Positions 1 through 45,692 of a DNA stretch of 45,692 nt are shown here, piece after piece. The position numbers were made by a program, and so were the translations under genes. The first letter of the stretch is position 1, and every line of letters begins with the position of its first letter. A model generated the notes under the pieces. The model was not told the origin of the DNA. It saw only the letters and a program-made list of their open reading frames with translations, and did no database searches. Source of the stretch: Flavobacteriaceae bacterium (lineage in GTDB: Bacteria; Bacteroidota; Bacteroidia; Flavobacteriales; Weeksellaceae); assembly GCA_030529185.1 (NCBI GenBank), contig JAUMXI010000003.1, forward strand, positions 57,659 to 103,350, in the 5' to 3' direction.

Positions 1-693
1 ATTGCAGAGGAGCTACAACCAGAAAAATCGATTAATTTTAATGTCAATCATAATTATAAATGGATATTGGATAATGGTTTCCTAAATTTTGATACTTCTC
101 TATTTTACACGAGATTTAGCAATCAAATCATTGGAGATTTTGAAACGAACGATAAGCAAATCATCTACGAAAATTTAAAAGAATACGCTGAAAGTAGAGG
201 AGTTTCAACTACTTTGGATTTTGTTTTAGGGAAAAAATTCCGTTCATCCATCGGGGTTACTTATATGGATGTGTTTAAAATGGAAGAAGGACAGAAAATC
301 CAACAGCTTCTTTCTCCAAAATGGAGTGGAGTTTATACGCTAAGCTATTCCTTTACAGATGATTTTATGGTAGATTTAACGGGGCAATTCTACGGACCAA
401 TGAAACTGCCTGTTGTAGAAAATGACTTCCGACCAGAGTATTCTCCTTGGTTTAGCATTGCCAATATAAAACTCTCTAAAAAATTCGGGAAAAACTTTGA
501 GATTTATGGTGGAGTGAAAAATTTGTTTAATTTTACTCCGAAAAACCCAATTTTGAGACCATTTGACCCATTTGATAAAACAGCAGATGATATAGTCACT
601 AATCCTAATGGATATGAATTTGACCCAGAATATAGTTATGCCTCAATGCAAGGGATTAGAGGGTTCTTGGGCTTGACTTATACTATTAAATAA
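1..693 (+). CDS. TonB-dependent receptor, C-terminal part (truncated by window edge)
   Basis: The frame is open from base 1, so the gene begins outside the window and the TTG at 67 is not a real start. The visible 230 residues have the alternating polar and aromatic strands of an outer-membrane beta barrel. They include a phrase of the ELQPEKSINFNVN type (residues 4-16), which in TonB-dependent receptors marks a late barrel strand, and a GGVKNLFNF segment near the end. The C-terminus GFLGLTYTIK fits a last membrane strand. The likely role is energised uptake of a metal complex, cofactor or glycan across the outer membrane; the substrate cannot be told without the plug domain. A secreted thioredoxin-like gene follows 6 bases later, probably in the same transcript. 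Confidence 0.85.
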   Translation: MAEELQPEKSINFNVNHNYKWILDNGFLNFDTSLFYTRFSNQIIGDFETNDKQIIYENLKEYAESRGVSTTLDFVLGKKFRSSIGVTYMDVFKMEEGQKIQQLLSPKWSGVYTLSYSFTDDFMVDLTGQFYGPMKLPVVENDFRPEYSPWFSIANIKLSKKFGKNFEIYGGVKNLFNFTPKNPILRPFDPFDKTADDIVTNPNGYEFDPEYSYASMQGIRGFLGLTYTIK

Positions 694-699
694 TTGATA

Positions 700-1137
700 A
701 TGAATATAAAATCAATTTTTCTATTCGTATTCTTCTCATTATGGTGTAATGCCCAAAGTGAGAAGAATACATTAGAAAAAATAGAAGAACGGAGAAATAT
801 TGAAAATAAACCAGTAGTCGTATTATTTTCTACGGATTGGTGTGGCATTTGCCGTATTCAGAAAAGAAATCTCAAGAAATTACCGAAAGAATTTTGGGAT
901 AAAATTTATTTCATTAGCATTAATCCAGAAAAATACACTAAGGATATAACATTTTTAGGCAAAAAATATTCGTTTGTTTCTAATGGAGCTACAGGCTTGC
1001 ACAGCATTGCTTATGAATGGGCTGGTAATAGAGTTCCTGCTTATCCGTTTTGGACTTTCATAGATGTTGATGATCAAATCGCTACTTATCAAGGCGTTTT
1101 AAAAATAGAAGAACTCCAACGAATATTTGAAAAATAA
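700..1137 (+). CDS. Secreted thioredoxin-fold protein
   Basis: This 145-residue protein has a hydrophobic N-terminal signal (about residues 1-18, ending CNAQ) and a thioredoxin-like core. The redox motif is FSTDWCGICR, with cysteines at 48 and 51. A later RVPAYPFWTFID segment corresponds to the region holding the cis-proline of thioredoxin folds. I chose the ATG at 700 over the in-frame TTG at 694 because it directly precedes the signal peptide. The protein should act in the periplasm as a disulfide reductase or oxidase, perhaps on the receptor encoded just upstream, but that link is inference from adjacency only. A hairpin terminator follows. Confidence 0.8.
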   Translation: MNIKSIFLFVFFSLWCNAQSEKNTLEKIEERRNIENKPVVVLFSTDWCGICRIQKRNLKKLPKEFWDKIYFISINPEKYTKDITFLGKKYSFVSNGATGLHSIAYEWAGNRVPAYPFWTFIDVDDQIATYQGVLKIEELQRIFEK

Positions 1138-1162
1138 ATTCATAACTATTTGTTTTTTTAAG

Positions 1163-1198
1163 AAAGGCTGAATAAAATTATTTGTTCAGTCTTTTTTA
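1163..1198 (+). terminator. Intrinsic terminator after the thioredoxin-like gene
   Basis: A 9-bp stem (AAGGCTGAA with TTCAGTCTT, one G-T pair) is followed by a run of T on the plus strand, 25 bases after the stop codon. Confidence 0.75.
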
Positions 1199-1217
1199 TG
1201 ATTTTATATTTAGAGAT

Positions 1218-1253
1218 AAAAAAATCACTGATAATATATTATCAGTGATTTTT
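1218..1253 (-). terminator. Intrinsic terminator of tRNA-Leu
   Basis: A near-perfect palindrome (AAATCACTGATAAT with ATTATCAGTGATTT) begins two bases after the tRNA 3' end on the minus strand and has T-rich flanks on both sides, so it may also stop readthrough from the plus strand. Confidence 0.75.
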
Positions 1254-1254
1254 G

Positions 1255-1336
1255 TACCCAGAGCCGGAATCGAACCGGCACGCCTTGCGGCGCTGGATTT
1301 TGAGTCCAGTGCGTCTACCAGTTCCGCCATCTGGGC
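1255..1336 (-). tRNA. tRNA-Leu (anticodon CAA)
   Basis: On the minus strand the sequence folds as a class II tRNA. The acceptor stem is GCCCAGA with TCTGGGT. The anticodon stem is CTGGA with TCCAG around the loop CTCAAAA, giving anticodon CAA (codon UUG). There is an extra variable arm and a TTCGATTCC T-loop region. The length is 82 nt, normal for a leucine tRNA. The CCA end is not encoded. It lies downstream of the MBL-fold gene and has its own terminator. Confidence 0.95.
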
Positions 1337-1444
1337 AACTCAATTTTTCTGACTGCAAATATATAACTTTTTTTAATAAAGACCAAAAAACGGGTTTAAA
1401 ATTTCAGTTAATTAACGCAACTTGCTGAATATAAATGCTAAAAT

Positions 1445-2209
1445 TTAAAAATCTATTTCTAAACCATCATATGCTAAACTAATATGCTCTGGTAATTCTG
1501 CTTCCGTTTCCTCGTGAAAACCTATTAAATGACTAAGGTGAGTGAGGTAGGTTTTTTGAGGCTTCAATTCTTCTACTAAGTTTAAAATATCTGGTAAAAT
1601 AAAATGTGCAGGGTGTGGGCTTTCCTTTCGTAGGCAATTAACAATCAAAAAATTTAAATTTTTTAATTTATTTTTTTCTTCCAGAGGAATAGCACTTGCA
1701 TCGGTGATATAAGCTAAATTTTTGATTTTATAGCCTAAAATAGGCAATTGGTTGTGAGTAATATTAATAGGTGTAATTAAAGTGTTTTCAATAAAAAACT
1801 CTTTTTCTATAATATGAAGGTCAAAACTTGGAGCACCAGGATATTTTTCTTCGCTAAATGCATAAGGAAAGCGAACTTTTAGTTCTTCTGCAGTTCGTTC
1901 AAGGCTATATATAGGCGTGTTTTTTTTATTTTTAAAGATAATTGGGCGTAAATCATCTAATCCGATAATATGGTCGTTGTGTTCGTGAGTGAGCAAAACC
2001 GCATCTATATGATTTTCATTATTTTGTAGCATTTGCTGTCTGAAATCAGGTCCGCAATCAATCAGGATTTTTTGCTGAAAATCAGTGGTAATTAAAGCCG
2101 AACACCGAAGTCTTTTGTCTTTGGGGTTTGAGGAAAGACAAACAGGGTGGTCTGAACCAATTACGGGAACTCCCTGTGAAGTGCCTGTGCCTAAAAATTT
2201 TAATTTCAT
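1445..2209 (-). CDS. MBL-fold metallo-hydrolase (PhnP-like)
   Basis: This 254-residue protein starts MKLKFLGTGTSQGVP, the opening strand and GTGTSQG turn of the PhnP / tRNase Z-like branch of the metallo-beta-lactamase superfamily. The metal-binding motif LLTHEHNDHIIGLDD (HxHxDH) follows at about residues 75-89, with later ligands probably in NITHNQLP, YITDAS and LTHLSHLIG. Members of this branch are metal-dependent phosphodiesterases; the natural substrate in Bacteroidota is not established. It lies on the same strand as the upstream ribosomal operon but is separated from rplT by a terminator. Confidence 0.85.
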   Translation of the reverse strand: MKLKFLGTGTSQGVPVIGSDHPVCLSSNPKDKRLRCSALITTDFQQKILIDCGPDFRQQMLQNNENHIDAVLLTHEHNDHIIGLDDLRPIIFKNKKNTPIYSLERTAEELKVRFPYAFSEEKYPGAPSFDLHIIEKEFFIENTLITPINITHNQLPILGYKIKNLAYITDASAIPLEEKNKLKNLNFLIVNCLRKESPHPAHFILPDILNLVEELKPQKTYLTHLSHLIGFHEETEAELPEHISLAYDGLEIDF

Positions 2210-2235
2210 TATAAAATTTTGTCAAAAATAATAGA

Positions 2236-2266
2236 AAAAATCCAGATTTTATAATCTGGACTTTTT
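2236..2266 (-). terminator. Intrinsic terminator of the thrS-infC-rpmI-rplT operon
   Basis: TCCAGATT pairs with AATCTGGA, and a T run follows on the minus strand. It lies about 25 bases after the rplT stop and before the MBL-fold gene. Confidence 0.8.
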
Positions 2267-2290
2267 ATTGATAACAAAAACGATTCAACA

Positions 2291-2635
2291 TTATTTTACT
2301 TGATCTACAACAGCTTTGAATGCTTCTGGGTGATTCATTGCTAAATCAGCCAATACTTTTCTATTCAATTCGATGTTGTTCTTTTTAAGAGCTCCCATAA
2401 ATTGAGAGTAAGAAAGCCCGTGTTCTCTAGCTCCCGCATTGATACGCGTAATCCAAAGACTTCTGAAATTTCTTTTCTTCTCTTTTCTGCCTCTGTAGGC
2501 ATATTGCATTGCTTTTTCTACTGCATTTTTAGCAACAGTCCAAACATTTTTTCTTCTTCCGAAGAAACCTTTAGCTTGTTTTAAGACTTTTTTTCTGCGC
2601 GCTCTAGACGCTACAGCATTTACTGATCTTGGCAT
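2291..2635 (-). CDS. rplT: 50S ribosomal protein L20
   Basis: This 114-residue protein matches L20 over its full length. It has the N-terminal [20 protein letters not shown] helix, the [20 protein letters not shown] segment and the [19 protein letters not shown] core. L20 binds 23S rRNA early in 50S assembly and represses its own operon in several bacteria. It is last in the thrS-infC-rpmI-rplT operon and is followed by a terminator. Confidence 0.98.
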
Positions 2636-2776
2636 AATTAAAATTATTTTGTTTTTTTGAAAAAGGCGGACATTTTAATTAATAATTAACAATTCTCTTT
2701 ATTGCTCTTTTTCAGGGTTAAACTTTCTGAATTATTAAATTTTTAAATTCTTATAAACCGAAATGATTTATAAAAA

Positions 2777-2974
2777 CTACTTAATTGCTAATTGCTTTAA
2801 AACGCTTTTTTCATCAACATTAGCAACATAAGAAGTCTGAGTAAGATTTCTCTTTCTCTTTGTCGCTTTTTTTGTTAAAATGTGACTTTTATAAGCATTT
2901 TTTCTTTTGATTTTACCAGTTCCGGTAAGAGCAAAACGCTTCTTAGCACCTGATTTCGTTTTTAATTTTGGCAT
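2777..2974 (-). CDS. rpmI: 50S ribosomal protein L35
   Basis: A 65-residue, strongly basic protein beginning [20 protein letters not shown], the signature of L35, with the later KRKRNLT segment. The length is typical. It sits between infC and rplT, the usual order. The 141-base gap to rplT is AT-rich with no gene and could carry a leader for L20-dependent control, though I see no clear structure. Confidence 0.97.
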
Positions 2975-3012
2975 TTTCTAACTACTTTTATGTTATTTGT
3001 TATCAATATATT

Positions 3013-3573
3013 TTATTTCGTCTTTTTAGGACTCATCATCATAATCATTCTTTTACCTTCTAATTTAGGCATTTGATCTACTTTTCCTACATGCTCTAAT
3101 TCCTGTGCCAATCTCAAAAGTAGAATTTCTCCTTGGTCTTTGAAGACAATAGAACGCCCTTTGAAAAATACATAAGTTTTTAATTTAGAGCCTTCTTCTA
3201 AAAATTTCTCGGCGTGTTTTTTCTTGAATTGAAAATCGTGGTCATCGGTTTGAGGACCAAAACGAATTTCCTTCACCACTACTTTTACCTGCTTGGCTTT
3301 CAGTTCTTTTTGCTTTTTCTTTTGCTCATACAAGAACTTTTTGTAATCCAAAATTCGACAAATAAATGGTTCTGCCTTATCTGAAATTACAACCAAATCC
3401 AACTCTTGCTCCTCGGCCATTCTTAGAGCTTCTGAAGTAGGATATACGCCTTGTTCTACATTATCTCCGACCAAACGAACCTCTTTGGTTCTGATTTTGT
3501 CGTTAATCTGATGTGCTTCCTCCTGTTGAGGCTTACGCATCGGACCTCTGTTGTTTAATTTTTTTAGTGCTAT
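3013..3573 (-). CDS. infC: Translation initiation factor IF-3, probably with an ATA start
   Basis: IF-3 binds the 30S subunit, enforces start-codon fidelity and blocks early 50S joining. The family segments [36 protein letters not shown] and [17 protein letters not shown] are all present. The first ATG is at 3540 and gives 175 residues. The frame stays open upstream to the thrS stop and encodes [10 protein letters not shown] before that Met, a basic N-terminus like those of related IF-3 proteins. I therefore place the start at the ATA codon at 3573 (186 residues). Non-AUG starts are a known feature of infC, where IF-3 discriminates against its own mRNA. The exact start is inference; the gene identity is certain. 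Confidence 0.93.
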
Positions 3574-3591
3574 TGCTTTATAATTTAATGG

Positions 3592-5523
3592 TTAATTTTC
3601 TAACTTTAAAGAGGCTTGTTCCTTAAATAGCTTGATGAAATCTTCTATCTTCATCGCTCCCAAATCTCCCTCGCCTCGCTTTCTTACCGAAATACTGCCT
3701 TCTTTTTCTTCATTTTCACCAACGATAAGCATAAACGGCAATTTTTTCAATTCTGCATCACGGATTTTTTTACCCGTTTTTTCGTTTCTATCATCTATCA
3801 GACCGCAAATATCGTGATTTTCTAATAATTGTGAAACTTTTTTAGCATAATCTACATATTTTTCTGAAATTGGTAAAATAATAAATTGCTCTGGACTTAG
3901 CCATAATGGGAAATCTCCTGCGGTATTTTCTAATAAAATAGCAATGAAACGCTCCATTGAACCGAAAGGTGCTCGGTGAATCATCACAGGTCTATGTTTC
4001 TCATTATCACTGCCTATATACCAAAGGTCAAATCTTTCAGGTAAATTGTAATCCACTTGAATGGTGCCTAATTGCCAACTTCTCCCCAAGGCATCTTTTA
4101 CCATAAAATCTAATTTAGGACCGTAGAATGCAGCCTCTCCATATTCTACAACGGTTTTTAGACCTTTGTTTTTTGCAGCTGTAATAATCGCATTTTCAGC
4201 TTTTTCCCAATTTTCATCGGTACCGATATATTTTTCTCTATTTTCTTTATCTCTTAAAGAAACCTGAGCCACAAAATCCTCAAAACCAAGATTTTTGAAT
4301 ACATACATTACCAAATCAATTACACCTTCAAATTCAGATAATAATTGGTCTGGCGTACAGAAAAGGTGAGCATCATCTTGGGTAAAGCCTCTCACTCTTG
4401 TCAATCCGTGAAGTTCTCCACTTTGTTCATAACGATACACTGTTCCAAATTCTGCAAATCGTTTTGGTAAATCTTTATACGACCATTGGCTCGTTTTGTA
4501 AATTTCGCAATGGTGTGGGCAGTTCATCGGTTTTAATAAAAATTCTTCGCCTTCGTGTGGCGTTTTTATCGGTTGGAAAGAATCTGCTCCATATTTTTCA
4601 TAATGTCCTGAAGTTACATACAAATCTTTATGTCCAATATGCGGAGATACTACAAATTCATAACCAGCTTTTTTCTGTGCTTCAGAGAGAAAGTTTTCCA
4701 GTTTTTTTCTTAATGCAGCACCTTTTGGCAACCAAAGAGGAAGACCTGCACCGACTCTTTCAGAAAAAGCAAAAATTCCCAATTCTTTACCTAATTTTCT
4801 GTGGTCTCGGCGTTTAGCTTCTTCTAATTTTTCTAAATATTCTGTAAGTTCCTTTTGTTTTGGGAAAGAAATTGCATAAACTCTGGTAAGTTGCTTGTTT
4901 TTCTCATCACCACGCCAATAAGCACCAGCAGCGTTAAGGATTTTTACCGCCTTTACAATTCCTGTGCTTGGGATATGCCCCCCTCTACAAAGGTCTGTGA
5001 AATTGTCGTGAGAGCAGAATGTGATTTCTCCATCATTTAGATTTTCAATTAGTTCTGTTTTATATGGATTATCAGCATATTCTTTTAAAGCATCGGCTTT
5101 TGAAACATAATATTGTTTAAAAGTAGCATCTTTTTTAGCATTTTCCAAGAATTTCTTTTCAATTTTCTCAAAATCCTTCTCGGAAAGTGTTTCATCACCA
5201 AAATCTACATCGTAATAGAAACCATTTTCTATGGCTGGACCAATCGTAAGTTTGGCATTAGGATAAAAATCCATAATAGATTGAGCTAAAATATGTGCCG
5301 AAGAATGCCAAAAAGCCTTTTTTCCTAAATCATCATTCCAAGTTAATAACTGAACCGTAGAATCTTGCGTGATAGGGGTTGAAATCTCTACTTGTTGGTC
5401 ATTAACCACTGCAGAAATGGTATTTCTTGCCAAACCTTCACTGATAGATTTAGCGACTTCTAAAGGAGTTATTCCTTCTTGAAATTCACGCTGATTGCCG
5501 TCTGGAAAAGTTATTTTTATCAT
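3592..5523 (-). CDS. thrS: Threonyl-tRNA synthetase
   Basis: This 643-residue class II synthetase attaches threonine to tRNA-Thr. It has an N-terminal TGS domain ([14 protein letters not shown]), an editing domain with HSSAHILAQ and [10 protein letters not shown] (metal-binding His and Cys), the catalytic core with [34 protein letters not shown] and [12 protein letters not shown], and a C-terminal anticodon-binding domain. The ATG at 5523 is chosen over an upstream in-frame ATG at 5556, which would add 11 unrelated residues before the TGS strand. It is first in the operon with infC, rpmI and rplT. Confidence 0.97.
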
Positions 5524-5584
5524 AAACTTTAAAATAAAATTTTCGCAAAAATACAAAAATTTAGATAAAAACGATAGTAATAAT

Positions 5585-5630
5585 TATAAAAAATCTCTTC
5601 AATACTTTATATAATAAATGAAGAGATTTA
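5585..5630 (-). terminator. Intrinsic terminator of the disrupted secreted-protein gene
   Basis: AATCTCTTCA pairs with TGAAGAGATT, with a T run following on the minus strand. It lies about 25 bases beyond the end of the frame that closes at 5654. Confidence 0.7.
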
Positions 5631-5653
5631 ATGTGAAGATACTTTTTTATTAA

Positions 5654-6490
5654 TTATAAATTTCTATAAATAGATATATAAGAAGGTGCTTTAGTACCAT
5701 CAGGTGCTACTTTAGGGTTGATAGAAATATTGTTTCTATTTTCTGAAATGGAAGGTGCTCCATCTGTTTGGACTTGAATGCCAATTCTTCCTCCTTTGGA
5801 TATAAAAATATTACCGCTTGTATTGATGGTGTAAATTGGATTTACAGCATTTTTAACCTCTTCTTCTGTTATATTATCTCTATATTTAGGGGTTTTAGCA
5901 CCTTTAAAAATGTATTTTTTATTTTGATCTAGAGTTACACCGGTGTTTTCATCATCTTTGTGAGTTCTTACAGCTATAGCTATTCCAACCCCTCCAAAAC
6001 TTCCATCAAATTGATCTGAAGCGTCGGTTTTAACAAGAATTGTTAGTCTAGAATTAATGTTATAAAATCCAGTTTTTTTTACAATATAAAAATTTTTATC
6101 TGATGAAAGTTCTAAGTCAGCGGTAGCATTATTGGGTATTTCAGGGAGTTGCATCCATTCCCAAGAATTATCAATAATCCCATTTGTATTATTATTTTGC
6201 CCAGTTTCTACGGGAGTTAATGTTTGAGGAAATTATTCTTGATAAAGAATTTGTTTTCCTTTTATCTCTGCTTTTCTAACAACATTGGTTTCAGTTTTTG
6301 TTTTTTCAGAAACTAAAATACCATCAAAAGAGGATGGTAGGTCTAAATTTCTTATTCTTAGATCTCCATTAATATCTAATACTCTTGTGGGAGTTTCTGT
6401 ATTAATGCCTACTTTTCCTTGTTGTGCATGCCCTAAAATTCCTATTCCTAAGGCACATAGCGTTTTTAGTTTGTAAAATGTTTGCTTCAT
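5654..6490 (-). pseudogene. Secreted repeat-type protein gene interrupted by an in-frame TAA
   Basis: Two open segments (6490-6233 and 6232-5654) are in the same frame and separated only by a TAA at 6235-6233. The first begins with a signal peptide (MKQTFYKLKTLCALGIGILGHAQ) followed by GKVGINTETPTRVLDINGD, a pattern common at the start of Bacteroidota secreted surface proteins. The second continues directly as FPQTLTPVETG and later shows beta-rich sequence (GFYNINSRLTILVKTD, IGIQVQTDG). Read through the stop, the product would be 278 residues. A Met at 6154 could restart translation but would lack a signal. The cause may be a true nonsense mutation or a sequencing error. Function unknown. Confidence 0.75.
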
Positions 6491-6532
6491 TTTGCTATAA
6501 AATTTAAGTTAAAAATCTAATTTTTTATAGCT

Positions 6533-6703
6533 TTATTCGATCAGAAACTTGTACATGGTAAGTGCTAAACTCTCCTTGTCATTGGCTATATCTGCGTTGC
6601 TACAATTAAATTTCAGATTCATGGGTAGCAGAATAAAGCTTTTATCATAATCATTTGAGAAAGCATGACTATTTTTTATTATTAAAGGTTTTAGACCTCT
6701 CAT
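6533..6703 (-). CDS. Possible 56-residue protein of unknown function
   Basis: A short ATG frame upstream of the disrupted secreted-protein gene, on the same strand and 42 bases from its start. The product begins MRGLKPLIIKNSHAFSND and ends ALTMYKFLIE; it has no signal peptide or membrane segment. A promoter of good fit lies about 135 bases upstream (6838-6868, minus strand). It could be a small gene, the remnant of a larger one, or chance. I do not recognise the family. Confidence 0.35.
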   Translation of the reverse strand: MRGLKPLIIKNSHAFSNDYDKSFILLPMNLKFNCSNADIANDKESLALTMYKFLIE

Positions 6704-6837
6704 AATTATAAAATAGACTTATATCCGTAAATATATTGATGCTAATTTTTGTCCACCGATTGTTATTTATTAAAAACTCTAAAGTTCGGGCGTGATAGAA
6801 CAAAATACAATGCTTTCGTTTTTCAAAAAAAACGCTG

Positions 6838-6868
6838 CAAAAGTAATAAAAAAATGTAATATTGCAAG
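6838..6868 (-). promoter_or_regulatory. Predicted Bacteroidota-type promoter, leftward
   Basis: On the minus strand CTTG is followed, after 19 bases, by TACTTTTG, close to the Bacteroidota consensus TTTG-N19-TAnnTTTG. It would drive the 56-residue ORF and the disrupted secreted-protein gene. Confidence 0.5.
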
Positions 6869-6897
6869 GTAATATTTTTAAAAGAGAGAGAAAAATA

Positions 6898-7386
6898 ATG
6901 CAAAAGAGAATTCAATCTTTTCCGCCGAAAATTTATCAAGATTCTAAAGTATTGATTTTAGGTTCTATACCAGGTGTAAAATCCTTGGAAAGGCAAGAGT
7001 ATTATGCCCATCCTCAAAATCAGTTCTGGAAATTGATGTTCCATATTTTAGGGGAGGAGTTTTCGGAGAATTATAATGAAAAATTAGATTTATTAAAAAG
7101 AAATAAAATCGCACTTTGGGATACGATTGAAAGCTGTGAGCGAGAGGGAAGTTTGGACGCGAAAATTAAAAATGAAATTGCCAATTCTATTGTTCATTTA
7201 CTCCAAAATTATCCTAATATTAATGTGATTTTTTGCAATGGACAAAAATCATATAAAAATCTTTTGAAACAAATCGATTCTCCGAGGGTTCCAGTCTTGT
7301 TGATGCCTTCTACAAGCCCACTACACACAGTTTCTTTTGAGGAAAAACGCCAACAATGGGCAAAGATTTTGGAATATTTAGGTTAA
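6898..7386 (+). CDS. Hypoxanthine-DNA glycosylase (UDG family 6)
   Basis: This 162-residue protein has the uracil-DNA-glycosylase fold motifs VLILGSIPGVKSL (motif 1), YYAHPQNQFWKLM and LLMPSTSPLHT (motif 2). This spacing and the GSIPG form match the deoxyinosine/hypoxanthine glycosylase branch, which removes deaminated adenine from DNA. The ATG at 6898 follows a purine-rich AAAAGAGAGAGAAAAATA stretch; an upstream TTG at 6862 would add 12 poorly conserved residues. queA follows after 73 bases and appears to have its own promoter. Confidence 0.82.
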   Translation: MQKRIQSFPPKIYQDSKVLILGSIPGVKSLERQEYYAHPQNQFWKLMFHILGEEFSENYNEKLDLLKRNKIALWDTIESCEREGSLDAKIKNEIANSIVHLLQNYPNINVIFCNGQKSYKNLLKQIDSPRVPVLLMPSTSPLHTVSFEEKRQQWAKILEYLG

Positions 7387-7388
7387 AA

Positions 7389-7420
7389 CTTGACAAAGGC
7401 TTTTTCATATTGTATATTTG
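7389..7420 (+). promoter_or_regulatory. Predicted promoter of queA
   Basis: CTTG, a 20-base spacer, then TATATTTG at 7413-7420, a close match to the Bacteroidota sigma-A consensus, 40 bases before the queA start. Confidence 0.6.
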
Positions 7421-7459
7421 CAAACTAATTTTATAAAATCCGTAAATTTTATTTACTAA

Positions 7460-8509
7460 ATGAAGACATCTAATTTTAATTTTCATCTGCCAGATCATCT
7501 TTTGGCAGAACACCCATCAGAACACAGAGATGAAGCAAGATTAATGGTTTTGGATAGAAAAACAGAAACCATTGAGCATAAACTTTTTAAAGATGTGATT
7601 GATTATTTTGATGATGGAGATTTGTTTATTTTTAATAATACCAAAGTTTTCCCTGCGAGATTGTATGGAAATAAGGAGAAAACAGGAGCAAAAATTGAGG
7701 TTTTCTTATTGAGAGAATTAGATAAGGAAACTCGTGTTTGGGATGTTTTGGTAGATCCTGCAAGAAAAATCAGAATTGGGAATAAACTTTTCTTTACAGA
7801 AGATGAATCTTTGGTAGCGGAAGTTATTGATAATACAACATCAAGAGGAAGAACTTTAAGGTTCTTATTTGATGGAAGTTATGAAGAATTTAGAGCGAAA
7901 TTAAAAGAATTAGGGCAAACTCCACTTCCGAAATACATCAAAAGACCTGTAGAGCCAGAAGATGCCGAAAGATACCAAACAATTTACGCAAAAGTAGAAG
8001 GGGCGGTGGCGGCTCCAACGGCTGGTTTGCATTTCTCAAAGCATTTAATGAAGCGTTTGGAGATTAAAGGAATTAATTTCGCAGAAGTGACGCTACATGT
8101 GGGGCTAGGGACTTTCAATCCGATAGAAGTGGAAGATGTTTCAAAACATAAAATGGAATGCGAAGAAGCTATCGTAGATGAGAAAAATGCAGAAATTATT
8201 AATAAAGCTGTGGAAGAAAATAGAAGGATTTGTTGCGTAGGGACGACCACAATGAGAGCTATTGAAACCTCCGTGTCTTCTAATAGAAGGATTTCGGCTT
8301 ATCACGGTTGGACAAATAAATTCATCTATCCGCCTTATGATTTTGGTATTGCCAATGCGATGATTACCAATTTCCACACACCAAAATCTACCTTGTTGAT
8401 GATGATTGCAGCTTTCGCAGGGAAGGATTTCGTAATGCACGCTTATGAAGAAGCGGTAAAAAATGAGTATAAATTTTACTCTTACGGAGATGCAATGCTG
8501 ATTATATAA
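7460..8509 (+). CDS. queA: S-adenosylmethionine:tRNA ribosyltransferase-isomerase
   Basis: QueA transfers and isomerises the ribosyl group of SAM onto preQ1 in tRNA, making epoxyqueuosine. The 349-residue product has the family motifs [12 protein letters not shown] near the start, [52 protein letters not shown] and [12 protein letters not shown] near the end. Length and motif order are normal. It has its own promoter and a strong terminator. Confidence 0.96.
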
Positions 8510-8535
8510 AGAATGTTTTATAAGACATTAAATTT

Positions 8536-8567
8536 AAAAACAGGAAGTTAGTCAGCTTCCTGTTTTT
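8536..8567 (+). terminator. Intrinsic terminator of queA
   Basis: AAAAACAGGAAG pairs with CTTCCTGTTTTT around an 8-base loop, ending in a T run. Confidence 0.85.
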
Positions 8568-8676
8568 ATTATTGAAAAAAATATTGGTATTTAATTTTTT
8601 ATATAGATTTTAATTATAAACAAGGAAATTGGTTAAATTTAATGACAAATCAAATAAATAAAAAATTAAAATTCCC

Positions 8677-8684
8677 TAAATTTG
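8677..8684 (+). promoter_or_regulatory. Predicted -7 element of uvrA
   Basis: TAAATTTG matches TAnnTTTG and lies 16 bases before the uvrA ATG. No clear upstream TTTG element is seen at the usual distance. Confidence 0.4.
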
Positions 8685-8700
8685 CGAGATTCAATTGCTT

Positions 8701-11559
8701 ATGAAAACCCCAAAACAAAAAAAAAGCCAATCGCCAATCGCCAATCGCGAATACATAGAAGTCTATGGTGCCAGAGAACACAACCTGAAAAATATAGATG
8801 TAAAAATCCCGCGCAATGAGCTGGTAGTCATCACAGGTCTCTCAGGCAGTGGAAAATCTTCTTTAGCATTTGATACTATTTTTGCTGAAGGACAAAGGCG
8901 TTATATCGAGACTTTTTCCGCCTATGCAAGGCAATTTTTGGGAGGATTGGAGCGTCCCGATGTAGATAAAATAGAGGGGCTTTCTCCAGTAATTGCTATT
9001 GAACAAAAAACTACCAATAAAAACCCGCGTTCTACAGTAGGTACGGTAACGGAATTGTATGATTTTTTGCGTTTGCTTTTCGCTCGTGTGTCCGATGCCT
9101 ATTCTTTAGAAACAGGAGAACAAATGGTAAGCTATACCGAAGAGCAAATTTTGGAAACCATCCGAAAAAACTATCAAGGCGAAAAAGTATTGCTTTTGGC
9201 TCCTGTCATAAGGGCAAGGAAAGGGCATTATCACGAACTTTTCATTCAGTTGGCAAAAAAAGGCTATTCCCAAGCGAGGATTGATGGCATGCTACAAGAT
9301 ATTGAATACGATTTAAAACTCGACCGCTACAAAACTCACGATATAGAAGTGGTAATAGACCGCTGGATAGTAGGCGAAACCACTTCCGAAGCCAGAATGG
9401 AGCAATCCCTAAAAACGGCTTTACAAATGGGAGAAGGCGTAGTGATGATTCAGAAATTAGGAGCGGAAGATTTTCAATATTTCTCCAAAGACTTGATGGA
9501 CATCAGCACGGGAAAAGCCTTACCCATGCCCGAACCGAATACTTTTTCCTTCAATTCCCCTAAGGGAAGCTGTCCGCACTGTAAAGGCTTAGGAGTAGTA
9601 AAAAAAATCAACCCAGAATATTTGGTTTCCGACCCGAAATTATCCGTACAACAGGCGTTGTTGCCTCTCGAAACGCATCAGTTTAGCAAATGGGTAACCA
9701 ACCAAATCAAGCTGATTCTGGAAGTTTTTGATTTAAGTTTTAAAACGCCTTTCCAAGATATTCCCAAGGAAGTTCTCCAGTATATCTACTACGGATGGCA
9801 GGAAGACTTTGAAAAAGACCTGAAACATGCGGGGATTTCTAAGAAAATAAAAATCAATTTCGAGGGACTCATTCCGTATTTGGAAAAATGTATTGAGGAC
9901 AAAGAACATTACGGAGCTACTCAAATAGAGCGAGATTTTTCAGTGGAAGAAACTTGCCCAAGCTGTAAAGGAGCAAGGCTTCAGCCTGAAAGTTTGGCGT
10001 TCAAGATTGCGGGGAAAAACATTGCCGAAGTTAATGCCATGAGCCTTTTGGATTTGAAAGATTGGCTGGGAGAAATTAAAGGGAAATTCAGCGAGAAAAA
10101 TAAAATCATTGCCCACGAAATTCTCAAGGAAATAGAAACCCGATTGCAGTTTTTATTAGATGTAGGTTTGGAATATTTGAGCCTCAACAGAAGCTCCAAA
10201 ACCCTTTCAGGGGGCGAGAGTCAGCGTATTCGTTTGGCAACGCAAATTGGTTCTCAGCTGGTGAATGTCCTCTATATTTTAGACGAACCGAGTATCGGAC
10301 TGCACCAAAGGGACAACGAAAGGCTTATCAATTCCCTTAAAAACCTTCGTGATTTGGGTAATTCGGTTCTGGTAGTGGAACATGATAAAGATATGATTTT
10401 GGAAGCCGATGAAGTTTTAGATATTGGTCCAAAAGCAGGGAAACACGGCGGTGAAGTGCTTTGGCAAGGCTCACCCAAAGACTTAATCAAGGCAAAAACC
10501 ATTACGGCGGACTATCTCACAGGACGAAGAAGCATAGAAATTCCAAGCGAAAGGCGAGAAGGAAATGGTAAATCTATTCTCCTAAAAGGAGCTACGGGCA
10601 ACAATCTGAAAAATGTGGATTTGGAAATTCCTTTGGGGAAATTGGTCGTGGTAACGGGCATCTCGGGAAGTGGTAAATCGTCGCTCATCAATGGGACGCT
10701 GTACCCGATTCTTAACCGTCATTTTTACCGTGCTGTACAGGAGCCTTTGCCTTACCAAAGCATTGAGGGGCTGGAGCATATCGATAAGGTGGTGGATGTA
10801 GATCAAACGCCTATCGGACGCACGCCGCGTTCCAATCCTGCTACTTATACGGGCGTATTTTCGGATATTAGGACGCTTTTTGCGGAGCTTCCAGAGTCTA
10901 AAATCAGAGGCTATAAACCGGGGCGTTTTTCTTTTAATGTGAAAGGCGGACGCTGCGAAACTTGCCAAGGGGGCGGACTGAAAGTCATCGAAATGAACTT
11001 CCTGCCTGATGTTTATGTGCATTGTGAAACCTGTAATGGCAAACGCTTTAACCGAGAGACTTTGGAGGTTCGGTACAAGGGAAAATCCATCTCCGATGTG
11101 CTGGATATGACCATAGATGAGGCAGTGGCATTTTTCCAACCCATTCCGAAAATATACAACAAGGTGAAAACTCTACAAGATGTGGGGCTGGGCTATATTA
11201 CGCTGGGGCAACAATCTACTACGCTGAGTGGGGGAGAAGCCCAAAGGATAAAACTCGCCACGGAACTCTCCAAAAAGCAAACGGGAAGCACTCTCTATAT
11301 CCTCGATGAACCTACCACAGGACTACATTTTGAAGATGTGAAAATCTTGATGGATGCCATTCATCAGCTGGTGGAGTTGGGCAACTCGTTTATCATCATT
11401 GAGCATAATATGGATGTCATCAAACTCGCCGACCATATCATAGACATTGGTCCCGAAGGGGGAAAACACGGCGGAACCATCGTATTTGAAGGAACGCCTG
11501 AGGAGATTGTAAAGTGTGAGAAGTCGCTGACAGGGAAGTTTTTGGGGAGGGAGATGTAG
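8701..11559 (+). CDS. uvrA: Excinuclease ABC subunit A
   Basis: UvrA is the damage-recognition ATPase of nucleotide excision repair and loads UvrB. The 952-residue product has two ABC modules: Walker [15 protein letters not shown] and [14 protein letters not shown], signature [12 protein letters not shown] and [12 protein letters not shown], and Walker [14 protein letters not shown] and [13 protein letters not shown]. Zinc-module cysteines are seen in [18 protein letters not shown] and the CETCQGGG to CETCNGKRF pair. The ATG at 8701 is preferred to a TTG six bases earlier. Just after the start is a short CAATCGC tandem repeat encoding QSPIANRE. The gene is noticeably richer in G and C than its neighbours, especially in its second half. 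Confidence 0.97.
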
Positions 11560-11569
11560 GTAGTTTTTG

Positions 11570-11577
11570 TATATTTG
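11570..11577 (+). promoter_or_regulatory. Predicted -7 element upstream of the 11594 gene
   Basis: TATATTTG lies 17 bases before the ATG at 11594; no well-spaced -33 element is visible. Confidence 0.4.
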
Positions 11578-11593
11578 TGGAAAATTATAATTT

Positions 11594-12304
11594 ATGAGTA
11601 ATAAAATTATTAAACAAAAATTAATTTCTGGGGATGAACTTGTAAAATATTATGGGGAAATTAAAAATATTTTTGCAAATAGTTATAATGATGTTAGTAT
11701 TTTTCCAAATAAAGATAAAATGTTTCAGCAAAAAGATGCAAGAATAATGTTTTATGCTTCTGTTGTAAGCAGCGTTCAAAATATAGAAATTTTATCACAT
11801 CTTATAAAAGATAATCTTATAAATTTCTTACAAAATCATCAATATCCAGAGGATAAAATTTTGTCATTATCTTCAGGTTTGGTAGAAGATTTAAAAGGAA
11901 ACTTATTCTTTAATGTCTTTTTGAGATTCGAAAATTTTATTAGATTGATTGCAAAGTTCCAAGGATTAAGTGGAGATAGAATTAATAAACTTTCAAAAGA
12001 TTTAATTAATCATCTTTCATTGAATAATGACTATAATAATCTTATTGATTTATTTACATATATTAGAAACACTATGCATACAGAGGGCTTTCATACAAAG
12101 GAAGATATAGTGGTAAAATATAAAGGAAAAGAATATGAATTTAAAAAGGATGAACATGTATCTTTTGTAGATAATGATTTTTCTATTTTGTTATATGAAG
12201 AAATTAATAAGTTAGTTCTTAATATAATAAATTCGCAATCTGTAAAAGATATTCCTAAAATAGAGCATAATATATCAGGATTTACTTATGAATATGAAGA
12301 ATAA
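11594..12304 (+). CDS. Uncharacterised AT-rich protein, possibly HEPN-like
   Basis: A 236-residue protein I cannot assign. It appears mostly alpha-helical and has no signal peptide or membrane span. Residues around 150-162 read FTYIRNTMHTEGFH. An RN..H cluster on a helix recalls the R-x4-6-H motif of HEPN RNases, but the spacing here (R-x3-H, or R-x8-H to the second His) is not canonical. The gene is much more AT-rich than uvrA before it and DUF6261 after it. Together with the repeat array and terminator downstream, this suggests an acquired gene in a variable pocket. The ORF is long and has its own start region, so it is probably real. Confidence 0.65.
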   Translation: MSNKIIKQKLISGDELVKYYGEIKNIFANSYNDVSIFPNKDKMFQQKDARIMFYASVVSSVQNIEILSHLIKDNLINFLQNHQYPEDKILSLSSGLVEDLKGNLFFNVFLRFENFIRLIAKFQGLSGDRINKLSKDLINHLSLNNDYNNLIDLFTYIRNTMHTEGFHTKEDIVVKYKGKEYEFKKDEHVSFVDNDFSILLYEEINKLVLNIINSQSVKDIPKIEHNISGFTYEYEE

Positions 12305-12365
12305 TATTTACTTTCTTGAAAGAAAATCTATTTAGGTATATACTTTTATTAAAATAATCTGCATA

Positions 12366-12397
12366 AAATTTTTCTCTCCAATTCGGAGAGAATTTTT
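12366..12397 (+). terminator. Intrinsic terminator of the 11594 gene
   Basis: TTCTCTCC pairs with GGAGAGAA around a short ATTC-containing loop and is followed by TTTTT. Confidence 0.75.
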
Positions 12398-12438
12398 ATC
12401 TAAACACATCATTGATATATAGATGTTCAGTTGTAGAA

Positions 12439-12606
12439 TGGAAGAATTACACCCTATAAAAGTCAATTTTTCATTTGAAAGGGGAGAGTTATATGCTATA
12501 AAAGTGTTCTTTTCATTTCAAAAATTGTTTTTATACCCTGTAAAAATGAATTTTTCATTTGAAAGAGGAGTATTACACGCTATAATGGGCGTGTTTTTTT
12601 CTTTTT
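12439..12606 (+). repeat. Degenerate 42-bp tandem repeat, four units
   Basis: Units run 12439-12480, 12481-12522, 12523-12564 and 12565-12606. Each has the pattern: purine-rich start, TTAYACSCTATAAAA-like centre, then a TTTTTCATTTGAAA-like end. Units 1 to 3 keep the CATTTGAAA or CATTTCAAA end; unit 4 diverges after the centre. Because 42 is divisible by 3, the plus strand reads as a 14-residue repeat (for example YAIKVFFSFQK), but ribosome-binding features and conservation are lacking. Confidence 0.8.
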
Positions 12607-12642
12607 GAAGAGATTTCTTTAAAGAAATTGCTTGTTTTAGTA

Positions 12643-12672
12643 TTTGGGAAAGGAAAAATTTATTTAATTTTG
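12643..12672 (+). promoter_or_regulatory. Predicted promoter of the DUF6261 gene
   Basis: TTTG at 12643-12646, an 18-base spacer and TAATTTTG at 12665-12672 make one of the best Bacteroidota consensus matches in the window, 21 bases before the ATG. Confidence 0.65.
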
Positions 12673-12692
12673 AGGGAATTAAATTGCACATT

Positions 12693-13382
12693 ATGAAAGA
12701 AATAAAAGACATTACCAACAGATTGATGACCAACGCTGCCTATTTCAGTTTTCACTCGGATTTTTTGAAGGTGTTGGAGGCAGATACCAAGGTAAGTGCC
12801 AAAGTGAATACTCAATTACAAGCCTACAAAACCGCCTTGGCAAAGGTAGATGAGGCGATGGTCATTTCCCAAAAAAGCCATAAAACCGATGAAATTGCAC
12901 AAGCCGACCGCGAGAGGGATCAGCTCTACACTGGGCTGAAAAACGCCGTGAAATCTTACGCCCATATTCCAAACGAAGAGATGAAATCGGCTCAAAAGGT
13001 CATTGCACAAGTGATTAAAGACTATGGCATCAAAACCACGATGCAACTGGACAAGCAGACGGGGCTTTTGGTGAATTTCATCCAAGATTTGGAAACGAAA
13101 TATACCGATGAAGTTTCAAAATTGGGTTTGGCGACCTTCCTCACGCCCCTAAAAGTGGCAAATGAAAAAGTGAGCATTGCCCTCTCTCAGCGTACCGAAG
13201 AGCAATCAACCAAAGAAGCAGGAGCGATGAAATCTGCCCGAAATACTACCGATGAGGCGTACAGACTTTTAGTAAAACACATCAATGCCCACGCACTTTT
13301 AGAGGGCGAAACTAACTATATGGCGTTCATCGATTTTGCCAATGAACATATAGGCCGATTTAAGAAAAATGTGTTGAAATAG
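12693..13382 (+). CDS. DUF6261 family protein
   Basis: A 229-residue helical, soluble protein resembling the Bacteroidota DUF6261 family, whose function is unknown. It begins MKEIKDITNRLMTNAAYFSFHSDF and is built of long amphipathic helices, with many Lys, Glu and Ala residues (for example KTALAKVDEAM and GAMKSARNTTDEAYRLLVKH). No catalytic motif is visible. ATG 12693 is preferred to the TTG at 12684. Codon use is richer in G and C than in the preceding gene. It stands alone between its own promoter and rlmN. Confidence 0.7.
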   Translation: MKEIKDITNRLMTNAAYFSFHSDFLKVLEADTKVSAKVNTQLQAYKTALAKVDEAMVISQKSHKTDEIAQADRERDQLYTGLKNAVKSYAHIPNEEMKSAQKVIAQVIKDYGIKTTMQLDKQTGLLVNFIQDLETKYTDEVSKLGLATFLTPLKVANEKVSIALSQRTEEQSTKEAGAMKSARNTTDEAYRLLVKHINAHALLEGETNYMAFIDFANEHIGRFKKNVLK

Positions 13383-13436
13383 ATATTTCGTATTTATTTT
13401 GATGCAGATTTCTAAAACAATCTTTCTGAAAATCTT

Positions 13437-13478
13437 TATCTTTGCAAAAAATTACAGGTTTAGGCTTGTAATTTTTTA
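13437..13478 (+). promoter_or_regulatory. rlmN -7 element and leader hairpin
   Basis: TATCTTTG at 13437-13444 matches the -7 consensus. Immediately after it, AAAAAATTACA (13446-13456) and TGTAATTTTTT (13467-13477) form a perfect 11-bp inverted repeat with a 10-base loop and a U-rich end. If transcription starts about 5-8 bases after the -7 box, the hairpin is at the extreme 5' end of the mRNA. Confidence 0.5.
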
Positions 13479-13493
13479 AATTTTAAGAGTTTT

Positions 13494-14531
13494 ATGAAAG
13501 ACATCAGAACACTGAGTTTAGACCAATTAAAAGATTATTTTGTTTCTCTGGGGGAGAAGCCCTTTCGTGCAAAGCAGGTTTATGACTGGCTTTGGTCGAA
13601 GAATTTACATTCTATTGATGAGATGACGAACCTTTCCAAAGAGCTTCGGCAAAGGATTTCGGAAGAATATGTCATCAATCCTATTTCTGTGGATAGACTG
13701 CAAAGAAGTGCTGATGGAACCATAAAAAACGGCGTAAAGCTCCACGATGGGCTTTTGGTAGAGAGTGTTTTAATCCCTACTGAAACGCGAACTACGGCTT
13801 GTGTCTCTTCGCAGGTGGGATGTTCTCTGAATTGCGAATTTTGTGCTACAGCAAGACTGAAAAGAATGCGAAATTTGGAAGTGGCGGAAATCGTTGATCA
13901 AGTTGCGTTGATAGACCAACAAAGCCGATTGTATTTTGATAGACCGCTTTCCAACATCGTATTTATGGGAATGGGCGAACCGATGATGAATTATAAAAAT
14001 GTGGTGGAAGCCATCAAAAAAATTACTCAGCCCGATGGTCTGGGAATGTCGCCGAGAAGAATTACGGTTTCCACTTCGGGAATTCCAAAAATGATGAAAA
14101 TGCTCGCTGATGAAAATCTAAAAGTTAAATTAGCGTTGTCATTACACTCGGCGATTGAGGAAAAAAGAAATGAAATTATGCCGTTCTCTGATAAATTTCC
14201 TCTTACGGATATTATGGAGGCATTGCAATATTGGTATCAAAAAACAGGTTCTATTATTACTTTGGAATATTGCATTTGGAAAGGGATTAACGATAAAGAT
14301 GAGGACATCAAAGCATTGGTAAAATTCTGTAAAAAAGTTCCGACAAAAGTCAATTTGATTGAATACAATTCCATCGGTGAAGGGAAATACGATAGAAGCA
14401 ATCCAGAGGCAACGGAAAATTATGTTCGTCAGTTGGAGAAAAACGGCATTACCGTGATGATTCGCCGAAGCAGAGGAAGTGATATTGACGCGGCCTGTGG
14501 GCAATTGGCCAATAAAATCGCAGATGAATAA
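13494..14531 (+). CDS. rlmN: Dual-specificity 23S rRNA A2503 / tRNA A37 C2-methyltransferase
   Basis: RlmN is a radical-SAM enzyme that methylates C2 of A2503 in 23S rRNA and A37 in some tRNAs. The 345-residue product has the N-terminal helical domain (EKPFRAKQVYDWLW), the iron-sulfur motif VGCSLNCEFCATA (CxxxCxxC), NIVFMGMGEPMMNY, the substrate-binding STSGIPKMM and LALSLHSA motifs, and a C-terminal RRSRGSDIDAACGQL with the methyl-carrying Cys. It converges on the copper ATPase gene; a shared terminator lies between them. Confidence 0.96.
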   Translation: MKDIRTLSLDQLKDYFVSLGEKPFRAKQVYDWLWSKNLHSIDEMTNLSKELRQRISEEYVINPISVDRLQRSADGTIKNGVKLHDGLLVESVLIPTETRTTACVSSQVGCSLNCEFCATARLKRMRNLEVAEIVDQVALIDQQSRLYFDRPLSNIVFMGMGEPMMNYKNVVEAIKKITQPDGLGMSPRRITVSTSGIPKMMKMLADENLKVKLALSLHSAIEEKRNEIMPFSDKFPLTDIMEALQYWYQKTGSIITLEYCIWKGINDKDEDIKALVKFCKKVPTKVNLIEYNSIGEGKYDRSNPEATENYVRQLEKNGITVMIRRSRGSDIDAACGQLANKIADE

Positions 14532-14534
14532 AGA

Positions 14535-14563
14535 AAAAAGCAGACTTAAAATGTCTGCTTTTT
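14535..14563. terminator. Bidirectional terminator between rlmN and the copper ATPase gene
   Basis: AAAAAGCAGAC pairs with GTCTGCTTTTT. Both strands end in a T run. The stop codon of the minus-strand ATPase gene (14546-14548) is in the loop, so the two convergent genes are packed to the limit. Confidence 0.85.
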
Positions 14564-17089
14564 ATAATTTAAATCAATATAGTTCAATCTTAAAGCATTA
14601 GCAATCACCGATACAGAACTAAAACTCATCGCAACCGCAGCCAACATTGGCGAAAGCATAACTCCAAAAATAGGATAGAGCAAACCTGCCGCCACAGGAA
14701 CCCCTAAAGTATTATATATAAAGGCGAAAAATAAGTTTTCACGAATGTTTTTCATCATTTTCTGACCTAAAATATGAGCTTTCGCTACGCCGTAAATATC
14801 TCCTTTTAAGAGTGAAATTTCGGCACTTTCAATGGCTACATCAGTTCCCGTGCCCATTGCTATTCCTACATTGGATTGAGCCAAAGCAGGGGCGTCATTT
14901 ATCCCATCACCTACCATTGCTACAGTTTTCCCTTGATTTTGCAAATCCTTGATGATGCTAATTTTATCACTCGGAGAGCAATGAGCTTTATAATACTGAA
15001 TACCTAATTCTTTGGCAACAAATTGAGCTGTAGCTTCATTATCTCCTGTGAGCATCATTACCTCAATATTTTTATTTTTTAGATAATTTACCGCTTCTTT
15101 TGATGTAGATTTTATTTTATCGGTAAAACCTACGATTCCTATAATTTCTTGATTTTCTATTAGATAAGAAACTGTGAAAGGCTTTCGTTTTAAGTTTTCT
15201 TGTTCGGATTTTATTTCATCAGAAAACTCAATATTGATTTCTCTCAAATGTTTCTCCGTGCCTAAAAAATATTTTTTTCCATTAATTTCTCCTGAAATTC
15301 CTTTTCCTACTAAATTTTCAAAATTAGAAACACCAAATAAAGATAAATTCAATTCTTTGGTTTTATTCAAAACGGCTTGTGATAAAGGATGCTCCGAATG
15401 TTGATTCAACGAGCCTACCAATGACAAGATTTCATTTTCATTTCTTCTATTAATGCTAAAAATATATTCCAAAGATGGTTTTCCTTCGGTGAGCGTCCCC
15501 GTTTTATCGGTAATGAGAATATTTACTTTTTCCATTTGTTCCAAAGCCTCTGCATTTTTTACTAAAATTCCGTTTTTCGCTCCTTTGCCAATCCCTACCA
15601 TTACGGACATCGGCGTGGCCAATCCCAAAGCACACGGACAAGCGATAACCAGCACCGACAAGGCATTGACGAAGGCATTAAACAGCGAATTTTCACTACT
15701 AAAAACAAACCAAAAAATAAAAGTGAGAACAGCAACTCCAATCACCACAGGAACAAAAATTTTGGAAACTTTATCCACCAATTTCTGAATGGGAGCCCTA
15801 CTTCTACTGGCATCATTCACCATTTTGATGATTTGGGCGAGAATGGTATCATTTCCTATTCGTTCAGACTTCATTACAAAAGAAGTATTTCCGTTAATAG
15901 TCCCTGCAATTACCTTATCGTTGAGGTTTTTCTCCACAGGAATGGGCTCTCCAGTAATCATACTTTCGTCAATAATTCCGTTTCCTTCTGTGATGATTCC
16001 ATCTACGGGGATTTTTTCTCCAGGTTTTACACGAAGTAAATTTCCTACTTTAATTTCATCAAGATTCACTTTTTTTTCAATTCCATCAATCAGCAAATGT
16101 GCTTCCGACGGTGATAAATTCATTAATTCTCTAATTGCGTTTCCTGTTTTATGATGGGCTTTGGCTTCCATTAATTGACCTAATAAAACCAAAGTAATGA
16201 TAATACAAACGCTTTCAAAATAAATCGGTAAATGATAATTTGCAGGGAAAATTTGCGGAAATAAAAAACTTACCCAACTTAAAACAAACGCTGAACTCGT
16301 TCCCAATCCAATCAGGCTGAACATATTCAAATTCCAAGTTTTAAAAGAAATGTAAGCCCTCTCAAAGAACATAAAACCTGTGTAAATTACTGGAATAGAA
16401 AATAATGCTTGTAGCAGAATTTGAGTTTTATGTGGAATACTATCTAAAGGAATTCCCATCATTTCGCCCATTGCTAAAATAAACACAGGAATGGTAAAAA
16501 CAAGCGAAATGTAGAATTTTCGGCGTAATGATAAATAGGCTGACTGGTCTTCTTCTCCTTCCGTTGTGATTTGAACCAAGTCCATTCCACAAACAGGACA
16601 ACCTACATTTTTAGCATAAGTTTTATCTCCTTCACAAAACATTGGGCAATAAAATTCACCTTCTTTTCCTTTTGGTGTTTGGAAATGTTGATTTTGAGCC
16701 TGTTTTCGGATTTCTTCTCGTTCCTCTATCGGAGCTAAAAACATATGGCACACGGGGCATCTTCCTTGTTTAAAATACAATTTCTCGCCCTCGCACTCCA
16801 TCGGACAAAAATACACGCTACTTGGCGAAATTTTATCTTCTGGTTTTACAAAAGTTCTGGCAACTTCTTGGTGAGGATTTTCTGGGTCTTCTAAAAGATA
16901 ATGCCCTTTGGATTGCAAAACTTTGTTAAGTTCTTGTATATCAATTTCTTTTTCTGATGAAATTTCAGCAGTGGAACCTCTTAAATCCACCTTTGCAGTG
17001 ATGTTTGGAATAGCGTTGAGGGTTTCAGTAATTTTTTTCTGACAACTCATACAGCTCATTCCCAATACATTGTATGTTTTTGTATTCAT
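14546..17089 (-). CDS. copA: Copper-translocating P1B-type ATPase
   Basis: This 847-residue inner-membrane pump should export Cu(I) from the cytoplasm. From the N-terminus it has an HMA domain with GMSCMSC, then two heavy-metal-binding (HMBD/YHS-like) modules, YFCPMECEGEKLYF with CPVCHM and YCPMFCEGDKTYA with CPVCGM. The transmembrane core follows, with the CPC ion motif at residues 484-486, the phosphorylation site DKTGTLTEG (Asp 528) and the hinge GDGIND at 727-732. CPC and HMA together point to copper rather than zinc. Two tandem HMBD modules are common in Bacteroidota CopA-like pumps. Silver is a possible second substrate. Confidence 0.9.
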   Translation of the reverse strand: MNTKTYNVLGMSCMSCQKKITETLNAIPNITAKVDLRGSTAEISSEKEIDIQELNKVLQSKGHYLLEDPENPHQEVARTFVKPEDKISPSSVYFCPMECEGEKLYFKQGRCPVCHMFLAPIEEREEIRKQAQNQHFQTPKGKEGEFYCPMFCEGDKTYAKNVGCPVCGMDLVQITTEGEEDQSAYLSLRRKFYISLVFTIPVFILAMGEMMGIPLDSIPHKTQILLQALFSIPVIYTGFMFFERAYISFKTWNLNMFSLIGLGTSSAFVLSWVSFLFPQIFPANYHLPIYFESVCIIITLVLLGQLMEAKAHHKTGNAIRELMNLSPSEAHLLIDGIEKKVNLDEIKVGNLLRVKPGEKIPVDGIITEGNGIIDESMITGEPIPVEKNLNDKVIAGTINGNTSFVMKSERIGNDTILAQIIKMVNDASRSRAPIQKLVDKVSKIFVPVVIGVAVLTFIFWFVFSSENSLFNAFVNALSVLVIACPCALGLATPMSVMVGIGKGAKNGILVKNAEALEQMEKVNILITDKTGTLTEGKPSLEYIFSINRRNENEILSLVGSLNQHSEHPLSQAVLNKTKELNLSLFGVSNFENLVGKGISGEINGKKYFLGTEKHLREINIEFSDEIKSEQENLKRKPFTVSYLIENQEIIGIVGFTDKIKSTSKEAVNYLKNKNIEVMMLTGDNEATAQFVAKELGIQYYKAHCSPSDKISIIKDLQNQGKTVAMVGDGINDAPALAQSNVGIAMGTGTDVAIESAEISLLKGDIYGVAKAHILGQKMMKNIRENLFFAFIYNTLGVPVAAGLLYPIFGVMLSPMLAAVAMSFSSVSVIANALRLNYIDLNYKKQTF

Positions 17090-17198
17090 TTTTTTAAATT
17101 TTAATATGGTTTTATATGATTTAAAATCACAAATTTAACTAAATTTTTGATACCAATTTTTTGTTTTTTCGTAAATTGCCCCAGTAAATTATAGGAAT

Positions 17199-18725
17199 AT
17201 GGCAAAAAAGGTAATTCTTGCAATATTAGATGGCTGGGGACTTACAAAAACCCCCGAAGTGTGTGCGATAACGGAGGCGAATACGCCTTTTATGGATAGT
17301 TGCTATCAAAATTTTCCTCATACTCAATTAAAGGCTTCTGGTTTGGCAGTGGGGCTTCCTGAAGGGCAAATTGGAAATTCGGAAGTGGGGCATATGAATT
17401 TGGGGGCTGGAAGAGTGGTTTATCAAAATCTTACCCGATTAAATTTAGCCGTAGAGAAAGGTGTTTTAGGAAAGGAAAAAGCATTGCAAGAGGCGTTTTT
17501 ATATGCTCAAGAAAACCAGAAAAATGTTCATTTATTAGGTCTGTTGTCAGATGGTGGAGTTCATTCTCACATCAATCATTTGAAAGCTCTTTTAGATGAA
17601 GCTCATTCGTTAAATTTGGATAATATTTTCATTCACGCCTTTACCGATGGGAGAGATTGCGACCCTAAAAAAGGGAAAAATTTCGTGGAGGAAATTCAAA
17701 AATATACTCAAAAAACTACGGGGAAATTAGCCAGTGTGATAGGCAGATTTTACGCAATGGACAGGGATGAACGCTGGGAAAGAGTGAAAAAATCTTACGA
17801 ACTTTTGGTAAAAGGTGAAGGAACGAAAACCAAAAATACAGTAGAAGAAATAGAAAAATCTTATGAAAAAGGCGTGTTTGATGAGTTTATAGAACCTATT
17901 GTAGTCGTTGATGAACAAGAAAAACCCATTACCACGATAAAAGAAGGAGATGTGGTTGTTTTTTATAATTTCCGAACAGATAGAGGGCGGGAATTGACCA
18001 AAGCTCTTCATCAGCAAGATTTTCCAGATTTTGAAATGAAGAAACTGGACTTATATTTCGTAACGATGAGCAATTATGACCGAAGTTTTGAGAATATTAA
18101 AGTCGTTTTTGATGAAGAAACCATTGATGAAACTTTGGGGGAAGTGTTGGAAAAGGCAGGAAAATCACAAATTAGAATTGCCGAAACGGAGAAATATCCG
18201 CATGTCACATTCTTTTTTTCGGGAGGGAGAGAGGTTGAATTTAAAGGGGAAAAAAGAATTCTTTGCCCAAGCCCAAGAGAGGTGAAAACTTACGATTTAA
18301 AACCTGAAATGGCGGCTTATGATATTAAAAACGCTATCATTCCTGAACTTAAAAATCAAACCGCTGATTTTATTTGTTTAAATTTCGCTAACCCTGATAT
18401 GGTGGGGCATACGGGCGTTTTTGAAGCTGCTGTAAAAGCCTGTGAAGTGGTAGATGAGTGCATTAAAGAAGTAGCTACTACGGCTTATGAAAACGGTTAT
18501 GTAGTAATGATTTTGGCAGACCACGGAAATTCTGATTTTATGAAAAATGAAGATGGCTCACCGAATACCAATCATACCACGAATTTAGTTCCGTTGATTG
18601 TGATGGATAAAGGCAAAGAATGGACGCTAAAAGAGGGAAAATTAGGCGATATTGCCCCAAGTATCCTGCATATAATGGGCATAGAAATTCCAGAGAAAAT
18701 GACAGGAGAAGTGGTAGTTTCATAG
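17199..18725 (+). CDS. gpmI: 2,3-bisphosphoglycerate-independent phosphoglycerate mutase
   Basis: GpmI interconverts 3- and 2-phosphoglycerate in glycolysis using two Mn ions and a phosphoserine. The 508-residue product starts MAKKVILAILDGWG (metal Asp). It has the active serine in GNSEVGHMNLGAGR, HAFTDGRDCDP, FYNFRTDRGREL, NFANPDMVGHTG and the metal motif LADHGNSD near the end. The length is as expected. Only 22 bases separate it from the next gene. Confidence 0.97.
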   Translation: MAKKVILAILDGWGLTKTPEVCAITEANTPFMDSCYQNFPHTQLKASGLAVGLPEGQIGNSEVGHMNLGAGRVVYQNLTRLNLAVEKGVLGKEKALQEAFLYAQENQKNVHLLGLLSDGGVHSHINHLKALLDEAHSLNLDNIFIHAFTDGRDCDPKKGKNFVEEIQKYTQKTTGKLASVIGRFYAMDRDERWERVKKSYELLVKGEGTKTKNTVEEIEKSYEKGVFDEFIEPIVVVDEQEKPITTIKEGDVVVFYNFRTDRGRELTKALHQQDFPDFEMKKLDLYFVTMSNYDRSFENIKVVFDEETIDETLGEVLEKAGKSQIRIAETEKYPHVTFFFSGGREVEFKGEKRILCPSPREVKTYDLKPEMAAYDIKNAIIPELKNQTADFICLNFANPDMVGHTGVFEAAVKACEVVDECIKEVATTAYENGYVVMILADHGNSDFMKNEDGSPNTNHTTNLVPLIVMDKGKEWTLKEGKLGDIAPSILHIMGIEIPEKMTGEVVVS

Positions 18726-18732
18726 AAAATCG

Positions 18733-18740
18733 TATCTTTG
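18733..18740 (+). promoter_or_regulatory. Predicted -7 element seven bases before a start codon
   Basis: TATCTTTG ends at 18740 and the next gene's ATG is at 18748. If active, the mRNA would be leaderless or nearly so. No good -33 TTTG is seen. Confidence 0.4.
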
Positions 18741-18747
18741 CAAACCT

Positions 18748-19263
18748 ATGTCAATTTTTAAATTAGAAAATTTACTGCCTTACGCTTTTGTTTTGATTAT
18801 CACCTTTCCTTTTTTGATGTTAATCAAGCATTTCGTATATCAGTATATCACACTGAAAAAAAGAGAATTACATCTGCTAACCGACAAATCTAACTCTCAA
18901 ATCAAACTACAAGCCTACGAACGAATGCTTATTTTTTTAGAGAGATTAAGGCCTCAAAATTTGGTGGAAAAATTTGATAAAGAGTTAAGCACGAGGGAGT
19001 TTGTATTCCTTTTAGAAAAAAGCATAAAAGAGGAATTGGAATACAATACTTCCCAACAATTATACATCAATGATGAATCTTGGGAAAACATTATTCGTTC
19101 TAAGGATAATGTTCTTCACCTTTTGCATAGGCTTTTAGAAGTTAATCCCAATATTTCATTAGAAGAGTTTAAAACTTTACTGATAATGAATTATTTAGAA
19201 GGAGAAGATTACATTTCAGATAGTATTCAGAATTTAAAAATAGATATTCATAGTTTAATATAA
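18748..19263 (+). CDS. Membrane-anchored protein of unknown function (DUF7935-like)
   Basis: A 171-residue protein with one N-terminal membrane helix (about residues 10-33, LPYAFVLIITFPFLMLIKHF) and a cytoplasmic helical part that includes IKLQAYERMLIFLERLRPQNL. This arrangement resembles an uncharacterised Flavobacteriia family that I think is DUF7935; I am not sure of the number. No enzymatic motif is visible. It lies between gpmI and ppa on the same strand, so the three may be co-transcribed. Confidence 0.7.
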   Translation: MSIFKLENLLPYAFVLIITFPFLMLIKHFVYQYITLKKRELHLLTDKSNSQIKLQAYERMLIFLERLRPQNLVEKFDKELSTREFVFLLEKSIKEELEYNTSQQLYINDESWENIIRSKDNVLHLLHRLLEVNPNISLEEFKTLLIMNYLEGEDYISDSIQNLKIDIHSLI

Positions 19264-19279
19264 AAAAATAAATAAGAGA

Positions 19280-19888
19280 ATGATACCAAATTTTAAAGCC
19301 CATCCGTGGCACGGAATTTCGGCAGGAAAAGATGCTCCGAATGTGATAAATGCTTTTATTGAGATAGTTCCAACGGACACTATCAAATATGAAATTGATA
19401 AAGAAACGGGTCATCTAATGGTAGATAGACCACAGAAATTTTCTAATATTATTCCAGCCTTATATGGCTTTATTCCAAAGACTTACTGCAATGAGAGAGT
19501 AAAGGACTTAGCTGTAAAACAAGGTGCAACTGATGTGACAGAAGGTGACCACGACCCATTGGATATTTGTGTGTTGAGTAGCCACAATATTCAAAGTGGA
19601 GTGTTGTTGGAAGCAGTTCCAATTGGTGGATTTAAGATGATTGATAAAGGAGAGGCTGATGATAAAATCATTGCGGTTTTGGTAGGTGACCAATCTTATG
19701 GACACATTAAGGATATTTCAGAACTTCCACAAGCTGAAATAGATAGATTAAAACATTATTTCCTCACTTACAAGAATTTGCCAAGCGAAGCCGTAGCTTG
19801 TAGAATTGACGATGTTTATGGTTCCATTCATGCCAAAGAAGTGATTGTAGCCTCTCAGCAAGATTACGCAGATAAATACGAAAAATAA
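19280..19888 (+). CDS. ppa: Inorganic pyrophosphatase (family I)
   Basis: Soluble PPase hydrolyses pyrophosphate to drive biosynthetic reactions. The 202-residue product contains FIEIVPTDTIKYEID, the active-site motif GDHDPLDICVLS (Asp ligands for Mg) and KYEIDKETGHLMVDR, all in the family order. The ATG at 19280 follows an A-rich AATAAGAGA stretch. It is followed by a strong terminator. Confidence 0.93.
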   Translation: MIPNFKAHPWHGISAGKDAPNVINAFIEIVPTDTIKYEIDKETGHLMVDRPQKFSNIIPALYGFIPKTYCNERVKDLAVKQGATDVTEGDHDPLDICVLSSHNIQSGVLLEAVPIGGFKMIDKGEADDKIIAVLVGDQSYGHIKDISELPQAEIDRLKHYFLTYKNLPSEAVACRIDDVYGSIHAKEVIVASQQDYADKYEK

Positions 19889-19897
19889 ATTTAATCA

Positions 19898-19932
19898 AAT
19901 CCTATAAGAAAAACTCTTGTAGGATTTTTTTA
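19898..19932 (+). terminator. Intrinsic terminator of ppa
   Basis: AATCCTATAAG pairs with CTTGTAGGATT (one wobble), followed by a T run. Confidence 0.8.
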
Positions 19933-19943
19933 TTGAGAAAAAG

Positions 19944-19951
19944 TACTTTTG
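19944..19951 (+). promoter_or_regulatory. Predicted -7 element upstream of the glycosyltransferase
   Basis: TACTTTTG matches TAnnTTTG. It lies about 200 bases before the glycosyltransferase start. The leader contains a 71-codon frame whose only possible start (TTG 19949) is inside this box. Confidence 0.4.
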
Positions 19952-20147
19952 CAAAAAACAAATCGATGGGGTAAAAGTTTTCTCGGTTTATTTGGTGGTG
20001 TCTATCAATATACACTCAATCACTTTGATGATTTCCTAAATTGGCTGAGTGATAAAGATAATACGTTTAGTACTTTTAAAGATTTTTTGTTTTTGGTAAT
20101 ATTATTCATAAATTTATTGCTTTTTTATACTAAAATTCAAAAAAATA

Positions 20148-21242
20148 ATGAAAATCGCTTTTGACGCAAAAAGATTCTTTCATAATTCCTCTGGGCTGGG
20201 CAATTATTCGCGGGATTTCGTGCGGATTTTAGCCCATTACTACCCTGAAAATCATTATTTACTCCTTGCCAAAAGGCAAAGCCAAAGGGGGAGAGATATT
20301 CTTTCGCACCCATCGGTGGAATTTTTGCCCCTATCGGGCGGGCTTTTTCCACGCCAACTAAAAATGGGAACAGACGCACAGAGGGCGGGGGCTGACCTCT
20401 TCCACGGACTTTCGGGAGAGTTGCCACTGAGATGGGGAAGCCCAAAAATTAAAAAAATCGTAACGATTCACGACCTAATTTTTGAGCGATTTCCTGAATT
20501 TTACTCGGCTTTTGACCGCAAAATGCACTTCTGGAAATTTAAAAAAGCAACGCAAGTTGCCGACAAAATCATCGCTATTTCCGAGCAAACCAAACGCGAT
20601 GTGATGGAATTCTTACAAGTTCCCGAAGAAAAAATCAGCGTTGTTTATCAAGGTTGCCACCCTTCATTCAAACAAAAACCAACGGACGATTTTTTAAACT
20701 CACTACGAAAAAAATACCAACTCCCCCAACGATTTTTACTCAATGTCGGTACCATTGAAGAGCGTAAAAACTTACTTTCGGTGGTTCGTGCCTTATCGGG
20801 AACGAAAATTCCGCTGGTGGCGGTGGGGCGAAAAACGGCATATTTTGAGAAAATTCAGGCTGAAATTCGCAAAAACTCGGTGGAAGTTTTGTTTTTGGAA
20901 GGGCTTACAATGGAGGAATTGTCGGGACTTTATCGCCTTGCTGATGTGTTCATTTATCCGAGTTTATTTGAGGGATTTGGCATTCCGATTATAGAATCTC
21001 TCTTTTCGGAGTGCGTGGTAATTACCAGCGATACCAGTTGTTTGCCCGAGGCAGGGGGTGAAAATTCCGTTTATGTCAGTCCGTTTTCGGTGGAAGATAT
21101 GCGTGAAAAAATCATTTCCTTATGGGAAAACCCCGAGGAGAGACGCTCACGAGCTGAAAAAGGTAGGCTGTTTGTTGAGCAATTCACCGATGAAAAAATC
21201 GCTCAAAACCTGATGAAAGTTTATCAAGAAGTTTTAAGTTAA
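20148..21242 (+). CDS. Glycosyltransferase family 4 protein
   Basis: A 364-residue GT-B fold glycosyltransferase. The N-terminal domain opens MKIAFDAKRFFHNSSGLGNYSRD, with the glycine-rich acceptor loop. A VTIHDLIFERFPEFY segment follows, and the C-terminal nucleotide-sugar domain has NVGTIEERKNL and EGFGIPIIESLFSECVVI, the E-x7-E motif of retaining GT4 enzymes. It probably transfers a sugar to a cell-surface glycan; the donor and acceptor are not clear. G+C is higher than in most neighbours. Its end overlaps the convergent HD gene by 9 bases. Confidence 0.87.
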   Translation: MKIAFDAKRFFHNSSGLGNYSRDFVRILAHYYPENHYLLLAKRQSQRGRDILSHPSVEFLPLSGGLFPRQLKMGTDAQRAGADLFHGLSGELPLRWGSPKIKKIVTIHDLIFERFPEFYSAFDRKMHFWKFKKATQVADKIIAISEQTKRDVMEFLQVPEEKISVVYQGCHPSFKQKPTDDFLNSLRKKYQLPQRFLLNVGTIEERKNLLSVVRALSGTKIPLVAVGRKTAYFEKIQAEIRKNSVEVLFLEGLTMEELSGLYRLADVFIYPSLFEGFGIPIIESLFSECVVITSDTSCLPEAGGENSVYVSPFSVEDMREKIISLWENPEERRSRAEKGRLFVEQFTDEKIAQNLMKVYQEVLS

Positions 21243-21821
21243 TTTCCCTTCATCGATAGCTTTTTTTAGTAAAATATCAAAGGCTTCTCCGAGTTCGGTA
21301 GAGGCTTTTTTTACGGCAATTTCTATGATATTTTTTACTTGATTTTCAGAAACTTTTGCTTCCGTCCAGCTTTTTCCAGAGGTATGAGTATTGAGTAAAA
21401 AAGGCATTATTCTATCCACGGCACAAGCGAAAATAGCATCGGGAGTTTCTTCGGCTTCAAATTCTTTCCAAAGTTCAAGAAATTCGCTACTCAAAGGTTC
21501 ATCTAAAATGCCAAAAATTTTTTGAGCCGCCTCCAATTCTCGTTCGTATTTCCCTTGCATTGCCTTTTCATCAAAGATAAAAGTATCTCCAGCTTCTATC
21601 TCCACCACATCGTGAATGGAAAGCATTCGGATAGCTCTTAAAAGGTTTATTTTTTCTTTGTTTTTGGCATAAGGATAAAGAATTTGAGCCAAAACCACGA
21701 TTTGCCAACTGTGTTCGGCTGTGTTTTCTCTACGCTGGTCGTCAAGGTTGAAATTTCTTCTTTGGATATTCTTTAAGGCGTCTAATGTTAAGATAAATTT
21801 TATTTCTTTTTCTAAAATCAT
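21234..21821 (-). CDS. HD-domain hydrolase (YfbR/HDDC2-like)
   Basis: A 195-residue protein with the HD phosphohydrolase motifs RRENTAEHSWQ (first His) and LSIHDVVEIEAGD (HD dyad plus following Glu and Asp), then a distal Asp in CAVDRIMPF. Relatives act as 5'-deoxynucleotidases or nucleotide phosphatases; the actual substrate is uncertain. It overlaps the tail of the convergent glycosyltransferase gene by 9 bases. Confidence 0.85.
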   Translation of the reverse strand: MILEKEIKFILTLDALKNIQRRNFNLDDQRRENTAEHSWQIVVLAQILYPYAKNKEKINLLRAIRMLSIHDVVEIEAGDTFIFDEKAMQGKYERELEAAQKIFGILDEPLSSEFLELWKEFEAEETPDAIFACAVDRIMPFLLNTHTSGKSWTEAKVSENQVKNIIEIAVKKASTELGEAFDILLKKAIDEGKLT

Positions 21822-21931
21822 AGGGGCAAAAGTAAGAAAATAAAAATTTTTATGTGAAAAAAGTTATTTTTTTTGCAACTTTGCAGACTTAACTTTAAAT
21901 GAATATTAACCTAAAATTTTTTAGATTTTAA

Positions 21932-23323
21932 ATGAAGATTAAATATTCTGAACTTATAGACCAGACTTTATACTTCCCACAGGAGGAATTTACTTATCAA
22001 AATGATAGTTTGCACTTTCACGGAATTAATTTGATGGAAGTGGTAGAGAAGTTTGGCACCCCGTTGAAAATTAGTTATTTACCTAAAATATCTCAAAACA
22101 TTCAAAGGGCTAAAAAATGGTTTGCAGAAGCCATTGAAAAGAATGAGTATAAAAATACTTATCGCTATTGCTATTGCACCAAATCCAGCCATTTTTCTTT
22201 TGTGGTAGAGGAGGCTTTGAAAAACGACATTAGCTTGGAAACTTCATCGGCTTTTGATATTGATATTGTGAAAAAACTTTATGAAAAAGGGAAAGTTGGT
22301 AAAGATATTGAGGTGATTTGCAATGGTTTTAAAACCGATGATTATTTAGAGAAAATCTCGACGCTTATTAATGATGGTTTTGGAAATATTATGCCTATTA
22401 TTGATAATTATCGTGAGTTGGATAAATTGGCAGAAAGTATTGATACTACTTTTGATATCGGGATTCGTATTGCTTCGGAGGAAGAACCGAAATTTGAGTT
22501 TTATACCTCGCGTTTAGGGATTGGCTATAAGGACATTATCCCATATTATAGCCAAAAAATTGCGGAACATCCGAATGCGAGATTGAAAATGCTTCATTTC
22601 TTCATCAATACTGGGATTAAAGACACGGCGTATTATTGGAATGAATTGTTTAAATGCCTTCGTGTTTATGCCCGTTTGAAGAAAATCGCTCCAGAGGTAG
22701 ATTCTTTGAATATTGGAGGAGGTTTTCCTATCAAAACTTCGCTTAATTTTGATTATGATTATGAGTATATGGTGAATGAAATCGTTTCTCAAATCAAGAA
22801 ATTCTGTGAAGAAGAAGGCGTAGAAGAACCGAATATTTACACTGAGTTTGGGTCTTTTACAGTGGGAGAGAGTGGGGCTAATCTTTACCAAATCATTAGT
22901 CAAAAACGCCAAAACGATAGAGAAAAATGGGATATGATTGACAGTAGCTTTATGACTACTCTGCCTGATACTTGGGCTATTTCTCGCCATTTTATTATGT
23001 TGCCACTCAATCGATGGGAAGATTCTTATGAACGGGTTTTCTTGGGTGGATTGACCTGTGATTCAGATGATTACTATAATTCTGAACAACATACCAACGC
23101 GATTTATCTGCCTGTTTTCAGTGATACCAAACCTTTGTATATCGGCTTCTTTAATACGGGAGCTTATCAAGAAACCATTAGCGGTTTTGGTGGTGTTCAT
23201 CACTGCTTAATTCCTCAGCCTCGTCACATTTTGATTGATAAAGACGAAGATGGCAATTTTAAATACGAAGTATTTAGCGAGGAACAAAAACCAGAAGATG
23301 TATTAAAATTATTAGGATATTAA
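21932..23323 (+). CDS. speA: Arginine decarboxylase, short Bacteroidota type
   Basis: This PLP enzyme of the alanine-racemase/ODC fold type III should convert arginine to agmatine for polyamine synthesis. The 463-residue product has the Lys motif YCYCTKSSHFSF, DISLETSSAFDIDI, the PLP phosphate loop LNIGGGFPIKTS, and a C-terminal domain with LGGLTCDSDD (Cys and Asp of the active site). It is shorter than the enterobacterial SpeA of about 630 residues, as is usual in Bacteroidota. No agmatinase or agmatine deiminase lies nearby. Another diamine decarboxylase activity is a less likely alternative. Confidence 0.78.
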   Translation: MKIKYSELIDQTLYFPQEEFTYQNDSLHFHGINLMEVVEKFGTPLKISYLPKISQNIQRAKKWFAEAIEKNEYKNTYRYCYCTKSSHFSFVVEEALKNDISLETSSAFDIDIVKKLYEKGKVGKDIEVICNGFKTDDYLEKISTLINDGFGNIMPIIDNYRELDKLAESIDTTFDIGIRIASEEEPKFEFYTSRLGIGYKDIIPYYSQKIAEHPNARLKMLHFFINTGIKDTAYYWNELFKCLRVYARLKKIAPEVDSLNIGGGFPIKTSLNFDYDYEYMVNEIVSQIKKFCEEEGVEEPNIYTEFGSFTVGESGANLYQIISQKRQNDREKWDMIDSSFMTTLPDTWAISRHFIMLPLNRWEDSYERVFLGGLTCDSDDYYNSEQHTNAIYLPVFSDTKPLYIGFFNTGAYQETISGFGGVHHCLIPQPRHILIDKDEDGNFKYEVFSEEQKPEDVLKLLGY

Positions 23324-23326
23324 AAT

Positions 23327-23359
23327 ATAAGACAGCTCTATTTTGGAGTTGTCTTTTTT
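23327..23359 (+). terminator. Intrinsic terminator of the arginine decarboxylase gene
   Basis: AAGACAGCTC pairs with GAGTTGTCTT (wobble pairs included) and a T run follows. Confidence 0.75.
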
Positions 23360-23402
23360 GATATATTTGAAAAAGTTTTTAAAATCATAATGAAGATTAG
23401 CT

Positions 23403-23793
23403 ATGTGGAAAAATATATGTATAATAGTGGTGTTATTTTTATTAGTGTCTTGTAAAACAAAACTTTATAGGATATATGAGCGGACTATAAATAATGATGA
23501 AGAGTATATTTTGGTAGAAAAACAAGAAATAAAAGAAGCAATATTGCCAAGAAATTCTCTATACTATGTGATGTGTGATAAAGAATACCACTATTTTAAA
23601 ATATACAATTCTTATCATCCTGCTTAAAATTCAAAATAGTTAAGGATAGTGTATATATTGAAGATTGTGAGAATAAAATAAATATGAGAATAACATACGA
23701 TATATTTAAAGTAGAAAATAAATCGGATTAAAGCCAAATTTAAGATTAATCTTAAAACAAAGTGGTATGACAATTAGTTTTGATAAAAAATAA
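23403..23793 (+). pseudogene. Small lipoprotein gene with probable frameshifts
   Basis: The ATG frame encodes 74 residues, starting MWKNICIIVVLFLLVSCKTK with a lipobox Cys at residue 17, and stops at 23627. Directly after, a second frame reads LKFKIVKDSVYIEDCENKIN and continues to a stop at 23731. A third frame then gives KPNLRLILKQSGMTISFDKK, ending at 23793 just at the terminator. All three segments have the look of one protein of about 120-130 residues. I read this as an outer-membrane or periplasmic lipoprotein gene broken by two single-base changes, or assembly errors. The family is not recognised. Confidence 0.55.
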
Positions 23794-23818
23794 AAGTCAG
23801 GCTTTTGCCTGACTTTTT
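23792..23818. terminator. Bidirectional terminator between the lipoprotein locus and kbl
   Basis: AAAAGTCAGGC pairs with GCCTGACTTTT around a TTTT loop, with T runs on both strands. Confidence 0.85.
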
Positions 23819-23831
23819 GTATGTTTTTGGA

Positions 23832-25025
23832 TTAAATTACGCCTAATTCTTTACCTACTTTTTCAAAAGCAGAGATGGCTTTATCCAAATGTTCTCGGGT
23901 GTGTGCTGCAGAAAGTTGAACTCTAATTCTTGCCTTGCCTTTTGGAACAACAGGGTAGAAGAATCCGATTACATAAACGCCTTCGTCCATCAATTTTTCT
24001 GCCATTTTTTGCGAAAGAGGAGCATCGTAAAGCATTACAGGTACAATAGCCGCATCACCATCAGGAATATCAAAACCTTTGGCTTTCATTTCTTTACGGA
24101 AATATTGTGCATTTTCCATTACTTTATCTCTTCTTGTGGTATCTTTAGAGATGATTTCTAAAACTTTCATTGCTGCACCTACAATTCCTGGGGCTAAAGA
24201 ATTAGAGAAAAGGTAAGGGCGAGAGCGTTGTCTCAGCATATCAATGATTTCTTTTTTACCAGAAGTAAAACCGCCCATTGCTCCACCAAGAGCCTTCCCA
24301 AGTGTGGAAGTAATGATATCTACTCTTCCCATCACTTCGTTGGCTTCGTGGGTTCCACGCCCTGTTTTTCCGATAAATCCAGTAGCGTGGCTATCATCTA
24401 CCATTACCAAAGCATTGTATTTTTCGGCTAAATCGCATATGCCTTTCAGGTTGGCTACAATTCCATCCATTGAGAAAACGCCATCTGTGACAATGATTTT
24501 AAAACGATGATTTTTCTCACTTGCAGCGATAAGTTGAGCTTCTAAATCTGCCATATCATTGTTTTTATAACGATAACGGGCTGCTTTACAAAGTCTTACC
24601 CCATCAATGATAGATGCGTGATTGAGTTCATCGGAAATAATAGCATCTTCTGCGGTAAATAAAGGTTCAAAAACCCCACCATTTGCATCAAAAGCAGCAG
24701 CGTAAAGTATGGTATCTTCCATTCCTAAAAACTCTGAAATTTGTTTTTCCAAGTTTTTGTGAATATCTTGAGTCCCACAAATAAATCTTACAGAAGACAT
24801 TCCATATCCGTGAGTATCAAGGGTTTCTTGCGATGCTTTGATAATTTCAGGGTTGTTGGAAAGTCCTAAATAATTATTAGCACAAAAGTTGAGTAGTTTT
24901 TTACCATTGGCTACAATTTCAGCGTCTTGAGAAGAGGTAATGATGCGTTCTCTTTTGTAAAGACCATCGTTTTCAATATTTTGTAATTCTGTTTGAAGAT
25001 GAGTTAAAAATTCGTTTGAAATCAT
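23832..25025 (-). CDS. kbl: Glycine C-acetyltransferase (2-amino-3-ketobutyrate CoA ligase)
   Basis: Kbl cleaves 2-amino-3-ketobutyrate with CoA to glycine and acetyl-CoA in threonine breakdown. The 397-residue PLP enzyme closely follows the known Kbl pattern: [67 protein letters not shown] and the PLP lysine in [14 protein letters not shown]. The ATG at 25025 is chosen over one at 25064 that would overlap folP. It follows folP by 16 bases and is probably co-transcribed. No threonine dehydrogenase gene is in the window. Confidence 0.93.
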
Positions 25026-25041
25026 AATTTTTGAATTTATT

Positions 25042-25878
25042 TTATAAAGATAAGAAATTTTCAATAGTTTTTTTGGTTTCGGCTACATTATGCACACGCA
25101 AGATTTTCGCTCCTTTTTTGAGCATTTTAAGGTGAAGATTTTGAGTTTCTTCGTTAATTTCATGAGGAGATTTATTCAGTGGTTTGTAAATGAACGACTT
25201 TCTTGAAATTCCGATTAATAAAGGATATTTGCCAAATAAAATATGTTCCAATTCATCTGTCATTTTGTATTGGTCTTCAATGCTTTTCCCAAATCCAAAA
25301 CCTGGGTCAAGGATAATGTCTTTCACGCCCAAATCCAATAATTCTGTGATTTTTTTAGAGAAAAAACGGTTGATTTCTAATATAATATCCTCATAATTGT
25401 TCTTTTGGTGCATCGTTTCATAAGAGGAGTTTCCGTGAGTTAAAATGTAAGGAAGTCCCGTTTCGCTCACCATTGGAAACATTTTCTCATCAAATTGTCC
25501 AGCAGAAATGTCATTAACAATATCAATTCCCTCATTATAGCCGAAATTTACCACTTCGCTGTGAAAAGTATCCAAAGACAAAATTGCGTGAGAAAATTCT
25601 TTTCTAATTGCTGGAAGAATATTTTTTAAACGATTAATTTCTTCATTATCATTGAGGTAATTAGCATTTGGTCGGGTAGATTGAGCCCCAATGTCTATAA
25701 TATTTGCACCTTCCGAAAGCATTTTTTCTACTTGAATAAGAGCGGATTTTTCATCATTAAATTTCCCTCCATCTGAAAAACTATCAGGAGTGAGATTAAG
25801 AATTCCCATAATTTTGGGAGTTGAGAGGTCTAAAAGCCTACCTCTGCAATTAATAGAAAATGAAAATAAATTTTTCAT
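25042..25878 (-). CDS. folP: Dihydropteroate synthase
   Basis: FolP condenses p-aminobenzoate with dihydropterin pyrophosphate in folate synthesis and is the sulfonamide target. The 278-residue product has the family motifs [53 protein letters not shown] and [17 protein letters not shown] 25878 is selected; the upstream ATG at 25953 would overlap the divergent DUF1599 gene. The divergent partner arrangement is common in Flavobacteriia. Confidence 0.95.
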
Positions 25879-25911
25879 AACACAAAAATAAAAAACTATT
25901 GTTAAAATTCT

Positions 25912-25919
25912 TATCTTTG
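25912..25919 (+). promoter_or_regulatory. Predicted -7 element of the DUF1599 gene
   Basis: TATCTTTG lies 17 bases before the ATG at 25937, in the short divergent spacer with folP. Confidence 0.5.
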
Positions 25920-25936
25920 GGCGAATAATTTTTGAA

Positions 25937-26488
25937 ATGCAAAATACCATCAATCAATACAACCAAGTTTTAGAAGTTTGTTATCAACTTTTTGAGAATA
26001 AATTAAAGGATTATGGAGCGGCTTGGCGTGTGCTTCGTCCGAGTTCTGTGACTGACCAAATTTACATCAAAATCAATAGAATCAGAACTTTACAAATGTC
26101 TGAAACGCAAATGATTGATGAGAATGAAGAAGACGCTTTTATGGCGATTGTAAATTATTCCATCATTGCTCTTATTCAGCTTCAAAAGGGAGTTTCTGAA
26201 ATTTTAGATAATGAAACTCGCGAAGAAATTTTAGCACTTTATAAAGATTTTGCCACCCAAGCTCGAGATTTGATGCAAAAGAAAAACCACGATTATGGCG
26301 AAGCGTGGCGAGAGATGAGGATTAGTTCTATCACAGATTTGATTTATCAAAAAGTGTTAAGAACCAAGCAGATAGAAGACAACCAGGGGAGGACATTGGT
26401 TTCCGAAGGATTGGAAGCAAATTATTTTGATATGCTAAACTACGCTGTATTCTGCTTGATAAAATACGCTGAAAATTATAATGATTAG
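25937..26488 (+). CDS. DUF1599 family protein with two repeated domains
   Basis: A 183-residue protein made of two similar halves. LKDYGAAWRVLRPSSVTDQIYIK (about residues 23-45) and HDYGEAWREMRISSITDLIYQK (about 118-139) align with the same K/HDYG.AWR..R.SS.TD.IY.K pattern, each followed by a helix with a conserved NY region (VNYSIIALIQL and LNYAVFCLIKY). DUF1599 has been linked to nucleotide modification, but the function here is unknown. It is divergent from folP and overlaps the convergent SAM hydrolase gene by 4 bases. Confidence 0.85.
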   Translation: MQNTINQYNQVLEVCYQLFENKLKDYGAAWRVLRPSSVTDQIYIKINRIRTLQMSETQMIDENEEDAFMAIVNYSIIALIQLQKGVSEILDNETREEILALYKDFATQARDLMQKKNHDYGEAWREMRISSITDLIYQKVLRTKQIEDNQGRTLVSEGLEANYFDMLNYAVFCLIKYAENYND

Positions 26489-27312
26489 GAAAATTCTATG
26501 TAAATTTTACAGCCGATATTGAGTCCCATTAGGCAAGAGGCACCGTTTTTCTTATTAGCTCTATAAATGGCGATTTCTAACAAATCAGACTCGTTGAATA
26601 ATGCAGCGGCTTTGCCTTGATATTCCATTTCATCTTCCCACTTTGGAATAATATCGGTGATTTTATTAACAATTTTATTTAATTTATAACCTCTTATTTT
26701 TATTGTAAATCGTTCAAAAGCAGAGAAATATTTATCAAAGGTATCTTTTTTAATGTTAGAAACCACATTCCCAAAATGGTCTATATAGATAATTTCTCCG
26801 ATAAGCATTTTTTCGGCTTCCTTAAATATAGGATTAGTAAATATATATTCCTTAATATCAGTAATTTCTCTGCCAATAATTTCAGGAATTCCTCCTTTAT
26901 AAAGATGGACGGCAACAGGAGCGAAGAGTTCTACTGCAGTAAAATTAACCACATCATCAAACCTATTATTTAAGGTAATTTCATACACTTTCTCTGGTTT
27001 AATGCCTTGGAAAATAAGCCCCAAAAGCCCGTTGTCAGGCATTATAAAAGTATGTCCTTGAGTTTTGCAAACCAAAAATTTTCTTTCCTTATGGTATTGG
27101 CTATCCACAGCGACAATATGAATACTTCCCAAAGGAAAATGATGGTAAGCGTTTTTTAAAATATATGCCGTTTGATGCAGATTGTGAGGCTCTATATCAT
27201 GGGTAATATCAATCATAGGTATGCCTATTTGAAGGCTTGATATACAGCCTTTTATACTTGCTACACGGTGGTCTATACTTCCAAAATCAGAGGTAAGAGT
27301 GATAATTGACAT
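26485..27312 (-). CDS. SAM hydroxide adenosyltransferase (DUF62 family)
   Basis: This 275-residue protein belongs to the fluorinase/chlorinase/DUF62 family, whose common members hydrolyse S-adenosylmethionine to adenosine and methionine. Family features are IITLTSDFGSIDHRVASIKG at the start, IDITHDIEPHNLHQTAYIL, HIVAVDSQYH, IMPDNGLLGLIF and IYIDHFGNVVSNI. Nothing points to a halogenase, as there is no secondary-metabolite context. The ATG at 27312 is chosen over 27333. A TATCTTTG box on the minus strand at 27331-27338 is a plausible promoter, divergent from phoH. Confidence 0.85.
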   Translation of the reverse strand: MSIITLTSDFGSIDHRVASIKGCISSLQIGIPMIDITHDIEPHNLHQTAYILKNAYHHFPLGSIHIVAVDSQYHKERKFLVCKTQGHTFIMPDNGLLGLIFQGIKPEKVYEITLNNRFDDVVNFTAVELFAPVAVHLYKGGIPEIIGREITDIKEYIFTNPIFKEAEKMLIGEIIYIDHFGNVVSNIKKDTFDKYFSAFERFTIKIRGYKLNKIVNKITDIIPKWEDEMEYQGKAAALFNESDLLEIAIYRANKKNGASCLMGLNIGCKIYIEFS

Positions 27313-27330
27313 ATTATTTTTTTCGTGTTC

Positions 27331-27351
27331 CAAAGATATTGTTTATTTTTG
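27331..27351. promoter_or_regulatory. Divergent promoter elements between the SAM hydrolase gene and phoH
   Basis: TATCTTTG on the minus strand (27338-27331) and TATTTTTG on the plus strand (27344-27351) are two -7 boxes only five bases apart and facing away from each other. Their -33 elements are weak. Confidence 0.4.
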
Positions 27352-27395
27352 AAATATTTTAATTGTAAATTATCAAATAAATTCATATATAACCG

Positions 27396-28343
27396 ATGTT
27401 TGAACTCAATTATGAAATCAAAAATATTGATGTAAAAACTTTTTATGGAGTTAAAAATCAGTATTTTAATTTAATAAAATCTAAATTTCCAACCTTGAAA
27501 ATCACAGGAAGAGATTGTTATATTTTTGCGGTGGGAAATCAAGAGGCTTTGGATGTACTTGAAGAAAAATTAGATGATATTGTGCAATTTATTGTAAATC
27601 ATCATAGTATAGAATTAAAAGATGTTGAGAATATTTTTCGCCTAAAAGATGAAACCGAAAAACAGCTGGTTTTTGACCAAGATATTATTGTAAAAGGAGT
27701 GGGAGGGAAGGTCATCAAAGCCAAGACAACCAACCTTAAAAAATTGGTAAAAGAATCCGAAAAAAACGATATGGTTTTTGCGATTGGTCCTGCAGGAACA
27801 GGGAAGACTTATACAAGTGTGGCCTTGGCAGTAAAAGCACTGAAAAACAAGGAAGTAAAGCGAATTATATTGACGCGTCCAGCCGTGGAAGCAGGGGAGA
27901 GTTTGGGCTTTCTCCCTGGGGATTTAAAGGAAAAATTAGACCCATATTTACAGCCTCTTTACGATGCTTTGCGAGATATGATTCCTCACGAGAGATTAGA
28001 AAATTTCATTGAAAAGAATGTAATAGAAGTCGCTCCATTGGCATTTATGCGTGGGCGAACACTGGATGATGCTTTTGTGATTTTAGATGAGGCTCAAAAT
28101 ACTACGCATTCTCAGATGAAAATGTTTTTAACGAGAATGGGAATGAACGCAAAATTCATCATTACGGGAGACCCAAGCCAGGTGGATTTGCCTAAAAATC
28201 AGCATTCTGGATTACAAGAGGCGATGAAAATTTTAGCCAATATAGAGGGAATAGGTTTTGTTTATTTAAGTGAAGAAGATGTGGTAAGACATCCTATTGT
28301 GAAGAAAATTATTTTAGCGTATAACCAACAAAACTCTAAATAA
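27396..28343 (+). CDS. PhoH family protein
   Basis: A 315-residue P-loop ATPase. An N-terminal nucleic-acid-binding region precedes the ATPase core, which has the Walker A motif GPAGTGKTYTSVALAVKAL, TRPAVEAGESLGFLPGDL, Walker B FVILDEAQNTTHSQMKMF and ITGDPSQVDLP. PhoH-type proteins are ATP-binding and related to RNA helicases; they are tied to RNA metabolism and phosphate starvation in some species. The substrate here is not known. A terminator shared with the convergent rplS follows. Confidence 0.9.
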   Translation: MFELNYEIKNIDVKTFYGVKNQYFNLIKSKFPTLKITGRDCYIFAVGNQEALDVLEEKLDDIVQFIVNHHSIELKDVENIFRLKDETEKQLVFDQDIIVKGVGGKVIKAKTTNLKKLVKESEKNDMVFAIGPAGTGKTYTSVALAVKALKNKEVKRIILTRPAVEAGESLGFLPGDLKEKLDPYLQPLYDALRDMIPHERLENFIEKNVIEVAPLAFMRGRTLDDAFVILDEAQNTTHSQMKMFLTRMGMNAKFIITGDPSQVDLPKNQHSGLQEAMKILANIEGIGFVYLSEEDVVRHPIVKKIILAYNQQNSK

Positions 28344-28369
28344 AAAAACCACTCAGTTGAGTGGTTTTT
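28343..28369. terminator. Bidirectional terminator between phoH and rplS
   Basis: AAAAACCACTCA pairs with TGAGTGGTTTTT around a two-base loop, with T runs on both strands. Confidence 0.85.
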
Positions 28370-28391
28370 AAGTATTTTCTTAAAATTTGGA

Positions 28392-28739
28392 TTAAAAAGC
28401 TCTCCCTTTGATTCTCGCTTTTTTACCTCTAAGATTTCTGAAGTAGTAGATTCTTGCTCTTCTAACTTTACCTCTTTTCTCTACTTCAATCTTTTGTAGA
28501 GCAGGCATATTAATTGGGAAAACTCTCTCTACACCTACATCACCACTCATTTTTCTGATGGTAAATGTTTTAGTAGCACCAGTCCCTCTTAATTGAATAA
28601 CTACTCCTTTAAAGAACTGTGTTCTTGTTTTTTGTCCTTCTTTGATTTCATAATAAACTGTGATGGTATCACCAGCTTTGAACTCAGGGGACTCTTTCTT
28701 TGTAATGTACTTATCCTGTACATACTTAATTAAATCCAT
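28392..28739 (-). CDS. rplS: 50S ribosomal protein L19
   Basis: L19 lies at the 30S-50S interface. The 115-residue product has the family motifs FKAGDTITVYYEIKEGQKTR, QFFKGVVIQLRGTG, TFTIRKMSGDVGVERVFPIN and RRARIYYFRNLRGKKARIK. The length is normal. The gene is alone here rather than next to trmD and rimM, as usual in Bacteroidota. Confidence 0.97.
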   Translation of the reverse strand: MDLIKYVQDKYITKKESPEFKAGDTITVYYEIKEGQKTRTQFFKGVVIQLRGTGATKTFTIRKMSGDVGVERVFPINMPALQKIEVEKRGKVRRARIYYFRNLRGKKARIKGRAF

Positions 28740-28853
28740 AATATAATAAAAAATTAAGTTTAACGCTAAACAACATTCACGGCTCTCGTCAGAGGTTGAT
28801 TAACAGATTGCAAAAATAAAATAAATTTTTAATATCTCAAAATAATTTTTGTA

Positions 28854-29372
28854 TTAAGGTTCAAAAATTTCAAATTTTCCATTTTCATAAAAGAAAATGA
28901 TTTTTTTTATCTTATTGTTTTGATTATCAGAGACATTTAAAATAGGTTGAATTTCTTCATTTTCTAATGGCTGAGAATCGCTTATTTCTCCCGTTTCTAT
29001 ATGATGAGCAGGAATATTCAATTCTCGCGCGATAGAAAACGGAATATCTTCCTCTTTTTTTTCTTCTTCCGCCAAATTATCAAAATTAAATAAATTAGCA
29101 CCTTCCTCATTCGGGTTGATTTTACTTTCTTCCAAGTTCTTTGGAGGAGTAGGAGAGGAGGGGAGCATATTGCCTTTTCCTTCAATAATCCATTCCCATT
29201 GAAGTTCTGGAAATCGCTCTTTTATTTTCTTGATGAAATCCAAAGAGGGTTTATTTCTTCCAGAAGTAATATGAGAAATACTGGAACGCTGAACTCCAAT
29301 TTCATCAGCAAATTCTGATGAAGTAAGCATAGAGTAATCTATTATTTTCTGAATACGATTGTTTAAATCCAT
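28854..29372 (-). CDS. XRE-type helix-turn-helix regulator
   Basis: A 172-residue protein with an N-terminal HTH: residues 1-60 include SSEFADEIGVQRSSISHITSG, the recognition helix being in QRSSISHI, then RNKPSLDFIKKI and PELQWEWIIEGKGNM. The middle is Glu/Pro-rich and probably disordered, and the C-terminal part is unclear. A palindromic TACAAATGTA begins two bases upstream of the ATG, and similar boxes recur nearby. It could be autorepressed, and may act on the upstream terC-like gene and the M14 peptidase gene; both are inference. Confidence 0.8.
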   Translation of the reverse strand: MDLNNRIQKIIDYSMLTSSEFADEIGVQRSSISHITSGRNKPSLDFIKKIKERFPELQWEWIIEGKGNMLPSSPTPPKNLEESKINPNEEGANLFNFDNLAEEEKKEEDIPFSIARELNIPAHHIETGEISDSQPLENEEIQPILNVSDNQNNKIKKIIFFYENGKFEIFEP

Positions 29373-29373
29373 A

Positions 29374-29383
29374 TACAAATGTA
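29374..29383. promoter_or_regulatory. Candidate XRE operator box at the regulator start
   Basis: TACAAATGTA (TACA-N2-TGTA palindrome) lies just upstream of the regulator ATG, covering the ribosome-binding zone. Related boxes are AACAAATGTA at 29408-29417 and TACAAAAGTA at 29441-29450. Confidence 0.4.
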
Positions 29384-29461
29384 AAAAATATATTTTACAA
29401 ATTTAAAAACAAATGTAAATTAGAGCAAAATTTTATTTTTTACAAAAGTAAATATAAATAA

Positions 29462-29486
29462 AAAACCTCCTATTTAAGGAGGTTTT
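29462..29486 (-). terminator. Intrinsic terminator of the TerC-family gene
   Basis: AAAACCTCC pairs with GGAGGTTTT around TATTTAA and a T run follows on the minus strand, separating terC from the XRE gene. Confidence 0.8.
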
Positions 29487-29516
29487 AGGCAAATAATTAT
29501 GTAAATTAAAGGGGAA

Positions 29517-30554
29517 TTATTTTTTATTGGAAACTAATAAAGAGGCGAAAATACTCACGCTTAAAATTCCTAAAATAATCATTAATGAATGTGTTGTAGT
29601 AAATCCCCAATCTTTTAAATAGTCGTGAGCCAACATTTTTATACCGATAAAAACCAACAAGAATGAAAGTCCGATTTTCAAATATTTGAATTTATCAATA
29701 ATTCCTGCCAGTAGGAAGAACATAGAACGAAGCCCTAAAATAGCGAAAATATTAGAGAAGAATACTATATAAGGGTCTTTGGTTACGGCAAAAATAGCAG
29801 GAATAGAATCCACTGCGAAAATAAGGTCGGTAAATTCTATGATAATTAAAACCAAAAATAAAGGCGTCATTTTCTTTATTCCATCAATATTAACAAAGAA
29901 TTTGTTGCCTACAAATTGATGATGAACCTTGAAAAAACGATTGGTAAATTTTACCACAGGATGGTTTTCGGTATCTATTTTCTCTTCCTTTTCAGGCATT
30001 AGCATTTTTATTCCTGTATAAATAAGAAACGCTCCAAAAACATACATAATCCAGCTAAATTTAGAAATTAGAGCTGCACCGATAAAAATGAAAATAAAAC
30101 GCATGATAATTGCTCCGAAAATCCCCCAAAATAATACTCTATGGTAATTTTGTTTCTTCACATTAAAAGCATTAAAAATGAGAACAATCACGAAAATATT
30201 ATCCACAGATAGGGCTTTTTCTACGATATACCCCGTCATATATTCCAACCCGAGATTAAGATTATATAATTGAATACTATGTTCTAAATCGTTTGGAATA
30301 ATATCAACTGGGTGGGCATTTTTTTCTATAACAGTCTTTAGTTTTTCCATGCTGTCAATTCCATGCAGAAGGTGTCCGTATTCAACAAGAACAAAATAAA
30401 ATACAACAGAAAGAAAAATCATAAAAAAACTCATGATTCCAGCTTGTTTTAAGGAGATGGTTTCTGATTTTTTTGCAAATACCCCCAAATCTAAAGCAAG
30501 AATAACACCAATGAATAATAGGAATCCTATTAAAAATAAAACTTCGTTTGACAT
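29517..30554 (-). CDS. TerC/Alx family integral membrane protein
   Basis: A 345-residue polytopic membrane protein with about eight to nine helices. It has the acidic TerC signatures LSVDNIFVIVLIFNAF and EFTDLIFAVDSIPAIFAVTKDP, each with Asp/Glu inside a membrane segment, consistent with metal transport; some TerC proteins export Mn2+ or are linked to tellurite resistance. A hydrophilic loop rich in Lys and Glu (PEKEEKIDTENHPVVKF) splits the two halves. The ATG at 30554 is chosen over 30575. The upstream region has palindromic boxes like those at the XRE gene. Confidence 0.88.
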   Translation of the reverse strand: MSNEVLFLIGFLLFIGVILALDLGVFAKKSETISLKQAGIMSFFMIFLSVVFYFVLVEYGHLLHGIDSMEKLKTVIEKNAHPVDIIPNDLEHSIQLYNLNLGLEYMTGYIVEKALSVDNIFVIVLIFNAFNVKKQNYHRVLFWGIFGAIIMRFIFIFIGAALISKFSWIMYVFGAFLIYTGIKMLMPEKEEKIDTENHPVVKFTNRFFKVHHQFVGNKFFVNIDGIKKMTPLFLVLIIIEFTDLIFAVDSIPAIFAVTKDPYIVFFSNIFAILGLRSMFFLLAGIIDKFKYLKIGLSFLLVFIGIKMLAHDYLKDWGFTTTHSLMIILGILSVSIFASLLVSNKK

Positions 30555-30908
30555 ATCAATAAACTTAAAAAGCAAAGATAATAAAAAAGGATTGAAAATG
30601 TTGTTTTTTTACAAATGTAATTAGCGATAACTTTACACAAAAGTGAATTACAAGAGATTACAAATGTTTTTACTCATTAGGGGATAAATAGAGATTTAAG
30701 TAATTGAAGTAAAATTAAAAAATAACTTTAAGTATAATATTTAAATGACTGATTATTAATATTTTAATGTTTTTAATTAAATAAAATGTAATTAACAAAC
30801 TTATCTACTGACAAATTGACACAAGTGAATAAGAAAATTACTTCGCTTTAAATACATTTGTGAATTAAAAATATCGTATTTTTGCAGTATGATTTTAATT
30901 GAAAAGAA
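30555..30908. other. Divergent intergenic region of 354 bases with repeated boxes
   Basis: No gene is visible. It contains TACAAATGTA at 30610-30619, TACAAATGTT at 30659-30668 and TACATTTGTG at 30853-30862, plus the weaker ACACAAAAGTG and ACACAAGTG. A TATTTTTG -7 element for the M14 peptidase is at 30877-30884, with TTTG at 30857-30860 inside the third box; the 16-base spacer is short. Confidence 0.5.
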
Positions 30909-32003
30909 ATGTTGTTTAAATATTTTAAAAATGTAAATTTCCCAAATCGCTATATTTCTCCACAAAAATTATTTTATTATCTAAATGAAAATTATCCTGA
31001 TTGTATTCAGAAGGTTGGAGAATCTTCTTTGGGAAAACCGATTTATATGTTTTCTAAAGGAAGTGGTAAAGTTTCTATTTTGGCTTGGTCGCAGATGCAC
31101 GGTAATGAGAGTAATGCTACCCACGCAATGCTGGATTTGTTGGTTTCTTTGGAGCAAAATCCTATTCAAGATTTTTGGGATAAAATTAGTTTAGATTTTA
31201 TTTTTATGCTCAATCCTGATGGCTCCGAGCAATGGACAAGGAGAAATGCTTTTGAAATAGATATCAATAGGGATTTTTTGAAAGAATCCAGTAAAGAAAT
31301 GCAATTGTTGAAAAAATTGGCAAAGCTAAAGCCTTATGATTACGGACTCAATCTCCACGAGCAGAGAACGATTTTTTCTACGGATTATGAGCATCCTGCA
31401 ACTCTTTCTTTTCTTTCGCCGTCGCAAGATGTGGAGCGAACTTTAACTGATAACAGAAAAAAGAGCATGGCGATCATAGCTTCTATTTATCGGCAATTAA
31501 AAACCGAAATACCTCATCATATTGCCAGATATACCGATGAGTTTTATCCAACCTCTTCGGGAGATAATTTTATGAAGGCTGGAATTCCTGTGATTTTATT
31601 TGAAGGTGGGCATTTTGAGGACGATTATAAGAGAGGAAAAACTAGGGAGTTTTATACCAAGGCTTTGTTTTATGCCCTTCAGTCTATGGGTGATTTTAGA
31701 GGTGCAACAGAGGGATATCAAGATTATTTTGAAATTCCTGAAAATAAAGAATCTCATTTTGATATTATTTATAGGAATGTAAAACTGAATACAGATTTTG
31801 AATGTGTTTTAGATATAGCCGTTCAGTATAAAGAAACTTATACCTTGGGAAATGATGAGATTGATTTCGTTCCTTATGTGATGGAGGTGGGAGATATTGG
31901 CAAGAAAAAAGGCTGGAAAGAAATAGATTGCACGGGGAAAACTTTTGTAAGCGAAAATAAATACCCTAAATTAGACATTCCTGTGAATTTTAAAATTCTT
32001 TGA
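30909..32003 (+). CDS. M14 family zinc carboxypeptidase-like protein
   Basis: A 364-residue protein with an M14 metallocarboxypeptidase core. The zinc motif is WSQMHGNESNATH (His 64, Glu 67), followed by FMLNPDGSEQWTRRNAFEIDINRDF (substrate and catalytic Arg region), the third zinc ligand in LNLHEQRTIF, and the catalytic Glu in ILFEGGHFEDDY. No signal peptide is visible, so it is probably cytoplasmic. The C-terminal 100 residues form a separate beta-rich tail. It may be a peptidoglycan or peptide amidase; the exact substrate is uncertain. Confidence 0.83.
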   Translation: MLFKYFKNVNFPNRYISPQKLFYYLNENYPDCIQKVGESSLGKPIYMFSKGSGKVSILAWSQMHGNESNATHAMLDLLVSLEQNPIQDFWDKISLDFIFMLNPDGSEQWTRRNAFEIDINRDFLKESSKEMQLLKKLAKLKPYDYGLNLHEQRTIFSTDYEHPATLSFLSPSQDVERTLTDNRKKSMAIIASIYRQLKTEIPHHIARYTDEFYPTSSGDNFMKAGIPVILFEGGHFEDDYKRGKTREFYTKALFYALQSMGDFRGATEGYQDYFEIPENKESHFDIIYRNVKLNTDFECVLDIAVQYKETYTLGNDEIDFVPYVMEVGDIGKKKGWKEIDCTGKTFVSENKYPKLDIPVNFKIL

Positions 32004-32024
32004 TTTTTCGGAAAGAAACGAATA

Positions 32025-32041
32025 TTTTTCATAAATTAGCC
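32025..32041 (+). promoter_or_regulatory. Shared leader/promoter block upstream of serS
   Basis: TTTTTCATAAATTAGCC is identical over 17 bases to a block upstream of gyrA (37864-37880). Its TAAATTAG part resembles a variant -7 box. Confidence 0.45.
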
Positions 32042-32095
32042 GAAATTTTAACGATAAAGTTTTTTACACAATTTTAAAAATTAAAAAGACCGAAT

Positions 32096-33364
32096 ATGCT
32101 ACAGGTTAATTTTTTAAGAGAACAAAAAGAAAGAGTTTTAGAAGGCTTAAAAAAGCGTAATTTCAAAAATTTGGAATGGGTAGAGGAATCCATTTCATTA
32201 GATGATAAAAGAAAAAAAATCCAGTTTGATTTGGATTCTCAACTGGCAGAAATCAATAAAATTTCTAAAGAAATTGGCGTTTTGATGAAGGAGGGAAAAA
32301 AAGAAGAAGCTGAGTTGGCAAAATCTAAAACGGCTCAATATAAGGACGCTACCAAAGAACTCCAACAAGAATTGGCGGAAGCGGAGAAACAGCTTTCAGA
32401 GTTGCTTTATCAGTTGCCGAATATTCCTCACGCTTCCGTTCCAGTAGGTGTTTCCGCTGATGATAATGAAGTGGTTTTTCAGACTAATGAAGTCAAAGGA
32501 ATGGGCGAAGGTGCTATTCCTCATTGGGAATTGGCAACAAAATATAATTTAATTAATTTTGAATTGGGGGTAAAAATCGCTGGGGCTGGTTTTCCTGTTT
32601 ATTTAGGTAAAGGTGCGAGATTGCAAAGAAGTTTGGTTCAGTTCTTTTTAGATAGAAATACCGAGGCAGGTTATTTAGAAATCAATCCTCCTCATGTGGT
32701 GAATGAAGCCAGTGGATACGGTACGGGGCAATTGCCTGATAAAGAGGGACAAATGTACTTTGTGAATGAAGACAATTTGTACCTTATTCCTACGGCGGAA
32801 GTTCCCGTGACCAATATTTATAGAGATGTGATTTTAGAGGAGAAAGATTTACCTGTGAAAAACACGGCGTTTTCTCAATGTTATCGTAGAGAGGCAGGGT
32901 CTTACGGGGCTCATGTGCGTGGCTTGAATAGACTTCACCAATTTGAAAAAGTAGAAATTGTAAGAATTGAGAAACCAGAAAATTCTTACCAAGCTTTGGA
33001 GGAAATGGTGGAACATGTGAAAGGTCTTTTAACGGATTTGGAACTTCCTTTTAGAATTTTGAGGCTTTGTGGTGGGGATATGGGCTTCACTTCGGCACTC
33101 ACTTACGATTTTGAAGTTTGGAGTGCGGCACAAGAAAAATGGTTGGAGGTAAGTTCGGTTTCTAATTTTGAAACTTTCCAAGCGAATAGATTAAAATGCA
33201 GATATAAAGCCGATGGAAAAACACAGTTGGTTCATACGCTCAACGGCTCAGCAATGGCTTTACCGAGAATTATGGCAGCTTTGTTGGAAAACAACCAAAC
33301 TGGCGAAGGAATTAGAATTCCTAAAAAATTAGCCGAATATACTAAGTTTGATATGATTTCATAA
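32096..33364 (+). CDS. serS: Seryl-tRNA synthetase
   Basis: SerRS charges tRNA-Ser. The 422-residue class II enzyme has the N-terminal antiparallel coiled-coil arm (about residues 25-105, for example LDSQLAEINKISKEIGVLMK) and LPNIPHASVPVG. The catalytic motifs follow: LIPTAEVPVTNIY, QCYRREAGSYGAHVRGLNRLHQF and LNGSAMALPRIMAALLEN. The start at 32096 gives MLQVNFLREQKERVLEGL, as expected for the family. Confidence 0.97.
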   Translation: MLQVNFLREQKERVLEGLKKRNFKNLEWVEESISLDDKRKKIQFDLDSQLAEINKISKEIGVLMKEGKKEEAELAKSKTAQYKDATKELQQELAEAEKQLSELLYQLPNIPHASVPVGVSADDNEVVFQTNEVKGMGEGAIPHWELATKYNLINFELGVKIAGAGFPVYLGKGARLQRSLVQFFLDRNTEAGYLEINPPHVVNEASGYGTGQLPDKEGQMYFVNEDNLYLIPTAEVPVTNIYRDVILEEKDLPVKNTAFSQCYRREAGSYGAHVRGLNRLHQFEKVEIVRIEKPENSYQALEEMVEHVKGLLTDLELPFRILRLCGGDMGFTSALTYDFEVWSAAQEKWLEVSSVSNFETFQANRLKCRYKADGKTQLVHTLNGSAMALPRIMAALLENNQTGEGIRIPKKLAEYTKFDMIS

Positions 33365-33367
33365 TAC

Positions 33368-33405
33368 AAAAAACTCCACTTATTTTTTGAGTGGAGTTTT
33401 ATTTT
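33368..33405. terminator. Terminator between serS and the DUF1573 gene
   Basis: AAAACTCCACT pairs with AGTGGAGTTTT around a T-rich loop, and T runs flank it on both strands, so it can serve both convergent genes. Confidence 0.8.
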
Positions 33406-33427
33406 TAATTTACTTTAAATCAAAGTT

Positions 33428-33790
33428 TTATTTAATATTTCCCTTGATGAAAAGAACCGCTCTTTTATTTTTAGGGTCGTTAGAGAAAACTTCAATACTT
33501 TTCGTGAAAGGACCTACTCTGTGAGTATCGTACCCAACTTTGATTTTTCCTGTTTTCCCTGGTAAAACAGGCTCTTTGCTCCATTCTGGAACGGTGCAAC
33601 CACAACTTGCCGAAACTTTGGATAAAATCAAAGGTTTATCACCTATATTTTTAAAGGTGAATACTCTGTATCCATCAGATTTAGCTGAAATTGTGCCATA
33701 ATCTATCGTTGTTTTCTCAAAAGAAATGCTTTGAGCCGAAACAAAACTTGCCATTCCGAAAAGGAATAAACTTCCAATTAATTTTTTCAT
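33428..33790 (-). CDS. Secreted DUF1573 domain protein
   Basis: A 120-residue protein with an N-terminal signal (MKKLIGSLFLFGMASFVSAQ) and one Ig-like DUF1573 domain: YGTISAKSDGYRVFTFKN, ISKVSASCGCTVPEW-type Cys pair (ASCGCTVPEW) and LPGKTGKIKVGYDT. Such proteins are periplasmic or surface proteins in Bacteroidota; function is not established. It is divergent from valS. Confidence 0.87.
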   Translation of the reverse strand: MKKLIGSLFLFGMASFVSAQSISFEKTTIDYGTISAKSDGYRVFTFKNIGDKPLILSKVSASCGCTVPEWSKEPVLPGKTGKIKVGYDTHRVGPFTKSIEVFSNDPKNKRAVLFIKGNIK

Positions 33791-33862
33791 ATCTTATAAA
33801 TTTAATTTTCCAAAAATAAGAAATTCATCGCAAAACATAATAATAATTCTCTATCTTTATCT

Positions 33863-33870
33863 TATTTTTG
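33863..33870 (+). promoter_or_regulatory. Predicted -7 element of valS
   Basis: TATTTTTG lies 33 bases before the valS ATG; no clear -33 TTTG is visible. Confidence 0.4.
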
Positions 33871-33902
33871 CAAATTATACTAATTAATTTATAAAATATA
33901 TT

Positions 33903-36518
33903 ATGCAACTTTCAGATAAATACAATCCGCAAGATACAGAACAAAAATGGTATAAATACTGGTTAGAAAACAAATTTTTCCATTCAGAACCAGACCATAG
34001 ACCTCCATACACTATTGTAATTCCGCCGCCTAATGTAACGGGGATTCTCCACATGGGGCACATGCTCAATAATACCATTCAGGATGTACTCGTACGCCGT
34101 GCCAGAATGCAGGGCTTCAATGCTTGTTGGGTACCAGGCACCGACCACGCTTCCATTGCTACCGAGGCAAAAGTAGTAGCAAAATTGAAAAGCGAAGGCA
34201 TCAACAAAGCTGATATTACCCGCGAAGAGTTTCTAAAACACGCATGGGAATGGACACACAAATACGGCGGTACTATTTTAGAACAATTGAAAAAACTCGG
34301 TTGCTCGTGCGATTGGGACAGAACCCGTTTTACTATGGAGCCGAAATTGTCCGAACAAGTCATCAAATCGTTCGTGGATTTATATAATAAAGGATTGATT
34401 TATAGAGGCTACCGTATGGTCAATTGGGATCCGGAAGCCAAAACCAATATTTCTGATGAAGAAGTTATTTTTAAAGAACAAAACGGAAAACTTTTTTACT
34501 TAAAATATCAAATCGAAGGTTCGGAAGAATTCCTTACTGTAGCTACCACGCGTCCCGAAACGATTTTTGGCGATGTGGCAGTTTGCATCAATCCGAATGA
34601 CGAACGCTATACTCATCTGAAAGGGAAAAAGGTGATCGTACCGATTGTAAATCGCGTGATTCCGATTATCGAAGACGAATATGTGGATATCGAGTTTGGA
34701 ACGGGAGCTTTGAAAATTACCCCTGCTCATGATACCAACGATTACGAAATCGGACAAAAACACAACTTGGAAATCATTGATGCTTTTGACGACGACGCCA
34801 ACCTAAACGAACACGGTATGCACTATGCCGGGAAAAACAGATTTGTGGTTCGCAAGGAAATCGCTAAAGAATTAGAGGAAAAAGGACTTTTATTAAAAGC
34901 CGAAGATTATGTCAATAAAGTAGGAACTTCGGAGCGAACAGGAGCGGTGATTGAGCCGAAAATCTCTCAACAATGGTTCCTAAAAATGGCTGAAATTGCC
35001 AAACCTGCTTTGGAAGTGGTGATGAACGATGAGGTAAAATTTCACCCTGAAAAATTCAAAAATACCTACAAACACTGGATGGAAAACATCCGCGACTGGA
35101 ATATTTCTCGCCAACTGTGGTGGGGACAGCAAATCCCAGCCTACTATTACGGCACGGGCGAAAATGATTTTGTAGTGGCTGAAACTATCGAAAAAGCCCT
35201 TGAATTAGCAAGAGAAAAATCTCAAAACTCGTCTCTTCAAATTTCAGATTTAAAGCAAGACGAAGACGCCCTCGATACTTGGTTCTCTTCTTGGTTGTGG
35301 CCAATGTCTGTATTTGATGGGCTTTTAGAACCTGAAAATAAGGATATTAATTATTATTATCCAACGGCTGATTTGGTTACTGGGCCAGATATTATTTTCT
35401 TCTGGGTGGCGAGAATGATTATGGCAGGATTGGAATGGAAAGGCAAAGTACCGTTTAAAAATGTGTATTTTACGGGAATCGTTCGCGATAAGCAAAGACG
35501 CAAAATGTCTAAATCCTTAGGCAATTCGCCCGACCCTATCGAACTCATCGATAAATACGGAGCCGATGGCGTAAGGGTAGGAATTTTGTTGAGCTCTGCC
35601 GCTGGAAACGATTTGCTGTTTGACGAAGATTTGATGCTCCAAGGGCGAAATTTCGCTACCAAAATTTGGAATGCTTACCGCCTCACACAGGGGTGGAACA
35701 AAGAGCAAAAACCAATGGGCGAAGCTGAGAAACAAACTATTGAGTGGTTCGGTAGCCAGTTGGATAAAACCATTGCGGAAATCAATGAGCAGTTTGAAAA
35801 ATTTAGAATTTCCGATGCGTTGCACCTCATCTATAAACTGATTTGGGACGATTTCTGTGCGTGGTATTTAGAAGCGGTAAAACCAAATTATGGCGAGGCT
35901 ATTTCTCAAGAAGTGTACGATAAAACCCTCTATTTCTTTGGCGAACTGATGAAACTCTTGCATCCGTTTATGCCGTTTCTCACCGAAGAATTGTGGCAAA
36001 ATATGGCAGTACGCACCCACGAAGAGGCTTTAGTCATTGCCCAACAAAAAACAGCCGAAGCCTTTGACTCAAAAGGGATTGAGGCTTTCGCTTTTGCTCA
36101 AGAACTTATCTCAGGCGTGAGAAACTACCGCCAAAGCAAAGGGATTTCGCCAAGGGAAGTGGTAGAAATCTACACCAATGCTACAGCGTTTGAAAACGAA
36201 GCCGTGGTAAGAAAATTGGCCAATGTTTCAGCCATTCATTTCTCAGCAAAAACCGACAAGCCAAGTGTTACTTTCTTGGTAGGAGCTACGGAAATCTCCA
36301 TTCCACTGAGTGAAAACCTCGATTTGGCCGAAGAGAAAAAGAAAACCGAAGAAGAATTGGCTTACCTGAAAGGTTTCTTGGTTTCGGTAGAGAAAAAATT
36401 GAGCAACGAGAAATTCGTCGCCAACGCCAAACCCGAAATCGTAGAAAACGAACGCAAAAAACAACGCGATGCCCAAGAGAAAATCGCTCTATTAGAAGAG
36501 AAATTGAAGGGGTTGTAA
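33903..36518 (+). CDS. valS: Valyl-tRNA synthetase
   Basis: ValRS charges tRNA-Val and edits threonine. The 871-residue class I enzyme has the HIGH-type motif PPPNVTGILHMGHMLN near residue 45 and the editing domain with TTRPETIFGDVAV. The KMSKS loop RRKMSKSLGNSPDP follows, then the anticodon domain and a C-terminal coiled coil (LAEEKKKTEEELAYLKGF). The gene is richer in G and C and in C-ending codons than the serS gene before it. A terminator follows. Confidence 0.97.
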   Translation: MQLSDKYNPQDTEQKWYKYWLENKFFHSEPDHRPPYTIVIPPPNVTGILHMGHMLNNTIQDVLVRRARMQGFNACWVPGTDHASIATEAKVVAKLKSEGINKADITREEFLKHAWEWTHKYGGTILEQLKKLGCSCDWDRTRFTMEPKLSEQVIKSFVDLYNKGLIYRGYRMVNWDPEAKTNISDEEVIFKEQNGKLFYLKYQIEGSEEFLTVATTRPETIFGDVAVCINPNDERYTHLKGKKVIVPIVNRVIPIIEDEYVDIEFGTGALKITPAHDTNDYEIGQKHNLEIIDAFDDDANLNEHGMHYAGKNRFVVRKEIAKELEEKGLLLKAEDYVNKVGTSERTGAVIEPKISQQWFLKMAEIAKPALEVVMNDEVKFHPEKFKNTYKHWMENIRDWNISRQLWWGQQIPAYYYGTGENDFVVAETIEKALELAREKSQNSSLQISDLKQDEDALDTWFSSWLWPMSVFDGLLEPENKDINYYYPTADLVTGPDIIFFWVARMIMAGLEWKGKVPFKNVYFTGIVRDKQRRKMSKSLGNSPDPIELIDKYGADGVRVGILLSSAAGNDLLFDEDLMLQGRNFATKIWNAYRLTQGWNKEQKPMGEAEKQTIEWFGSQLDKTIAEINEQFEKFRISDALHLIYKLIWDDFCAWYLEAVKPNYGEAISQEVYDKTLYFFGELMKLLHPFMPFLTEELWQNMAVRTHEEALVIAQQKTAEAFDSKGIEAFAFAQELISGVRNYRQSKGISPREVVEIYTNATAFENEAVVRKLANVSAIHFSAKTDKPSVTFLVGATEISIPLSENLDLAEEKKKTEEELAYLKGFLVSVEKKLSNEKFVANAKPEIVENERKKQRDAQEKIALLEEKLKGL

Positions 36519-36527
36519 TTATATTCC

Positions 36528-36557
36528 AAGGTTATCCAAAAAAGATAACCTTTTTTA
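36528..36557 (+). terminator. Intrinsic terminator of valS
   Basis: AAGGTTATC pairs with GATAACCTT around a CAAAAAA loop, followed by a T run. Confidence 0.85.
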
Positions 36558-36690
36558 TTTTTCCTTATTCATCAAAAATATTCATTATATTTGATAATTA
36601 ATAGTATCATTGATAGAGAAGGTTAAGAACATCATTACAATAAAAACAGGTATAAAAAAATATTTGTAAATTGCACAAAATTATTAACTT

Positions 36691-36936
36691 ATGGGAAGTT
36701 TAGGGCTTTGGGAAATTATTGTAATTTTTTTGGTGGTGCTTCTGTTGTTTGGTCCAAAGAAAATTCCGCAAATTGCCCGTGAATTGGGGCAAGGGATAAG
36801 GAAGCTGAAAGGAGCAATGGAAGATATTAAGCAAGAAATTGTTCAAGAAGATGAGGGAAATGCTATTTCGGAAATTCAGCAGGAAATAGAAAAACTAAAA
36901 CAACAAGTAGAAGAAAACCAAAAAAATAAGAAATGA
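36691..36936 (+). CDS. tatA: Sec-independent protein translocase TatA/TatE-type subunit
   Basis: An 81-residue TatA protein. It has a short N-terminal membrane helix (MGSLGLWEIIVIFLVVLLLF), the FGPKKIPQIARELGQG hinge and amphipathic helix, and a charged coiled-coil tail. TatA forms the pore of the twin-arginine export machine. It overlaps the next gene by four bases (ATGA). No tatC is in the window. Confidence 0.95.
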   Translation: MGSLGLWEIIVIFLVVLLLFGPKKIPQIARELGQGIRKLKGAMEDIKQEIVQEDEGNAISEIQQEIEKLKQQVEENQKNKK

Positions 36937-37496
36937 TAGAAGACATCATTGCATTAGATAGAGATTTTTTTCTGTATTTGAATACTTTGGGCCGTTCCGA
37001 ATTTGATTTTTTCTGGATTTTTATTTCAGGGAAATGGTCGTGGTTGCCTTTGTATGCTTGGCTTTTTTACTTGCTATTTAAAAGCTACCCCCGAAGATGC
37101 TTTATGTATATTTTATTGTTTTTGGGGTTGGGGATTATGGCTTCTGATCAATTGTCAGGCGTTTTTAAATATAGTTTTGAGCGATTAAGACCTTGCCACG
37201 ATGAGAGTTTAACTTACTTAATGCGACAGGTAGAATGCGGTGGGAAGTATGGGTTTTATTCGGCTCACGCTTCCAATACTTTTTTATTGGCGACTTTTAT
37301 TAATAATTTATTAAAAAAGAAATACAAAAAACTTACTTTATTTTTGTTTTTTTGGGCTGGCTTTGTGGCGTATAGCAGAATTTATTTAGGAGTGCATTTT
37401 CCTTTAGATATTTTGGCAGGTGCGATAATGGGGGTAGCAATAGCTAGTTTTTTTATTTTCTTTTTAAGGAAATTCATAAAAAAAGAGGGGAATTAA
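36933..37496 (+). CDS. PAP2-family membrane phosphatase
   Basis: A 187-residue membrane protein with about five helices and the three PAP2 motifs: KYSFERLRP (K-x6-RP), YSAHASN (catalytic His) and SRIYLGVHFPLDIL (second His and Asp). It probably dephosphorylates a lipid phosphate such as undecaprenyl pyrophosphate, phosphatidic acid or phosphatidylglycerophosphate. Start and tatA stop overlap in ATGA, indicating translational coupling. Its stop lies in a terminator stem shared with the convergent DUF4286 gene. Confidence 0.9.
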   Translation: MIEDIIALDRDFFLYLNTLGRSEFDFFWIFISGKWSWLPLYAWLFYLLFKSYPRRCFMYILLFLGLGIMASDQLSGVFKYSFERLRPCHDESLTYLMRQVECGGKYGFYSAHASNTFLLATFINNLLKKKYKKLTLFLFFWAGFVAYSRIYLGVHFPLDILAGAIMGVAIASFFIFFLRKFIKKEGN

Positions 37497-37511
37497 TTTT
37501 CCCCTTTTTTA
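37480..37511. terminator. Bidirectional terminator between the PAP2 and DUF4286 genes
   Basis: AAAAGAGGGG pairs with CCCCTTTTTT around an AATTAATTTT loop. The PAP2 stop is within it. Confidence 0.8.
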
Positions 37512-37820
37512 TTCAATATTGGTTTTTACATTTTTTAGTAAAGTTTTAAAAATCAAAACGCTTTCTTGGAATTGTTCTAAAATTTTCTGAGAAACTTTTG
37601 AAAATGTTTTTTCAATAAAATCATTGATTTCATTCTGGTTTTCAAAGAATAAAAGCAAATTAGTGTTTTTTCCTTCGGAGAGCATCTCGCTATCTACTTC
37701 GGAGAGCATGTATTTTGTATTAAATTTATTAATTTCGTGAATCAATTCGTTTTCTACGAAATTTTCCCATTCTTCAATTCTATGTTCGTCTGTGTGAAAA
37801 GTAATGCTGAGTAAAGTCAT
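37509..37820 (-). CDS. DUF4286 family protein
   Basis: A 103-residue protein of the ferredoxin-like dimeric alpha-beta barrel type. It starts MTLLSITFHTDEHRIEEWENF, with a beta strand then an amphipathic helix. It resembles DUF4286, which is widespread and uncharacterised in Flavobacteriia. No catalytic residues are evident. It is convergent with the PAP2 gene and divergent from gyrA. Confidence 0.75.
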   Translation of the reverse strand: MTLLSITFHTDEHRIEEWENFVENELIHEINKFNTKYMLSEVDSEMLSEGKNTNLLLFFENQNEINDFIEKTFSKVSQKILEQFQESVLIFKTLLKNVKTNIE

Positions 37821-37863
37821 TTTTTGAAATTTTTAACTTAAATTTTTTGGTAAAAATAATCAT

Positions 37864-37880
37864 TTTTTCATAAATTAGCC
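37864..37880 (+). promoter_or_regulatory. Shared leader/promoter block upstream of gyrA
   Basis: TTTTTCATAAATTAGCC, the same 17 bases as upstream of serS, 89 bases before the gyrA start. A second block, TTTACATAATTTTAAAA at 37946-37962, matches 16 of 17 bases at 32063-32079 in the serS leader. Confidence 0.45.
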
Positions 37881-37969
37881 TGTCAATTTTTTGATACATT
37901 GTATCAGATATTTTAGAGATAGTTTTTAGGTGCATAACGCACTAATTTACATAATTTTAAAACAACGAA

Positions 37970-40486
37970 ATGAACGCAGAAGGAGAAAGATTAATTCCCA
38001 TCAACATTGTTGATGAAATGAAGTCCTCTTATATTGATTACTCAATGTCGGTAATTGTATCCCGTGCATTGCCAGATGTAAGAGATGGTTTGAAGCCCGT
38101 GCATAGAAGGGTGCTTTATGGTATGTATGGTTTGGGGGTTTTCTCGAACAAAAAACATTTAAAATCCTCCAAAATTGTAGGAGAGGTAATGGGTAATTAT
38201 CACCCTCACGGAGATAGTTCTATATACGATTCCCTTGTGCGTATGGCACAGCCGTGGAGCTTGAGGTATCCTATGGTAGATGGGCAAGGGAACTTCGGTT
38301 CTATGGATGGAGACCCACCTGCAGCAATGCGTTATACGGAGGCAAGACTGAAAAAAATATCAGATGAAATTCTTGCCGATTTGGATAAAGAAACCGTTGA
38401 TTTTCAAAATAATTATGATGACTCATCAAAAGAACCTACTGTATTGCCAACCAAAATCCCAAATCTTTTAATCAATGGGTCTTCGGGGATTGCTGTAGGT
38501 ATGGCTACCAATATGGCACCACACAATTTAAGCGAAAGTATTGATGCCATTTGTGCTTATATTGATGATAGAGAAATTTCTATTGATGATTTGATGAAGC
38601 ACATTACGGCACCAGATTTCCCTACAGGAGGAATTATCTATGGTTATGATGGTGTGAGAGATGCTTTCCATACAGGAAAAGGAAGAATTGTCCTTCGTGC
38701 AAAGGTAAATTTTGAGGAAATTGGAAATAGAAATGCCATTGTGGTAACGGAAGTCCCTTACCAAGTAAATAAAGCCGAAATGGTGGCGAGAACAGCGGAA
38801 TTGGTGAAGGAAGACAAAATCCCTGGCATTTACGAGATTAGAGATGAATCGGATAGAAATGGTTTGAGAATTGTTTATGAACTGAAAAACGATGCCATTC
38901 CAAATGTCGTGTTGAATCTATTATATAAATATACGGCATTGCAGACTTCATTCAGCGTGAATAATATCGCGTTGGTTAATGGTCGCCCTCAACAATTAAA
39001 TTTAAAAGACATTATTCTGCATTTTGTGGAACATCGCCACGAAGTGGTCGTAAGAAGAACACAATACGAACTCAAAAAAGCAAAAGAAAGAGCTCATATT
39101 TTGGAAGGCTTTATGAAGGTAATTGCTACGCAAGATACCTTGGATAGAGCCATTGCGATTATCAGGCATAGTGCCACTCCACAGGAGGCAAAAGAAGGAT
39201 TAATTCAAGAGTTTGAACTTTCCGAAATCCAAGCACAAGCAGTCCTTGATTTGAGATTGGCGAGGCTTACGGGAATGGAATTGGATAAAATCCGTGCTGA
39301 ATATGAGGAAATTATGGCTATCATCAGAGATTTGGAAGATATTTTAAGCAATGAAGGTAGAAGATATCAAATCATTAAAGATGAATTACTTGAAATTAAA
39401 GAAAAATACGGCGATGAAAGACGCACGGAGATAGATTTTTCAGGGGGAGAAATGTCCATAGAAGATATTATTCCGAATGAAAAAGTGGTGCTTACAATTT
39501 CTCACGCAGGTTATATTAAGCGAACGCTACTTTCAGAATACAAAGTGCAGTCCAGAGGTGGGGTGGGAAACCGTGCTGCCACAACGAGAGATGAAGATTT
39601 CTTGGAGTACATCGTAGCAGCAACGAACCACCAGTATATGATGTTCTTTACCGAAAAAGGAAAATGCTATTGGTTGAGAGTATTTGAAATTCCAGAAGGC
39701 TCTAAAACTGCGAAGGGAAGGGCGGTTCAGAATTTGATTAACATAGAACCTGATGATAAAATCAAGGCTTATATCCGAACCAATGACCTAAAAGATGCTG
39801 ATTATGTGAATAGTATGTTTGTGGTAATGGTGACGAAAAATGGGGTTATCAAAAAGACATCATTGGAGGCGTATTCCAGACCGAGAGTAAATGGGGTAAA
39901 TGCCATTGAAATTCGTGAAGATGACCAACTTTTGGCAGCGAGATTAACCACAGGAGAATCCGAAATTATGATTGCTACGAAAAATGGTAAATGTATTCGT
40001 TTCCCAGAGGAAAAGGTGAGAGCCGTGGGCAGAACTTCTATCGGGGTGCGAGGCATCACTTTGGAGGGTAATGATGAAGTAATCGGTATGATAATTGCCA
40101 ATGATTTAGAGAAAGAATCCGTTTTGGTAGTTTCGGAAAAAGGATATGGTAAGAGAACGGCAGTGGAGGATTATAGAATTACCAATAGAGGCGGAAAAGG
40201 AGTTATCACACTGAATATCACGGAAAAAACGGGTAATGTTATCGCAATTCAGAATGTGACCGATGAAGACGGCTTGATGATTATCAACAAATCTGGGGTG
40301 GCTATCCGAATGGCAGTAGATGAGCTCCGCGTAATGGGTAGAAATACGCAAGGCGTGAAGCTCATCAACTTGAAAAATAATGATGAAATCGCTGCCGTTG
40401 CCAAAGTGGAAATGGATAAGGATGTAGAAGAAGATGATTCAGAAATAGAAGAAAATCAAGAAAATAACGATTCTACACAAGAGTAA
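37970..40486 (+). CDS. gyrA: DNA gyrase subunit A
   Basis: GyrA is the DNA-breaking subunit of gyrase. The 838-residue protein has the catalytic Tyr 122 in [10 protein letters not shown]. Numbering matches E. coli through the quinolone region [10 protein letters not shown], where Ser 83 and Asp 87 are the wild-type, susceptible residues. The C-terminal six-bladed domain includes the GyrA-box-like QSRGGVGN, and ends in an acidic tail ([15 protein letters not shown]). This box, the length and the overall sequence indicate GyrA rather than ParC. A TPR gene follows 29 bases later, probably in the same transcript. Confidence 0.97.
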
Positions 40487-40515
40487 AAAAGGTATAAATT
40501 TAAAATCTTAACAAG

Positions 40516-41889
40516 ATGAAAAAAATAATTTTAGGAGTTTCATTATTGGTGGCGGGATTAACTTCTGCCCAAAAGAAAGAAATCCAACAGGCTTTCAAAG
40601 CTGTGGAGAACGGAAATTTATCCGTAGCAAATACAGAAATTATAAAAGCCGAGGAGCTATTAGGTGGAAATTTTCACTTATTGGAGCCAAGTCTTTTAGA
40701 GCAATATTATTACACGAAAGGAAGTTCTTTGCTTAAATCAGGCAAAACCAGTGAGGGAGCAGAGTTTTTAGCTAAAATTAATGAGTTAAAAACAATCTAC
40801 ACGGGTAGAAATAGCGAAAGAAAAAGAGTGTATTTTGTAGGTAAAGAGGCTGCTGATAAGAGCGGTATAGAAGGCTTGAAGCCAGAGAATTATACTCCGA
40901 AAACTTTGGGGAAAATATCGGAATTGGTAAGTCCTATACTTAAAAACTCAGGAGATGAAGCCTACAAAGCTTACCAAGCTAAAAATTATGATAAAGCGGC
41001 TAAAAAATATTTAGAAACTTATAATTTGCTTAAATCAATAGGGACAGATGATAAGTTGTATTTATACTACGCAGCCTTTAATTACACTTTACTTGGAGAT
41101 AAAACAGAGGCTATTAAAATTTATAAATCACTGATTGATAGCGGATATACAGGGGTAAGCACCCAATATTTGGCAACAGATGTAAAGACAGGACAAGTTC
41201 AATCTTTTGATAAAAATTCTTTTGAATTAATCAAAAAAACAGGTTCAAAAGATTACAAAGATTTGAAAACAGAGCAAACTCCGAGTGTAGAATTGGAGCT
41301 TTATGAAACAGCGTCCAATCTCTTAATGGAAGCCGAACGATATGATGAAGCGTTAAATTTGGTAGAAAAAGGACTTGCTAAATTCCCTAAATCTCAGAGA
41401 TTATCTCAAATACAAGGATTTACATATTATAAATCGGGAAGAATTAGCGAGTTTATCTCAAGTTTAAAAAAACAACTGGAAGAAAACCCTAAGGATAAAG
41501 AAGCTTGGTATAACCTAGGCTTTCTGCAAAGTCAAGACGCAACAACAATCGCCGAAGCAGAAAAATCTTTCAACAGAGCTTTGGAGGTAGATCCTAATTA
41601 TACATTAGCTTTGCAGGGAATAGTATATAGTATTTACTTGAAAGATGATGAAAAACGAGTAGATGAAATTCGTGCATTGCAGAAAGCAGGGAAGATCTCA
41701 GAAATGAATAAAAAAATGGAAAGTAGAAGAGGAGGGTTTCGCAAAGCATTGCCTTATTTGGAAAAATGGTATGCTATTGAACCGACAAATATAGAGGTAA
41801 TTAGTACATTGAAAGGAGTTTATTTGTCATTGGATAAAGAAGATAAATATAACGAATTCAAAAAATTAGAAGACGCTTTGAAGAAATAA
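40516..41889 (+). CDS. Secreted tetratricopeptide-repeat protein
   Basis: A 457-residue protein with a signal peptide (MKKIILGVSLLVAGLTSAQ) and several TPR-like helix pairs, for example KAYQAKNYDKAAKKYLETYNL, AERYDEALNLVEKGLAKFP and AEAEKSFNRALEVDPNYTLA. TPR proteins scaffold protein complexes; the partner is unknown. It is likely periplasmic and probably co-transcribed with gyrA, as seen in relatives. A terminator follows. Confidence 0.88.
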   Translation: MKKIILGVSLLVAGLTSAQKKEIQQAFKAVENGNLSVANTEIIKAEELLGGNFHLLEPSLLEQYYYTKGSSLLKSGKTSEGAEFLAKINELKTIYTGRNSERKRVYFVGKEAADKSGIEGLKPENYTPKTLGKISELVSPILKNSGDEAYKAYQAKNYDKAAKKYLETYNLLKSIGTDDKLYLYYAAFNYTLLGDKTEAIKIYKSLIDSGYTGVSTQYLATDVKTGQVQSFDKNSFELIKKTGSKDYKDLKTEQTPSVELELYETASNLLMEAERYDEALNLVEKGLAKFPKSQRLSQIQGFTYYKSGRISEFISSLKKQLEENPKDKEAWYNLGFLQSQDATTIAEAEKSFNRALEVDPNYTLALQGIVYSIYLKDDEKRVDEIRALQKAGKISEMNKKMESRRGGFRKALPYLEKWYAIEPTNIEVISTLKGVYLSLDKEDKYNEFKKLEDALKK

Positions 41890-41893
41890 ACGC

Positions 41894-41923
41894 AAAACTC
41901 TCACTAAATTGTGAGAGTTTTTT
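41894..41923 (+). terminator. Intrinsic terminator of the TPR gene
   Basis: AAAACTCTCAC pairs with GTGAGAGTTTT around TAAATT, followed by a T run. Confidence 0.85.
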
Positions 41924-41938
41924 ATAATTCCATATAAT

Positions 41939-43315
41939 ATGAAAACACATTATTTAATTTTTTTAAGCACTGCGGTGATTACAGGCTTATTTTATGAACA
42001 AGATTTTGGTGTTAATTTCGGACTGGTTGGGGTTTTATTTGGCGTTCTAACTTTCATTAAAACCAAGAAAAGAAACCGAACGAGAGAATTTATGATTCTT
42101 TTTGTTTTAACGATGTTTTCCTCCATAGCCTTTGCTTGGTATGGAGATTTTGTGTCATTTGTGGCAGTAATGTTGTCGCTTTTATTTCTTATTTTCAAAG
42201 CCCGGAACAAGCGAATGAAAGCCATTTTGGCGTTTCCTATTATGGTAATGAATAATATTACTTTTCCTTGTCGTTTTTTTGATTTTGGTAAATGGATTCC
42301 CAAGAGCCAAAGATATCAATTCAGCTTTAAATCGTTCTTGATGTTGTTATTTCCAGTTTTGTTTTTCGTGGTATTTTTTATGGTGTATAGCCAAGGAAGT
42401 AGCTTGTTTTCAGAGATTTACCTTTACAAATTAGACATAAATATTTACCTTTTATTTGTGATTTGCGTCAGTTTTTATTTTTCCTTTAATTATTGGAATT
42501 TTTCTGTTGCAAAATTTTATCTAAAACGAAACAGATTTTTGCAAAATGAATTTTCAAAAAATATTAAAAATCAGTATTTTAAATCTTTTGTTGATTTCTT
42601 AGACCTTGATACAGAACGCAAAAGTGGGGTGCTGACTTTCATTTCTCTTAACGCATTATTGCTTATCTTTGTCATCACATTTAACTACGAACAATTTTTC
42701 GGAGATATTCAAAATCTCTCTAATGAAACACACAACCGAGTGTATGTCGTGATTTTATCCATTATAATGGCAATTTTTATACTGCAATTTTATTTCAAAT
42801 CTTATTTTAACTTTGATGAAAAAGCGGGTTTATTGAAAAAATTAGCCAAAATTTGGATTATTCTGAATGGACTTTTGGTGCTTTCCGCAATTCTAAAAAA
42901 TGCGGAATATGTTTATAATTTGGGGCTGACTTACAAGCGATTAGGTGTTTTTGCATTCTTGGTTTTATGTATCATCGGGTTATTTTTCAGTTTTAAGAAA
43001 ATTCAGCATCAGAAGACCAATATTTATCTTTATAATCAGATGGTTTGGTATTTTTATGGAACTATTTTGGTATGTAGTTTCTTTAATTGGGGATATTTTA
43101 TTACGGCGTATAATATTCATTATCAGAAAGGTAATGATTACGAATTTTTAAGAAATTTAGAATATAACGATTCTTTATTATTAGAATATTTTCCAAAAGA
43201 AATAAAAAATGATGATTTTTCGTATCGTAATAAAATAGATATTATGAACGATGAGCAAGCGAAATCATTTTTATCCAAAAAATTGTATTATGAGTTTATA
43301 AATACAGACTTATAA
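41939..43315 (+). CDS. Polytopic membrane protein (DUF4153/DUF4173-like)
   Basis: A 458-residue protein with about ten to twelve predicted membrane helices throughout and a long hydrophilic loop in the middle. Near the end it has LTYKRLGVFAFL and YFITAYNIHYQKGNDYEFL, a pattern resembling the DUF4153/DUF4173 group, whose role is unknown. It starts only 15 bases after the terminator of the TPR gene. No signal of horizontal transfer is clear. Confidence 0.7.
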   Translation: MKTHYLIFLSTAVITGLFYEQDFGVNFGLVGVLFGVLTFIKTKKRNRTREFMILFVLTMFSSIAFAWYGDFVSFVAVMLSLLFLIFKARNKRMKAILAFPIMVMNNITFPCRFFDFGKWIPKSQRYQFSFKSFLMLLFPVLFFVVFFMVYSQGSSLFSEIYLYKLDINIYLLFVICVSFYFSFNYWNFSVAKFYLKRNRFLQNEFSKNIKNQYFKSFVDFLDLDTERKSGVLTFISLNALLLIFVITFNYEQFFGDIQNLSNETHNRVYVVILSIIMAIFILQFYFKSYFNFDEKAGLLKKLAKIWIILNGLLVLSAILKNAEYVYNLGLTYKRLGVFAFLVLCIIGLFFSFKKIQHQKTNIYLYNQMVWYFYGTILVCSFFNWGYFITAYNIHYQKGNDYEFLRNLEYNDSLLLEYFPKEIKNDDFSYRNKIDIMNDEQAKSFLSKKLYYEFINTDL

Positions 43316-43400
43316 AAAGTCCTATAATTTATATTAAGTTAATAACCAGCTTATTAGTTTAACAAATGTAAGAAATTAAAAAATAATATGCAAAAAAATA

Positions 43401-43445
43401 TACAAATATTTCACAGATATATGATATTTTTTTCTTATATTTGTA
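43401..43445. promoter_or_regulatory. Promoter with a 9-bp inverted repeat upstream of the TA genes
   Basis: TACAAATAT (43401-43409) and ATATTTGTA (43437-43445) are perfect inverted repeats 27 bases apart. The right arm overlaps the -7 box TATATTTG (43436-43443), so a protein bound there would block transcription. Confidence 0.5.
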
Positions 43446-43462
43446 GAGTAAAACAATACAAT

Positions 43463-43813
43463 ATGATGTTATCAGTAGTAAGTCAATACATAGATATAGT
43501 AAATAATCTGAACTATATCATAGATGAAAGCCCCTATAAGTCTAAATATATTATAGATAAAATGGGAATGAAAGCATCTACATTTTATAAGAAAGCAAGA
43601 GAAAAGAAATTTACCCCAGAGGAAGTATTATCATTAGCTAAAATAATAGATGTAGATATAGAACAGAAAGCTAATGAAAAAGCAATGGTTCTGAAAGGAC
43701 TAGAAGAGATAGAAAGGGGAGAGGTAATAGACCATAGTGAAATAATGGCAAAAGCAAATAAAAGACTAGAAGAATGGAAACGAAATGGTCGAAGACCGCA
43801 GAACATCAATTAG
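43463..43813 (+). CDS. Antitoxin of a type II toxin-antitoxin pair
   Basis: A 116-residue protein placed just before a RelE/ParE toxin. Residues about 20-65 (KSKYIIDKMGMKASTFYKKA and EEVLSLAKII) look like an HTH DNA-binding domain. The C-terminal stretch GLEEIERGEVIDHSEIMAKANKRLEEW resembles the toxin-binding tails of RelB-like antitoxins. The ATG at 43463 is preferred to 43388, because a -7 box at 43436 lies between them. The gene overlaps the toxin start by 40 bases, a coupling typical of TA pairs. Codon use is rich in ATA and AGA. Confidence 0.75.
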   Translation: MMLSVVSQYIDIVNNLNYIIDESPYKSKYIIDKMGMKASTFYKKAREKKFTPEEVLSLAKIIDVDIEQKANEKAMVLKGLEEIERGEVIDHSEIMAKANKRLEEWKRNGRRPQNIN

Positions 43814-44085
43814 AAGAAGCGGAAATATACATTGATGAAAATTTTTCTTATAATGAAGTGGAGCATTTGTATATGGAGATAGAAAGAACGCTAGATTTAA
43901 TAGCTAAGGGGATTGTTATTCATCAGAACTATGAAGATATAGAAGGGCTAAAAAAGGTAATAGTAGCCAAATATAATACGATGGTATATAGGAGAACAGA
44001 GAAAAGAATAGAAATAATAGCTTTTTTGAATAATAGAAAATCACCAGAAGAAAACTATAAAAGTGTAAAAGAAGACCGCATATAG
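43774..44085 (+). CDS. RelE/ParE family toxin
   Basis: A 103-residue basic protein of the RelE/ParE fold. It starts METKWSKTAEHQLEEAEIYID, with helices followed by the beta sheet VIVAKYNTMVYRRTEKRIEIIAFLNNRKSPE, whose end matches the family I..I.D.R..P pattern. RelE members cleave mRNA on the ribosome and ParE members poison gyrase; which applies here cannot be told. It lies 40 bases inside the antitoxin gene, and its stop codon lies in the terminator loop. Confidence 0.82.
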   Translation: METKWSKTAEHQLEEAEIYIDENFSYNEVEHLYMEIERTLDLIAKGIVIHQNYEDIEGLKKVIVAKYNTMVYRRTEKRIEIIAFLNNRKSPEENYKSVKEDRI

Positions 44086-44095
44086 CGGTCTTTTT
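44072..44095 (+). terminator. Intrinsic terminator of the TA operon
   Basis: AAGACCGC pairs perfectly with GCGGTCTT, followed by TTT. The toxin TAG stop is within the loop. Confidence 0.88.
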
Positions 44096-44129
44096 CAATA
44101 AAAATGAATAAATAGTTTAAAACTATTTT

Positions 44130-44933
44130 TTAGTTATTATAATAGAAGTTATGACCTTGATAGCCTAAACCTCTATCGGACATATCTATTTTATAGTGAG
44201 GATATGCTTTATCATCTTCATTTTTAAACACTAAATAAGCATATTTTGCATTATTAAAAGTATTAGGAGTAGGATTAGTAGGAGTAGATTGTGTAATGAA
44301 CTGGATAAATATTTTCTTACCTACTGGGAAAGATTTTTTAACTTCTGACTCTATATTAAAAGTAGAAAGAACCTTACCATTTTTACCCTGTTTATGATTA
44401 ATATTTAAAACCATAGTAGGATAAATCCCATTAAATACACCACTATCAAAGCCTAAATTATGATTACCTCCTCTAACTTGATTTTGAGCAGCAGTAATTT
44501 TAGCATTATCCGTAGTATCATCATTAAAGACAAATACACGAGCATAAGTGACAGGCTTAAATAACTTTCTAGAATCAGTGCCATAGAACCAAAAATGAAC
44601 TGCTTTTTTCTTCACTTTATTAGAAGTATTAAGAGTTGTTAAATCTCCTGTATCCATAGTATTTTTAGACAATAATAATTTATCAAAATGACTATTGGAA
44701 GTATTAGGATTTTCTACTAATGGAGCTTCATCTCCTTGTCCCTCTTTACAAGTAGTCCTAATAAGAACTCCCCAAGGATTAACAGTATCATTAGTATTAT
44801 AGACCTTATCACATAAACTAGCTAATACAGGTTTATTAATAGGTTTATCCTCTTCCATACTTAAAGATGAATTAGCTCTTTTACAACTAATAGCTACTAA
44901 TGCTAAACTTAATAAACATACTATTTTTTTCAT
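44130..44933 (-). CDS. Lipoprotein of unknown function
   Basis: A 267-residue protein with a lipoprotein signal (MKKIVCLLSLALVAISCKRA; Cys 17). The mature part starts with a Ser/Asn-rich linker and continues as a beta-rich domain (HFWFYGTDSRKLFKPVTYARVFVF and FIQFITQSTP). I do not recognise the family. It should sit in the outer membrane or on the surface. The AT-rich ATA/AGA codon use and its position between a TA pair and a SLOG gene suggest accessory DNA. Confidence 0.7.
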   Translation of the reverse strand: MKKIVCLLSLALVAISCKRANSSLSMEEDKPINKPVLASLCDKVYNTNDTVNPWGVLIRTTCKEGQGDEAPLVENPNTSNSHFDKLLLSKNTMDTGDLTTLNTSNKVKKKAVHFWFYGTDSRKLFKPVTYARVFVFNDDTTDNAKITAAQNQVRGGNHNLGFDSGVFNGIYPTMVLNINHKQGKNGKVLSTFNIESEVKKSFPVGKKIFIQFITQSTPTNPTPNTFNNAKYAYLVFKNEDDKAYPHYKIDMSDRGLGYQGHNFYYNN

Positions 44934-45048
44934 AATATAAAAATTTAAAAATTAATATACGCAACTATTATAAACACTTCAAAATTAAATAATTATAAAA
45001 TAAAATCAAAGAAAATTTTTAAGAAAAAATTTAAAATTATAGGGGATT

Positions 45049-45124
45049 GTAAGGGGGGACAAAATTGTGATTTTGTCGCATAAAAAAAATACCAAAAAGG
45101 CGACAAAATCCTGTCCCTCCTTAC
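45049..45124. repeat. Long imperfect inverted repeat with GACAAAAT motifs
   Basis: The left arm (45049-45079, starting GTAAGGGGGGACA and ending GATTTTGTCGC) pairs with the right arm (45100-45124, GCGACAAAATC then TGTCCCTCCTTAC) over about 24 bp, leaving a seven-base bulge in the left arm. Inside the left arm GACAAAAT (45058-45065) can instead pair with ATTTTGTC (45070-45077), so two folds compete. Confidence 0.75.
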
Positions 45125-45147
45125 CTGCTGAATTGATAAAAAACCGC

Positions 45148-45168
45148 AAAAAAGCCCCCAAAGGGGCT
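45148..45168 (-). terminator. Intrinsic terminator downstream of the SLOG gene
   Basis: On the minus strand AGCCCC pairs with GGGGCT, followed by TTTTTT. The T run exists only on this strand, so the structured element before it ends the SLOG transcript. Confidence 0.8.
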
Positions 45169-45186
45169 AACTTACCTAACGAAACT

Positions 45187-45240
45187 GTGTAGGCTGGCAA
45201 CCTTCGCCCCGTGAAACGGGGTAGGGGAGATAGCCTATAC
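45187..45240 (-). ncRNA. Predicted structured 3' element of the SLOG transcript
   Basis: On the minus strand GTATAGGCT (45240-45232) pairs with AGCCTACAC (45195-45187) over 9 bp. The inner part holds CCCCG pairing with CGGGG around a five-base loop and a CCTT/GGGG-type helix. It forms a long irregular stem-loop of 54 nt. The SLOG stop codon TAG (45237-45235) lies in the first arm. It may be a 3' UTR stability element, a processed small RNA or the hairpin end of a mobile element. The family is not recognised. Confidence 0.45.
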
Positions 45241-45609
45241 AGGAGTGTTTTTTAAAAAATGATAAACCTTAGTAGGGATGCCCTTTTGCTTAGAAATATA
45301 AAGCATATGAGCAGTGCCAAGGCTCTTGCCATCGTGAAAGCCAAAACAGGCATTGGCATTTTTTAACATCCAACGATTTCTAATAGGACCTGCTGATTTT
45401 CCAAATTTTCCCCAAAAAGCAGGAAATATTTGGCATTTTATGCCATTTTTCTCTGCATACTGTATTACAAGTTTATCAGTGCCATTTGCACCACCAGAGA
45501 ATAGGCAAATTTCAGACTTATTGAAATCTTTGAGGTAATCCTCTAACACAGTTGAAAAAGTGGCAAAATCCGTAAAATAACGGCTACCACAAACAATAAT
45601 ATTTGTCAT
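45235..45609 (-). CDS. SLOG/DUF2493 family nucleotide-binding protein
   Basis: A 124-residue Rossmann-like protein of the YspA/DUF2493 group of the SLOG superfamily. It starts MTNIIVCGSRYFTD (GSRxF, residues 8-12) and has the phosphate-binding loop SGGANGTD (38-45) and the GPIRNRWM motif (74-81), then GTAHM near residue 98. SLOG proteins bind nucleotides or their derivatives and are frequent in phages, plasmids and conjugative elements. The ATG at 45609 is preferred to one at 45657, which would add a hydrophobic stretch not seen in the family. Its context suggests a mobile or defence-related locus. Confidence 0.82.
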   Translation of the reverse strand: MTNIIVCGSRYFTDFATFSTVLEDYLKDFNKSEICLFSGGANGTDKLVIQYAEKNGIKCQIFPAFWGKFGKSAGPIRNRWMLKNANACFGFHDGKSLGTAHMLYISKQKGIPTKVYHFLKNTPV

Positions 45610-45692
45610 AGTAGTAAAAGAATTTAATTTTATAGTATAAAGATACGAAAAAAACATGATATAAACAACTGAAAATCAATAAAATAATGTTA

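Follow-up and report, generated by a model that had tools for sequence, protein, structure and literature searches.

At the end of a gene for a SLOG protein, the window (the whole stretch of DNA analysed, 45,692 nt) carries a stem-loop of 58 nt (45185-45242) that ranks first among its 60-nt folds on the plus strand and fifth on the minus strand. The structure is real, beyond what chance produces, and combines a strong hairpin with an ordinary position. Most likely it is an ordinary lineage-specific 3' boundary structure rather than an established regulatory RNA. Specifically, we propose, with a probability of roughly 45%, that SLOG is transcribed as a monocistronic mRNA and that the stem-loop is its structured, lineage-specific 3' end.

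Both strands were considered, by folding and by a count of G·U pairs. Positions 45184-45243 fold at -36.9 kcal/mol (z -6.6) on the plus strand and at -24.8 kcal/mol (z -3.4) on the minus strand, the sense strand of SLOG; on either strand none of 200 dinucleotide shuffles folded as well. A further 391 kb of this genome, cut into 97,520 segments of 60 nt, contained no fold that reached -36.9 kcal/mol and 16 that reached -24.8 kcal/mol. The GC content of about 57%, versus 34.5% for the window, bears out the sequence-only reading of a GC-rich element in AT-rich surroundings. The predicted plus-strand fold consists of an outer stem of 12 continuous base pairs, two of them G·U (45185-45196/45231-45242), a purine-rich 4x4 internal loop, GCAA/GAGA (45197-45200/45227-45230), an inner stem of 4 bp (45201-45204/45223-45226), a one-base bulge (45205) and an apical stem of 7 bp (45206-45212/45216-45222). 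On the minus strand the closing stem is not the clean 9 bp that had been described, since an A·C mismatch (45238/45189) divides it into 4 bp and 6 bp, and the inner pairing is loose.

The SLOG gene (45235-45609, minus strand; PF10686, PHROG 289) encodes 124 residues from a start codon picked by alignment with homologues, and its product scores 45 bits against PF10686 (YAcAr), for which the curated cut-off is 28.2. It thus is a member of the YspA/YAcAr SLOG proteins (PF10686, DUF2493), found in phages, plasmids and bacteria, and the relatives compared lack the element behind the gene. In jumbo phages, YAcAr SLOG domains have been described as domains that use NAD+ or are predicted to do so (PMC7824862). 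The TAG stop codon (45237-45235, minus strand) lies inside the first minus-strand arm of the stem-loop, exactly where the sequence-only reading had placed it, albeit with a length of 54 nt for the element. On this strand the stop codon is followed by the stem-loop, which runs from 45242 to 45185, and then by a terminator, AGCCCC-TTTG-GGGGCT plus T-run, identified by a terminator scan at 45168-45148. Its sequence, AGCCCCTTTGGGGGCTTTTTT, has the GC-rich hairpin (-11.7 kcal/mol) and the directly following T-run of an intrinsic terminator, and it lies on the same strand as SLOG, as had been noted before. The 58-nt stem-loop itself does not have the make-up of an intrinsic terminator on either strand, and the terminator scan gave no match there; on the minus strand it is followed by GTTTCG-type sequence with no immediate T-run. 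Upstream of SLOG, a pattern scan revealed a Bacteroidetes-type promoter-like site, TTG-N20-TATCTTTA (45638-45668, minus strand), the core of which is found again elsewhere in the genome; the Bacteroidetes promoter consensus has TAnnTTTG at -7 (PMC7366714). Only 83 bases separate the SLOG start codon from the end of the contig at 45692, and the 5' context beyond lies off the contig.

Since the element sits between the SLOG stop codon and the terminator, with a promoter-like site in front of the gene, the SLOG mRNA should carry it. Transcription would start at the -33/-7 site (45668-45638), presumed active, and the transcript would contain SLOG and, from the stop codon onwards, the GC-rich stem-loop, ending at the intrinsic terminator, which is evident as sequence and presumably functional. 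The earlier statement that the element is transcribed, made from the terminator, is in this way made plausible by the two signals that flank it on the SLOG strand, albeit by inference. Stem-loop and terminator together may form a boundary that limits readthrough into the next gene, and may slow down 3'-to-5' exonucleases. Hairpins at 3' ends generally have a role as boundaries and in mRNA stability. The next gene (44130-44933, minus strand) encodes a predicted lipoprotein-like protein of 267 residues, for which no protein family was matched, and has a good Bacteroidetes-type promoter-like site of its own in the pattern scan (TTG-N19-TAATTTTG, 45009-44980), consistent with a transcription boundary between both genes. 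Moreover, most SLOG copies in the family have a hairpin right after the stop codon, as a plain terminator, so that a hairpin in this position is nothing out of the ordinary except for its size. The arrangement resembles that of intrinsic terminators with an upstream 3'-UTR hairpin, in having a GC-rich hairpin with a T-tract (45168-45148) and a second stable hairpin upstream, but differs in that this hairpin is far stronger than is usual in the genome and that the stop codon forms part of its arm. A separate regulatory RNA is not needed to explain the stem-loop. Points against this explanation are the strand on which the element folds best, and the presence of a hairpin in addition to the terminator, which is left unaccounted for as one terminator would suffice.

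The plus-strand fold is better by 12 kcal/mol than that of the minus strand. Its four G·U pairs (45189/45238, 45196/45231, 45203/45224 and 45206/45222) all turn into A·C on the other strand, where the fold contains no G·U pair at all. Given no strand preference, all four would favour the same strand with a two-sided probability of 1/8, and the asymmetry is a hint at the strand, short of proof. Folding of the whole 221-nt stretch gives z -8.2 on the plus strand and -5.7 on the minus strand. Should the element be an RNA structure under selection, its better plus-strand fold argues against the strand to which it had been assigned. By this asymmetry, the main rival explanation is a structured plus-strand RNA of about 100-220 nt, either an intergenic sRNA or an antisense RNA, with the stem-loop as its 3' domain; it would overlap the last SLOG bases on the other strand and possibly pair with the 3' end of the SLOG mRNA. 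We consider this possible, though distinctly less probable than an mRNA 3' end, as the plus strand ahead of the element lacked any Bacteroidetes-type promoter-like site in the pattern scan, GAGTG separates the stem from TTTTTT so that no good plus-strand terminator follows, the G·U bias has the chance level given above, the neighbouring hairpin at 45049-45124 is neutral by G·U count, and no homologue was found in the family or order genomes searched. Such a transcript would overlap the SLOG 3' end in the manner of convergent transcripts with overlapping 3' ends (PMC7821165), but neither a convergent gene nor a promoter-like site was found on the plus strand at 44940-45185. That the element forms the 3' domain of an undescribed structured plus-strand RNA, about 200 nt long, which is antisense to the end of SLOG and has so far been seen in a single genome, seems to us quite unlikely. 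A strong 3' boundary hairpin would in itself matter little. If, on the other hand, the strand bias reflects a real plus-strand RNA, this would be a structured RNA without relatives that overlaps the end of a SLOG gene of phage type, and one would first ask whether it controls that gene; a strong fold beside an interesting gene is weak evidence for a regulatory RNA when it has no homologues.

Searches for relatives characterize the stem-loop as an orphan sequence. Rfam searches of the stem-loop region, at the gathering score and at E-values up to 5, gave no relevant family; the sole match near it was a chance one to SpF51 (21.2 of 50 bits, 45149-45188). In the genome itself, neither the stem-loop nor the hairpin at 45049-45124 was found a second time, and blastn against phage and plasmid records identified no DNA similar to the region. 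Two models, R1 for the minus strand (323 family and 398 order genomes) and R2 for the plus strand (104 nt; 322 family genomes), found the window's own locus only, in a genome set in which this genome is the single representative of its genus. One weak covariance-model match (25 bits, in genome G087) proved to be a plain AT-rich hairpin and not a relative. A DNA search of the family had its commonest matches (E about 1e-3) inside an NtrC-type coding gene, in an 'ELIKNR' stretch, and the remainder were short; degenerate-pattern matches in IMG/VR and GTDB, none of which had the flanking stem, were attributed to chance. No homologue was found in which compensatory changes could be counted. The lack of homologues and of a second copy is as expected for a fast-evolving 3' UTR.

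The SLOG protein has relatives of up to about 46% identity. They were found in 19 of the 323 family genomes, including this one (the weakest matches were short and were left out of the flank comparison), in 800 phage records, in 25 plasmids and, by an alignment-based search, in 414 viral loci, of which the best 80 were used for comparison of flanks; a peptide-pattern search of GTDB and IMG/VR for close relatives gave none. The absence of the stem beside other copies of the gene had been named beforehand as a refutation of the RNA role suggested there. Behind SLOG, the stem-loop is absent at all loci compared, namely 15 family copies, 6 phage or plasmid copies and the best 80 of the 414 viral loci, and thus does not behave as an element belonging to SLOG genes. 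Among these 80 viral loci, two weak matches to R2 are located upstream of SLOG, not behind it. Several annotated phage copies are part of tight operons, in which the next gene starts within a few bases. Given these distant relatives, the stem-loop may be of recent origin in this lineage. The same comparison bears on the suggestion, made in the sequence-only reading, of an sRNA processed from the 3' part of the SLOG transcript or of an RNA partner that the protein binds. The location between stop codon and terminator would suit such an RNA, and candidate UTR-derived sRNAs are known in Bacteroides thetaiotaomicron (PMC7366714), which share with the element a 3'-UTR location and the use of the parental mRNA's terminator, but the element lacks conservation or a recognised sequence relation. 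With the stem missing at the other SLOG copies, a weaker fold on the SLOG strand and no known Rfam family matched, the suggestion has found no positive support, and we regard it as very improbable.

Between SLOG and the lipoprotein-like gene lies a second, long imperfect hairpin of 76 nt (45049-45124), considered on both strands, which folds at -35.4 kcal/mol (z -7.4) on the plus strand, has one G·U pair per strand and therefore no strand preference, and contains the inner palindrome GACAAAATTGTGATTTTGTC. In family genome L063 a hairpin resembling it has GCGACAAAATCGCAATTTCGTCGC within a longer stem, and in L065 GGGGATTGTAAGGGGGG resembles its left flank. The presence of three adjacent inverted repeats within 200 bp, at a contig end and beside a phage-type gene, with a high GC content versus the AT-rich chromosome, would fit a cluster of palindromes at the DNA level, either REP-like or left over from a mobile element, for which the RNA fold would be incidental. 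The similar GACAAAAT...ATTTTGTC hairpin of L063 is in line with this. However, neither the stem-loop nor the long hairpin has a second genomic copy, relatives show few matches to the inner palindrome, with 3 mismatches, and neither a transposase nor a target-site duplication was seen beside the element. We consider such a cluster unlikely, and slightly less probable than a plus-strand RNA.

Several known elements were considered and rejected. A retron msr-msd, considered for the short stem-loops before the long hairpin on the minus strand, would need a reverse transcriptase gene, of which there is none alongside. A SAM-I riboswitch, considered for the GGCAACC on the plus strand, has neither an Rfam match nor a downstream gene on that strand. 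An integron attC site, whose hairpin is flanked by RYYYAAC and GTTRRRY boxes, could be suspected from ACCTAAC at 45175-45181, but GTTRRRY is lacking on the other side. A displaced 6S RNA (RF01685, 6S-Flavo) was discarded, as the best match of the genome is elsewhere.

Other observations concern the surrounding DNA and the rest of the genome. At 43388-44085 on the plus strand there are two overlapping small ORFs of 141 and 103 residues which by eye resemble an HTH antitoxin and a RelE-like toxin; searches of Pfam, PHROG and NCBIfam at E 0.001 gave no match for them, and a terminator-like GACCGC...GCGGTCTTTTT follows them. The strongest fold in the 391-kb sample (-33.3 kcal/mol) is formed by ACGGGAGCGTTC repeats on the minus strand at about position 10405 of contig C85, in a genome that is otherwise AT-rich. 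The best 6S-Flavo match lies on the same contig (C85:24954-25058, minus strand); with 52 bits it falls short of the Rfam gathering score (85), and it may be a 6S RNA that has diverged in this lineage.
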